64,000 bases of DNA from Ectocarpus siliculosus. Taxonomy: Eukaryota; Sar; Phaeophyceae; Ectocarpales; Ectocarpaceae. Both the position numbers and the translations under genes were made by a program. Where the stretch lies: NCBI GenBank assembly GCA_000310025.1, contig FN649747.1, forward strand, positions 1,989,478 to 2,053,477, read 5' to 3'. Under the pieces are notes generated by a model. It had not been told where the DNA came from and ran no database searches. It worked only from the letters and a program-made list of their open reading frames with translations. Positions 1-64,000 of the stretch are shown here, piece by piece (the first letter of the stretch is position 1; the number at the start of each line of letters is the position of its first letter).

Positions 1-488
1 GTCAGATGCGGCAGGCAGTATTGCAACGTTCGGTCTCTTGTAGGTCCACCACCAGTAAGGCCGATGCGAGTATCACCTAGACGCAACTCCTCCATGCCGA
101 GAGTATACACGGACGGGGCATGCATGGGCACGTTGCGATTTTTCCCAGAAGCTCACGGGCCTGTGCTTGAACGACGAGAGCGCGTGATTGGTCCTGCCAA
201 GCGCAGGTAGGGTCTCCTGTCGACTGACAACGAGCAACCGAGCTGTCGACTGCATTTGCGGGCGTCGTGCATTTGCGGTGATACTGTACCTCACCCAACA
301 AAAGCTGCCGATCGCGACCCCTCTCCTCTTACGTTCGGTTGTTTCTGGTATTCTGCAGGACTCGTGCCGCTATAGCACTTCCTGCTGTCCTTTTTTGGTC
401 CCTGTAAGCGTTTTTTTTTATTTCTAACATTTGTTTCACTCCGAGGGACACGCGCGTGCTCTTTGTGTTCGCATCGGTTCATCCGCAG
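1..488. other. No gene recognised
   Basis: I see no convincing coding exon here. The open frames on both strands lack domain signal and splice context. The 3' end of this stretch (about 440-488) could be the intron preceding the candidate exon that starts at 489. Confidence 0.4.
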
Positions 489-624
489 TTTATGCTCAAG
501 TCGCCGATCAAGGTGATGCGGGCCGACCTGTTGGAGAAGGAGCAAGGGGTGAGCGAGCTGTACCGGAACACGTACGTCAAGGCCATCATGCGCGGCGACG
601 GCAGCTTTCTCGTTGTCTGGGCAG
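489..624 (+). CDS. Orphan candidate exon, unknown product
   Basis: This is a 136-nt open segment bounded by an acceptor (TCCGCAG before 489) and a good donor (GTGCGT from 625). It begins in phase 0 and ends in phase 1. The translation reads FMLKSPIKVMRADLL, then continues through SELYRNTYVKAIMRGDGSF to a hydrophobic LVVWA end. The amino-acid mix looks like real protein, unlike the neighbouring frames. I do not recognise the family. No partner exon could be joined to it on either side: the left flank is only 488 bases, and nothing coding-like follows before 2.2 kb. It may be an internal exon of a gene that starts left of the window, or a chance open frame. Confidence 0.35.
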
Positions 625-2221
625 GTGCGTTTGCGACCAGCAGTTCGTCTTTCGTCGAGGTCCCCGTGTACCACCGTGTGAAGCATGTTCTTTGGAGCGA
701 ATTCGAAGAAGCGTGTCTGTCCCTGTTGCACCAACTTCACGGACATTGTTGTGGTGGGTCGACCTTTGTAGAAGACGGTGCGACTGCGTTGACTACCGCC
801 CCCCCAGACCGCGAAGAACAAGTCTCATCGCACCAAGAGAAGCTTTCATCGCACCGGTTCCTGCAACGCATCTCCATCCTTGCCCTATTTGAACGCCTTA
901 CGCCCGATGTGCTTCGCTTGCTGCTGTTACGTGGGCCTGATCATTCAGGCGCGCTGAACACGGATTGGGATCAAGAAGGGGGCGCTAAGGACCGCCTGAA
1001 GGTGGCCACTGACTCCTTCCGACTGGAGGGCCTCATCGTTGATGGCGTGCGTCTGGGGGCTGTGTGATGCACAAAGCTTGTGGTCTGTGTGCTGCGCGCA
1101 GCGGAGACTGGACCAGCGTTTTCCTCTCGGCTTGTTTGGAGAAGTCGTATGCATACTCTCCATTCTTTTAACATCACCCTCGCGGCTAGATAGACAGATA
1201 CGCAGATGGGCTACATAAGAGACGAACCGTTTGGGCAACCGATCTTGTGCTGGAGCATGGTGGGTGTGGTATACATGTGCACATGACGATCACGGCACGA
1301 AGCCCATCGTTGGTTGAGAGCCGTTGTGCCAGAGGTTCAGAAAATAGTGCCGCAAGAGGAGAGCCTGGCGTCTCCCTTGTCCGGCTAAGACTGGAAGCAC
1401 CAGACACGCACGCAGCGCTTCTCGTGCCGAAATGACAACAAGAAAAGACCTGCTGTCAACGTCGTGAAACCGTGCATGTGAATGAATGCGAGTGTTTTTC
1501 CGGAGCGTCATGCAGCTGGTATTCATGGCCTCCGTTCGGGCTATCTTGTCGTCCACACAACGACACACGCCGGTTTCGGGTTGTTTATTGAACGTTATGT
1601 TGATTGCTTCGCCTGTACGTATGCATAGTAGGCACGTCTCACTCTAAAGGGTCGAAGAGAACGCCCAACACGAATTTCTGGCTTTTTGGGGTTCCATCCT
1701 CACAGAATTCTCTTGCCATCTTTTACTGAGGCGAGGTTGCGTGTTGCATCTCCACGTGCTTGATTTGAAGGAAATCAACGAAAACGGTATGCGGTTGATG
1801 CATGCATGTTCCTTGTGAAAAGGGCCGCTGGCGAGGGTCTTCTCTGTTTGTTTGCTGATGACGATACGGTATTAAGACCGTACAGACAGACACGCGCTGT
1901 GAAGAAGAAAGACTAAATCAGACCACATTTGCGCGTTACATTTCCGACTTCATATCGGCATGCAAGACACGAGCTTTCGAAGGCGCACCGCAAGCCGCAC
2001 ATTCTACGCAAAGGAAGGTGTGGGTTCCCCTAGCAATAAAATTAGTTATAGTCTAATGGAAACAGCACCGTCATCACCTTTCTTTGTTGTTCCTACAAAA
2101 CCCTAGCATTCTATGATAATAATAGGAAAGGAACAAGCAGGGAGGGGGGGGGGGGGGTCCGGAAAATCTTGGTATGCATCAAATTATTCGTTGTAAATAG
2201 CGTCTCCACGTACGTCCGCCG
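625..2221. other. Non-coding stretch, nothing recognised
   Basis: About 1.6 kb with no exon I can support on either strand. The frame that runs on from the candidate exon at 489 (to about 1067) has no domain signal after the donor. A G homopolymer lies near 2143-2157. This interval should contain the remaining 3' exons of the crotonase-like fragment at 2222-2350 if that gene were intact, but I found no frame with crotonase motifs. Confidence 0.4.
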
Positions 2222-2350
2222 CTATAGGCCGACCTTGATATTAGCGACGTAGAATCCCGCGTCCTCGGAACAGAGCCTAACGTCGCAGGCGCAAGCCAAG
2301 TCCACCGCTCCTCCGACGCACGCCTCGTGGATCGCCGCGATGTCACGGCT
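2222..2350 (-). pseudogene. Crotonase-family exon (dienoyl-CoA isomerase-like), damaged
   Basis: The minus strand encodes one recognisable crotonase exon: IAAIHEACVGGAVDLACACD followed by VRLCSEDAGFYVANIKVGL. In delta(3,5)-delta(2,4)-dienoyl-CoA isomerases (ECH1 type, peroxisomal or mitochondrial beta-oxidation of unsaturated fatty acids) this block carries the oxyanion-hole GG and the ACDIR segment. The frame then hits a stop directly after VGL. Two extra bases (TA) precede GCG GCG GAC, which would read A-A-D as in the family (GLAADV), followed by a GTACGT donor. The usual Gly in IHG is Glu here. No other exon was found, and the 5' side runs into a G homopolymer and the N gap at 2404. It is either a decayed gene or poor sequence at a contig edge. 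The family call is firm; the functional state is not. Confidence 0.7.
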
Positions 2351-2403
2351 TTTGGAATTTGAAGAAGGCAGACGGGGGGGGGGGGGGGGGGGGGGGCCCC
2401 TTT

Positions 2404-2503
2404 NNNNNNNNNNNNNNNNNNNNNNNNNNNNNNNNNNNNNNNNNNNNNNNNNNNNNNNNNNNNNNNNNNNNNNNNNNNNNNNNNNNNNNNNNNNNNNNNN
2501 NNN
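2404..2503. other. Assembly gap 1 (100 N)
   Basis: This is a run of exactly 100 N, so its real length is unknown. It is flanked by G homopolymers at about 2374-2396 and 2530-2552. Open frames reading through it are meaningless. Confidence 0.98.
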
Positions 2504-2540
2504 GGGGGTTGGGGGAAAAAAAGTAGAGGAGAGGGGGGGG

Positions 2541-3358
2541 GGGGGGGGGGGGCGTACTCTTATGTTTTGCATGCCTTAGCGGTTAGACCATTGACGACGC
2601 GTCCTCGAGAGGACGGAGCATTGTTCCCACAGGACCGACCACCGATGGCCAATCGTTCCTTCCTACATTGCCAAAGGTGGCTCAAAAACGTCTTCCCTAG
2701 TCCGTCTATCCTAACGATATCCCTTCCCGCCTTTTCAAACCACTTCCTACTCCCCAGTACAGCTACCGTCGTCTCCTCTCTATGCCTTGCCTCAAACATC
2801 TCCCTGTACGTCCCTTGTATTTTTCCCAGCGCAGTCATGTACACTTCCCTCTCCTTACTGTACAGCCCACATTCCGCGGCTACATGAACACGGTCTTCGC
2901 ATTCGAAGCCACAATCACACTTGAGCTTGTCGTCTTCGTCGTCTACCGTCCTATGTCTTCGTCGACGTTCTCGAAGGCCTATGTCCCCGGTCCTGAATTT
3001 GACCTTAATTAAGCTTTGTCCCTGCATCCATTGGTCCATGAAGGTAATCCTTGAACCCTATTCCTTCTTGCAACATCCCGTACACTTCTAGACCCTCTTT
3101 ATCCTCGGTTTCTTTCCTTATATTCTGTTCTTCTCTCTCGGCACAAGCAACAGGTATCTTCTTCTTGAACCCCTGTATATGCTCCGTTTCCAGCGTTTCA
3201 TCTTCGTCGATGTCGAACCCCTTCCATGCGTCCTCTACAACCTTTACCCATTCCGTGGGTTGTCTACCCCTCTTTTTGTTTGCCCACTTCGCCTCCCACA
3301 CTATTCTCGGCAACCTCTCCTCTCCCATCCCGCACATGCGCGGGGGGGGGGGATGCAC
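2541..3358 (-). pseudogene. Non-LTR retrotransposon (LINE) 3' fragment, frameshifted
   Basis: On the minus strand two overlapping open frames (3358 to 3005, then 3039 to 2560) carry the C-terminal end of a LINE-type endonuclease/reverse transcriptase polyprotein. The first has RLPRIVWEAKW and KRGRQPTEWVKVVEDAW. The second has KFRTGDIGLRERRRRH and a Cys/His cluster (C-x-C-G-F-x-C ... H-V-x3-C) typical of the tail of such proteins. The frames join near 3030 only after a +1 shift, so the copy is dead. It is 5' truncated at about 3355, where it abuts the poly(C) end of another element. Its own 3' end runs through a short palindrome (GTCCTC/GAGGAC) to GCATGCAAAACATAAGAGTA and then a long C tract (read as G on the + strand, about 2530-2552). 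No RT catalytic motif remains. Confidence 0.75.
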
Positions 3359-3368
3359 TCATAGTCGT

Positions 3369-3698
3369 GCATGCCGTAGTCATTAGACCAGTGACCTCGC
3401 ATCCCTACAAAGCCGGGACGGAGCTCGCCGGGTTCTCACCAGGCTCTCACATCACCAAGCGCGAAGCGCCGTGAGGTATTCGGCGAGTCGCATGAAGGGT
3501 GCGCTGCATCCTGCTAAGGGTGTTCGGCATCTTGTGCTCACTTCCTTGCGTACGGATGACAGCTGCGTATGACTTAATTTATTTTCTGGTGCGTTCACTT
3601 CGAGAGACAGTTAACCCTTACTGCTGTGTAACTGCCTCGAGGGCGCTTGATCTTTTTAACACAACGTGGTGCGATCATCCCCCGTTGCGCGGAGTGAG
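3369..3698 (+). repeat. Dispersed repeat family A, copy 1
   Basis: This is about 330 bp nearly identical to 47261-47595. It starts GCATGCCGTAGTCATTAGAC and ends near CCCGTTGCGCGGAGTGAG, with a few substitutions and small indels between copies. The first 85 bases recur at 52004-52088. It begins beside a G tract (3344-3353) and a CACTCATAG motif, so read on the minus strand it ends in poly(C), like the LINE next to it. No coding capacity is visible. It is probably a SINE-like or truncated non-autonomous retroelement. Confidence 0.8.
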
Positions 3699-4548
3699 CG
3701 GGGGGGGATGAAATCTATAGTACAACGTGGCGCTTGCTGGTTATGGCTTGAAATGTGGGAGACGCGGTGCGTTCAGGTCGCGCACTTCCATCTCCAAGAC
3801 GGAGCACTCTATAACCGCACCCTCTTCTAAAGCCATGCATGATGTTGATGGCCGAGCAGAAAGAAGTTGGAATGCATAGTACGAACAATAAAAGGCCATC
3901 GATGAATTAATTCTCATTTCACTATTTTCAAAGGCATCATCAGCCCACAGGCACACGCACGGAACACACCACGAGCAATCCCCCGCCGCACCGCAAAAAA
4001 CGGGCCGGATGGCTCATCAGTCTTCTTTCTAAAGAGTCGCACACCAATAAAAGCGACACACAGCAGTTTGGGGCAGGTACCATGTAAAATATATTGCAGG
4101 AGGGGGGGGGGGTTGGGGGGGATTATATTCCGGCCCTCTCCCTTCTTTTTTTTTGGCTGTTTTTTTGGCGACGAGAGATACAGCAGCAGTGGATAGATAC
4201 CCCGGCTGTCCATTGGCACAATTTAGTCACACAACACACGTACTTGTCTGGTGATGGCTACCACCTTCAGCGGATGCTGGCCGTGGTGGCCGATGCGCCG
4301 GGCCAGGCGCTCCGAGCGGGAGGCCCCGAGGTGATCGGGAGTGTCGTCTCTTACAGCGGTCTTCTGAGTTGAACTCCGCTGCTGCCACGCAACTACTTTT
4401 GGCCCAAGAGAGCAGCGCACCTGCACACGGCTGGCCGTAACTTGAACGTCTTCCGCTCGCTGTCGTTCGCCTTTACCTCTCTCCCTCTCTTGTGTGCGTG
4501 TTCAGGGGAGTGAGTCGCAAGGTGAAGAGCCGATTCACCACAGTAAGG
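3699..4548. other. Upstream region of the RING-H2 gene
   Basis: There is no supported coding exon. A G tract sits at about 4101-4110 and a T tract at about 4147-4154. A strong acceptor (pyrimidine-rich run ending TGTTCAG) falls at 4499-4505, just before the first usable ATG of the RING-H2 gene. This suggests a 5' UTR intron or an upstream exon that I could not identify. One weak candidate is the open segment at about 4261-4372. Confidence 0.35.
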
Positions 4549-6570
4549 ATGCCTGCGCAGGTGTCCTCTGCTGGGCCCGCGGGAGGAGGAAAGCCGCACT
4601 CACCCTGCGGCGGCGGCAGCGGCGGAGAGGAAAAGAGTTCTGCCTCTTACGCGGCCGTAGGAGCAGTTGCCGGATTGGAGACAGGCAGAGATGGGGAATC
4701 GTCTGGGGGAAAGCATCCATCGCAGCAGAAGGACGACGGGGATTCACAGCCAGCGGCAGCCGTGGCCGTGAAGGTGTGCTTGCGGCATAGGGTTGGGCAT
4801 GGTAGTGGGTGGCGCTGCCATGAGCAGCAGACGACGTAATAAGTAGGGGCAGAAGGAGGTAGCTGTTCTCGTTCTGAACTTACTGAACCCACGACAGGAG
4901 CCTGTCTCCCTCATCCCCGTAAACCGTGAAAGGGCGCCGATACACACACACACGATGCTTCCTCGCACCCGCACGTACGCATTCATCACCGCTGCGCCCT
5001 TGCCGGGCCCCGTGGTGGGACTTGTGCTGCGTTATACTGGACACAGAGAACGAGAAACTGCGTGCAGCGTCTGTATACCACCAACATCTGGTTGTATCTC
5101 TCCGTCGTTTTCGTTGACTGGGCTCTTTCATGTGTGCTGCTCCCAACCTCCTTCCTCTGCCTGCCCTGCTCTCCATGAGAGCGTAGGTAAGGAAGGGTGG
5201 CTTGTTCGGAGTGTTGCGACGCACGACGGTCGGCGGCGGGGCGGACGACGACGTGGTCCACGTGCCTGCGGGAGAGATATGCGTGATCTGCATGGAGCCG
5301 TTCCAGGCAAACGATGTGCTCGAGGTTCTGCTCTGCCAGCACATGTACCATCAAAGGTGAGACAAACGAAAAATTGCAGAACAGAAGTTGCGGAGGTTTG
5401 TAATTGGTACAAAAGAGCGGCAGCGGCCAGCAGCAGCAGCAGCAGCAGCGCTCTCTCCCGGCATTTTTGTTCGCGTTCCCAGCAGGCAATGGTGGCGGCA
5501 GTGGTATTGGATGGTGGCGGCAGTGGTATTGGGATTTGATGGAAGGGCTATGAGTGAGGCCATCAACGTGAGCTCCTCGTCAGTTGTTGGCAGGAGGCGC
5601 ACCCACAAGCAGTTTTTTTTCCCGCAACAACTCAAAACGCATCAAAATAGCAATTTACTCTATTTACTGCTGTTCGTACCGGCTGGTTCGTGTACAATGT
5701 GTAAACTTCGACGGCTTTGTGGTCGAAACTGGAAGGATTTTATGTGCTCCCGTCCATTTTCCGACTTTTTAATTCATTTCCGATCCAAATTATTTGTTCA
5801 TCAACCATCGGCGTAAATACTTTATCCAACCAGTTCTTAGGTTTCCGGGTTGTGGGAGGTGAGGTTAAAAGGTAAAGGCCCGAGTGGCCGAGTGGGGTAC
5901 AATTGTAGAGCATTTGTGCGTGGCGTTGTTGAAAAAAAACATAGACTGCATACAGATGGCGCCCGCACTTAAGAACATCTTAATTTGCGTGAGGCTGGGG
6001 TTCTTAGTTGCCTGTTGAGGCTGCGAATGGCCATTATATAGGTTTTAGTGTGAGGTTCTTAACGGGGACCACTAAAATACGCTCATGTTCATGAGTTTTG
6101 GATTTTTTGAGCCTCATGTTCTTAACAGGTAGGTTCTTAAGTGCGGGCGCCATCTGTACACAAACAAGCAAAATCACTGAACACATGCCGCTGGATGGCA
6201 TGGGTGAGTGTATCGTACAATGCATAATAGAACAAAATGTTTGGGTCGCATTGCTCTCAAACAATCTATGCATATCTCACATCTACGCCGGCGGCTGGTG
6301 TGGGGCGATGGTTCTATCTATTCAGGTGCCGTACATTAGAAATAGCCCGGGCATGAGACTTCTCCATAGACTACATTTCTGCTCAGGTTGGGTGCAAGTA
6401 CATATAGTTGTATAGCTTGCAGATGTCATGTCAGGCGAACGGCGGTATTATGGCAGATTCTCACGCTTGACGCTTGGGACAAAGCTGTGTCCTCTTTTCC
6501 GTCTAAACATGTGTCGCGTTCAAATCTACCCGCGGCGGGCCTACGGCTGTATCGTATGCATATGCATACT

Positions 6571-6632
<62 letters not shown>

Positions 6633-9600
6633 GGTTGGAGATGGGGCACGATTTATTGCATGTCTTCGCCAGCTGCGCTGGAAACAGGGCGGTGGTGCCA
6701 TGAAAGAGGCAGAATATTCTGTGTAGTGCTGTATGCGCAGGTGGCCTCCCTTCACTTGCTTGCCAATTTTGCACCTGTGTGTGGTATTATATTGTAGCGG
6801 CAGGAAATCTGGACGCGAAGAAGAGTCTTTCGTTGACTGATTTTAGGTTAGATTTTAGGTACCAAATGGTGCCGATGCTCCGTATGCAACGCTCGCCAAA
6901 TGTTGCCTGGCATGCATGCACAGCCCTATTGTTCCATCGGGTCCACGAGCTGGACTTCTTTTATTGTAAGACTAAATAGTGAGCCGCGGAGCGCGAAGCG
7001 CGACTAGCTGTTCTTTTCCCTCCGTTCGAGGAGGGAAAAGCAGGCTCTATCTATATATACCAGGGGCCCAAGTTTCTAAAAGCGACCGCCTGAATTTTCC
7101 CTCCTTTCAGACCAGCACGAGGTCTAAAGAGCACCGATTAACGATCGACTGGCTTGTGACGAAGTAAAAGAGTAGGGCGCTCTTCGCCACAGCAGATGGC
7201 CGTGCGTCACCGGCGTTTGTACCCAAGAACCGTAGGAGATACTCAACCCCATCCCCGGGAGTTGTCAAGGTAATGGAGGACCAAAAGGTCGGAGATCTCC
7301 CACACACACGCACGCAATCACGCAGTTGGAACAGAGGAAGCACTCAGCTAAACACGCCACACCGCTGGGAGGGGCAAGACAGCACTGGCGGGGAAAAGGA
7401 GCCATGCATATAGCTCCTGCCGAAACGTTTGGGAATATCATACGTATTCATATCCACACCAACTGGAAATGCACACACTCCTTGCCGTGGAAGGGATTGC
7501 TGTGGTGGGCAGCAGGCAAAGGCTGGTGTTGGGCTGGGAAATAAATGTAGATGGCGAATCTCGGACAAACAAAGCGTATCCTCACTCGTTCGTGCAGTAG
7601 TCTATCGCCAGACTCGCAACGAAAAAAAAAAAAACAGAAGATATATTTGTACTATAATAAGAAGCAATGTTTGGAGATGTTGGATGGGTCACTGAAAGAA
7701 AAAATATAGAGTAACGTACACCGCTTCCCGAAGGCGTATTATCACCACCATCCCAGCCATTTAATTTCGTGTCACTTGAACGAGAAGATAATACATACAA
7801 GTGCATCCGGTACTATACTATACACTACTGATGTACACTACTTCCCCAAGAAAATATAGGAACCCCCCTTTTACCTCACGGTATGGGTGTGTGAAAAACA
7901 TCAATACACCCCCAGTTGTTGGGTATGGACGCTTTTCATTTCGTGTAACTTGAAGGACAACATTGTGCATACTACATCCAGCTACACTGTTTACTACAGA
8001 TGCCGGGGTTGCTATCTCGACCACAGGAGGGTTTTGATCCCTCAGTCGTCTGTAGACAGGCCATCTCTCCGGAGCAGTGGTGGGGACCGCGAGGTAGACG
8101 AGGGACAGGGACAGTTCTCTGGGAAGAGGCGACGGTTTCGGATGTGGGATCTGAGGAACAGGTCATGAGTAACCGGGGAGGGGCGGGGAGGGGCGTGCAC
8201 AGACTGACTCCTTCTTGTGCACCACGCGGCGCGGAAAAATGAGAAATGCACAGAAAAGCGCAGGATACAGCCACGCATGCATGAGTTGAAAACACGCATG
8301 TTCGAAGAAGCACAGCGTTTCGTGGAAATGGGGCGCTTGAAGAATGGAGCGAAACGGGCCGAAACACAAAACGTATACGAAGTACTTGCTTAGCAGCTGT
8401 GTAGATTTTCGTGCGGCGCTGCCTGGTACTTGTGCGAGTGTAGACATGGCTGTCATGTTGTCGTGCGGTGCAGCAGAAGGCGCTTGTGCTATGTGTGTGT
8501 GTCTTTTTTGTTAGCATTGACCGTGCTAACCGGCTGACAATGAAAATACGTCAGTCTCGAGTGCGGTGCAAAATTCAAAAATGCTCTTTGGCCGCGATCT
8601 GGGACCCTGTGACCGAGCGCCACATGGGAGAGTCCACGCCATTCGCACGATTAAAGACAGATACCGTAGCAATAACAGAAGAATACTTGCACTCGTTTGC
8701 CATGGCTGCTACTACTCTGGATGCGCGTGCGTTTTGCGTTGTTTTCATCGTCTTCCCCTGCATTTCCTACCGCCACTCTCGTTGCCAGCATTCCCACTAC
8801 TTTTTGTCGGGTCCTCTCCAGTCCCGCCTGCGGCGTTGGTTGTGAGGAAGGTCACCTTTGCTATCTTCCATGCCATGTTTTCCCCCTCCATCATCGCCTC
8901 CACTCTCCTTTCTATCTTTCTCCTTTCTTTCATCATCGCCATTCTGTGTGTGTGTGTGTGCGTGTGTGTGGACTGAGGGCACCCGTCGATACCTCAGACC
9001 GTGCCCCCGAAAAGGGTGCGAGAGACCGCAACAAGCTTCGGTTTGCGGCAGCGTACAGAGGGATGGGGAGCCGGATATAGTCTACACAGGAAGAAGGAGA
9101 GAGAGAGAGAGAGAGAGACAAAAGACGACTAAATAGCTCCGTGGAAACGAAAGAGGAGACCCAGCTGGAAGTTTGTCGTGAAGACCCTCGCTGTGCCTCT
9201 CTCTCCAAAGGCTAAACACTGAAAAAATCGCGCTCTCCCCCTCCCCCCCCGCCCGCGCGCGAATGACTTGACTGCAAATACACATCTAGGTGCATCCACG
9301 AATGGCTGGGCAGCCACAAGTCGTGCTGCGTGTGCATGGCGGACATGGAGGAGATGGCGAGGGCAACGAAGAAACCTTCCCGTCGGCACCGCCGTCGTTC
9401 ACGTGAGTTGCGGGCTGCGGAAGAGGCAATGGCAATAGGCAGACACCGTGCAAGAGGCCGGAGAGATGGTACCCCCCCCCCCCCCCGTAGACCGATTATC
9501 AAAGCGGGATTGCTTCAAGACCAAGCTTGTGCCAACACCAAAAGTGTTTTTTAAGGTTTTGGAAACATCTCGTCGAGGGCTGGCTTTCCGTAGACTGCAT

Positions 9601-11022
9601 CGGGCTCCTTTCTGCGCCCGCTTGGTTGTGGAGAAAATAATCGAACTTTGAAGGTCGGCCTGGGGGGGGTGCCACCTGGCCACCTCTTACGGTAGGTGTT
9701 AACGGCGTACGCATTTGTCAGCGCAAAGTATTACGTCACGGTACAAGATTCAGTTGTTAGGTATGCCGATTCATGTTTCCTTCTAGTCAGTGCGCGTTTG
9801 GGTTGTTGGTTTCCGGCTGCATGGTGTACATCTGTTTTTTTTTGTAGCTTGGTACGTGGCCTGGTTCCTCGACTGGTGCCTCCGAGAAGATGGATGGGGT
9901 TGAATTGTTGTTGTGGCAAGCCTCCGGTCACGGAAAAACGTTCACAGATCGCGGGACTAACAAATGGTAATGTTGACTTTGGTGATACACACAGATCCGA
10001 GCTGTCTGGAGCCTGCGTGCACCCACCAGTACGCGTGATTGGTTGGGTGTTTTTTGTCTCGTTCGTGTGTAGTCGTCGTTGACGCTTGTGACGCGCTGCT
10101 GTTGTTGCCACGAACGACCGCACAGACGCCAGAGACAGCACCACCAAACATGGCTATCGGTGCAAGCACCAGACGTTCCCTCGGGCATCTAGGGAGGGGG
10201 GCGGTTGTTGGGGTTGTATATAGTCGTCGACCCGCGTACCCCCCTTTAGGTTATCTTTTGTAGTCTGTTTTCGTTTATTCCGTCATGTACATCGCCTTGA
10301 CCTGATTCCCAAACAATTTTCTTTTTCGGCGCCTCCGCGTGTTGTCCCTTTTGGCGCAACACCGGGGAACGGGTGACGCACCACACGACTTGCTGCGGAC
10401 CAAAAAACACGTGCGTGTGCCACCATCATCTCAAGGGGCGCGACCAGCGACGATATTGGAGAGATCGGAGAGCCTGAGGTCGGAGTCCGGGTACAGCTCC
10501 GACCAGGCCCGCTCCACGCTGTCCTCGATGTCGGCTCCAGCCGCCTTGGCGGACAGGCTGCCGGCCGACAGCGGCCGACCGCAGGCCAGCGGCGAACCGC
10601 CACCGCTACCGCTGCCCTGCACGCTCCAGCCCAGGATCGGTGGTACTAGTGACGCCGGGCCTAGCTGGACTTGGCACCAGCCTCGCGGTCACGGTAGAGC
10701 TTCAGGCGTCGGCGGGCGCCCCGCCGAGAGCAGAGCGGCGCCCGTTGGACGGTCGCCGACGCCCATACCGAGGTCGTCGCTGCTCAACCCTCGGTGGCCG
10801 CGCAACCCGAGGTCGCCCGCGGCGCGGAGCACTGTTATTACCCGGCGGCGAACGGCGGCGGTATTGGGATTTTCTAGCCCGCCCGCGGTAAGCACCACAT
10901 CGCCCGGTCCCTCTGCTGCTGCTGGTGCTGCTGCGTCGTTGAACACGAGGTTAACACCCGTGTCGGAATGGACGCTGCAGAGCGGTGCCGACGGCAGCCG
11001 AGAACGCAAGACCAGCGGCACT

Positions 11023-11058
<36 letters not shown>

Positions 11059-14000
11059 TTCTGCGGGAACACGAGCAGTATCGACAGCAGCGACGGCGAG
11101 GATCAGAGCCCCTCCGATCGGTAAGTAAGGGATGATTCTGGGAACATGCGAGGACGGTGCTCTAGAGGAAATTCTCCATTCACGACAGCAGTGTACATAC
11201 TCTTTGTTGGTTGTTGGTTGTTGGTTGTTGCTGTTGACATTTTTGGTGCGTAACTCGTCTTCCTGATGCCGACCCCATCACCTCATGATCCAAATCAGCA
11301 CTGGTACGACCAAACCGACATGTGTCGTCCCAAGTTCAGCACAGAAAGTGCAAAATATTTTTGCGAAGTCCGGAAATTCCGGAAATCTCCCGGCGGGGTG
11401 ATGTGGAGGGTGCCTACCCGAGGGGATGTCGACGGCTGCGTTGGATGACAACCAATGGGTGACAGTGTCGCCCTGGCGCACCAGTTGTGCGTATATTTTG
11501 TGGCAGTATTTCAACATGTATTCCGCTCTCTCCCCCTGTTGTGCGCTCTTCTTCCATTTTCGTGCTTGCGTGCGGTTGTATCAGAGCGGCGCAGTTCGGC
11601 AAATTTGGGGGAAACCGGCCAAGCGGTCCGTACTCGCACAAGTGAGTGGACGTGTGCAAGAGGGGAAGGGGGAGCATTGACCTTTCGCTACGTAGTATTT
11701 AGGTTGTTTTGTGCCTCTTCTTTTTGGAGTACCCCACCTCGTTGTGTTTCTCTCGAACGGATCGAGGTGATGACGCTCGTAACACGCTCATCAATTTCTT
11801 ACAATCATGTGTAAACAGCAATTTACCACGTTCCCGTACAAGCGTATGCGCGGCGCATGTTGCGTCTACAGCAGCATTTACATCGCGCATTTGCTGTGGA
11901 AATTCACCTCCAGCGCTGGTTGGACGCAGACAATGGCGTAGTATCAGCCGCTGTGCTTACTCAAACCTCCACCACCGTCCCCCGTCTCTGCTCACCCCCC
12001 GCCCCCGCCCCCGCCCCCGCCCCCGTTCCCGATGGCATATGCCCACGCCGCCATCACCCGAATACATAGCACCTTTCTTTCTGGCAGGTCCTCGGAGAGG
12101 GCTGGTCGGCCGGCGGTGCAGTTGTCGCCTTCGTTCCGCCCGTCCGCGCGTTCGTCACGGTCTCCCCAACGCTCCGGACTCCTGGATCGGTATCCCCGAG
12201 GCCGTCACTTGTCTCCGGCCGCGGTCCACGACAGAGCGGCGGCGGCGGCGGCGGCGCGGCCTCGTAGCGCATCCGGTAGCTCCCCGCTGCTGCCCTCGCG
12301 GACGGAAATCGTGCGCCCGACTCCACGGGCTAGTAGTACCCCTGCTCCGCGACCTCCATCGGAGGGTGCGAGCGCGGCCGCTGCTGCCGCCGCGGTGGCA
12401 ACAAGTCCCACCGCCAGCCCGTCCAACCGGGAGCAGGCGGTGCTGCAGAGAATTTCCGCTCCTGAGTCTCCTCGTTCGGGTTTCCCCTCGGCGGTGGCGA
12501 CGCTCTCCACCCCGCAGCGGATGCGGCGGAAGTCTTACACGCAGCCGGCGACGTCGTTCTCCGTAGAGGACACGCTGCTGTTGGCGTCGAGCGGTCTAAC
12601 GGCCTCAGCTAGCGGGACGTCGCCGGCGCCGGCGACCCCCCAGCGCCGGTGGGAAGCTTCTCCGTCGACGCCCCGTAACTGGCCGACCATGACTTCTTCC
12701 GCGAGCAATACTCCTAGCAGCCGCCACCGCCGTATCCGCCAGTGGGACTCCACGCAGCTGCGCGGGGTGGTGGGGGCGGGTGGGCCGGCCGCGGGGAAAA
12801 GATACGGAGGTGAACCCGGCAGGAGTCAGTCGTGGGGGGAACGAAAGGAGACTGAGGCGGAGGAAGAGAGACATGGCGGCGGCGTCAGCGGCTTCGGCGG
12901 CTGGAGCGGCAGGGTGCCGGGGGAGGGTGCCGCGGCTCGAGTTTACGTCGGAGCGAAACTGGAGCAGCCGCTGGGTGTAGGCGTGCGGAGGGCCGGGGGG
13001 GGAAGGGGCAGGGCGAGTGCTCCCTTGACGGAGTCAAGCCCGAGCAGTGGTGTAGTCTTGAGGAGGTCGTGGGAAGAGAGGAAGTTTTCGACGAAGGACG
13101 AGGATGAGGAGGAGGAGGAGGAGGGGAAACGTCGCACCAGTCGGGAGAAAGACGAAGGCGTCGCTCGACCACGGGGCGTCGCCAGCTTTGGCGTCGGAGT
13201 TAGTACCGAAGGAGAGCCGCCGCCGCCGCCGCCGGATGGCGGCAGCCCGCCCTCGACGCCGCTGTCGGCGAAGCCGCCGGGGTGCGATTGGGACTCACCG
13301 GTCCCCGCCGCCGGTGGCCTGGACGGCCGCCGTTCGAGGGCCACGCGCGCCGAGGAGGAGGACAGGTGGCTGGAAGACTTCTTGGAGAAGAGCCCGCCCT
13401 CCGAGCCCGGGAGCCACAAGACGTGCTCCACCCAGTGGTCGGAGATGGAGTCGCAGTCGCAAGGGTCCGGGAACTCGTACGCCGGGAGCACGACCAGCAG
13501 CAGCGCGATGAGCGGTGAGGCTGCCTGCCGCCTTACGCGTTTTTTTGTTTTTGCTTCGTGCCGTCTCTCTCTGCTTCTCTTGTGTGGTCTCTTACCGATG
13601 ATGGTATCGCTGAGAACAAAGTCATGTTGTGTGTAGGGGCTAAGAAGGCTTGGCGACTGCCGCCTGTGAAGATCGTCAACCGGGAGTGCACAATTCACAA
13701 CTCTCATGCATGGAAAGATACATAGCAACGGTTACCCGCGGTGGGCTGAACTAATTCCTGCGCTGTCTGTGCCGACGTCGCTTCGTCGGCAACGTATGCA
13801 AACCACCTGGGCCACCACGCACAAACACCATGGTGGACACACGATCGATTTCAGTCTTTCCCCTCTTTTCGTTGTTCCAGTCACACCACTCTCTCTTATG
13901 TCTTATTATCCTCTAACCCCCCCCCCTCCTCAGCACATCCCGCGGGAAGACGGTCGGTCCACACGTGGTCATCGACGACGAGCCCGCGTCCCCACGCGCC

Positions 14001-14214
14001 CACAATCGCCGAGGCGAAACGCCATCCACCCGCCTCCTCGTCGCCGTCGCTGGCGGTAGTGGTGTCTACGGGCGGGCCCAAGAGCCGTCCGGAACCTTGG
14101 AAACCCCGGGAGGATGTATCGGGGGGGGATACTCCTAGCCTACTGACCCCGGGAGCCTTGACTCCGGGTGCCCTGCGCGCCAGGTCAGAGTCCGCCCCGA
14201 TGATATGGGACTGA
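4549..14214 (+). CDS. RING-H2 zinc finger protein with long Ser/Pro-rich tail (putative E3 ubiquitin ligase)
   Basis: My six-exon model is 4549-4773, 5187-5356, 9290-9402, 10436-11120, 12088-13514 and 13934-14214, giving 966 residues with every phase matching. The RING is split by a 3.9-kb intron. C107-x2-C110 ... C125-x-H127-x2-H130 lie in exon 2; C133-x10-C144-x2-C147 lie in exon 3, with the split codon AG|G giving R132. The spacing is canonical RING-H2 (C3H2C3), the fold that recruits E2 enzymes. The last pair reads CCVC where CPxC is usual. HEWL after C133 supplies the family's Trp. Residues 170-966 are Ser/Pro/Arg/Glu-rich and probably disordered, with a 12-Ser run coded by (AGC)12 and several TP/SP sites. 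There is no membrane segment. The start is the first in-frame ATG after a strong acceptor at 4505, so an upstream coding exon is possible. RING identity is strong; ligase activity and substrate are inferred. Confidence 0.82.
5876..5935 (+). other. tRNA A-box-like sequence
   Basis: GGCCCGAGTGGCCGAGTGG resembles the 5' half and A box of a tRNA(Ser/Leu) type gene. No B box (GGTTCGANTCC) follows within 80 bases, and no cloverleaf could be drawn. It is at best the head of a tRNA-derived element. It lies in the large RING-H2 intron, just before the MITE. Confidence 0.2.
5951..6158. mobile_element. MITE with 24-bp terminal inverted repeats and TA flanks
   Basis: CAGATGGCGCCCGCACTTAA-GAAC at 5953-5976 is repeated as its exact reverse complement at 6133-6156. 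A TA dinucleotide sits directly outside each end (5951-5952 and 6157-6158). The 204-bp body has no coding capacity. The short motif GTTCTTA recurs several times inside (near 5999, 6055, 6118, 6133). TA target duplication plus short perfect inverted repeats fits a non-autonomous Tc1/mariner-type element. It lies inside intron 2 of the RING-H2 gene. The perfect ends suggest a fairly recent insertion. Confidence 0.85.
6574..6629 (+). repeat. (CT)28 microsatellite
   Basis: A pure CT dinucleotide run of about 56 bases inside the large RING-H2 intron. Confidence 0.97.
8511..8640 (+). repeat. Dispersed repeat family B, copy 1
   Basis: The core TTAGCATTGACCGTGCTAAC followed by CGGCTGAC..TGAAAATACGTC is shared with 55045-55165 and 58528-58610. 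All three copies follow a GT-rich or TGTGT-containing tract. The copies also share a GGGACCC(T/C)GTGA segment near their 3' part (clear in copies 1 and 2). There is no coding capacity. This copy lies in the large RING-H2 intron. Confidence 0.65.
8945..8970 (+). repeat. (GT)n microsatellite
   Basis: A GT dinucleotide run with one interruption, intronic. Confidence 0.9.
9098..9118 (+). repeat. (GA)n microsatellite
   Basis: A short GA run in the same intron, about 170 bases before the RING exon 3 acceptor. Confidence 0.9.
9505..9625 (-). repeat. Repeat fragment homologous to 47165-47255
   Basis: Read on the minus strand, TCGACGAGATG ... CCAAAACC ... GGCACAAGCTTGGT matches 47178-47255 on the + strand with scattered differences. 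It lies in intron 3 of the RING-H2 gene. It is probably a decayed copy of the element that precedes family A at 47 kb. Confidence 0.6.
11023..11058 (+). repeat. (AGC)12 coding microsatellite
   Basis: Twelve AGC codons give a run of serines at about residues 366-378 of the RING-H2 protein. It is likely length-polymorphic but frame-preserving. Confidence 0.9.
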
Positions 14215-17200
14215 GTGGGCGACAAGGAAGGCAATGGTTTTTCGTTGCGTGGGGGGGTTGCGGGGAGGGGGCAGGTTTTGCTCCACCGTGGATGTTCTCT
14301 CGAGAAGAACCGGGAGAGGAGGTGGAGGGCTAGAGCGGTGATATTTTTCTGAGCGTGTTTTGTTTTTCCTCGCTCTCTCTGTCAAGGAGGAGAAGACGGG
14401 GGGGGGGGGGGCGCAGTTGGGGGTGTATCCTTGCCCCGTGTGTTCCCTTTCCTACGACTGTGGCTGTTTTCGGGTAAGTGGGACAATTGGCTGTGTTCTG
14501 CCGGAGGTTCGCGTACGCTGTGTGTGTACTCTTGGTTCGATATCCCTTGTCTCTTAGCGGTGACGAGCCGGGTGGTTATAGATGGCACGGCTCGTGCGGC
14601 TGCGGCCTCTCGGGGGGGGGGGGGGGTTGAGTGGGACGGATTGGGAGTCGAGAGCATGGCCAGCGAGTGATGCGGCTGCGGCATTAGCCCACCTACAAGT
14701 GTGGGTCTGTCTGTCCGTGTGTTTAGTCTGAATGTTTTGTTTCTGTGTCTTGTGCTTCTGCCGGTGTCTGTCTCGTCTCTTTGTATGGCCTGTCTGTCTC
14801 TCTTGTCTTGTTGTCTGTCCTAAACCTTCGAAACTTTTGGTCGTACGAAATTGACCCCTTGTACGGATTAACCCCATGGCCAGCAGGTTTGTTCCGTTGC
14901 CGAGCATTTAGAAGGGTGCGAAGAGGGGTTAGCTGGGTAGGGGTCGCGCGAGAAACAGGCATTGGATGGACGACTTGTATTCCGCCACACACGCACTTTC
15001 GAAGGTGTTGAATCCGTAAGTTAGTTTACTCTGTAAAATATTTGTCCTACTTTTCTTGCTTATTTAGAATATTTTTCGTGTATTGTAACAACCGTTTGTG
15101 CACGCGTGTTTTTTTGTTTTTGGTACTGCTTCAAGTATAGTCGGTCTAGTGCTGTGCTTTGCGACACATTGCTCTGATTTTTTTTTTTTTCTCTAGGACC
15201 GGAGTCGGAAGCCTGGCTGCACATTGTTCATGCGTTGAGGATGCAATGTACTCGGCGTGTGTTGCGTACATGTAAATTAGCGGGGGGGGAAATGAGATGG
15301 CAACGCTTGTTAAAGTGATTAATCCAAGCCACTGTCGAAATTGTGCTGGCTGTCTGCCGCTGGGTGGAGTCCATCGCGTTTGGCTACAATTTCTTTTTTT
15401 AAGTCTCGTTTTCGTCGGGAGCCTTGTCGTCTATGTCTGGCCTGCTGTGTTGGTATGTGACGCACATCTTTTTTTTATTTCCGGTTGTACGGGTCCGGCG
15501 TCCATTTAGTGTCCCCCGCCCCCGTTCCCCGGGCATCTTCATTGTTTTGTGAAGAAACTAATTGACAGTCAGTTAGTGCCGTAGAGGCAACTCTCCTACT
15601 GCTCGATTTCCCCACTCGAATGGCGGGAGAAACAAACAAAAATATACGACCTTTCATGGGGGGTAGGCAGCGCGGCGTTTTTGAGTGGATTTTATTTAGG
15701 GTTGTGTGGTAAGACAACAAATGTTTTTTGTATAGTGCTCTAGTATACCTTGCAGAGGCGGATGGATGGCTTTTTCCCGGAAGATGTACTTGTAGGCTGA
15801 AATCTCCATATCTTCGTGTACACACATGGCCATCGATGATATTTTTGTTTTTTTCTGGGTCCGCATCATGCATGTCGGTCGGTCGCGGTGGTTCCCGTTC
15901 GTTATCAGTTGGTGGCGTTGGCTTGCACGCCGATGACGTGAGCGTGTTTCTTGGTTCTGGGGTACATTTTTTTTTTTAGAATCACCACACGGAGAAATTC
16001 CGTGTTTCGCACCAAGACGCAGGCAACACTATCGGTCGTTTCGTCATCGTGTAGACTAATTGTTGTCGAGTTTGGATTGACTGCGTACTGGATGTTGCTA
16101 CGTCTTGCTCTTTCTCTTTACGGGCTTGTCTTGTGTCTGTCGTTCCTCGGAAAGGAAACCACTAACTCTGTTGTTCGTTATTTGCTACTGCTGCTGCTAC
16201 GTGTCTCTCGTCATTTTCTTTTCATGTTTATGTAAGCCATACGTTGTGGGCGCCATGCCCCCCCCCCACACGGAAGTCGGGACGTAGGGTGTCCTTCTCG
16301 GCACCCTATACGCATGGATGAATGTGCGTGCTGCTGCACGATGGTGTTGAGGGAGGGATAAATGGCACATTCCAAGTAAGTCTGGTCTAGCGTCAACCTC
16401 TATCGGCCACAATCATCCCCTGCATTGCCGCCAGAACCTGATCGTTCGAGGAGCGTGGCAACACTGTCGGCATGCACTTGGTCATCTCAGGACCCTGAGC
16501 AGACTTCTTGTTGATTTGGCTCCAAAGGTGTCCTACGTAGTTGGCTCCAATATGTCTTAATTTAAGATGTCTTAGTTGGCAGCAACATACCGTTCTTGGC
16601 AGCGAAATGCCTTACCGACTCCAGCATGTCTTCATTTCCGAGCGGCTCGTCGAGATCCTTGCATCACTAGAGATTAAAACCTTCGCTTGCCCATCATCGG
16701 CCGAAAGTATTCTACGTGTAGAACACCACCAAGACACTCACTTACTCCTCAACTTGCAACAACCAACCCAAATGACCAAAGCCTTGACATCGAGGACGGA
16801 AGATAAGTCTTAGCATGTAGAGGCCAATGAAGCATTGGTCGACGTGAAGACCACGATGATGTCAACAGCAACAAGGATACCAATCCCGACATCCAACAGC
16901 AACAAGAAGAAAACCAATTACTGAAGTAATTAATACTTCCGACAAGGACGACGGACAGTCCTGACGATAACGACCGGAAACGTTCCTGGGTGGTGATGGA
17001 AGATTGATTATGATGACGACGACGCCCAGCGTCCGCGGTCACACGGACGATGCCATCGGCCCCTGCTGCTCTCCCCTTTAAAGCTGTCAAGGTGTTGCAC
17101 GGACGGTGCCCGGTTTGATTGATGCCTTCCTCCGGGAGTGTCGAATCATGGTGACGGCGGTCGACCACGGAGAATGATGATGACGGCCATTCATGACGAA

Positions 17201-19464
17201 GAAGAACATGGACGGACCACCCAGCCAGGAAGCAAATACCCTCCTTGGGCAAGCGATGCCTGACTGACGATGGACACGTCATGTGTATCTTGTAGCGAGG
17301 ACAACTCACTGGTGGTTGGTCTGATTTGTCACCACGCGGCACTACGCGCCATCACCACCATGAAACAGACGCTGCTTGCTGTGCATCATCATTATCATCA
17401 TCGTGATGGAGACGTACGCCGGGCAGAGGGCTATTTTCTCTCTTGATATTTAGTTGGGGGGGGGGGTGGGGCCGGGGCCCCGGGGTGGACGACGAGCGAG
17501 TCCAACAAAAACAATACCGCGCGCGCGCTCTATCTACTGCTGTTTAACTTAGTCTACAGTACGTCTACACAACAACACGAACAACGTCAAAAAAAGAACG
17601 ATCGCGCGAACAATAACGGGGCCCAAACAATTCCGTAGTTATTGGCCAGAATTCCGTCAGTTCATGGTTTTCATCAAATCGGATAACTCCCCCAAAGCGA
17701 GTTCGCGGCGTTCCGTGGGTCGGGCGGGCGGGCGGGTCGGGCGGTTGCTGTCTGTCGAAATTGAATGGGAACGAAACGAATCGTAGTACATAGTGCATAC
17801 GTTCCGGCAGGAAACAAAACTGAAAGAAGGGGCGATTTTGGTCTTGTGTTCGGTTGCGAAACGCACCGATCGATGGGTAGTGGGTTTTGGTAGAGACTAG
17901 CTATCCCGTATACGACTGACTACGGCGACGAATCGAAAAAAACTCTGGGCGAGGGGAGGGGGGGGGAGGGGGAGGGGGCACCGTGGTACCAACCAACAAA
18001 AATTACCAAACGTAAAACAAAGGAGTAGCTCCGCAGCTCATTGCCAGGCCAGAACAACAGAAAGCAGACCTGGTGGTACGGCATTCGTGAGATGCATGCG
18101 TAAGGCTCGCCTCCGCAACGAAATATAGCCAGATTACGTGCGGCGGGCGACCTATATTAACAGATCTTCAAATCTTCAAGGGGGAAGGGGGAGGAAACAC
18201 AAACAAATATCACTTCAACCAACACCTAAGCTAGAACATAAACACCGATCGATGAAAATATCGTTACAACTTGTTCACTAGAAAGAAGAGTGGCCAAACA
18301 CCGTAAACGCAAAAACGGCTAGTACGGACGAGATGTCGTCGGGCTAATGACACCGTTCGTATCTTCACTCAAATCCCCAACCATCCCCCCCCCCCGCACA
18401 CACAACAGAGGGTTTACTTTACTTACACGCCGAATGAAACGAGTGTGTCTGCTAGCCAACCCACAAACAAACCGCACACCGGCGGCGGCCAAGCGTGGCG
18501 GGGTATTTCAAAACACTGCTGCAGCCACTGCTATTGCCTCCACTCACCTTGAGCACACTTACCTTTGCACCGTCGCCTCCTGCGGAAACTTCGGGCGGGG
18601 GCGTGGTCCGTGACGGCAGAGAGATAGATGCATCCTCTTAAGGACTGAATCCTCTCTCGCTTCGACACCCCCACCTGACCGATAGCAGCAAGCAGTCGTC
18701 CCGTCGTTTGTGGCATGGGAGAGCAGGAGGATAGTTTGGGGTCGACGGAAACCGAAGAAAGTGATTTGTTGCACGCGTATGTACGTATAGACAGAGTGCA
18801 CACGTTGAACTTGAGGCGACTGGCCATGCAACCCCTATTGCATGTGCGTCTTCTTCTTGTGATATTTCAAAGAATGTGCTCGAGGCTCTACAGCAGTCTA
18901 CAAGTTCCGCCACATGAAGCAAATGTCTTGTTTTGCCCGTTATCGTAGCAGAACGCACACCCTGCAAGGAAACCATTGAGTCTTGTCGCATCAGCCCTCA
19001 TGCTCAATTACCCTGGGCGAGGCCTACTGAAAAATGACACAAGCACGGGAGCACGAGGCAAAGGCTCGACCCCTAACACGTACCGTAGGCCCTGCCTGCA
19101 TCGCCAGTGTACGACGACAGAAATATCTCTACCTCTTCGAGCCAGCCAGGAACACGTGGTGCGAACGCCCAACACCGATCCCGTAAACTGTATCTAACCC
19201 CCTTAGGAAGGAACGATTGGCCCTCGGTGATCGGTCCTGTGAGAACAATGCTCCGTCCTCTCGAGGACGCGTGGCCAGTGGTCTTCACCGCCTGGCTAAG
19301 GCATGCAAAACACAAGAGTACCCTCCCTCGGAGACACCACCCTTAGAAATACAGGTGTGTGCATGCGGGATGAATGAGAACATCGGCACTCGACACCGGA
19401 TCCATTCCACCCCGGCTTCTGCACGTCTACGGCTAGCGAGGAGTCCTTGAAGCCTCACCTTCCA
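14215..19464. other. 5.2-kb convergent intergenic region
   Basis: This lies between the stop of the RING-H2 gene and the stop of the Cdc20-family gene, which point at each other. The stretch 14690-16250 is T-rich on the + strand and dense in stops. I find no recognisable exon. One weak signal on the minus strand is a pair of strong donors (GTAAGT and GTGAGT) at about 18562 and 18547, after an open segment. This could be a UTR intron or part of an unrecognised minus-strand transcript. A LINE 3' tail copy lies at 19195-19320. Long G/C tracts are present at about 14398-14411, 14612-14624 and 17457-17466. Confidence 0.5.
19195..19320 (+). repeat. LINE 3' tail copy
   Basis: This matches the 3' end of the LINE fragment at 2541-2650 (minus strand there): GATCGGTCCTGTGAGAACAA, the palindrome GTCCTCTCGAGGAC, then AAGGCATGCAAAACACAAG and AGTACCC. 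The orientation is +. Only the last ~120 bases of the element are kept, as expected for a strongly 5'-truncated retrocopy. It ends in CCCTCCC rather than a long C tract. Confidence 0.75.
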
Positions 19465-22400
19465 CTACCGCAGGTTGTGCATGCTCGACAACGACCCCGC
19501 GCCGCCGCCGCCGCCGCCGCCGCCGTGGCCCGCCGCCTTCCCGCGGGCCTTGGCGTTAGGCGGGGACCCGAACATGTCCCAAAACCTCAGGGTCTCGTCG
19601 GCAGCCGCGGACACGACCGTCGAGCCGTCCGGGGAGGTGTCCATGTGCAACACCCTGCCAGGTTGTTCGATTGTACATACATTAGGGTCAATGACACATG
19701 TCAGATGCCGGTGGAATGAGGGAAGGACCGTCATTTTTTGCGGCGTGAGAAAATTAAGGAAAGAGAAGGGTCAACAACTAACAGGAGACACCGAAAAAAA
19801 AAAATAGTTAGATAAAAAGGACCCCAAAGCCGTGTGGTTGTTCCATTCACTGGAAGCGCAATCATCCTCCGGAGATATTGCAGCGGAACAAGTTAAATAG
19901 CCGCCGGAGGCTTGGAATGGGGTTGATTCTGCAGAGGGGGGGGCTCCGTGTGACCGATGCAAACCGTGGGTGTACTCCCCTTGATTCACGGCGGCAACGT
20001 ATCCTACGCTTGTCGTCGTTTGGACACCTACGATCTGCTACATGCGTCCAGAGCACACACATACACGTGCACGCACAAGCATCGTCCCGTGGAGAGGGCG
20101 CCCCTGCGTACATTATTACTTATGTTCCCAAGGAGTAGGACGGGGTGGGAGCAAGTCACATACATATATCACACCTCGACGTGTGGCCCCTGAACTCCTT
20201 GATCTTGAGCATGTTCGGGTACTTCCAGAGGCACAGCTGGTTCTCGCTGAAGCCGTGGGAAGACACGAGCTCCTTGTTGTGCCGAGACCACTGAAGGGAA
20301 CACACCTTCGCTCAAAGACAACACAAGGGTAGCATGCATGCGTGCAAGCCGTAGACCCGGGTTAGGATGATCGGGGTGCAGGACTCGCGTGGAAAGCTCC
20401 AAACCCCACGTGCACACAGAACGGAGGCAACCACACCCACAGGGATGCATGCCTACCGCTAAGGATGGTTGGGATGGTTGGGATGGACGGGACGTACAAG
20501 GCTCGCGTGGACGGAAGAGCCCGACATCACACGCACACACACAGAGCAGAGGAAGGAGGCCAAGCCCAAACGACAGCAGCGATGACGCACGCCGAAACGT
20601 ACAAGTGGAGAGACGGCCCTACCTAATTCGCCTCGCTAGCTGGAAGAAAAAACACCAGCGAAAGCGTTCATCCACGCGACAAAGTCGTAATTAGACGCCG
20701 CTATGTACATGCCGGAGTCTGGTGCTCTGCAGCACGGGCACGTCAGTCGCTCGGAATACCTGGCTTCCGGTGTCGACGGAGTTGAGCATCGCACCGTTCG
20801 CAGTGTTCCAGAACTGCGGTACAATTGTGGGGCGGAACAACAGTGTGATTGGTGGAGGGAGTCATGAAGGAAAGAATTTTTTTTTAGCACATCCACCAGG
20901 AAGTAGACGCGTGCGTGCATGAGTGTAGACAGCTGGGGTCGGGAGAAATACTCTGGGTTGAATGATTCCTGATGACCCAGCAGAAGGGAAAAATAAACGA
21001 GGATAATACGGCACAGTAAAAAAAAGTGGTACGGTAAGGCGTTATTTCGGACCACACCTGATGACCGACCACGCGACAAAAAACACACGGAAGGACGTAC
21101 TGTGGGCAGGCAGTTCTGAAATCTTAACCGAGGACAGCAGTGCCATACAACCCAGCCACCCCCACACACACCTTGATGGTCCGGTCAGCGGTGCCCCCGC
21201 CCGATGCCAACAAGTGCCTCTGGGACGGGCACCACGCCAACGCCTTCACCGCCGCCTGGTGCTGCACTAGGGTCCTTCGAGGCCTGTGGACAGGGGACGA
21301 GCGGCCGCCGCTGCTGCCGCCACCGCCGCCACCTCCTGCTCCCCCCCTCCCGCTCATGCTGGCGTCCCACAGGCAGAGGAAGTTCTCGTTGCCCCCCGAT
21401 GCGAGAGTGTTGCCGTCCGGCGACCACTTCAGTCCGCACACCTGATGCCGGTTGTTTGTGCAGTTTTTGCATTTCGTCAATTTGGAATTGAAAGTGACCT
21501 AGAAGATTGTGGGTCGAGAGCAAGCTGCCTTCGGCAATACGCACCAACTGATGGCTTTAGCATTTTTGTGACCACGGGCCGAGTCTTTGCTAGATTTTGG
21601 GATTAGCAACTGACATGAGTTTAATGTGAAGAAAAACAACAACAACAACCAACATTGTTGGAAACGAAGCGTCGCCCGACAGCACTCTCGATCTTGACTC
21701 AACTCAACAGCTGCACATAACACGAAAGACGCACCGACCACTACACCGCACGCGCGAACTACACCTCTACACAAAAACACCATGCGACGGGTATTGCATG
21801 TCCAGCTTACCTCCTGCTCATGTCCCGTGAAGGTAGCCATCTTGTGGTTGGGCATCCTGACGTCATGCTGGATGATGCTGCTATCCCTGGAGCCCGAGCT
21901 GAGGACGTGCCGCTTCCAGGCGAGGGTGCCCACGCGGGCCGAGTGACCCGACATAGTCCGAACCTGAAAACGAGAACAATAGCGACACGACGGTAATAAA
22001 ATAAAGCGAGAAAAAGACCAAAAAAAGGGGGGAGATGACGGTAAAAAAAGAAAGCAAGACGACGATAAGAAACATCATTAAAGCAAGACAGCGGAAAAGA
22101 AAGAAACACAACGCAAGACGACCGACCTAGAAAAAGAAAAAAAGAAGCGACTCGTCGTGATCGAATGAGAGGTCAGGCATGGCTCGATTCTAATGGACCA
22201 ATGAACTTGGCAGCAACGCTGGTACGATATTTTAGGAAGAGAGTCGTCGTCATAAAAAAGACAGGCCGACGTCGTTGGAGTCTCTGATTGGTCAACCAAC
22301 AGGAGGGGAGAAGACAGATTTTTTCCTGCGCCTCCTCACACACAATTCACGGAAACGAGCGAGAACAAAAGTAGCAAACGTAAACGTGTCAGATCCGACG

Positions 22401-24568
22401 TAGGCCGGAACGAATGAGATGACACCAAAAACAATGGGAGAAGCACAATAAAAGTCTCGATTTGAGCTTGCTGAGGCGCTGGGCTGCAGGATCAAGAGGA
22501 ACGAAGAAACTAAACAAAACAAAAGGCATGCGAACCAGATAAATGCCCAAGTCGCGTTGTACACAGAGACAGACTGCCTGACTGACTAACCTGTCTGAGC
22601 TTTGACGCGTCCCACAGCTGGACGGCGCTGTGGTTGGTGCCCACGCCCAGAAAGTCTCCGCCGTCTCTGCCCATCCACGCCACGCTGTTTTTTTTTTTGT
22701 TTTACACATCCATACATGACGTACGTCGTTTGGCCGCCCCAACGACATTGCGTTAAAAAAACACAAGTGCACACGGCATGGCAATCGTTAAAAAGAGAGA
22801 GAGAGAGCGTAAGACAATAGCAACGTTGTTCATCAATCCACACGAACCACGAAAGCAGAGAGTCAACAACGAGGGCTGTCAGGCATGTAAACACAACCAT
22901 TCTTACGAGTTTCAAGGGTGAATTTGCTGCGGGAGCTTCAACTACGCCGCTCGCTTGGCACCAACAACAAAAAAAGAAAGCACCCCAACGTCTCCCAAAG
23001 AAAACGTAGTATTCAGCAATACAGTAGTAGTATACTGCTGTACCTCGTGACGAAGTCGTGCGGGTTGGGGAGTGTGAGGAGGTGCTCGATCGATCCCGTG
23101 GCCGCGTTCCAGAGGTAGACAGCCTGCCCAAGAGCAACGGCTAGCACCTGCGTTCGGATAGTTTTGCGTTTGCGCACAACAAAAAACAGCAGCACAGAGA
23201 GAGAGAGAGAGAGAAGCAGCGTTTGTTGGTTGTGATTAGCAACAAGACTGCACACTACCTGACCCCAAATAGCTGGTCTGCGCGTACGAAGTAAACACAA
23301 ACATACCCCGGCACGTTCGCTTGAGCACCACGTGGAAAGCCATGCCGTAACTCAACAACTAACACCGACATGATTTTGGTGAACTTGGTCGACTCCTTCC
23401 ACCAGGGGCGTCGCCTACAACACGCGGTCATAGCGGCTAGGCGGACGTTCGTGTGAATGAAGATGACACCAGGCCGCGCGGTCCTCGACCGAGCAAGTGA
23501 GGCTTTCTCACAACAAATGTGTTCATCTTGTTGTTGCTTGCTCACGTTGTTGTGTCCCCAAGAGATGAGGTTGAGGTAATAGTCGTCCACGAGGTCGGGC
23601 GCGTCGAGGATGCGCAGCGGTGCGGAGGGGATGCTCCTGCCCACGGACGCGCGGGCGATGGACGTGTTGCTCATGGTGTGCAGCACCTGGCGGGGGAAAG
23701 CACAGCAGCAGACGAGAACAAAAAAAAACTCAGAACGATGTCAATGTGCCGAGTGCAGGAGAGGGTTCGGTCGAAACTTATGCATTATCGGAACCAACAA
23801 TCCTCTCTCGGCACTGGGAAGCTTCCAGAAACGCAACTAAACGGGACCAGGAAGTAAAGCCCAGCCCTCTCGCTTGTTGATGGCATGGCGACACAGGTCA
23901 GAGTTTTCCAACTTGTAAATGCACATACCCAACCTTGAAGGAACAAAAGCACCGACGCGCTCTCTGCCTGCGACTCTGTCCCTTCTTCGTTCGAATTTCA
24001 CTCAACAGACACACACGATGACGAGCGCGGTGCGACAATCACAATCGCGTCCAACTCCCCCGTAAGCCGCGACGTTCTTCACTCGGAAAATATATTTATG
24101 TACATCGGTCGGGTGAATTGCGTTGCCAAAGGCCATATCGCTAACCCCACCCCCCCCAAAAAGAATGACAGCCTTAAAAAGAACTGACGCCTCCACACAC
24201 CTTGAGGACGTTCGTGTACCGGTCTTGCGGCAGCGGCGGGCGCTCCGTGAACGAAAGTACTCGCGGGGACCCCCCCACGCTGCTCCCGCTCCTACCGCGG
24301 TCGCCCTTGCAAGGTCCTCCGGACATGGGGCTGAGGAGGGTGTTCCTAAGAGCCTGCTGGAACTCTCGGCGGAGGGGGGCGGGGGCGTCCGACCCGGGTT
24401 GCGGCTCGTTCTCGGAGTTGTCGCTGCTGAGCAGCATGTGGTTGCAGAGGTCGAAGTTCATCGACGGTCGGTTGGGGATAAAGCGGTCGCCCTGCTCAAG
24501 ACCGGGATAACGAGAAAGGGGAGTAGAGAGCAAGCAAGAGAGAGAGGGAGAGAGGGAGATAGAGAGAT

Positions 24569-24600
<32 letters not shown>

Positions 24601-26598
24601 TGCGCGCTGCATCAGACACGGGGTTGTTGAGTGTTATCTCAACCAATCGCTGTCCACGGCGGTAGGGTGGTTTCGATTGGTGGTGCTTGCGGCGTTGTCA
24701 GCGGAACAACATCACATGCACCGAACCAAGATATCAAGCTTACCCTTGGTCGACAAGACCGGAACATGTCGCTCCCGCCTACCCAAGCGCCATGCGCCGC
24801 ACTATCTTGAATGGATACAGTTTCGCACATAGACGAGTGTGCAGCACAGCATTCGCTGCAGATTCACCCAAAGGCTTGGGTCAGGCATGCCGTGCGACCA
24901 CAGCATGTCGTTCTACCCCCCCTCTCTCGACCAGCAACCTTGGGGTGCTGCATGCATCCTGCACAATACGACAGCGGGTGGCGCCATATGTGATCTCGAG
25001 TGTTCGGTTGGCTGACCTCGATGTTGCGCGCACTGTTGCTGCTGCTACCGCCGCCGCCGCCCATGTTGCTGTGGATGATGTTTGCGCTCGAGGACGCCGG
25101 TGTGCGGGAGAGCTTACGCTTCGTGGTCGGGGTTGCGGGCTCCCCGCGCGCGGAGGAGGTCCCCCGCCTCGGGGTGGACGGAACGGATGATGATGTCCCG
25201 GACACTTTTGGTAGTTGAGGGGGGGGGGGGGGGGGGATGATGGAGAGAGGGAATATTAATATTGTATCCCCGTCGTCGTGAGCCAGCACCGATGAATGAA
25301 AGGAACAATGGATTGTACTTGGGAGATACGGAGTAGTAGTTTACGCCACCTGACCTGTGTTGGCCGACCCGTGTGGGAGCGGCATCCACCGATCTTCAGG
25401 TGTTCGTTCTACTAGCTAGACTGTAGCCCATACGGATACGGCTTGTCAAATATTACTGTAAATGTGTTGTGTTTAAAATACACTGCTGGGGGTAATTGTT
25501 GTTACTGCTGTTGTCGTCTGTCCTGTATGTGTTGTTGTGCGCGATGGTAGGCGTTACGTGAAACCTAACACGTGCAACTCAGCCAGGTGTAGATTATATC
25601 CGTAGATGTTGGCAAGTGTGTTTGAAGCTTGGCGATCTCGTAAAGATTCTCGCGGTACAGCAGACTGCTGTAGATCAACATGATAAGGACCGAAGGACCA
25701 CCCTTTTACAGCACAAAATATTGTCCCCCCGGCAACCTGCTGCAGTTTATTGTAGCATTTGCATAGGAGACTACTTCTGTACAAGTACGATAGGATCCTG
25801 GAGCCGTCGTGATAAACTGCATCCCAAAGGTAGACAGGCACGGCAACTAGACTACAGTACCCTTGTTGCGCGGTAGAACTACGGCAGTACCGTAGGTGCC
25901 AGGACGAAGTACGTAAGATATCACACACCCCGGACCACCGATTTCAAAGCTCGCTCACTCACAACAGTATACAGCGTACTTGATACAGTTGTAATACAAG
26001 CGGAGTTGGCACCATCTCGTCGAGATCTTTCCGAAAATAAATAATGTGATTTGGGTATCCTCTTCGTTCTGAGGAGAAATTGAGCTTAGGGGGTGTGGTG
26101 TCTTGCTTCACCTACGGTAAAAGAAAGACTGCGGCAGCAGCAGCAGTCTGTGCGCTCAGCGGTAGATACTTCGGAGTTCACAGATGACACCCACAGCTGG
26201 CACACAACAAGCCCCACCAAACTGTGGTACAAACAACTACGTGTTGACTGCACCACACAGAAAGCGTGGTACAGCAGCAGTAGACCCTCACCCACTGTAG
26301 TGCCTACGTGCCTACGACATCGTCGGACGGCGGTGTATCTGCCACCAGGCACCAAATGCACCAACTATGGTCACAAACATTCACCTGGAAACAGGTTGCT
26401 GCCGCCGATGCCTGCGAGAAGGGCAGATGGTGAGGGCACCGAGCCCTGCTTCCTCGACGCCGTCGACAACCTAGGGCTGCCCTTCATCTTGCCCGCAGAG
26501 CCCATGCTAGGGGTGGCGTAGGCAGGCTGCGCTACTCGCCTGCGCTTCGGGGTGGAAGGCCCGCGGCGGGGTGCGAACATCATCTCCAGATCGTTCAT
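19465..26598 (-). CDS. CDC20: Cdc20/Cdh1-family WD40 activator of the anaphase-promoting complex
   Basis: Eleven exons (minus strand order): 26598-26385, 25204-25017, 24491-24201, 23686-23546, 23147-23044, 22684-22591, 21963-21811, 21441-21172, 20813-20760, 20305-20175, 19654-19465. They give 609 residues with all phases matching. The family binds APC/C and presents degron substrates for ubiquitination during mitosis. Visible features are a basic Ser/Thr-Pro-rich N-terminus, the C-box DRFIPNR (136-142), and then a seven-blade propeller from about 255 to 580 with [45 protein letters not shown] and [13 protein letters not shown] Gly/Ser-rich insert (roughly 424-441) sits in a propeller loop. 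The protein ends HNLR, a variant of the Ile-Arg tail. NVLAVAL and [11 protein letters not shown] lean to Cdc20 and [13 protein letters not shown] to Cdh1, so the subfamily is unsettled. I saw no KEN box. The gene is head to head with the DGQHR gene. Confidence 0.93.
21550..21649 (+). repeat. SINE-like repeat with (AAC)n tail, copy 1
   Basis: It runs from GATGGCTTTAGCATTTTTGT to GAGTTTAATGTGAAGAAA and then (AAC)n. The same sequence occurs inverted at 46676-46802. It lies in intron 7 of the Cdc20-family gene, on the opposite strand. A short 3'-terminal fragment is also present at 37028-37060. Confidence 0.8.
24538..24600 (+). repeat. (GA)n/(GATA) microsatellite
   Basis: A GA-rich run interrupted by GATA units, 38 bases upstream (on the minus strand) of the C-box exon of the Cdc20-family gene. 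On the coding strand it is a CT-rich polypyrimidine stretch near the acceptor. Confidence 0.92.
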
Positions 26599-26707
26599 GC
26601 TGTAGTGTTGTAGTTGGTTATCGTGCGTGCTTTCCCTCCGCTCTCTCGCAACGCTTATGTCAAACCTTTGTCAACACCGGACGCAGATCGTGATGGAATC
26701 TGCAAAC

Positions 26708-26743
<36 letters not shown>

Positions 26744-27044
26744 GGCTTGTGATCTCTCGCGGTATAGAAAAGGCTACACACGGACGAAGTTGGAGCGCAG
26801 ATAGACAGTGGAGAGAAACTTTCCCGCCAAAACGTCCAAATCCGGCGGGAGCGAGGTAAAAAGAGTCAACGGCAAAAAAAACGTACGTGAGTGAGTGATA
26901 TCGAAAAGCTTCTCATATCTCTACAACACTGCAGTCTGCGTGCCCCCTGGGCCAGGCCCCGAACCCTGAACCCTGTCTGATGATCTCTCTGGCAGGCAGA
27001 GTCAACGTAACGACAGACAGGCGAGAGCAACTCGTGAAGAGGAG
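26599..27044. promoter_or_regulatory. Divergent 5' region between Cdc20-family and DGQHR genes
   Basis: Only 446 bp separate the two start codons, which point away from each other. It contains a (CT)n tract at 26708-26743 and no clear TATA box. This interval must hold both 5' UTRs and core promoters unless the + gene starts at a later exon. No specific factor site is claimed. Confidence 0.6.
26708..26743 (+). repeat. (CT)n microsatellite in divergent promoter
   Basis: A pyrimidine dinucleotide run with one TTT interruption, 110 bases upstream of the Cdc20-family start codon. Confidence 0.93.
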
Positions 27045-30000
27045 ATGTTCTCCTCCAGCGTCATCCGACGGGGACGCTGCTCCCTGGCCAGGCCACCCGC
27101 TGCAACGCGTTGCAAAGTGATAGTAGTAGACCGAGGTCAACCACAGACCAGCAGGAAAGGTCAACAACATGCGGCGATCCATCGGTGTCCCGCAGGTGCA
27201 GCCGCAACAGCACCGCCAGCTAGAGGCGGAGGGGCACCGTCTGGAGAAGCAGCGGCGGGAAAGGTACAGGGAAGCATCGCTAGTTGCTGCGGGACGAAAC
27301 ACAATCTAGTGCTTGGGCCGGGGATTAAGCAGCATCAATATTTTCTGTCGGAGACCACCGGCGGGACTGTCAACTGGCGACGGCACGCATCGACGCTGAG
27401 TCGGGGCGACAACTGCTGTCTCTCGCTGCGACCAGGGGCCGCTTCGTCTGCGTTGCGCAGCCGATCCTTGCAGACTGGTGGGCCCGCTCTTCAGCTAGAT
27501 AGGCGTGGTTTCTCAGCTGGACAAGGGCCCGACAGCGATCACGATGGCGGTTACGAATATGACTACAGCAGCGGCGACAGCGGCAGCGACAGTGAGTGCG
27601 AGTCTGAGAGTACGCTTTTCGGGGCTAGCAGCGGGGCAAAAACGGCGGCGAAGACCGAGGAGGCAGGGGCACTGACAGCGGTGAAAGAACCACCGGCGAA
27701 GAAGAACACGAAGCCCAGAATACCGCGCAACAGACGCGGTGGGAAAGGCGAGAGGAACCCCTCTCCGACAGAAGCCGTTCAAGCGGTAGCAGTAGCGGAT
27801 GGGGATGCAGGAACACCGGCACCGTCACCCGAGGCCTCAGAAGCACCGCCAAAGAAGGCCCCAAAGGCCAAAACCCCGCGCAAAAGACGTGGCAACCAAG
27901 TCAAGAGGAACCCCTCTCCGACAGCAGCCGCTCAAGCGGCAGAAGCAGCGGACGGGGAAGAAGCAGGAACAACAGCAACCGAGGCCGCAGCAGACCCACC
28001 GGCAGCGAACAAGGCCCCGAAGGCCAAAGCCCCGCGCAAGCGACGTGGCGGCCAAGGCGAAAGCTCCCGCTCTCCGAACGCTGGACCCAAAGATGCAGAG
28101 AGAAAAGGTGCCGCAGCAAATGCGGCGGAGGCAGGAACGGACCCGAGAGTCCCCAAGGAGAGGAAGGCGTCGTTCGAGCGCGCGCGACGTGCGGGCGTAG
28201 CCCGAAGAATCGAAGAGGGAGGGGGCGTTCCGCGGGATAGTGATAGCGGTAGCGGCAGCGGTAGCGGCAGCGAGGCCGACTCGGGCGGCGAGGGAGACGA
28301 GGGCAGCGTCCCCGACGAGTCGCCCTTTCCGTGGAAGGAGGCAGAAACGCCTCCTTTCACCTGGCAGGACCCGGATGCCCCCGTCGTTCCCAAGCCTTTC
28401 CTGGGGGGAAGCGGCGCCGACGGCGAGAAGGGCGGGGCGGCGGCGGGCGCGGAAGCGAAGAGCACCGGGGGCGGTGGCAAGGCAAGTTCCTTGGCGGCGT
28501 CTGATTCGTCATCATGTGTACGTATCGTTGTGGTGGCAAACTAGCTCTTGTGGCAGCATTTGGCCTTGGCAGCATCTACGCGTGGCACCTGTAAGCTTGC
28601 AAAGCCGTTTTCGATTGACAGGATCGAGGGGAGACTGACTATCTGTGTTGACAAATGGTTGGCAGTTGGGCGGATGGCCCACTGCATGTTCCAAAACGGT
28701 GTTGCATTTTGAGAAGGCCTACGATACGATGCACGGGTGTTTCCAGCGAGAGTAGTGAACACGCTGTCATGAATCCAGAGTGTAATGCCCCCTGAGCTTG
28801 ACGCCAAACGTCTCAACCCGTTGAATTAAGCTTCACACACTGCACACCGACGTTTCCCGTATTTCTCCACCTCTGGTGGTCTACATGTGTCACAGGTAGT
28901 TTTGGTTACTTCGTCGCATGTGTTTCATGATTCACTGCAACTGTCGTAGCGATCGACACTGGTCCGTCTGTGGGATGGCTTTTTCCCCACGCCTTTCGTT
29001 CGATGGCACGGACCATCGGTGTTGATCGCTCAGCAATGTACGCGCTGTGTTTGTGAAGAAGGACTCATTCGTTTTCATTTCGTGCAGCTGTCCCAGCGAG
29101 CTTCCAGCGTCTGCGTACCGCCAACCCCGTTGGTGGGGGCCAGTTCCTTCGCTTGCTGAGAGAAAGCTGTCATGTCCATTTTTTTTTCGAATGCACACAC
29201 CGGGATGGCCGTCATCAACCCCGATTTTTCCTGCTACGACATTCCCCAGATACCACGCCCCCCCCCCCCGCCCGCCAACCCGTCTCCAGTCTACACGAAG
29301 AAGAGGTCAGCGCAAGAAGACCCAACAGCAGCAGCTGCAGCTGCAGCAGGAAGAGCACCCAGTGCTGGGATGCTTGGTGGCCGACCTCAAGTACAAGCGC
29401 GTGTACGTGTCGTCCTTGGAGGCCCTGGAGAAGGTGCGGGTGTGGGAGGAGGCGCGGACTCTGCGGCCGGTGCACGCGGCCGAGATCTTCGAGGGCAAGG
29501 CGATCGAGGCGCAGAAGCTCGAGGTCAGGCGGGTCAAGGAGGACGGCAAAGAAGAGAAGGACGAGAATCTGGTATGTTCAGATGCTATGCAATTTGTTGT
29601 GCACGGATGAATGCCTGCTTGTTTGTGTTTGGTTGGCTGTAGATGTGTTTGTTGGTCGGCTTGATGTTTGCCCGTGCTGCACAACAACGTTTGATTTGCT
29701 GTGCTCGGGGACGTATTTTACTGGCTCGTTTGCTTTCTGCGTTCGCGCGTGGCAGTCCTTCTCTTGCACGTTTCTGCTGTATTTTGTTGCCGCGTGTAGA
29801 ACCTGCTTGTTAACGTTGCGGGCAGCCCGTTGCTTGTTGTTGGTCTCTCGTATTATTTACTCCTCCTTCTGGGCAATGCTGTCGTTGGAACAAGCCTTTG
29901 ACGTGTTTGATGCAGTCGCCCCGCGTCTAGAGCACAAACGAGTTGATGTGCCTGATTTCGCTTCGCTTAGACCCTTTTCGCTCGATCGGATTTTGGTGTG

Positions 30001-33000
30001 CCTCGAAACCAGCATAGTCGCGTAAACCTCTGGCCGACCATTGAACAGACGTCAGTACCAGTGCGGTTGAAACAGAAAGTGCTTCTAAAAGGCGTTGTGT
30101 GTGTGCGCATTTTGCCCATTCTTTGCGAGACAGGTGGCGAAGGGCATGCCTGGAGTGATATCTCTCTACCGACGGCCGCTCTTGCCGGTAGGTTGTGTTA
30201 ACGCATCGCTGGGGACGGCGGCCTAAGCTGTCCTTCCGCTGGTTTTCCGTGCGGTTATGCGGGTGGTGCTGGTGTCTTGTTTTGTTGTGTCATGTCTTTG
30301 TACAGATCAAATCTCGTCGTTGGAACGACGTGGTTGTGGTCGTGGTACAAGGCAAGGCCCACCGTCGTTACTGGCACGGAATACCGAGCTTCCGTCCCGT
30401 TGCCGTTGAGTACCACGTTATATGAACACCTCACCAAGAAGCCTAACGGACCTACGGCGTTAGCAACACCATCCCAGGCACGTCACCCCCCGGTACACTT
30501 ATGTTACAGCTGCGGCGGTGCCCCCTCTGTCGCTTAGTGTATACCTACCCCATGTACAACTGTTCCCTTTTTGTCTCAGCCTTTGCTACCGCCGCCGCTG
30601 CCACGGGAAGCTGACGAAGAGAAATCCATGACGCATGTTCACCGCTGTTGTCTTTTTTTTCTCTGCCGTCGCTGCCGCCGCCGCTGCCACGGGAAGCTGA
30701 CGAAGAGAAATCAGCAGTACGTCTTGGGGGTCGTCGATGGGCAGCACCGCCTACGGGCGCTGAAGATGCTGGCGGACGCGAAGATGTGGGACCACTCGGA
30801 GCGGAACGTGGTGGTAGAGGTGTTCGACGCCAAGGACGAGAGGGACATCGAAGAGCTGTACGCGGAAATCAATAGGCGAGAGAGAAGAGAGCCCTACTGT
30901 ACCCTTCCGCCGCAGTGAATTTAGGCACCTCTAGCAGTGAATGGGAGGATATGAGCAGAGGAGTGGCGCTCCCGTCTGGCGTTGGAGCAGTCGTTTCTCA
31001 CCGTTGGTGTAACTGTACACAACAGTCGGCATGGCATTTCCTCAACCACCCAGGTGTGCTGTGAGTGCAACTGTTTTTGAGGAGTAGGAGTGAAAAGGGC
31101 AGCGGCGGTTTTAGTGGAACGTACTTGAGTATCGATAAGTAGTTGTTGTTGTAGAAAAGTACCTTACCAAAGAGGCCTGCTCGGCTATGCGGATCAAACT
31201 ACGCCCCGTGATTCACTGCAATTGGTTGGACTTTGTTAAGGCTCTCCTTACAATCAAGCCCGCACCAGAGGCTTCACGGAAGACAAGATCAATTGCTGGT
31301 ATAGCCAGTGGCTTGGCGCGTGGAAAAAGAAACGAGAATGACCGTTGGTTGATTCTGATCGATGCCACGGGGGAACCTAGGTACCCTCGCTTTAGCCAAC
31401 AAGCCATGATGGTAGGCGTAGGGCATGAGGTAGAATAGGACATAACAGCAGTGAGGACTGGAAAATGCTGCTCTGGCAGTGTCCTGTTCATGGGTGTGCA
31501 GCAGCAGCATGAGGGGGGGGAAACCACCCGCTTCACAACGTTCGCGGCTCCTCGCTCAACGCACAACACATGATGGAAAATTGTGGCCGTGACACAGCAG
31601 CAAGCTTGGAGGTGTACATGATTGCGTGTCTTACTCGAATTGTTTGTGCATGTCCCTCTCGAGTCTGCCATCCCCGCGTTGCAAAACGCTGCCGACCCTC
31701 TGCCTTTTGGAACACACCAAAACGTGCTGATGGTAACACCGTTTGCCAACCCGTGTTTTGTGCGTTCCGCGTTTTGTCACTCTTCTTTTTTTTCTTGTAT
31801 TTGTCCCGGCCAGGGCGGAGCCGGTTCAAATCGATCTAGACATACCAGGGCCGCAAGAGGTGTACAAGTGCGCCGAGGAGGTTGTCCTTCACTTGTACAA
31901 GGTAAGGGGGTCCCAACAAACAGGTTGATGATTTGCGGAGCCCCGCCCTGGCAAAAAAGTGGTGAACACTACATGCAACACCGCGTAGGATACTCAACCT
32001 TGGGTTATCGCATCGCTCCCAACAGCGGTGGCATGCTCGGAAGTTCCTTTTCGCGAAACGAACGGGAGTCGCACACGAAGAGGCTGAAAACATTCTAGTC
32101 TTGTTTCCTTGGTTTTGGTTGTGTTCGCTGAGCTGATCCTGTTTAGTGCTCTACCGCCGAAGTGTTACTGCACAACAGTAAATCTGTGGTGGCGAGGACG
32201 GGGCGGGTGCTGCTCTAGGGCGAGTGCGGCACACTCTTGGGGGCTGCAATTGTCTGCGTTCCCCTGAGGACCAATGCAATAAACAAACTCGATCCCGTCA
32301 TCCTGTCTGTAGAACAGCTCGTACTTGCCACTAACGAGGATTTCACGCACATGGAGGAATCAAGAGGTGTGGTTCAACCCTGGCCGGAAGAGGGACATTC
32401 GTTAGTTGTTAAAGGGATTTGTTTGTGAACGGTGGGGTTTTGCACCGTTCCAAGACGGCGGCAGACTGCCTCTGCTATGGCGACTGATCGTTTCCAGTCG
32501 GCGTCGTGTTGTTCGGCATCCGAACGTCGGTCGCCATTCGTGTGTATCGATTTTTTTGTAGTATTTCACGTACTGAGGGCGAATCGTGACAGCCTTTTGA
32601 ACTCTCCCTTGTTTTTCGCTTGTTCGTTACGATTTTTCTCCCTCTTTTGGTGACGATGAACATCAATGGCCTTTGGCCACGGCGCGCCTTCTCCACCACG
32701 ACCACGCCCAGCAATTCCGGCCCATGTTTGGGGGCAAGAGGGTCCGCCCGCCGACCCTGAACGCCATTGTCTTCCGTGAGAACGTGAGGGAAAACGCACC
32801 GTGCTTTGGGTTTTGTTTTGGTGTGTTTGATTCGCGTTTGGTTGGCTCGCTTCGCTCGGCATTGGCTTCCTTATTTGCTTGGGGGGGTGGGGGGGGGGTA
32901 GCGCCTGCTGTTTTCTCGCAGCGAAGATTGTGGGTTCGAGTTGGCGTCCTTGACAGGGATATGTCTTGCGCAATAGTGCTAGCGCGTCTCCCTTGTTCCT

Positions 33001-35989
33001 CGCGGTCGACTTTCACGACAAACGTCTAAGTAGGAGACATCGATCGAGGCCCTCGCTGGCTGATAGGCGGCGTCGCCTGGTTCTTCCGCCACGTAGAGCA
33101 TCGAAAATACCCACGGGCCGGTCTCTAGATCGCGACCTGCCGGTCCTACCGGTTCAACCGTACTGTAACCTGCTCTTGTCGCTGAACCTGACTGGTACGG
33201 CGCGGCGTGACCCAGCTGCCGGAAGGTTTGCTCCGCATGTCCGTGCTTCCCCATTGACTTTCCGCCGTATGTACGCCGTAAAACGCTTAGGCCAACCTCA
33301 AACACCGACGCCAACGCCAGTTGGTGGGTAAAAGGCGTTATTTTCCGACACAAACTTACCGGCCTCACCCTCGCGACTGCCTCTCACCCTCTGTATACGA
33401 AAACCGGGACGCTTGCTTGTCCCAATCTTTTTTTTTTTTGCGGCTCAGTTGATAAGAACCGGGTTGATCGAGCGGCACGAGCTGTTCACCCCCCACCTTC
33501 TCCTCGACTTCCTGCTGAGGGTGAACGAGATGATGTCCAGGCGGGACGTGCAGACGTGGGCGCTCATGGTCGGCGACGAGGAGGGCTGCTATGTGAGCGG
33601 CCACGGCAGCACTAGTATTTTGGAATTTTTTGGTAGATGTGTTCAATAAGTCGCGCCGACTTCGGTCGTTTTGCAGGCGCTATATACCTACCTTGACTTC
33701 TTCGTTTGGCAGTTCCAACGCGGGGTCACATTAAAAGACCCCCCCCGCATTGCGTGCCTTAACTCGTTCCTTGTCCCTTGCGGCGTGTTGTGTAAGACAA
33801 AGCTCAACTCTTGTCGCCGAGTGCACGCGTTGTAAGGGAAGCGCCTGCTTGCGCTGACTCTGTGTCATCGCGCAATGTGCATGTTGCAAACCTCGCGTAG
33901 TCTTTAATCAGCAAGAACATCCCCTCCGAAGAATGCCACGCCCAACCTGCTCAACCTCTTGTTTTAGGAGTCCCTGCTAGTGCGCGGTTCGTCACCTGCG
34001 GCCGGCGAGGCTGTCAGTTTTCCATGTTCGATTCGTGAAAAATATGCACTTGTAGATATCATGGTCAAGGGTTTGCTAGACAGAAGCTTTCGGGGTTGGC
34101 GCTCGGTAAATGGCACATCAAAACGGTGTGGTCAGTCTGGCGTCTCGAGTTCTCTTCTCGAAAACACATGGCCCCGTGTTGGCGACCGCGACGCAGTACC
34201 AGAACTCGTGAAGCCAAATCCCCCATCCACTCTCGACTGGACTACTGCTGTCTTGAGCAGATGGAAAATGAATAGGAAAGGGGACGATAAGTGGTAAACG
34301 GTCACAATGGCTAACGTAAATCAACACCACATGAGTGCCCCCCCCCCCCCCACCCCCCCCCAACTTTTTTTTTAACCCCCCCTTTTCCCTTTCTTTTTTT
34401 TCCTCCCTTTCCCTTTCCTACCCCCCCCCCCCCCAACTAAAAAAAAAAAACCCCATTTATTAAACCCCCCCAAAAAACCAAACACCCCAACTTTTACCCT
34501 TCCAAAAAAACCAAATTCATTCTTCTTTTAAACAAATAACTCACCAAAAAAAATTCCCCTTATTTTTTTCCCCCCCCCCCCCCCCCTATTATCAACATCC
34601 TCCCCCCCCTTTTTCGGGTTTTTTTTTTTTTTCCTTTTTTATTTTTTCCCCTTTTTTTTCCTTTTTTTTTTTTTTTTTTTTTTTCCCCAAAAAACAACGG
34701 TTTTTTAACTTTTTTTTTTTGTTTTGAAAAACTTTTTTTTTTCCATTTTCCCCTTTTTCCTTTTTTTGAAGAATTTTTTTTGGAAAAGCCGTTTTTTTTT
34801 TTCTTTTCCAACCCTTTTTTTTTCTGTGGGGGGAGGAGGTCAATTTCTTTTCTTTTTTTTTTTTTGTGTACCCCCCCCGGCCCCTTTGTGTTTTGTCCCT
34901 CCCCCCCCGCCCCCCATTTTTTTATTTTCTTATTTTCGGGTTGTTTTTTTTTTCCACAACGCGGTTTTTTTTTTTGGCCGTTTCCCCCCTTTTAACCCCC
35001 TTCCCCCTTTTTTTTCCCCCTTTTTTTGGAAAATTTTTTTTTTTTTTTTTTTTCAGGGTTTTTTCCCCTTTGGGTTTCTTTTTTTTTTTTTTGGCTTTCT
35101 TTTTGGGGCCCCCTTTTGTTTCCACCCTTTTTTGGGCTTTCGGGGGGGGGGGCCCTTTTTTTTTTTTGGTTTTTTAAATTTAAAGGGGGGTTGAAGGGAA
35201 GGTTTCCCCCCCCCCCCCCTTTTTTAGAAAGAGCCACCCCGGCCCCCCCCCCTTTTAGTTTTTTGCGTTTTTCCCAGGGGGGGGGGGGGCGGCGGTGGGC
35301 TTCGGAATTCAAAATGGCCCAAAACCAAGAAAAAGAGAGAGACGGGGGGGGGGGGGGAGGGGGCGCGGAGAGAGACCACACAGACACAATCATGTCACCG
35401 AGTGGGGGGGCACGCGGTTCCAAGGGTGATAAAGCACGAAAACTTTGTTTGTTCGAATCCAAATCGCGCTTGGTCTCGCAACCCACGTATCCGAACGCTT
35501 GCCCCGGCCGCTACACGTCCATATCTTCGTCACGGGCCATATCACCCTACAGTACACTAAATATTCGACAATACTGCAGAACGAGCCACCACTTTAGAAC
35601 CTGTTTTTTTGCCGAGGATTCTGTTTTTGTCTATGGGGTACTGCACTGTGCCCCTGACGGCGACTATGTAAGTGTTGTGTGCCCTTCTTGACTGAGAACC
35701 TGTTCTTGTTGCGGACAAGGTCCTACAGCAGTAGGTTATGTTAGGCTCCAAGTTGCGGCCAAGTTCTTACTGCTTTCTACACCGTTGACGGCGTGTCGCA
35801 GGCGTGGTGTGCTGGTTGTCGGCCGCAAACGCCCTGATCTCCCTGCGGATGGGGCTGTGGACGAACAGTCTTCTGCTGTTTGACGCCGAGTCGAAGCTGG
35901 TCGGCCAGAAGCGGTCAACCTTCATCCCGGCCCCTGCGTCGTTCCGGGAGTGGTTCGGCCAAAACGACGACAACAGCAGCCAGCCCTAG
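27045..35989 (+). CDS. DGQHR-domain protein with basic repetitive N-terminus
   Basis: The model is 27045-28481, 29290-29571, 30715-30875, 31814-31901, 32712-32783, 33449-33592, 33968-33986 (19-nt micro-exon, tentative) and 35802-35989, about 796 residues. The core reads YVLGVVDGQHRLRALK, then IEELYAEINRAEPVQIDL after splicing, then QFRPMFGGKRVRPPTLNAI. This is the DGQHR signature with its EIN-x-AEPV partner, a fold related to ParB/DndB and best known from bacteria, phages and large DNA viruses. Exon 2 (RVYVSSLEALEKVRVWEEAR) resembles the segment preceding DGQHR. Exon 1 is low-complexity: an Arg-rich start that might be a transit peptide, acidic Ser runs, and three ~50-residue repeats with PRKRRG-like cores. 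Introns 1 and 3 need GC donors. The exon 3 start could also be 30580 or 30697. The link from exon 6 to exon 8 crosses poor sequence. No function is known to me for the nuclear protein. Confidence 0.72.
27690..28100 (+). repeat. Coding tandem repeat (3 units of ~153 bp)
   Basis: Within exon 1 of the DGQHR gene, three units begin near 27690, 27843 and 27996. Each codes a PPAKK/PPKKAPKAK segment, a basic PR(N/K)RRG core and then NPSPTxAxQAxxxADG. The third unit is degenerate after the basic core. The PRKRRG cores resemble AT-hook-type or nuclear-localisation basic patches; this is resemblance only. Confidence 0.8.
30591..30712 (+). repeat. 36-bp direct duplication at an exon border
   Basis: GCCGCCGCTGCCACGGGAAG plus CTGACGAAGAGAAATC occurs at 30591-30626 and again ending at 30712, offset by 86 bases. 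The second copy abuts the DGQHR exon. Three phase-0 acceptors are available (30579, 30696, 30714), so the true exon 3 start is ambiguous. Confidence 0.85.
34330..35330. other. Low-quality homopolymer stretch
   Basis: About 1 kb consists almost only of C, T and A homopolymer runs with little normal sequence, unlike anything else in the window. Open frames through it (poly-Phe or poly-Lys) are artefacts. It lies in the last intron of the DGQHR gene and could hide an exon. Confidence 0.85.
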
Positions 35990-37700
35990 CACAAGCAACG
36001 ACCACATTATCACCGCTGGCAGAAAAATCCCGAAGCTTGGGAGGGCTTCGTGTGATCGATGGCTGTTCTTGACAGCTTGTTGGCGTTTGCTGCAGCGCTC
36101 GCAGGATGATGTTTGCCCCAGTGTGCTCACGGGAGGGTCCTGTAGACAACAATAATGGCCCGGAAGAGAGACGGCATGTGTGTGTGGTGTCCAGCTCAAC
36201 GCGGAGTTTTCCGGAGGAGCAAGGGTGATGTTGCGAGTGGTGGTGGTGATGGTGATGGTGACGACAAGAAGGCCAACACGACGATATAAAGGCTGCCTTC
36301 TCTTTGCTCTCACCTACTGCATGTCCTTACCGTCTCCGGGGAGAATATGGTATGTAAAGAGGCTTTCGATTTTGCAGGGAGAGAAAATTCAAGCATGTTT
36401 GACATTGGGGGACGGACGACTTAGCATCGTAGGTCCAAGGGCGTGCCGCTGTTGTTGAGCGCACAGCAGTAGTTGTTGATCGAGAGAGGCGCGATGAATG
36501 GCTGCGCTGGGCACCCTGCGCCGCACACGCGACACTTTCGTCCGTCATCATGGACAGGCTTTACACCTACCTCCCTTTCTCGTCGAATGTGTTGGTGTGC
36601 ATAATACAGACCCCACGCTACACGTGACCGCGGCAGAGCCCTCTCTCTCAAGCCTTCATTTTTTTTTGTCACTATTGACTTATAGGGTGGGGCGTACTGA
36701 CTCAAGCAACGTTTTGTCTGGCCGTTGTTCTGGGGGAGGAACATACATCCCTGGTAGACTAAGGTAACTGTTAGTGTGAGGAGGAGCAGATTCCGCTGGG
36801 GATTGGAAGGCAGTCGCCGAATGGAACACGTGCAATCTCATGGATCTTGTCATGGCGGATGTGGGTGGGCGTCTTGTTTTTTTTGTTGCGTGGAAAGAAG
36901 AGCTCTCCGTCTAATAGAACGCCCCATGGGCGGTGTGGGGCTGGCGGTACGTTCAGCCTTGCTTACAACCTGGAAAGCTTCCCCCGCAAGCCTGTTAGTG
37001 CGACGGGTTCGCGGCATGGTCGCGTAGTGTTGTTGTTGTTGTTGTTGTCTTCACATTAAAAAAAAAAGTGTACAGTAATTTATTAATGTTGACTGCTGTG
37101 GTGGTGGCATACGTTTACAGTGTAGTGTAGTTTAGTTTGCGTCTCGAGTGAGTCTGGCCGCCGGCCAATGAACACGGCGGGGGGGGGTCCCAACTCAGAC
37201 GGCATTCGACGTGGGGGGGGGGGGGGGGGGGGGGTTTTTTTTTTTTTTGTNNNNNNNNNNNNNNNNNNNNNNNNNNNNNNNNNNNNNNNNNNNNNNNNNN
37301 NNNNNNNNNNNNNNNNNNNNNNNNNNNNNNNNNNNNNNNNNNNNNNNNNNCCACCCACGGAAGCCACCCCCCCCCCCCCCCCCCCCCCCCCCAGGGTGGT
37401 TATTTTTTTCTGACAGTTGAAGCGCGTTCGTTCCCCACAAGCAGTCCCTCAAAGGCGCGCGTTCGGTTCGCATGGCCCTTCCCCGAGGCGTGCAGGCATC
37501 CGGTCATCTCTCTTCTGCTGTGTACTTACGAAGTCCCGGATCCCTATCGCCGCCAGTCTTCGATGGAGCAAGTACGCGCACTCGCGACGACGGAACAACC
37601 AGCCGCTGCTGTGTCCCGCATCTCCGTAACTAACTCCCTTGGCCGTAGTTCTCCAACAATGAACGTGCTGGAAGGACGGCGGCGCGTTTCCGTCTAAACC
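35990..37700. other. 1.7-kb convergent intergenic region with gap 2
   Basis: This lies between the stop of the DGQHR gene and the stop of RPT4. I see no coding exon. It holds a short (TTG)n + CTTCACATTAAA fragment at 37028-37060 that matches the 3' end of the (AAC)n SINE-like family in inverted orientation, and then the N gap. Confidence 0.55.
37251..37350. other. Assembly gap 2 (100 N)
   Basis: Exactly 100 N, with a G tract then a T tract on the left (37213-37248) and a C tract on the right (37368-37392). True size is unknown. Confidence 0.98.
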
Positions 37701-44779
<7,079 letters not shown>

Positions 44780-45104
44780 ACTTCAGGCCTTCTTCCCTAT
44801 CACCCCTTTCGCTGTGTTCGGAAGAGCTCTGTACCCCCCCGAATACAGATTTCCAGCCGACGGGAGTGCTCTCTCAACGCCCCTTGTCTGCCTACGGCGG
44901 GAGATCTCGTGACAGATCAGCAGAAAAGCGCGGTGTGCTTCTGGGGAGCAACGCGCGCAAAATCAAGCACAACTCGAGGCAAGTTGATCGTCTCTCCTCG
45001 TGTCTGTTGCTCGGTCCGTTGCGTCTTGTGCTCGGCTCTTGCCTTCTCTCGGCCTCGCTCGCTTGCTTCCGCCGCAAGGGGTCCCGCAAAATATATACAG
45101 GTCC
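44780..45104. promoter_or_regulatory. Divergent 5' region between RPT4 and the DA1-like gene
   Basis: Only 325 bp lie between the two start codons. The sequence is GC-rich with pyrimidine-rich patches. An AAAATATATACAG string lies at 45088-45100, just 5' of the DA1-like ATG. That is too close to serve as a TATA box for that ATG, and it could instead be the acceptor of a 5' UTR intron. I recognise no proteasome-type control element with confidence. Confidence 0.6.
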
Positions 45105-46674
45105 ATGGGAATACCATCGTCGGGTGCTCCGGTTGTGTCGGTGACATCACCAGTTCCGGTCTTTCCGCACACCGCACACAGGGCAGTCGGTCAGTCAGCC
45201 ACACAAGCCCGTCTTCATCAGCTGGACGCGCCGTACTTGAAGATGGGAACAATGAAGGTTTTCTTGGAGAACATCCGCAGCATGGCGCGGAGCCCTACGC
45301 AATACAACCGGACTCAGCAGGAGAGAATAGTAAGAGATGTTATTTATGCAACGTGATTTTGGAACAAGCAGCGGAGTTCGTAGCAAACAACGCACTTGCT
45401 GCTGCACCGCTTCAACCGCCAGAGAGCTTACTCCCGTTGTGAATCTTGAGGCTTTCCCGGAGCTCTGAAGCTCTTCGTTCGTCGTGAGAGTTCACTAAGT
45501 CGTGAACCGTTGGTACCGGCTTCACGCCCCGCCGTATGTGCCCCTTGCTGCCTTGCTGTGATGTGTGTCCTTTCGAACCCCGAACACCCAGCATTCCGTA
45601 TCCAGAGGTGGAGCGGTGTTTCATTGACACCATACTTGTTGTCTTAGTACTGCTGTGGTAGATATTTCGTGTAACAACATGCGAACTTTCAACGATAGAA
45701 TTACCCCAGACCACCAGTGCTTGTTCCTCTCTCACCACACGCGCCCGGGGCTGCCGTAGCCCTGCAACCATGCACCGGCCTTGTTGTATTTCGGACCCGA
45801 TGATTTCATCCTAGATCGACTCTGGCCCCTTAGTCTGTCGATACATACCCCGTAAAGTATCCCGAAAAATTGTTCGCTTTTTTTGATCTTTTTCTTTCAT
45901 GTCAGTCACTTCGGAATCAAGCTCTCCTATAGATTTACCAGTGATTTGCTCGTAGTCTAGTCTACGATCACGTCCTTGCCTGCTAAACCTAAAAACCAAT
46001 GAATGAAAATTCAAACACCCCCATAATATGTACACTCAAGTTTGAAAGCATAGGAACTTGAAACAGGACAACACAGCAGTAGTCATGCAGCCACTGCAAC
46101 AGAAAAGGTCGAAGGGTCGAAGGGCCTGTTGGCCTGGACTGTTGAAGAGCCGCCTGAGCGCGGGGTTTCTTTTTTCTCGTCATTATCGTACGCTTCCAAC
46201 TTCTATTTCTCCGAACCAATCTCGGTGCTACTGCATGCATGTGCTTCCCGACGCTGTGTGCTGCGCTCAGGCCTCTCAGGAAGCTGAGTTTGAAGCTGCG
46301 GTTGCCGCCTCCCTCGTCGAAGCTGGTGGTTCTGGCTTTCCGGTGCTGCCTGCATCAGGTAAGATCTAGATTGTTCTGTGAGAGCAACGGCGGTATTTTC
46401 GAGCATCGGATCAGGTTGATTTGTGGCTTGTATGCTGCATCTAAACATAGAGTGGAGAGAGAGAGAGATAGAGAGAGATTCGGAGGGCCTGGACAGAAGA
46501 GTGCAAATATGTTACGGCACTACTCCGAAAGTCATCGCCATCGCCACTACCGCCACCACCACCGACAATGTTGTAACCACAACAGCTTTTGTTTTATTTA
46601 GTCCTACAACTGTGCCTAATGTCAAGTGCGGCATAATATCTGCTGTACAACAACGTTGCGAGCAGTTGCTCATG

Positions 46675-46718
<44 letters not shown>

Positions 46719-49700
46719 TTCTTCACATTAAACTCGTGTCAGTTGCTAATCCCAAAATCTAGCAAAGACTCGGCCCGTGGTCACAAAAATGCTAAAGCCA
46801 TCAGAAGATCTAAAGAACACGCACACTATTAGCATGAAAAGGGTACACAAGCCCGAGGAGGTACACCTACATGTGTTGGCAAATGGCGAATGGGACAGAA
46901 AGAACACGGGCACTTTGTTTGATCGTGCTGTATGTAGGCTGTAGATTGATGTGTTGGAAGCGAAATGTGAGAGTTGAGAACCGCACCCAAAAACATGTGG
47001 GAGGCAGTATTCCCGTAAGCGGCGAAGAGATCGCACCGTCTCTACTAGACCGACTTCCAATTCCCAACTGCTTCTTCTCAACCAAGTGGGTGCGAAGTGC
47101 TATGTATGATAAGAGCCCGATAATTCCAGCCAGCAAATTTCACGGTATGTTGCTAGTCCTCGATAATTCTACCGAAAGCCTTCGACGAGATGCCCCCAAA
47201 ACCAACATTTTTGGTGGTGGCACAAGCTTGGTTTTGGAACAGTCGAGCTTTCACAATCGTGCATGCCGTAGTCGTTTGACCATTGACCTCGCATCCCTAC
47301 AAAGCCGGGACGGAGCACGCCGGGTTCTCACCGGACCAGGCTCTCACATCACCAAGCGCGAAGCGCCGTGAGGTATTTGGCGAGTCGCATGAAGGGTGCG
47401 CTGCCATCCTGCTAAGGGTGTTCGGCATCTTGTGCTTACTTCCTTGCGTACGGATGACAGCTGCGTATGACTTAATTTATTTTCTGGTGCTTTCACTTCC
47501 AGAGACAGCAGTTATGAGCACTGTGTAACTGCCTCGAGGAAGCTTGACCATTTTAACACAACGTGGTGCGATCATCCCCCGTTGCGCGGAGTGAGGTTTC
47601 TCGACCCCGCACAACATGATCTACTCGACCACCATTATGGTTACCGCCAAAAAAAAAACCAGAGGTAAAAAAAAAAGACGGTAACCTGGTTGCCGAGTTC
47701 ACGAAGTGAATTGGCTTGTTTTACAACGTCGTTGCCAATCGACGAAAACCCAATCCCGATGGCAAACACCGAGTGGGGGGCTTGTTTTACAACGTCGTTG
47801 CCAAGTGACGAAAACCCAAACCCCGATGGCAAACACCGGGAGGGGGGGGGGGGGGAGCATCTCTTCGCCTTTTACGGTTACCCAACGACTGACTGAGACA
47901 GGGAAGAGGGAATGTTGTTCCTGCGGAGGAACGGACGCGGAAAAACATTAGTATACGAATCGGAAGATAAATAAAAAAAATTACTATACACGACGCGGTT
48001 GACGCACAACCACACAACCCTTACACTTCTCATGTTTTGTACAATGTCTTCCCAAAAACAAACGATACTCACCATGAAAAAATATCAAACCACACACACA
48101 TCTTGAAAAAACTGGCCTGGTACTTCTACCTTTTACCTCTATTCACACCCGTGCCGGTCCAACAGACGCTGATTGCCTTTCGTGGCCGCAGGCAAACCAC
48201 GCCCGAAAGGGTTTATACACACTTTTCGGATGTACCACAACACACTTTTCCGCAACACACAAAAAAGAGGTCGTGTGTATTTTCTAAACACAAAAGACAT
48301 GGCAGTCGGACGTCGTCCGCCATACGTGGAATAAAGGAATGAAGGGCCCATCGCTCCCGCTCTGCACACACACACGCGATTCCAAACAAGATAAAACGAA
48401 CAAAAGAGAACACAAGCCGGTCTTTTCGAGCAAGTGGGGCGGAACCTCCTGACCTCTTGGCTCTAGCCAAGCACGGGCGTACGCTTTTTTTTTTTTCTCA
48501 ATATGATTCCATCTCTATCCCAGAAAAGAGTCCACGGTAGGTTAGCAATGAACTCACAGCGGCAGCGGAGACTACCTGTATTTATACGGTGTCTCGCGCA
48601 GCACACGGCGATATCCCCCCTGTGGGGAACAGTCTCAACAAGACAGTAGTCATGTTAACACATTCAGAGGGAGGAACGGAATAAGGTGGAAAGCTGCTCC
48701 GACAGCGGATAGCTTGCCACGAGTGTGCTAAGGCAAGTACATAGATAGGTTGACGCATGGACTATTGTGTAGCGTTTAAAAGCGGGTTTTGATGGTCGCA
48801 GATTTCAACCCCGGGTAAGGGAGTCGATGTATTCTAGATACGCAGACCTTTCACTAGGAAGAATAAGTATAAACACATAAAGACTATCGTACCCGTTCGA
48901 GATATAACCATAGTCGAACGGGGTGTGTTGGAGTTTTCAGCGAGTGGAGGGACACCGGCTAGACCTTTGATTTTTTGAAATACGCATGGTGACAGCGGGA
49001 TTGTCGGAGAGTCAGTCGGTATCGCCCGTGAAACACCTCGCCGATCTCGCTCTCCCCCCCCCCCCCCCCCGCCCGGTCTTCGTGCAAAACGTTTCCGCAC
49101 GTACGTACAGTATGTGTGTCGAAGCTGGAAGCTTTCTGATTTGTTCGTTGCTTGCTCTTGCTGAGCTCTTCCGTTGTGTATCCCGATATGTCTGTTGTTC
49201 ATGCTGTACGTATGTAGTGCGCTCACGAAAGCTGCTCCGAGAGCTGACTGCCATGTGCCGCGTCCGTTGCCGTGTTTCTTGACTAAAGCTAACGCTGCTA
49301 CTGCCTCTGCTGCGCTCTTGCTTCGTGCTGTGGCCTATGTGCTCGCTGCCGTCAATATTATCCTGCGTTCCCGGTTCTCCTTTGATTGGTCCGGGTGCAG
49401 GCGGCGCCGGCGCCGGCAGTGCGCAAGGCGACGAGGCCGCCGCCATCGCCGCCGCCATCGGAGCCTCGCTCGACATGCACGAGGCCGCTGCTGCTGGCTC
49501 TCAGGGCAACGGCGCCAGCAGCAGCAGCAGCAGCAGCAGCGGCGGCGGCGGCGGCGGTCGCGGCGGTCGCGGCAAGAAGGGCGGCGCCCACCCCGACCCA
49601 GCGCCGTTCGCGGGAGGCTTCGACGGCACCCACGGCTCCCAAGACTTGGCATTTCTGAGCGACCTCCCGTTGCTCCCACCCGCCCCCGCTCCCGCCCAGA

Positions 49701-50555
49701 CAGGCAGGGGTGGTGGCGGTGGCGGTGCTGCTGCTGCTGCTGATGCTGCTGGTGGTGGGGAGGGCGTACGGAAAGGCCGGGGCGCGTGGAGCGGGGGCGC
49801 CATGTTTGGTGAGTGCATGGCGTTCATCTGTCTGTGCGCAGCTTGTTTCATCATTTGCTGTTGCGGTTTTGTGCCGTTGCGAGTTTCTTCCCCTTAGACC
49901 CGGTATGGCCTCTACCCACTGTCTCCACAAACGGCGGCAACTGTGGCAGCGGCGGCAGCAGTAGGGGCCACAACAGCAAAGGACTCCTGGCTCGTGCCTC
50001 GCCCCTCGCATTTCCACCTCTCTTTTCTCTTGCCAACTCACAAACGTGACTTGTCGACGACACTAGTAATGGTACCAATTGTCCGTTTTATTTGTCTGTC
50101 TTGTCCTTATCAAGACTCTCTAATCCGATACGTAAGCATACACAAACATGCGCAACCCTTCGTCGGCAGGGGGATCGTTGGTGCCGCGCCAGCCACGGGC
50201 CCCCTCCTCCGGTAGAGGGCGAACGGTCGAGGACGAAGCGCTGGCCAGGCGCCTGCAGGAGCAGTGGCTCTTAGAGAATGCTGCGGACCGCGGCGGCGGC
50301 GGTTTCGGGGGGCAGGTAAGAAGAAGACCCGAAAAATTATTTTTTTCCCTCAAAGCTACATTGCGCTGCTGTTAATAGTTGTGTCGCTCACGATCTCTTC
50401 CCACCCAGCGGCGGTGTGTTGTAGGTAGGAACTGGCGGTAACGGGAACGCAAACGGGAGCTGTCCTGTCCTGTTCTGTGCAGGTGGTGCCCGAGTCTCGA
50501 TGTTGGCGCGAATGGAGGGTCTGCGGGGGGACCCTTCGTGGGCAGGCTAGTGGAG

Positions 50556-50601
<46 letters not shown>

Positions 50602-53600
50602 CAAAGAGAGAGCGAGCGATGCTTGCTTCTCACGTGGGCGGGTTCAACTGGGAAGACGGCGCGCGCAGTTGGTGCCCTTTCATGGCCCCCTCCCTGTCTT
50701 CTTGTCTTCCCCACCACCTCTTGGATTTCCAACGTCAATTGTGATAGGCATACGCTCTTTGCGATTGTTTGTTATCAATCTCGAGACGTGTCTCACATGC
50801 TAATTCTTGGCATGCGATGCGAATGCTCTTCTTTCTGTCCTCGAGTTTGGTATGCCGCGGGGTGTGTGTGTCTGAAATGGCCCTTTTATCTTGACCCTTC
50901 TACAAGACATTTATTCTTGCCCGCTAAATCCCCCCCCTCCCTACCCCCGGGAATGCTATCGACAGTGGCCAGGCGGCGGGATCGGTCGCATATCGGGGAA
51001 ACGCCCTTCCGCGCCGGGTGTGCGCATTTGCGCGGGCTGCTCGATGCCGATAACCGACGCTGTGTTTCGCCAGGGTGCCATGGGGGAGAGTTTCCACATG
51101 GGCTGCATGCCGGGAGGAGAGTCGCCCCTTCCCGCCTGCAAGGTGGGCTGCTGTTGTTATACCAGTGGTGTCCGTAGTAGTAGCAGTAATAGTAATAGTA
51201 GTACTATAAGTAGAAGCCGTCGTTGGTGGCGATGTTGTCGCCGACTTTTCCTTTGTGGAGAACATCATTTTCAACCTAAGGCACTCCATTAACCCCGCGG
51301 CACTTCGGAGGTTAGCTTGTTACTCCGAGTCCAAATGTACATGATCTTGGTACAAGCAGTAACGGGTTCGGTGTCGCTGTTGCTGTTGTTGTCGTTGTTG
51401 TTGCTGCTGCTACTGTTGTTATTGTTGTTGTCCTAGTCGTCGTCGTGGTTGTTCTTGCTGTCGGATATGTTGTTTTTGCCGTTATGCCCTTGAGAAAACC
51501 GGTACCCTTGCTCCCTAAACATGATCAGGTGTGCCATGAAAGGCTGCCTGCCCAAGACGGGCGGGTCCACTTCTACCGCCACAACTTCTTCCACGAAGTG
51601 TACTGTCCATGGCATCACGACAGGTGCTGATGTTGTTTCCTGCTGCAGCTGCTGCTGCTGCCGCTGCTGTTGAAATCCTCCGCCGGTCCCCCCACCCTCA
51701 CATCTCGTGGCCCACGCGCCACGTTGATGATTGGACAAGCAAGTATGTGAAGCTTTTCATGACGAATCGACACGGTCCTCATCTGCGGTTGTTGTTGTTG
51801 TTGTTGTCCTTCGCGCACCTCCCCCCCGCTGTCACAGCTCGCCACGGTGCTGCAGCTGCATGCGGCTGGAGCCCATGCCACATCCACCAGGAAAAGGCGG
51901 GGAGGGACCGTTCGCAGAGCTGTCGGACGGCCGAATGCTGTGCATGGCGTGCGCACAGGTACATATTGCATGCTTCCGACGGGGGGGCGTAGTCATGTAA
52001 AACGCATGCCGTAGTCGTTAGACCGTTGACCTCGCGTTCCTACAATGCCGGGACGGAGAGATGTGCAGGGTTTTCGCCGGCCCAGGCTACGTGGCACAGG
52101 GGTGGACCAGAAGTTGGCCATCGACCTTGCTTGGGGGACGACGTTAGAGGTCACCCTAGCGAAAACCGCGCCCATGTCGTTCTGTTTGGAACGCTCCCTC
52201 CCTCGGCAGCGCACGTGGGTGTATCATATTTAAGAGCTACTTCCCGTCATTTGGAAAACGATGTCATCCAAGCGATCAAACCCGCGACATCTCCAAATCA
52301 ATCCTGGCAAGGATGCATTCACTACTGTACAATGCGAAGAGACTAAACTAAAGGTGCGATAATTACGTTGGCCGGAAAAATGAAGACCTAGTTTTGGGGC
52401 GGGGGATACACGTAGGCTTTATTGACCATTTCTTCGAGACATGTACCCTACCCTCTCCCGGTTCCGCCGACAACCCGTTAGACATACAAACATGCTCTGT
52501 TTCGCCTGTCTGTGCAGGCATGCGAGGCATTCTCAAGGCTACATGCCTCTGTCTTGGCTTTGCAGTGCATGCGAGACAGTCCTAGTCAAGGCCATGGACG
52601 GAAAATCATGTACATTGGTGACGACCCCCCCTCCCCCCCCCCTAAACCGGTCCGTCTCGAAAGGGACGCGTGGTCAATGGTCAAATGACTACGGCAAGCA
52701 ACAAATGAGTACGCCCCCCCCCCCCCCCCCCCCGGGGGGGGGTAAACCCTTTGGTGGTGGGTTTTTTTAAAAGGGGGGGGGGGCCCCCCCCAAGGGGGCC
52801 CGGGGGTTTTAGGNNNNNNNNNNNNNNNNNNNNNNNNNNNNNNNNNNNNNNNNNNNNNNNNNNNNNNNNNNNNNNNNNNNNNNNNNNNNNNNNNNNNNNN
52901 NNNNNNNNNNNNNAAAAAAATTTTTTTTTTTTCCCTTTTGGGGGGGCTTGGGGGGCCTTTTTAAAGGCCCCACCCTTTTTTTTGGGTTTCCCAGGCCATG
53001 GGAAAATTTCTTTTTAAGGCCCAGGGGGGAAAAAATATTACCTTGGGGGGGGCCCCCCCCCCCCCCCCCCCAAAACCGTTCCTTTTTAAAAGGGGGGGGG
53101 GGCCAAGGGTAAAAAAATTCCGCCAACCAAAAAAAAGAACCACCCCCCCCCCCCCCCCCCCGGGTTTGTGTATACCCTTGCGGTGATGTGTTTTTCAGAC
53201 GGCGGTGGTGGACTCCTCCGAGGGGGCCCCGGCGTTTCAGGAGGTGTGCACGTTCTTCGAGAAGGTGCTGAACTTGCCGGTGTCCAACGAGATGCGGGGA
53301 TCTCCGGTCCTGGTTGTGGTGAGTTGTTGCCTTTGGAAACTGTCGTGTCGCCGGCGTCGTGTTCGTTGTGGAATGGTCGGTGTTAAATGTTGTTGATGAT
53401 GAAATGAAAAAGTGAAAATATGCAGCGCTCTCTCGCTTTCCCTTTGTTGTACCACGGTGTGCCCCAACGACTGCACCTTTTTCTTTTGTTGTGTCAAGGG
53501 GAGGAAAGGCCAAGGTTCCTTACCCCTTCCGCCTGCACTGATGAGCAGCACCGCGGGTGAGGCGTGGGGGTGGTAACCGGGCAGAGCTGTTTAACACGTA

Positions 53601-53902
53601 CCACATGTTGAGCGTAGCGTACAACAACGCACCAAAACCGTAACAACAACGCACCAAAACCGTAACAACAAGAACGGCGACAACGCCAACGGCAGCAGCG
53701 GCTGCTGCTGCAGCAGAAGTAGCAGCAGCAACAGCAGAAACAACGGTAAGGGACCACGTCTTGAAACTTAACCCGGTTTTCCTCCCCCTACTCTCGACCT
53801 CCTGCTCTTGCGCTCCCTCTCCCTCCCTCCCTCCCTCCCTCTCTCCCCTTTCTCTCCCCCCCTCTTTCTGTCTGTCTGTCTGTCTCTGTCTCTCTCTCCC
53901 TC

Positions 53903-53933
<31 letters not shown>

Positions 53934-54270
53934 ATCTTGGTCTCTTCTCTTTCTCGCAGGACTCCCCCACTCTGAACGAACAGACGCATCTGGACCAGAA
54001 GCACGGCGCCGGTTCAGAGAAGGGCATGCCTACCACGAGAGGGCTAACTCTGTCAGAGGTGCTTTTGAATCCGAAATCCTAACCGTCGGTGTCTCTCTTG
54101 TTTACCTAGCTTCGCCATCGTGCTTTGTACGAGTCTGGTTGTTATCGTTGTTGATGATGACATTTACTTAAGCTCATGTTGTTGTGCATGACCATGTTGA
54201 TGGTGTTGATTCTGTTGTGTTGTTTCATGTCCCAACGGTGAGAAAGAAAACAAATTTCCGACTGAAGTTG

Positions 54271-54306
<36 letters not shown>

Positions 54307-57160
54307 TAGTTGTTGTCGTCGTTATTTCGTCGCTTTATCGCGTTGCTGTTTCGGACTCAGATATGGCACATGATTCGTCCAACAACCCCCATTTTTCTTC
54401 CCGACACCCGCGCGGCCCAGGCGCCGAAACGGAGGCACGCTCTCACGTGTAGTAGATCTTTGGCACTTTTATCCGCGCGATATAGATCATACATCCCCGT
54501 GGGCAACGGAGACGAGAGGGTATCGCTACCACAGGCGTGGTTTTGTTTTGCGACCGCGCACACGATGCTTACGAAGGGCATGAGGTGCCTTGCGCGGTGA
54601 AGGGCAGGGGGTGTCCTTGTCACCTGCCGGTGCAAGGTCCCTCACAGGAGCCGTCCGCGATTTTCGCCCATCGTTGCGCCGTGTGTTTGTTTTTCGGAAA
54701 AAATTCGCCTGAAACCTTCCTCATATCCTTCATCTGTTGCTGTCGGTCAAGCACCTTGCGCATGAGGAGGCGTAGGCGTCGGCGATTGGTTTACTGGGGA
54801 GAACGCAGGAACTACAAGTAGTAACAAGTAGTGCAACATACATTAGATCTGGACTGCGTTCGACGAAGGTCATCTTCGCCGGTGCTCTTCGCTATAAGGG
54901 GGAAAGCGAAAGCACGTTCCTGGCTCGCTCTCCGGCGATCGGTCTGAAGTTCAAATGCTCGCCATCTCATGCGGAATACCAAAACGCGACAGACACGTGT
55001 CGTGTTTCCAGCCGATGTATGTGTGTGTGTGTATGTGTTCATTATTAGTATCGACCCCGCTACTCGGCTGACCGATGAAATGGCGTCAGTCTCGGTGCGG
55101 TTGAAAACGGAAAACACTTCTAGTTGCCGTTAACTGGGACCCCGTGAGGGGGCGGCATGGGGTGTGTGTGCGTATGTGTGTGTATTTTTTTACATACTGT
55201 ACCCTGGCCTCCCACCTCTGGCTTGAATTCCTTTTCATCCAGGTGGCAACGGTGATGCACATGGCCCCCGGGGCGATGCATTTCGACGCCAAGCAAGGCC
55301 GCTTCGTCGTCGGCCCTCGCAGCCAGGTGAGCCAACGCATCGCACCGATTTGCTGCGCGATCTTTGCCCCCCATCGCCGCCCACCACTAAAGTGTACCGC
55401 TGGAGAATCGACAGCCATTCGTATCCGGTTTTGGGCGGAGAGATAAAATACCCCAAACCACTTCTGCAACTTTTTCCTGCTGTGCTCCCGAGTAAAAATG
55501 ACACAGCAGTGCACTCCGAAATTACAACTTTCTTTTCAATGGTTGCTGCGTGCACCTTTTCTCTCTTCATTTCAATCGTTGACGTTACTGGTGTCTTGGC
55601 GGTGCTGCTCAAACCGCCCCACGCATCTCCATCTGCCAACACCGACTGTGCACTACCCTCCCACAATCGCAGGCAAGCTGTACGGAATGACTCAGCTTTC
55701 GTATGGGGACGAAAGGCCGGCCCTGACCACCGAAGAAAAGTTATTCCCACACCAGAATACATCTATCCGCGGTTGCAGATGACGTTTAACACCGAAACGT
55801 GTACCCCCTTTTCACGTTGGCGCGACCGACGTTTCGTCTCATACCGCCTCGCGGCGAGCAGCGACCGACCAAGACAGGCTGGAACCGAACCATCTCACAG
55901 ACACGCACACACACGCGCATTTCTGCCGCCACCTAACTCGTCCGTCGCCCGTGCGGTGTCTTCCAAGCCGCACTCGGCGCACGGAATGAATGCATGCATG
56001 CATGCTACAGGTTAATACCGTATCATTCATTAATTCAGTCATTCATACATTGATACATTCATGCCATTCATTCGTTTCTTTTAAATAGGTTAATCTGGGC
56101 GAGCGAAGGGCCGTGACGGCCATCCTGGTGCTGTGCGGCCTCCCGTACGCGTCCTTCAGCGCTATCCTGGCCCACGAGGCCACGCACGCCTACCTCAAGC
56201 TCGACCCCTCCTTCTCGTCTCGACTACCGTCGCAGGTGGGGGTGCATGGAACTGTTTTGTGTTTGTTGTTCGTGCTTAGGAGGGTGACGCACACGCGCAT
56301 ATATATTTTTTCGCCTCTTGGGACAGATAGATACCGATTAGCCCTCTTTTTTAGGACCGCCTCTCGTTTTTGTGGGGAGGCGTTTTTTGTATGTCCTCCC
56401 TTGTGGCGGGCGGGCTGCTGGTCAAGCGCTTGGTGTTACGGGAGGCGCTTGTTTGTCGTCCGTACACGGCAAAGCCGGCTGCTGTTGTTGTCCATATATA
56501 TTTTTAAGGAATGTTCTGACTTCTCTTCGGCTACATGCCCAGTACCTTCGTTTCATGGGCGGTGCTGAGCGTTTCACCCCCTAGCGAACACATGTGGGGT
56601 ACGGGTACAACACGTTGTTAGTGTGCTTCCTCCAATCGCCCACGCTCCCTGAAACCATAGACACGCACTCCCTAATGATGCCTTTTCCGGCCACTTTTTG
56701 CGGCTCCCCTGACATGCGTCACAGCACAGACAGCCCCCCTATTCGCATGCGCAAGAACATTTTTTCGGGCACGACACAGAACCAACCACAACCCGTTACT
56801 CTCATCATCAGCGAAAGGCACCGAACAAGCTGCTCGAGCACTAGGCATTAACAACGCTGCCACGAACGGTCGCAGGTAGAAGAAGGCATCTGCCAGTTGG
56901 TCTCCCTGCTGTGGCTCGAGCACCTCGGGGGCAGGGGCACCGGCGACGAGGAGGTGCGGCAGCGCAGGCGACGGGGTCCCCGCCACGGAGCCCCCCCCTC
57001 CAATGAGGAGCTCCGCCAGTACTTCGTCCACCAAATCAAGACCGACACTTCGGTCGTGTACGGCGACGGTTTCAGGAAGGCGAAGGCGGTGTACGACGCC
57101 GTTGGCTTGGAGTCCCTGCTGGACCACGTGAAACGCTACGATAGCTTCCCGGCGATTTGA
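45105..57160 (+). CDS. DA1-like protein: UIMs, LIM domain and HExxH metallopeptidase
   Basis: Thirteen exons: 45105-45329, 46271-46358, 49401-49808, 49898-49960 (optional), 50170-50315, 50966-51142, 51529-51623, 51838-51958, 53199-53318, 53960-54058, 55243-55326, 56089-56235, 56876-57160. They give 685 residues, phases matching. Plant DA1 proteins are ubiquitin-activated peptidases that limit cell proliferation. Seen: UIM-like helices at 79-93 (EAEFEAAVAASLVEA), 115-133 and 282-297; a LIM domain with C332, C335, H354, C357, C368, C371, C395, H398; a further C405-x2-C408 ... C436-x2-C439 module; TRGLTLSE (506-513); AILAHEATHAYLKL with zinc ligands H571 and H575 and catalytic E572; VEEGICQ (592-598) supplying the third ligand; and YGDGFRKA near the end. 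The LIM linker is longer than usual (C357-x10-C368). Exon 4 can be skipped without changing frame. The N-gap lies in intron 8. Confidence 0.92.
45412..46035 (-). other. Unidentified open-frame fragment in intron 1 of the DA1-like gene
   Basis: On the minus strand, 46035-45811 codes a charged segment (RLDYEQITGKSIGELDSEV, then a K/E/D-rich stretch to RGMYRQTKGPE). The frame 45771-45412 follows after a frame break. The composition looks protein-like rather than random, but I recognise no family and no splice signals define exons. It could be a decayed element or gene fragment inserted antisense to the DA1-like gene. Confidence 0.3.
46676..46802 (-). repeat. SINE-like repeat with (AAC)n tail, copy 2
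   Basis: This is the inverted copy of 21550-21649, with a longer (AAC)n tail (read as (TTG)n, about 46676-46717). It lies in intron 2 of the DA1-like gene in antisense orientation. Confidence 0.8.
47165..47255 (+). repeat. Repeat fragment homologous to 9505-9625
   Basis: It shares CTTCGACGAGATG ... CCAAAACC ... GGCACAAGCTTGGTTTTG with the minus strand at 9.5 kb. It joins directly to family A copy 2. Confidence 0.6.
47261..47595 (+). repeat. Dispersed repeat family A, copy 2
   Basis: Nearly identical to 3369-3698 over about 330 bases. It lies in intron 2 of the DA1-like gene, sense orientation. Unlike copy 1 it has no G tract on its left side; instead the 9.5-kb-type repeat abuts it. Confidence 0.8.
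47713..47838 (+). repeat. 66-bp tandem repeat, two units
   Basis: GGCTTGTTTTACAACGTCGT followed by TGCCAA..GACGAAAACCCAA and ATGGCAAACACCG occurs at 47713 and 47779. A G tract follows at 47844-47857. It lies in intron 2 of the DA1-like gene. Confidence 0.88.
50564..50597 (+). repeat. (AG)n microsatellite
   Basis: An AG run in intron 5 of the DA1-like gene. Confidence 0.95.
51361..51436 (+). repeat. (TTG)/(TCG) degenerate trinucleotide tract
   Basis: A mixed GTT/GCT/GTC array of about 75 bases in intron 6 of the DA1-like gene. Confidence 0.75.
52004..52088 (+). repeat. Dispersed repeat family A, 5' fragment
   Basis: It begins GCATGCCGTAGTCGTTAGAC and matches the first ~85 bases of the copies at 3369 and 47261, then diverges. 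A related inverted tail (CGTGGTCAATGGTC..ATGACTACGGCAAG) lies at 52662-52710, next to the C tract beside gap 3. Confidence 0.7.
52711..53162. other. Gap 3 (52814-52913) with low-quality flanks
   Basis: The 100-N gap is flanked on both sides by C, G, T and A homopolymer blocks of poor quality, in intron 8 of the DA1-like gene. Clean sequence resumes at about 53163, just before exon 9. Confidence 0.9.
53816..53936 (+). repeat. Pyrimidine-rich low-complexity tract
   Basis: CTCC and CTGT units run for about 120 bases up to the exon 10 acceptor of the DA1-like gene, so the tract doubles as a very long polypyrimidine stretch. Confidence 0.85.
54270..54306 (+). repeat. (GTT)/(GCT) trinucleotide run
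   Basis: A GTT then GCT array in intron 10 of the DA1-like gene. Confidence 0.88.
55045..55165 (+). repeat. Dispersed repeat family B, copy 2
   Basis: TTAGTATCGACCCCGCTACT CGGCTGAC...GCGTCAGTCTCGGTGCGG and GGGACCCCGTGA match the copies at 8511 and 58528. It lies in the intron before exon 11 of the DA1-like gene, immediately after a GT tract. Confidence 0.65.
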
Positions 57161-57420
57161 CCTTCCTTTTCTTTTTTCATCTTGCTTCCTCGTGATGGCA
57201 CCAACATCTTGTCACCTTCTAGCAGTACCCATACAAGGCTGGTTTTGATTTGGTTCATGACTGTGCTTTTGGTCAGAAGGGCGTGCAGTTTTTCGTTTTC
57301 CGTGTGCGTCGGAAAGTGTGTGTGCCCCCCCCCCCCACCGCGCGCGCGTTTTGTGTGTGTAACCGCGTGAGAGTACTAACGCGCAGCTGGACTCTGCCTT
57401 GTTGTACCTTACGCATGTTC

Positions 57421-57579
57421 TACCTGTAGTTGTTTTGGTCACCCTGTTGCCTGGGTGACCTGGATAGAGTGCACACGATTGTAGCTGTTTTTATGTTGTT
57501 TTTTTATGACCCCTTGTTGCATACCTGTAATTGTTTTTGCCACCCTGTTGCTTGGGTGACCTGGATAGAGTGCACACGA
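57421..57579 (+). repeat. 58-bp duplicated unit with internal dyad
   Basis: Units at 57421-57478 and 57522-57579 share CACCCTGTTGC(C/T)TGGGTGAC and CTGGATAGAGTGCACACGA. Unit 1 contains GGTCACCC...GGGTGACC, an 8-bp stem; in unit 2 the stem has one mismatch. It is 260 bp downstream of the DA1-like stop codon. Confidence 0.85.
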
Positions 57580-58527
57580 AACACTCCCCGATGATTAAAT
57601 GGAACTCGCGGAACCGGCCCAAAATAACCGCTACTGGTCTGCGTGCAACTCATCTCGACACGGTTTTTCACCATCAGTATTTTGGGGGAGGGCGCGGGAC
57701 GAGCGGGTGCTACATTATCATCATTGTTGACGGTGACAGAAGATGGTGTGCCCCCTGGAAAAAACGTTGAGGCGTGCATGTGAGAGACATGGACGGAATT
57801 CATCAGAGGACAGATTTAGTTCGAGCGTGGATACGGAGCGGCGGATAAAGTCTTGAGCGTAGAGAGACGGTTGACAAGGGTGAAATACGGTCTCGCCAGC
57901 CGCCTCCCCGGGTATGGACGCTGATGAGCCAAGCTGCTCGTATGTTAGTAGTAGCTCGCTTGAGATGAGCTGAGGAGTGGAGGACGGAAGAGTGGGTTGT
58001 TCTTGTTGGTGCAGAGCAGTGGATTTTGTGGTTTTTTCTTGCGGCTTTTTTTGTCTTTGTTGTGGGTGCTTGTCTCTTTTTTTTTGTTCTGGGCGCCGGG
58101 TCTACGCCCCTCGGTGTTTGGTTTTCGCACACAACATGGCATCATGGTCGCACAGGAACAAGACCGGAAAATTTGCCTTCTTTTCCCCGACGTTCGAACA
58201 AGGCGAGAACCAATACGCGCGGGTTGGAGGCTTAGTCTACAGCTTGGGGGAGACACAGTATGTATGTTGTGCGAGTGCATGTAATGAGAGCCGATCAGTT
58301 GCTGAGCGTGCCGCAACCCCGAAAGAAAAAGGTGTTCTTAGCCACACAACAGCAGTGGAAGCTCTGCCGTTGGTCTGGTGTGCCGACCAGGAAGTGGCAA
58401 GTGCCTTTGTGGTTGTAGTCGGCGATTCCTGTGACGGCGTGGGTGACGGTAAATCTAGACTGTTGTGATTACATGTGAAATGGGGCCCTCCCTCTATTGA
58501 CGTGTTCATGTCTGCGTGTCTTTATTT

Positions 58528-58610
58528 TTAGCATCGGCCGCGCGCCAACCGGCTGACGAATGAAAATACGTCAGTCTCAGCGCGGCTGAAAACAGAGAGC
58601 GATTCTAAGC
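58528..58610 (+). repeat. Dispersed repeat family B, copy 3
   Basis: TTAGCATCGGCCGCGCGCCA ACCGGCTGAC.AATGAAAATACGTC matches the copies at 8511 and 55045. Confidence 0.65.
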
Positions 58611-60369
58611 GCTATAAGTACGTGCGGCTCGTTGTTGTGCTCTTGGTGGCGCGGTACGCATGCATGCATGCATATGGATTTCTTGGCCGCCGCTCGTTGA
58701 ACCACCACGCCTCAAACCATGCCTCTGTTGCTCGAGGCCCGACAATTTCGTGTTTTTGCTACTGTTTGGATGTATGTGTATCTTTCTGTTTTCACGTTTC
58801 CCACGCCTTGGTTGTTCGTGATTTCGCACGGAGATTGTTATCTGTCTTGTCTGCAGCAGTGGGCCGAGTACGCACCCTCACGATTTTTCATTCCCTTGTT
58901 TTTTTCGTGCCTTGTTTCGTTGTACCTTAAAGGCTGTCTCTGTGTAGGGAGTAGTAGATGGTGCATGGTGTATGCATTTTTTCGGCATTGGGTCCGAGAA
59001 TGTCTTAGGTTGAGCCGCGGGTGTCAACCGCGAGCTCCCCCCCCCGTGTTGGCCATCATTTTGTCCTTCCTTGACTAGTGTTTTGACTATATGCACCGTG
59101 GAGGGAGACGTGAGCATGTGTCTCAGCCATTGTTTCTGACTTCCCCTGGCAGGCGTGTTCGCCGTGGGTTAGGGGTGTGTGTTTGGGCGGCTCTCGCAGC
59201 TCTGCGTAAAGAGTGAAAAGAAGCGCCAGATTGTGCCCCAGGTGTCACTTGACATCAGGGTTTGTTTTCTGTACTACTGTAGCTTGAAGTGGTATTTGTT
59301 TGTTCGGACAATGGTGATTATTATCGTGTGTAATTTATTGCTCCTCTGCTGTATTGCGTTTTTGATTGCTCGATGGCGCAGAAAGAGAGAAAGATTAAGA
59401 TTGATGACAATATTTCACCCGGTTTCATATACCATGCATGCATGGTGTTCTGAGAAAAATACCTTCGAAATGCCATACACGTCACAGCAGTACAAGACGA
59501 ACTGCAAGGGAAATCATCGCTTTCACCGATCGATGCTGCCGGATAAAAAGATGGAGAGAAGGAACGTGGAATGAAATTGATGCTACAGTATTGTAGTACG
59601 TGTGTACAGTAGGGTGAGAACCTGACGTTTCTGCTTGATGACCTTCTATTTACATGCGATCCAAGGAGCAAGACTATGGTTGATGCGTGTACGGGGGGCT
59701 TTTGAGTCCACAGTAAAATGACGGTCGCCTCTGGCCGAGTCACATTTTGACTACGTGTACACTCCCTCACCCCCTCAAAGAGCGACGGCCACAACAACAG
59801 CGAAAGCGGTGGCGCCCCCCCCAACGAAAACGGACGTACGTGTGTATGCCGCACTGATCTGCTGCTGCTGTTGTTCCTTTCCGGAACAAGGCTTAAGGCT
59901 TTTCCTGGGAGAACTGTTTTTGTGGTCGAAGACGACTTTCTTCAGGGAAGGAGCCAAGTTTCGTACTACAAGTATTTCCGATGGATTCACTTCGCGCTGG
60001 GGTCGATGATCGAGGGAATTTCGTTTTCGGTCTCCTTTGACCTCGAAACGGTGTTAGTTGTTGCGTTGCTGGCAATGAGATCGATATTGTAGTTACGATT
60101 GTTTCCTCTCGGCAGGACGGCAAAGAGAAGACCAACCGTGGGGGGCCGGGTGTCATGTTCAGTACGGAGAGAGACCCGAATGCATAATTTCGTCTTTCCT
60201 TGACCCCATCCGACCCCTCGCACGATTGGCGTCATGACCCGACGACATACGAGTACGGGTGTCTGTTTATTGTTGTGCTAATAACATGTTCCCCGGTGGA
60301 TTCACCTCGATAGACAACCTTGTGAACGTCCTTTCAAAAGAACAAAAAATCATATATATATCCCCTGTA

Positions 60370-60725
60370 TACGGTAGTGTAACTACTGCACGCTTCTCGA
60401 ACCAAGCATATGAGCCTGCTGGCCCCAACCTTTTAGTTAGTACTGACGCCCCTCTATTTTGTGGCTACATACGCTTGAAAGTCATAATAACGTGCGCCTC
60501 CTCGCCGATTCTGGTACACGTAGCAGTACGCCAGTCTCCCCGATACACCCGACCCCAGCTGGCCGGTAGTGCTACTTACACAAGAGCACACGCTTCGCGA
60601 GCCCAATGCAGCCTGCTTGCTGCATACCAAACCGTACAACTGACGCCTGTAGCTATCATACATACGCTTGAAAGTCATAATAACGTGCCCCTCCTCACCG
60701 AAACTGGTACATTAGCAGTACGCCT
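60370..60725 (+). repeat. Degenerate tandem duplication, ~193-bp offset
   Basis: CATACGCTTGAAAGTCATAA TAACGTGC recurs at 60468 and 60661, followed in each by CTCCTC.CCGA..CTGGTACA and GCAGTACGCC. Weaker similarity extends upstream (GCACGCTTC versus GCACACGCTTC). The open frame that spans it is not conserved between the two halves. Confidence 0.75.
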
Positions 60726-61813
60726 CCGCAACGACACAAACGAATTTCATTCACGCGTTCCCGCCGAAGCACACCACGATGCTGAACCACACCTACCCAG
60801 AGCAAAAAAGATGTGTTGTAGACTAGTGCTCCGAGACACACGGAGAAATGAAGGGAATAACAAAAAACAACACTACATTGTATCCTCCAGTAGTGTTGGC
60901 GTACCCAACAAGAGAAAAACCTCTTGTGACTGCACAGTGTCAGTGCTCCCCTCTACTGTAGATGATGAATAGGGCACCGCATAAAAAACACCACCAAAAG
61001 TGCGAGAGTACGCCATCTCCCACGGGCGCGAAATCACTTGCCATCCCGCGGCCATGCCAACGACACGTCACGCGCCAATCAAAGCTCGCAAAGAAAAACA
61101 GACAACCAGCCGGTTTGACTCGCCGCGAGGAAGCACACACCAATCGTCTCATCAGAAAGCCTCAGAAAATCAATCGCGGGCAAACGCACCGTGCCCCCCC
61201 CCCCCCTCCCCCCTCGCCCATATCGGGCAGTTTTTTTTTACGGTGTGTCACAAAGCAACATCCAAGAGCAACAAGCTACGAACCAAGAGTTGTGGACACA
61301 TCACAGGAGGATAGGACTGAAAGACTGAAAAAAACAAAGGCGCAAGAAACACTATCATCATCTACACTTATCTACAACCCACGGTGTCCTCGTGCCAGCG
61401 ACTGTTGTGGCGCACTTAAGACAAATCGATGTATTCTGAAAGAGAAAGTAAATTAGAAGATGGAGGAGAAAACGTAGACGAAGTTGGAGCTATTGTAACA
61501 GACAAGGTAATATCTCCGTATTAATCAGGCTACAGGCCCGTCTCACTTGTACAGACATAATGACCAATGTCTGTGGAGTCGATATCCTTGGATCAGCCAA
61601 GCAGTGCCACGGCTCTAGGAGGCAAGTTCCCGATACCCAACAGCAGTCACAAAGCATCCTCACAAACTAGATATCAGAATACCAGGTCCAGCACTCACAG
61701 TCACGGTGATTTGTAAGGGATTCGCACGTGGTGGGCAAAGGCCAAGGGCATGGCTCAATCTTATCTTTCGCTTCAAGGGCGGTGTTGAGTAAACACCTGT
61801 TGTGTGATGGTTC

Positions 61814-61845
61814 GGGGCAACCGCCGTGGAAGAGGCGGTTGCCCC
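61814..61845. other. Perfect 12-bp stem inverted repeat
   Basis: GGGGCAACCGCC, an 8-base loop, then GGCGGTTGCCCC. It is 210 bases past the stop of the minus-strand unknown gene, so it could form a hairpin in its 3' UTR. No known regulatory class is claimed. Confidence 0.85.
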
Positions 61846-62054
61846 CAGGGGGTCAGGGGACACGTATCCCAAACCCCTCCAGCAGCCTGAATCGGGGAGG
61901 CGTAATGGTCTGCCAGAACCCCCGATTACATGAGCCTGCGCCCTCCGGGAAACCCGCCAGCATAGCGAGATGTCCATCATTGTTCTTAGGAACCCGTGGG
62001 AAATGCCGGCCGGAACGCAATATGCAGCCCCGAAAAGAAATGACTGATGTATCT

Positions 62055-64000
62055 TCACTCGGCGTACCACCCCCACATGAACACGCCTTCGAGTCGGACC
62101 TCGAGCCCGTTCTCGACGACGTGGAGGGAGTACATGGTGCTGACGGGGGCACCGTCGCCATTGCCTTTGCTGTCGTCGTCGTCGTCGCTTCTGGCCTTGT
62201 TGTCGGTCTTGCCGTTGCCCTTGCCGCGGCGGCCGAGACGCCCGAAGACGTCCTTGATCTTCTTGACCGGCTTTGACTTGGCCACCTTCCTCTGCAGCCA
62301 GCTCTCCTTCTTCTTGGTCCACATGGGGTTTCTTTTCTGCACGACGACGAGATCACCGACGGTCACCAGCTGGGCAAGTAGGCAGCGATGCAATGGAGCA
62401 AAAAGGATAGCTGTAAGCACGATGATCAAAGAACATGTCATGAAGCATGGACTAGGCACAATGCACTACACGGACGTAACAGAAAGAGGGCGTTGTTTTC
62501 TGGTAACCAGGAGGACTTGGTCAAAAGGCAAAATGAAAAACACACACGGACGATGAACAGCAGTGTGGGCCATGTTTACTGTAGTTCATGTCCTGCCGAA
62601 CACTTGGGCCTGCAGTACGCTTGGAAGATACGGTAGGTAAAGCAAAGGGCGAGATATTGCCAAGTGAATCAAGACGACAAACACCGGGCCTTCGTGTCGG
62701 AATAGAACCTATGCAGGCAGTAAGAAAGGTGATGGGGTTGGTAGAACGTCCTTCGACGAATCACGATACACACACAGAATGGCATTTCTCTTACGCACGC
62801 TAAATCAACCGCAGTAATCTACGCACGCAGATGGTGTTGGTGTTTCATGTTCAAATCGGTGCCACGTGCTTTCTGGCCGTGAAGCCCGACGTACACCTAC
62901 AGTAGAGTTCGAGGCCAAACAAAAACGCTTCGGCTGTCCTCTGACGATAGACCAATGGGATCACCCTGTGGGATCACCCAATCACCCATCGCACCTTCCC
63001 ACCAAACGCTGTTGCATTGTCTTCCTGCTCAGTACACCCAACTCACCACGTCCCCGGTGTTGGTGACCTTCAGAGCCACGTCGTCTCCCCAATACCTCCT
63101 CGCCTCGTCACCCCAATATCTCGTCACAGTGGCGGGAACGGCCTTGGCCTTGGCCTTGGTCTTGCCGCGACCGCTGGTGCTGGTGCTGGTGCTGGTGCTG
63201 GAGGCATCTTGACCGGCGTGTTCCTGCTTCGGGTCGCTGGAGTGGACTGCTGTTCAAGATCGAGTTTCGTCGGGAAAAGAGGCAAACACTAAACAAAGCC
63301 CGCCGAAACACGCCATCTAGCGATAATGTGTGAAAGGTCTCTATCGTAGAGAGGAGCGTGGACCTCTGTGTGCCAGCGAATCTGAGAAGTCGGGGCCCTC
63401 CGCGCAGCTCACGATGGCAGCAATGTTTGGCAGCTGGAGAATGGAAACATGAACAGGGTAGGTAGGTGTTGTTCTACTGGAGAGATCGGCGGCAACGCGC
63501 ACGTCAAGGCACGACGAGCTCTTGACGACATCACCTACTCCCATACCCTATCTAGAAAACCTCCCTACCCGGAAACGGCGACTTTCGAGAGATGGATGCA
63601 CTTGACGTGCCTGTACATGTACCAATTGACAACTCAGGTGCCTGGGATAAATCAAACACTTTTCTCCCTTCGGGGGGGGGGGAGACGCGTTCCTTGGAGG
63701 TATCTGTACCTGCGGTCGTCGGGTCTGCCTGCTGCTGCGGCATCGTTGTCTTCTCCGCCTCCTTCTCCTCCTCTTCCTCTTTCTCCATCTGAAGGTCCCT
63801 CTCCCTCTTCTTCGCGCGAAGCAGCTCGTCGAAGCCCCTCGCACATTTCTCCAGGTCGACTTCCATGTCCGTGGCCGTCTCTTTCTGCCACACCCTTAGC
63901 CTCTCCGAGCGCGCCATCATGTGGAGAACCTTGTCGTCGGTGGCCTGGCCCGAGTCGGCAAGGGCCAGGATCTTCAACTCCAAGCCCGGGTCCCCCCCGT
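62055..64000 (-). CDS. Unknown protein, C-terminal part (three exons; continues beyond the window)
   Basis: Exons (minus order): 64000-63710 (open at the edge), 63249-63047, 62369-62055. Phases match at both junctions (G|CA gives Ala; phase 0 at the second). The first segment is helical: SGQATDDKVLHMMARSERLR, then MEVDLEKCARGFDELLRAKK and an E/K-rich coiled coil. The second has an ST dipeptide run, a KAKAKA basic patch and a short repeat (RYWGDE, RYWGDD). The third has VGDLVVVQKRNPMWTKKK, a basic region ending in D/N/G-rich sequence, and a C-terminus ...VRLEGVFMWGWYAE. I do not recognise the family. It may be a coiled-coil scaffold or chromatin-type protein, but nothing proves this. Roughly 270 residues are visible. 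It is convergent with the DA1-like gene. Confidence 0.7.

Follow-up and report, generated by a model that had tools for sequence, protein, structure and literature searches.

A putative intron-containing nuclear gene with a DGQHR motif in the brown alga Ectocarpus siliculosus

In the literature examined here, DGQHR/DndB-like proteins have been investigated as components of DNA-modification and defence systems in bacteria. The occurrence of a DGQHR motif in a 64,000-nucleotide stretch of the Ectocarpus siliculosus genome (contig FN649747.1 of assembly GCA_000310025.1, positions 1,989,478 to 2,053,477; hereafter the window, from whose first letter all coordinates are counted) raises the question of whether this motif belongs to a spliced nuclear gene, how much of the encoded protein is related to the bacterial family and where such a domain may have come from. 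A previous sequence-only reading of the window had proposed an intron-rich nuclear gene and, beyond it, a candidate for an undescribed system. The explanation favoured here, at a probability of roughly 0.55, is a single-copy intron-containing host gene coding for a divergent eukaryotic representative of the DGQHR superfamily (TIGR03187-like, ParB/sulfiredoxin-like) with a low-complexity basic N-terminus, which would act as a DNA-associated regulator and would have arrived by an old horizontal transfer.

Regarding the gene model, a splice-phase check joins seven exons in phase on the forward strand over 27045-33592 (the exon labels skip the number 4, the core exon being exon 5), and the joined exons 1-8 hold no internal stop. 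As had been claimed, VVDGQHRLRAL lies in an open frame: core exon 5 (30715..30875, +), QYVLGVVDGQHRLRALKML...EIN, which bears the DGQHR motif, is open throughout and encodes GVVDGQHRLRALK...EIN, the full frame being QYVLGVVDGQHRLRALKMLADAKMWDHSERNVVVEVFDAKDERDIEELYAEIN. Upstream are a putative exon 1 (27045..28517, +), with the sole ATG of its frame at 27045 and a GTACGT donor at 28518, exon 2 (29290..29571, +), which begins VYVSSLEALEKVR and is a candidate for the N-terminal part of the DGQHR domain, and exon 3 (30134..30187, +; VAKGMPGVISLYRRPLLP), added in the follow-up, in phase 0 with its neighbours and with GT-AG borders. Downstream are exon 6 (31814..31901, +; (R)AEPVQIDLDIPGPQEVYKCAEEVVLHLYK), exon 7 (32712..32783, +; QFRPMFGGKRVRPPTLNAIVFREN) and exon 8 (33449..33592, +; LIRTGLIERHELFTPHLLLDFLLRVNEMMSRRDVQTWALMVGDEEGCY), the latter possibly reaching 33632. 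Every join between exons 1 and 8, including those of exons 2, 7 and 8, is in phase 0 except 30875/31814, which is in phase 2, and five of the six introns are GT-AG. The exception is the intron after the core exon (30876..31813, +; GCGAGA...GGCCAG), a GC-AG intron; splicing at 30875/31814 does recreate the expected EIN-x-AEPV in frame, as EIN-R-AEPV, but from an AG|GCGAGA donor that the sequence-only reading had left unmentioned. The other junction it had singled out, 31901/32712, is borne out by a GT-AG intron in phase 0. Exons 2-8 are coding-like in composition, with a G+C content of 0.56-0.63 and a third-position G+C (GC3) of 0.69-0.92, e.g. 0.69/0.33/0.85 for the three codon positions of exon 2 and a GC3 of 0.83 and 0.92 in exons 7 and 8, respectively; for the intervening introns of exons 1-8 the G+C content is 0.50-0.56, and for the sequence leading up to exon 9 it is 0.47.

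The 3' end is less straightforward. A gene spanning 27045..35989 had been proposed, for which an in-frame ATG at 27045 and a stop at 35987-35989 are indeed found, but the possible last exon (exon 9; 35802..35989, +; GC3 0.89 in the frame read), ending in TAG, is out of phase with exon 8 at the donor 33593 and fits only if exon 8 is extended to 33632, with a GTAGAT donor at 33633, or via an unseen exon; a hidden exon was sought in 33640-35790, where candidates were found, none of them convincing. A viral NS2 family match of a trial exon 8-9 join (Pfam, E 0.11) was taken as chance. The intron before the last exon contains, at 34340-35300, an extreme low-complexity region made up of homopolymer runs, at first of C and T and further on also of G, which could be either a genuine repeat or an artefact of sequencing; bases in runs of at least 5 account for 53% of 34501-35000 and 40% of 35001-35500, compared with a window median of 4%. 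The phase conflict of exon 9, the GC donor needed by the core exon, the absence of any match for the outer exons and the weak coding composition of exon 1 could all be accommodated by a decayed or mis-predicted gene, of which one conserved exon would be left while the rest would be frames open by chance or pieces of a different gene. This is improbable in view of the predominance of GT-AG introns, the uninterrupted frame of exons 1-8 and the composition of exons 2, 5, 7, 8 and 9, which combine a GC3 of 0.83-0.92 with a second-position G+C of 0.25-0.47.

Exon 1 calls for separate consideration. Its frame is open over 524 codons, and a length of 494 was attained by 0 of 2000 simulated sequences matched in first-order composition, the longest being 453; its codon-position G+C of 0.66/0.65/0.61 is weakly coding-like, so that its 5' part may be non-coding. 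The encoded sequence has an Arg/Ser-rich start followed by Ala/Pro/Lys/Arg-rich repeats, among which a basic tandem repeat, KAPKAKxPRKRRG (27723..28058, +), has a unit of 153 bp, i.e. 51 codons, in 2.2 copies with 76% matches. The long N-terminus with basic tandem repeats that had been described is thus present as far as the repeats are concerned, but the coding composition of the exon that would carry it is weak. In the Arg-rich start, MFSSSVIRRGRCSLARPP, seven of the first 30 residues are Arg or Lys and one is acidic, and over the initial windows of the exon 1 protein the hydrophobic moment rises to as much as 0.42, features that would suit a mitochondrial presequence and hence an organelle-targeted protein whose DGQHR domain acts on organelle DNA. 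Such targeting appears unlikely, since the 5' part of exon 1 is itself weakly supported as coding sequence and the KAPKAKxPRKRRG repeats equally resemble nuclear signals.

Over VDGQHR...EIN, the joined protein matches the NCBIfam family TIGR03187 (DGQHR) with an E-value of 9e-5, at 22.3 bits (22.8 bits in the genome-wide family search), far below the curated cut-off of 58.85 bits, and the ParB-like phrog_1033 with an E-value of 0.0014. Two Pfam families match below their cut-offs, namely GmrSD_N (PF03235), with E-values of 0.01 for exons 5-8 and 0.015 for exons 2-8 (15.8-16.4 bits against 33.2), and DndB (PF14072), with E-values of 0.024 and 0.05 for the same exon sets (13.1-14.1 bits against 29.1). 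The window protein gave no match at E<=1 in PADLOC, none to DpdB (NF041060) at E<=1 in NCBIfam or PADLOC and nothing better than E 1 among solved structures, and its exons matched no GmrD/HNH family. The DGQHR pentapeptide, preceded by hydrophobic residues and followed by LxAL, is present; the downstream FxxxN motif is recognisable as YAEIN, with Tyr for Phe and the same spacing as in the bacterial relative L145 according to phmmer and hhalign; the upstream QR pair has no exact counterpart, the nearest being either QK, which when judged by eye is equally spaced from PG(T/V), or RR according to MAFFT.

Alignment with a profile of eight bacterial DGQHR proteins by hhalign gives an E-value of 6e-8, which is optimistic as these proteins were chosen by likeness to the window, with a probability of 94.7; the match extends over residues 97-196, spans the exon 3/5 and 5/6 joins and covers exon 6. 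When the motif is removed, 24 of 2000 shuffles do as well as the rest of exon 5 taken with exon 6, and 46 of 2000 do as well as exons 5-8; for exon 6 alone the count is 45 of 2000. Neither the 25 residues that precede the motif (633 of 2000 shuffles as good) nor exons 2-3 (882 of 2000) or exons 7-8 (595 of 2000) stand out, and no family match was obtained for exons 2-3 or 7-8. MAFFT sets LEKVRV of exon 2 on LGKVRF of the bacterial relatives, within exons that align no better than their shuffles, and exon 3 is aligned with their IPGTVLLF; the aligners disagree on the continuation, since phmmer and hhalign put EIN on the bacterial IIN and MAFFT on a later TRIN. From the shuffles and this disagreement, what identifies the domain is the motif block together with a limited continuation across the splice junction. 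The profile search of the spliced protein therefore supports the DGQHR core above chance but leaves the flanking exons 2-3 and 7-8 unmatched, and the further conserved blocks reported in the sequence-only reading are not upheld.

A genome-contig scan for the pattern [IV][VI]DGQHR[LF]xA yielded at least 588 stretches, at least 14 of which, all bacterial (L145-L158), proved by tblastn to be related to the window core (E <= 1e-3 among candidates). They are 30-40% identical to it, mostly over about 56 residues, the best among the matches listed having an E-value of 1e-6 with 39% identity over core residues 6-61, and their record titles name betaproteobacteria, Sphingomonas, Fibrobacteres/Fibrobacteria, Myxococcales, Proteobacteria and Bordetella. 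All eight relatives scanned match TIGR03187, the first one at 128.8 bits and thus over the cut-off; weaker DpdB and DndB matches were also obtained. No defence cluster was seen by eye in the neighbourhoods of 2 of the 14 relatives, where the neighbouring frames are presumably trpB/trpA-like and ferredoxin/reductase-like, and plasmids gave no match at E<=1. The structure model of a bacterial relative is of low confidence (mean pLDDT 56.7), and a PDB fold search with it returned nothing significant, the best E-value being 0.36 and the ParB-like PadC coming second with 0.40. These relatives, the nearest among the matches listed, lend tentative credit to a bacterial (or organelle-era) transfer from a donor with a stand-alone TIGR03187 protein, a possible origin against which it must be weighed that identity is limited in degree and length, that none of nine stretches was confirmed when genome contigs were scanned with just the window core, that the flanks align no better than chance and that the relatives compared are a bacterial set only, with an alignable block of about 55 residues.

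The other donor to be considered, offered as an example in the sequence-only reading, is a giant virus of the NCLDV type, whose DGQHR protein would have been short, at about 270-310 residues, and would have gained introns and an N-terminal tail later. Among at least 600 stretches listed in a viral-contig scan for [IV][VI]DGQHR[LF], no relative of the window core was found at E 1e-3, and searching viral contigs with the window core returned a single, unconfirmed stretch. The best phmmer score to the joined protein among 203 DGQHR frames from 213 viral or phage loci is 14.4 bits, against 22.8 bits for the best bacterial protein, although the bit scores are not fairly comparable, likeness to the window having guided the choice of the bacterial set but not that of the viral one. 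Two of the 203 viral frames reach higher scores against the bacterial profile (49.5 and 35.5 bits) than the window protein does (21.5 bits). Among the candidates tried, a Vibrio phage match in phage records was rejected (E 0.7), as was the viral stretch L011 from a scan for DGQHR...INxxxP, in which no frame above 100 aa holds the motif. A second viral scan for DGQHR...INxxxP gave eight stretches, four of which (L160, L161, L162 and L165) correspond to real DGQHR proteins; these have 445-458 aa, with VDGQHRK or FDGQHRK and QINKQ(T/K)P, and form a separate DGQHR group. Their IN-x-x-x-P continuation resembles EINRAEP of the window, and they reach at most 4.3 bits to the window protein, L161 and L162 being the same protein. 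Other motif scans (101, 2 and 35 stretches and one further listing) brought up ParB-like DGQHR proteins, none of them close among the matches listed.

A BFVD search with the same low-confidence bacterial model gave 317 matches at E <= 10, five of which are at E <= 0.001 with TM-scores of 0.20-0.36; the matches include two proteins labelled 'DNA-sulfur modification-associated', one of 284 aa from Pithovirus LCPAC304 (E 2.4e-4) and one of 268 aa from Marseillevirus LCMAC202 (E 2.4e-3), as well as a 'putative nuclease' of Tunisvirus (306 aa, E 3.4e-3). Examples of such giant-virus proteins in BFVD are A0A481Z845 and A0A481YWW6. From this listing, giant viruses seem to carry the family and are possible donors. 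The window domain (exons 2-8) comprises 267 residues, nearer to the giant-virus length than to the bacterial one of about 365-380, and the genome holds a giant-virus-type capsid gene: the major capsid family PF04451 has a single strong match at C16:4438430-4438993 (E 2.9e-49), in a 493-aa open frame, judged from sequence to belong to a probable endogenous viral stretch. The capsid gene maps to a different contig, the fold matches put forward for giant viruses have TM-scores of 0.20-0.28 from a model of low confidence, and the motif scans and scores given above offer no close viral relative; domestication of a giant-virus gene is thus considered doubtful.

Within the alga itself, this is the sole locus of its kind found. 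A protein search of the 189-Mb, 492-contig genome with exons 5-8 found only the four exons of the locus, and a TIGR03187 search pointed to one place. A DNA pattern for the motif matched 6 genome places, compared with 5 for the reversed pattern, and the five other VDGQH[RS] pattern matches lack the continuation. PF14072 and PF03235 are without any match in the genome at E<=1, and DndC (TIGR03183) at E<=0.01, so that the undescribed system once suspected finds no support in a single gene and the few families covered. Fifteen NosD-type matches were also recorded in the genome. In a Pfam scan of 20 of the window's longer frames (513 listed), 3 of the 20 match at E <= 0.01 and none matches a viral family. 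A CDC20/Fizzy WD40 exon at 21502-22074 (-), with an E-value of 2.5e-13, is of host cell-cycle type and lies about 5 kb upstream of the first ATG; the two other matches are weak and below cut-off, one to presenilin at 53523-54029 (-; E 4.6e-4) and one of thrombospondin type 1-like character (PF22195) at 44639-45439 (+; E 0.0012). By their family matches, the recognisable neighbours are host-type genes. The DGQHR core, with its NCBIfam match and bacterial relatives, the in-phase joins and these neighbours sustain the proposal of a spliced nuclear DGQHR gene, but not in its outer blocks or its 3' end.

Considering the favoured explanation of a divergent DGQHR member in a host gene, the locus probably adds a new eukaryotic variant to a domain family that is already known, with thin support outside one conserved block. 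By analogy with studied relatives, at every step, the DGQHR loop would bind nucleotide or phosphate and the domain would bind DNA, as DndB does in regulating its operon, so that the window protein probably binds both nucleotide and DNA; the basic repeats could add non-specific affinity for DNA (or RNA) or serve as a nuclear localisation signal. A DNA-associated regulator is preferred to a restriction enzyme because no nuclease family matched the exons. A more elaborate and rather speculative version, for which the odds are low, would have a prokaryote- or giant-virus-type DGQHR regulator domesticated by the alga as a nuclear or organellar chromatin-associated protein, the basic tail replacing lost operon partners, and would make the gene the representative of an undescribed eukaryotic subfamily. 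If the favoured explanation is right, a spliced single-copy eukaryotic relative would be a case of a bacterial-type domain taken into host biology, and the retention of its nucleotide- and DNA-handling activity would become testable; if the locus is a relic, or holds only one recognisable block, it would be of minor interest.

As for known systems, the literature on DGQHR, and on DndB with algae, brought up no eukaryotic gene, judged by titles, and no paper was found that joins DndB with giant viruses, DNA sulfur modification with Pithovirus or ParB-like nucleases with Ectocarpus. The closest family is TIGR03187, with whose proteins the window protein shares VDGQHRLxAL and the 39 residues from DGQHR to (E/I)IN seen in L145, followed by Pro, hhalign setting YKCAEEVVLHLY of the window on HRKFASRMVGALY of the bacterial proteins; unlike the bacterial members, it is eukaryotic and spliced, with a long basic N-terminus, unmatched C-terminal exons and no clear QR pair. 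The DGQHR motif is also shared with DndB (PF14072, TIGR03233), to which the window protein scores below cut-off. In Salmonella, DndB is described as a dimer that binds DNA and regulates its own operon (PMC4507180); unlike in DndB systems, the operon partner DndC is without a match in this genome at the threshold given above. With DpdB, the DGQHR core is shared through the bacterial relatives, the window protein itself being unmatched. More broadly, ParB/Srx proteins are presented as NTPases able to nick DNA (PMC12839542). Finally, GmrS and DGQHR proteins are credited with common QR, DGQ(Q/H)R and FxxxN motifs, a ParB/sulfiredoxin fold being predicted for GmrS (PMC4619093); compared with GmrS and the GmrSD_N family, the window protein has the related motifs, with DGQHR rather than DGQQR, and no GmrD/HNH partner in its exons. 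According to the same source, GmrSD genes have already been reported from eukaryotes, namely diatoms, green algae and Heterolobosea (PMC4619093).
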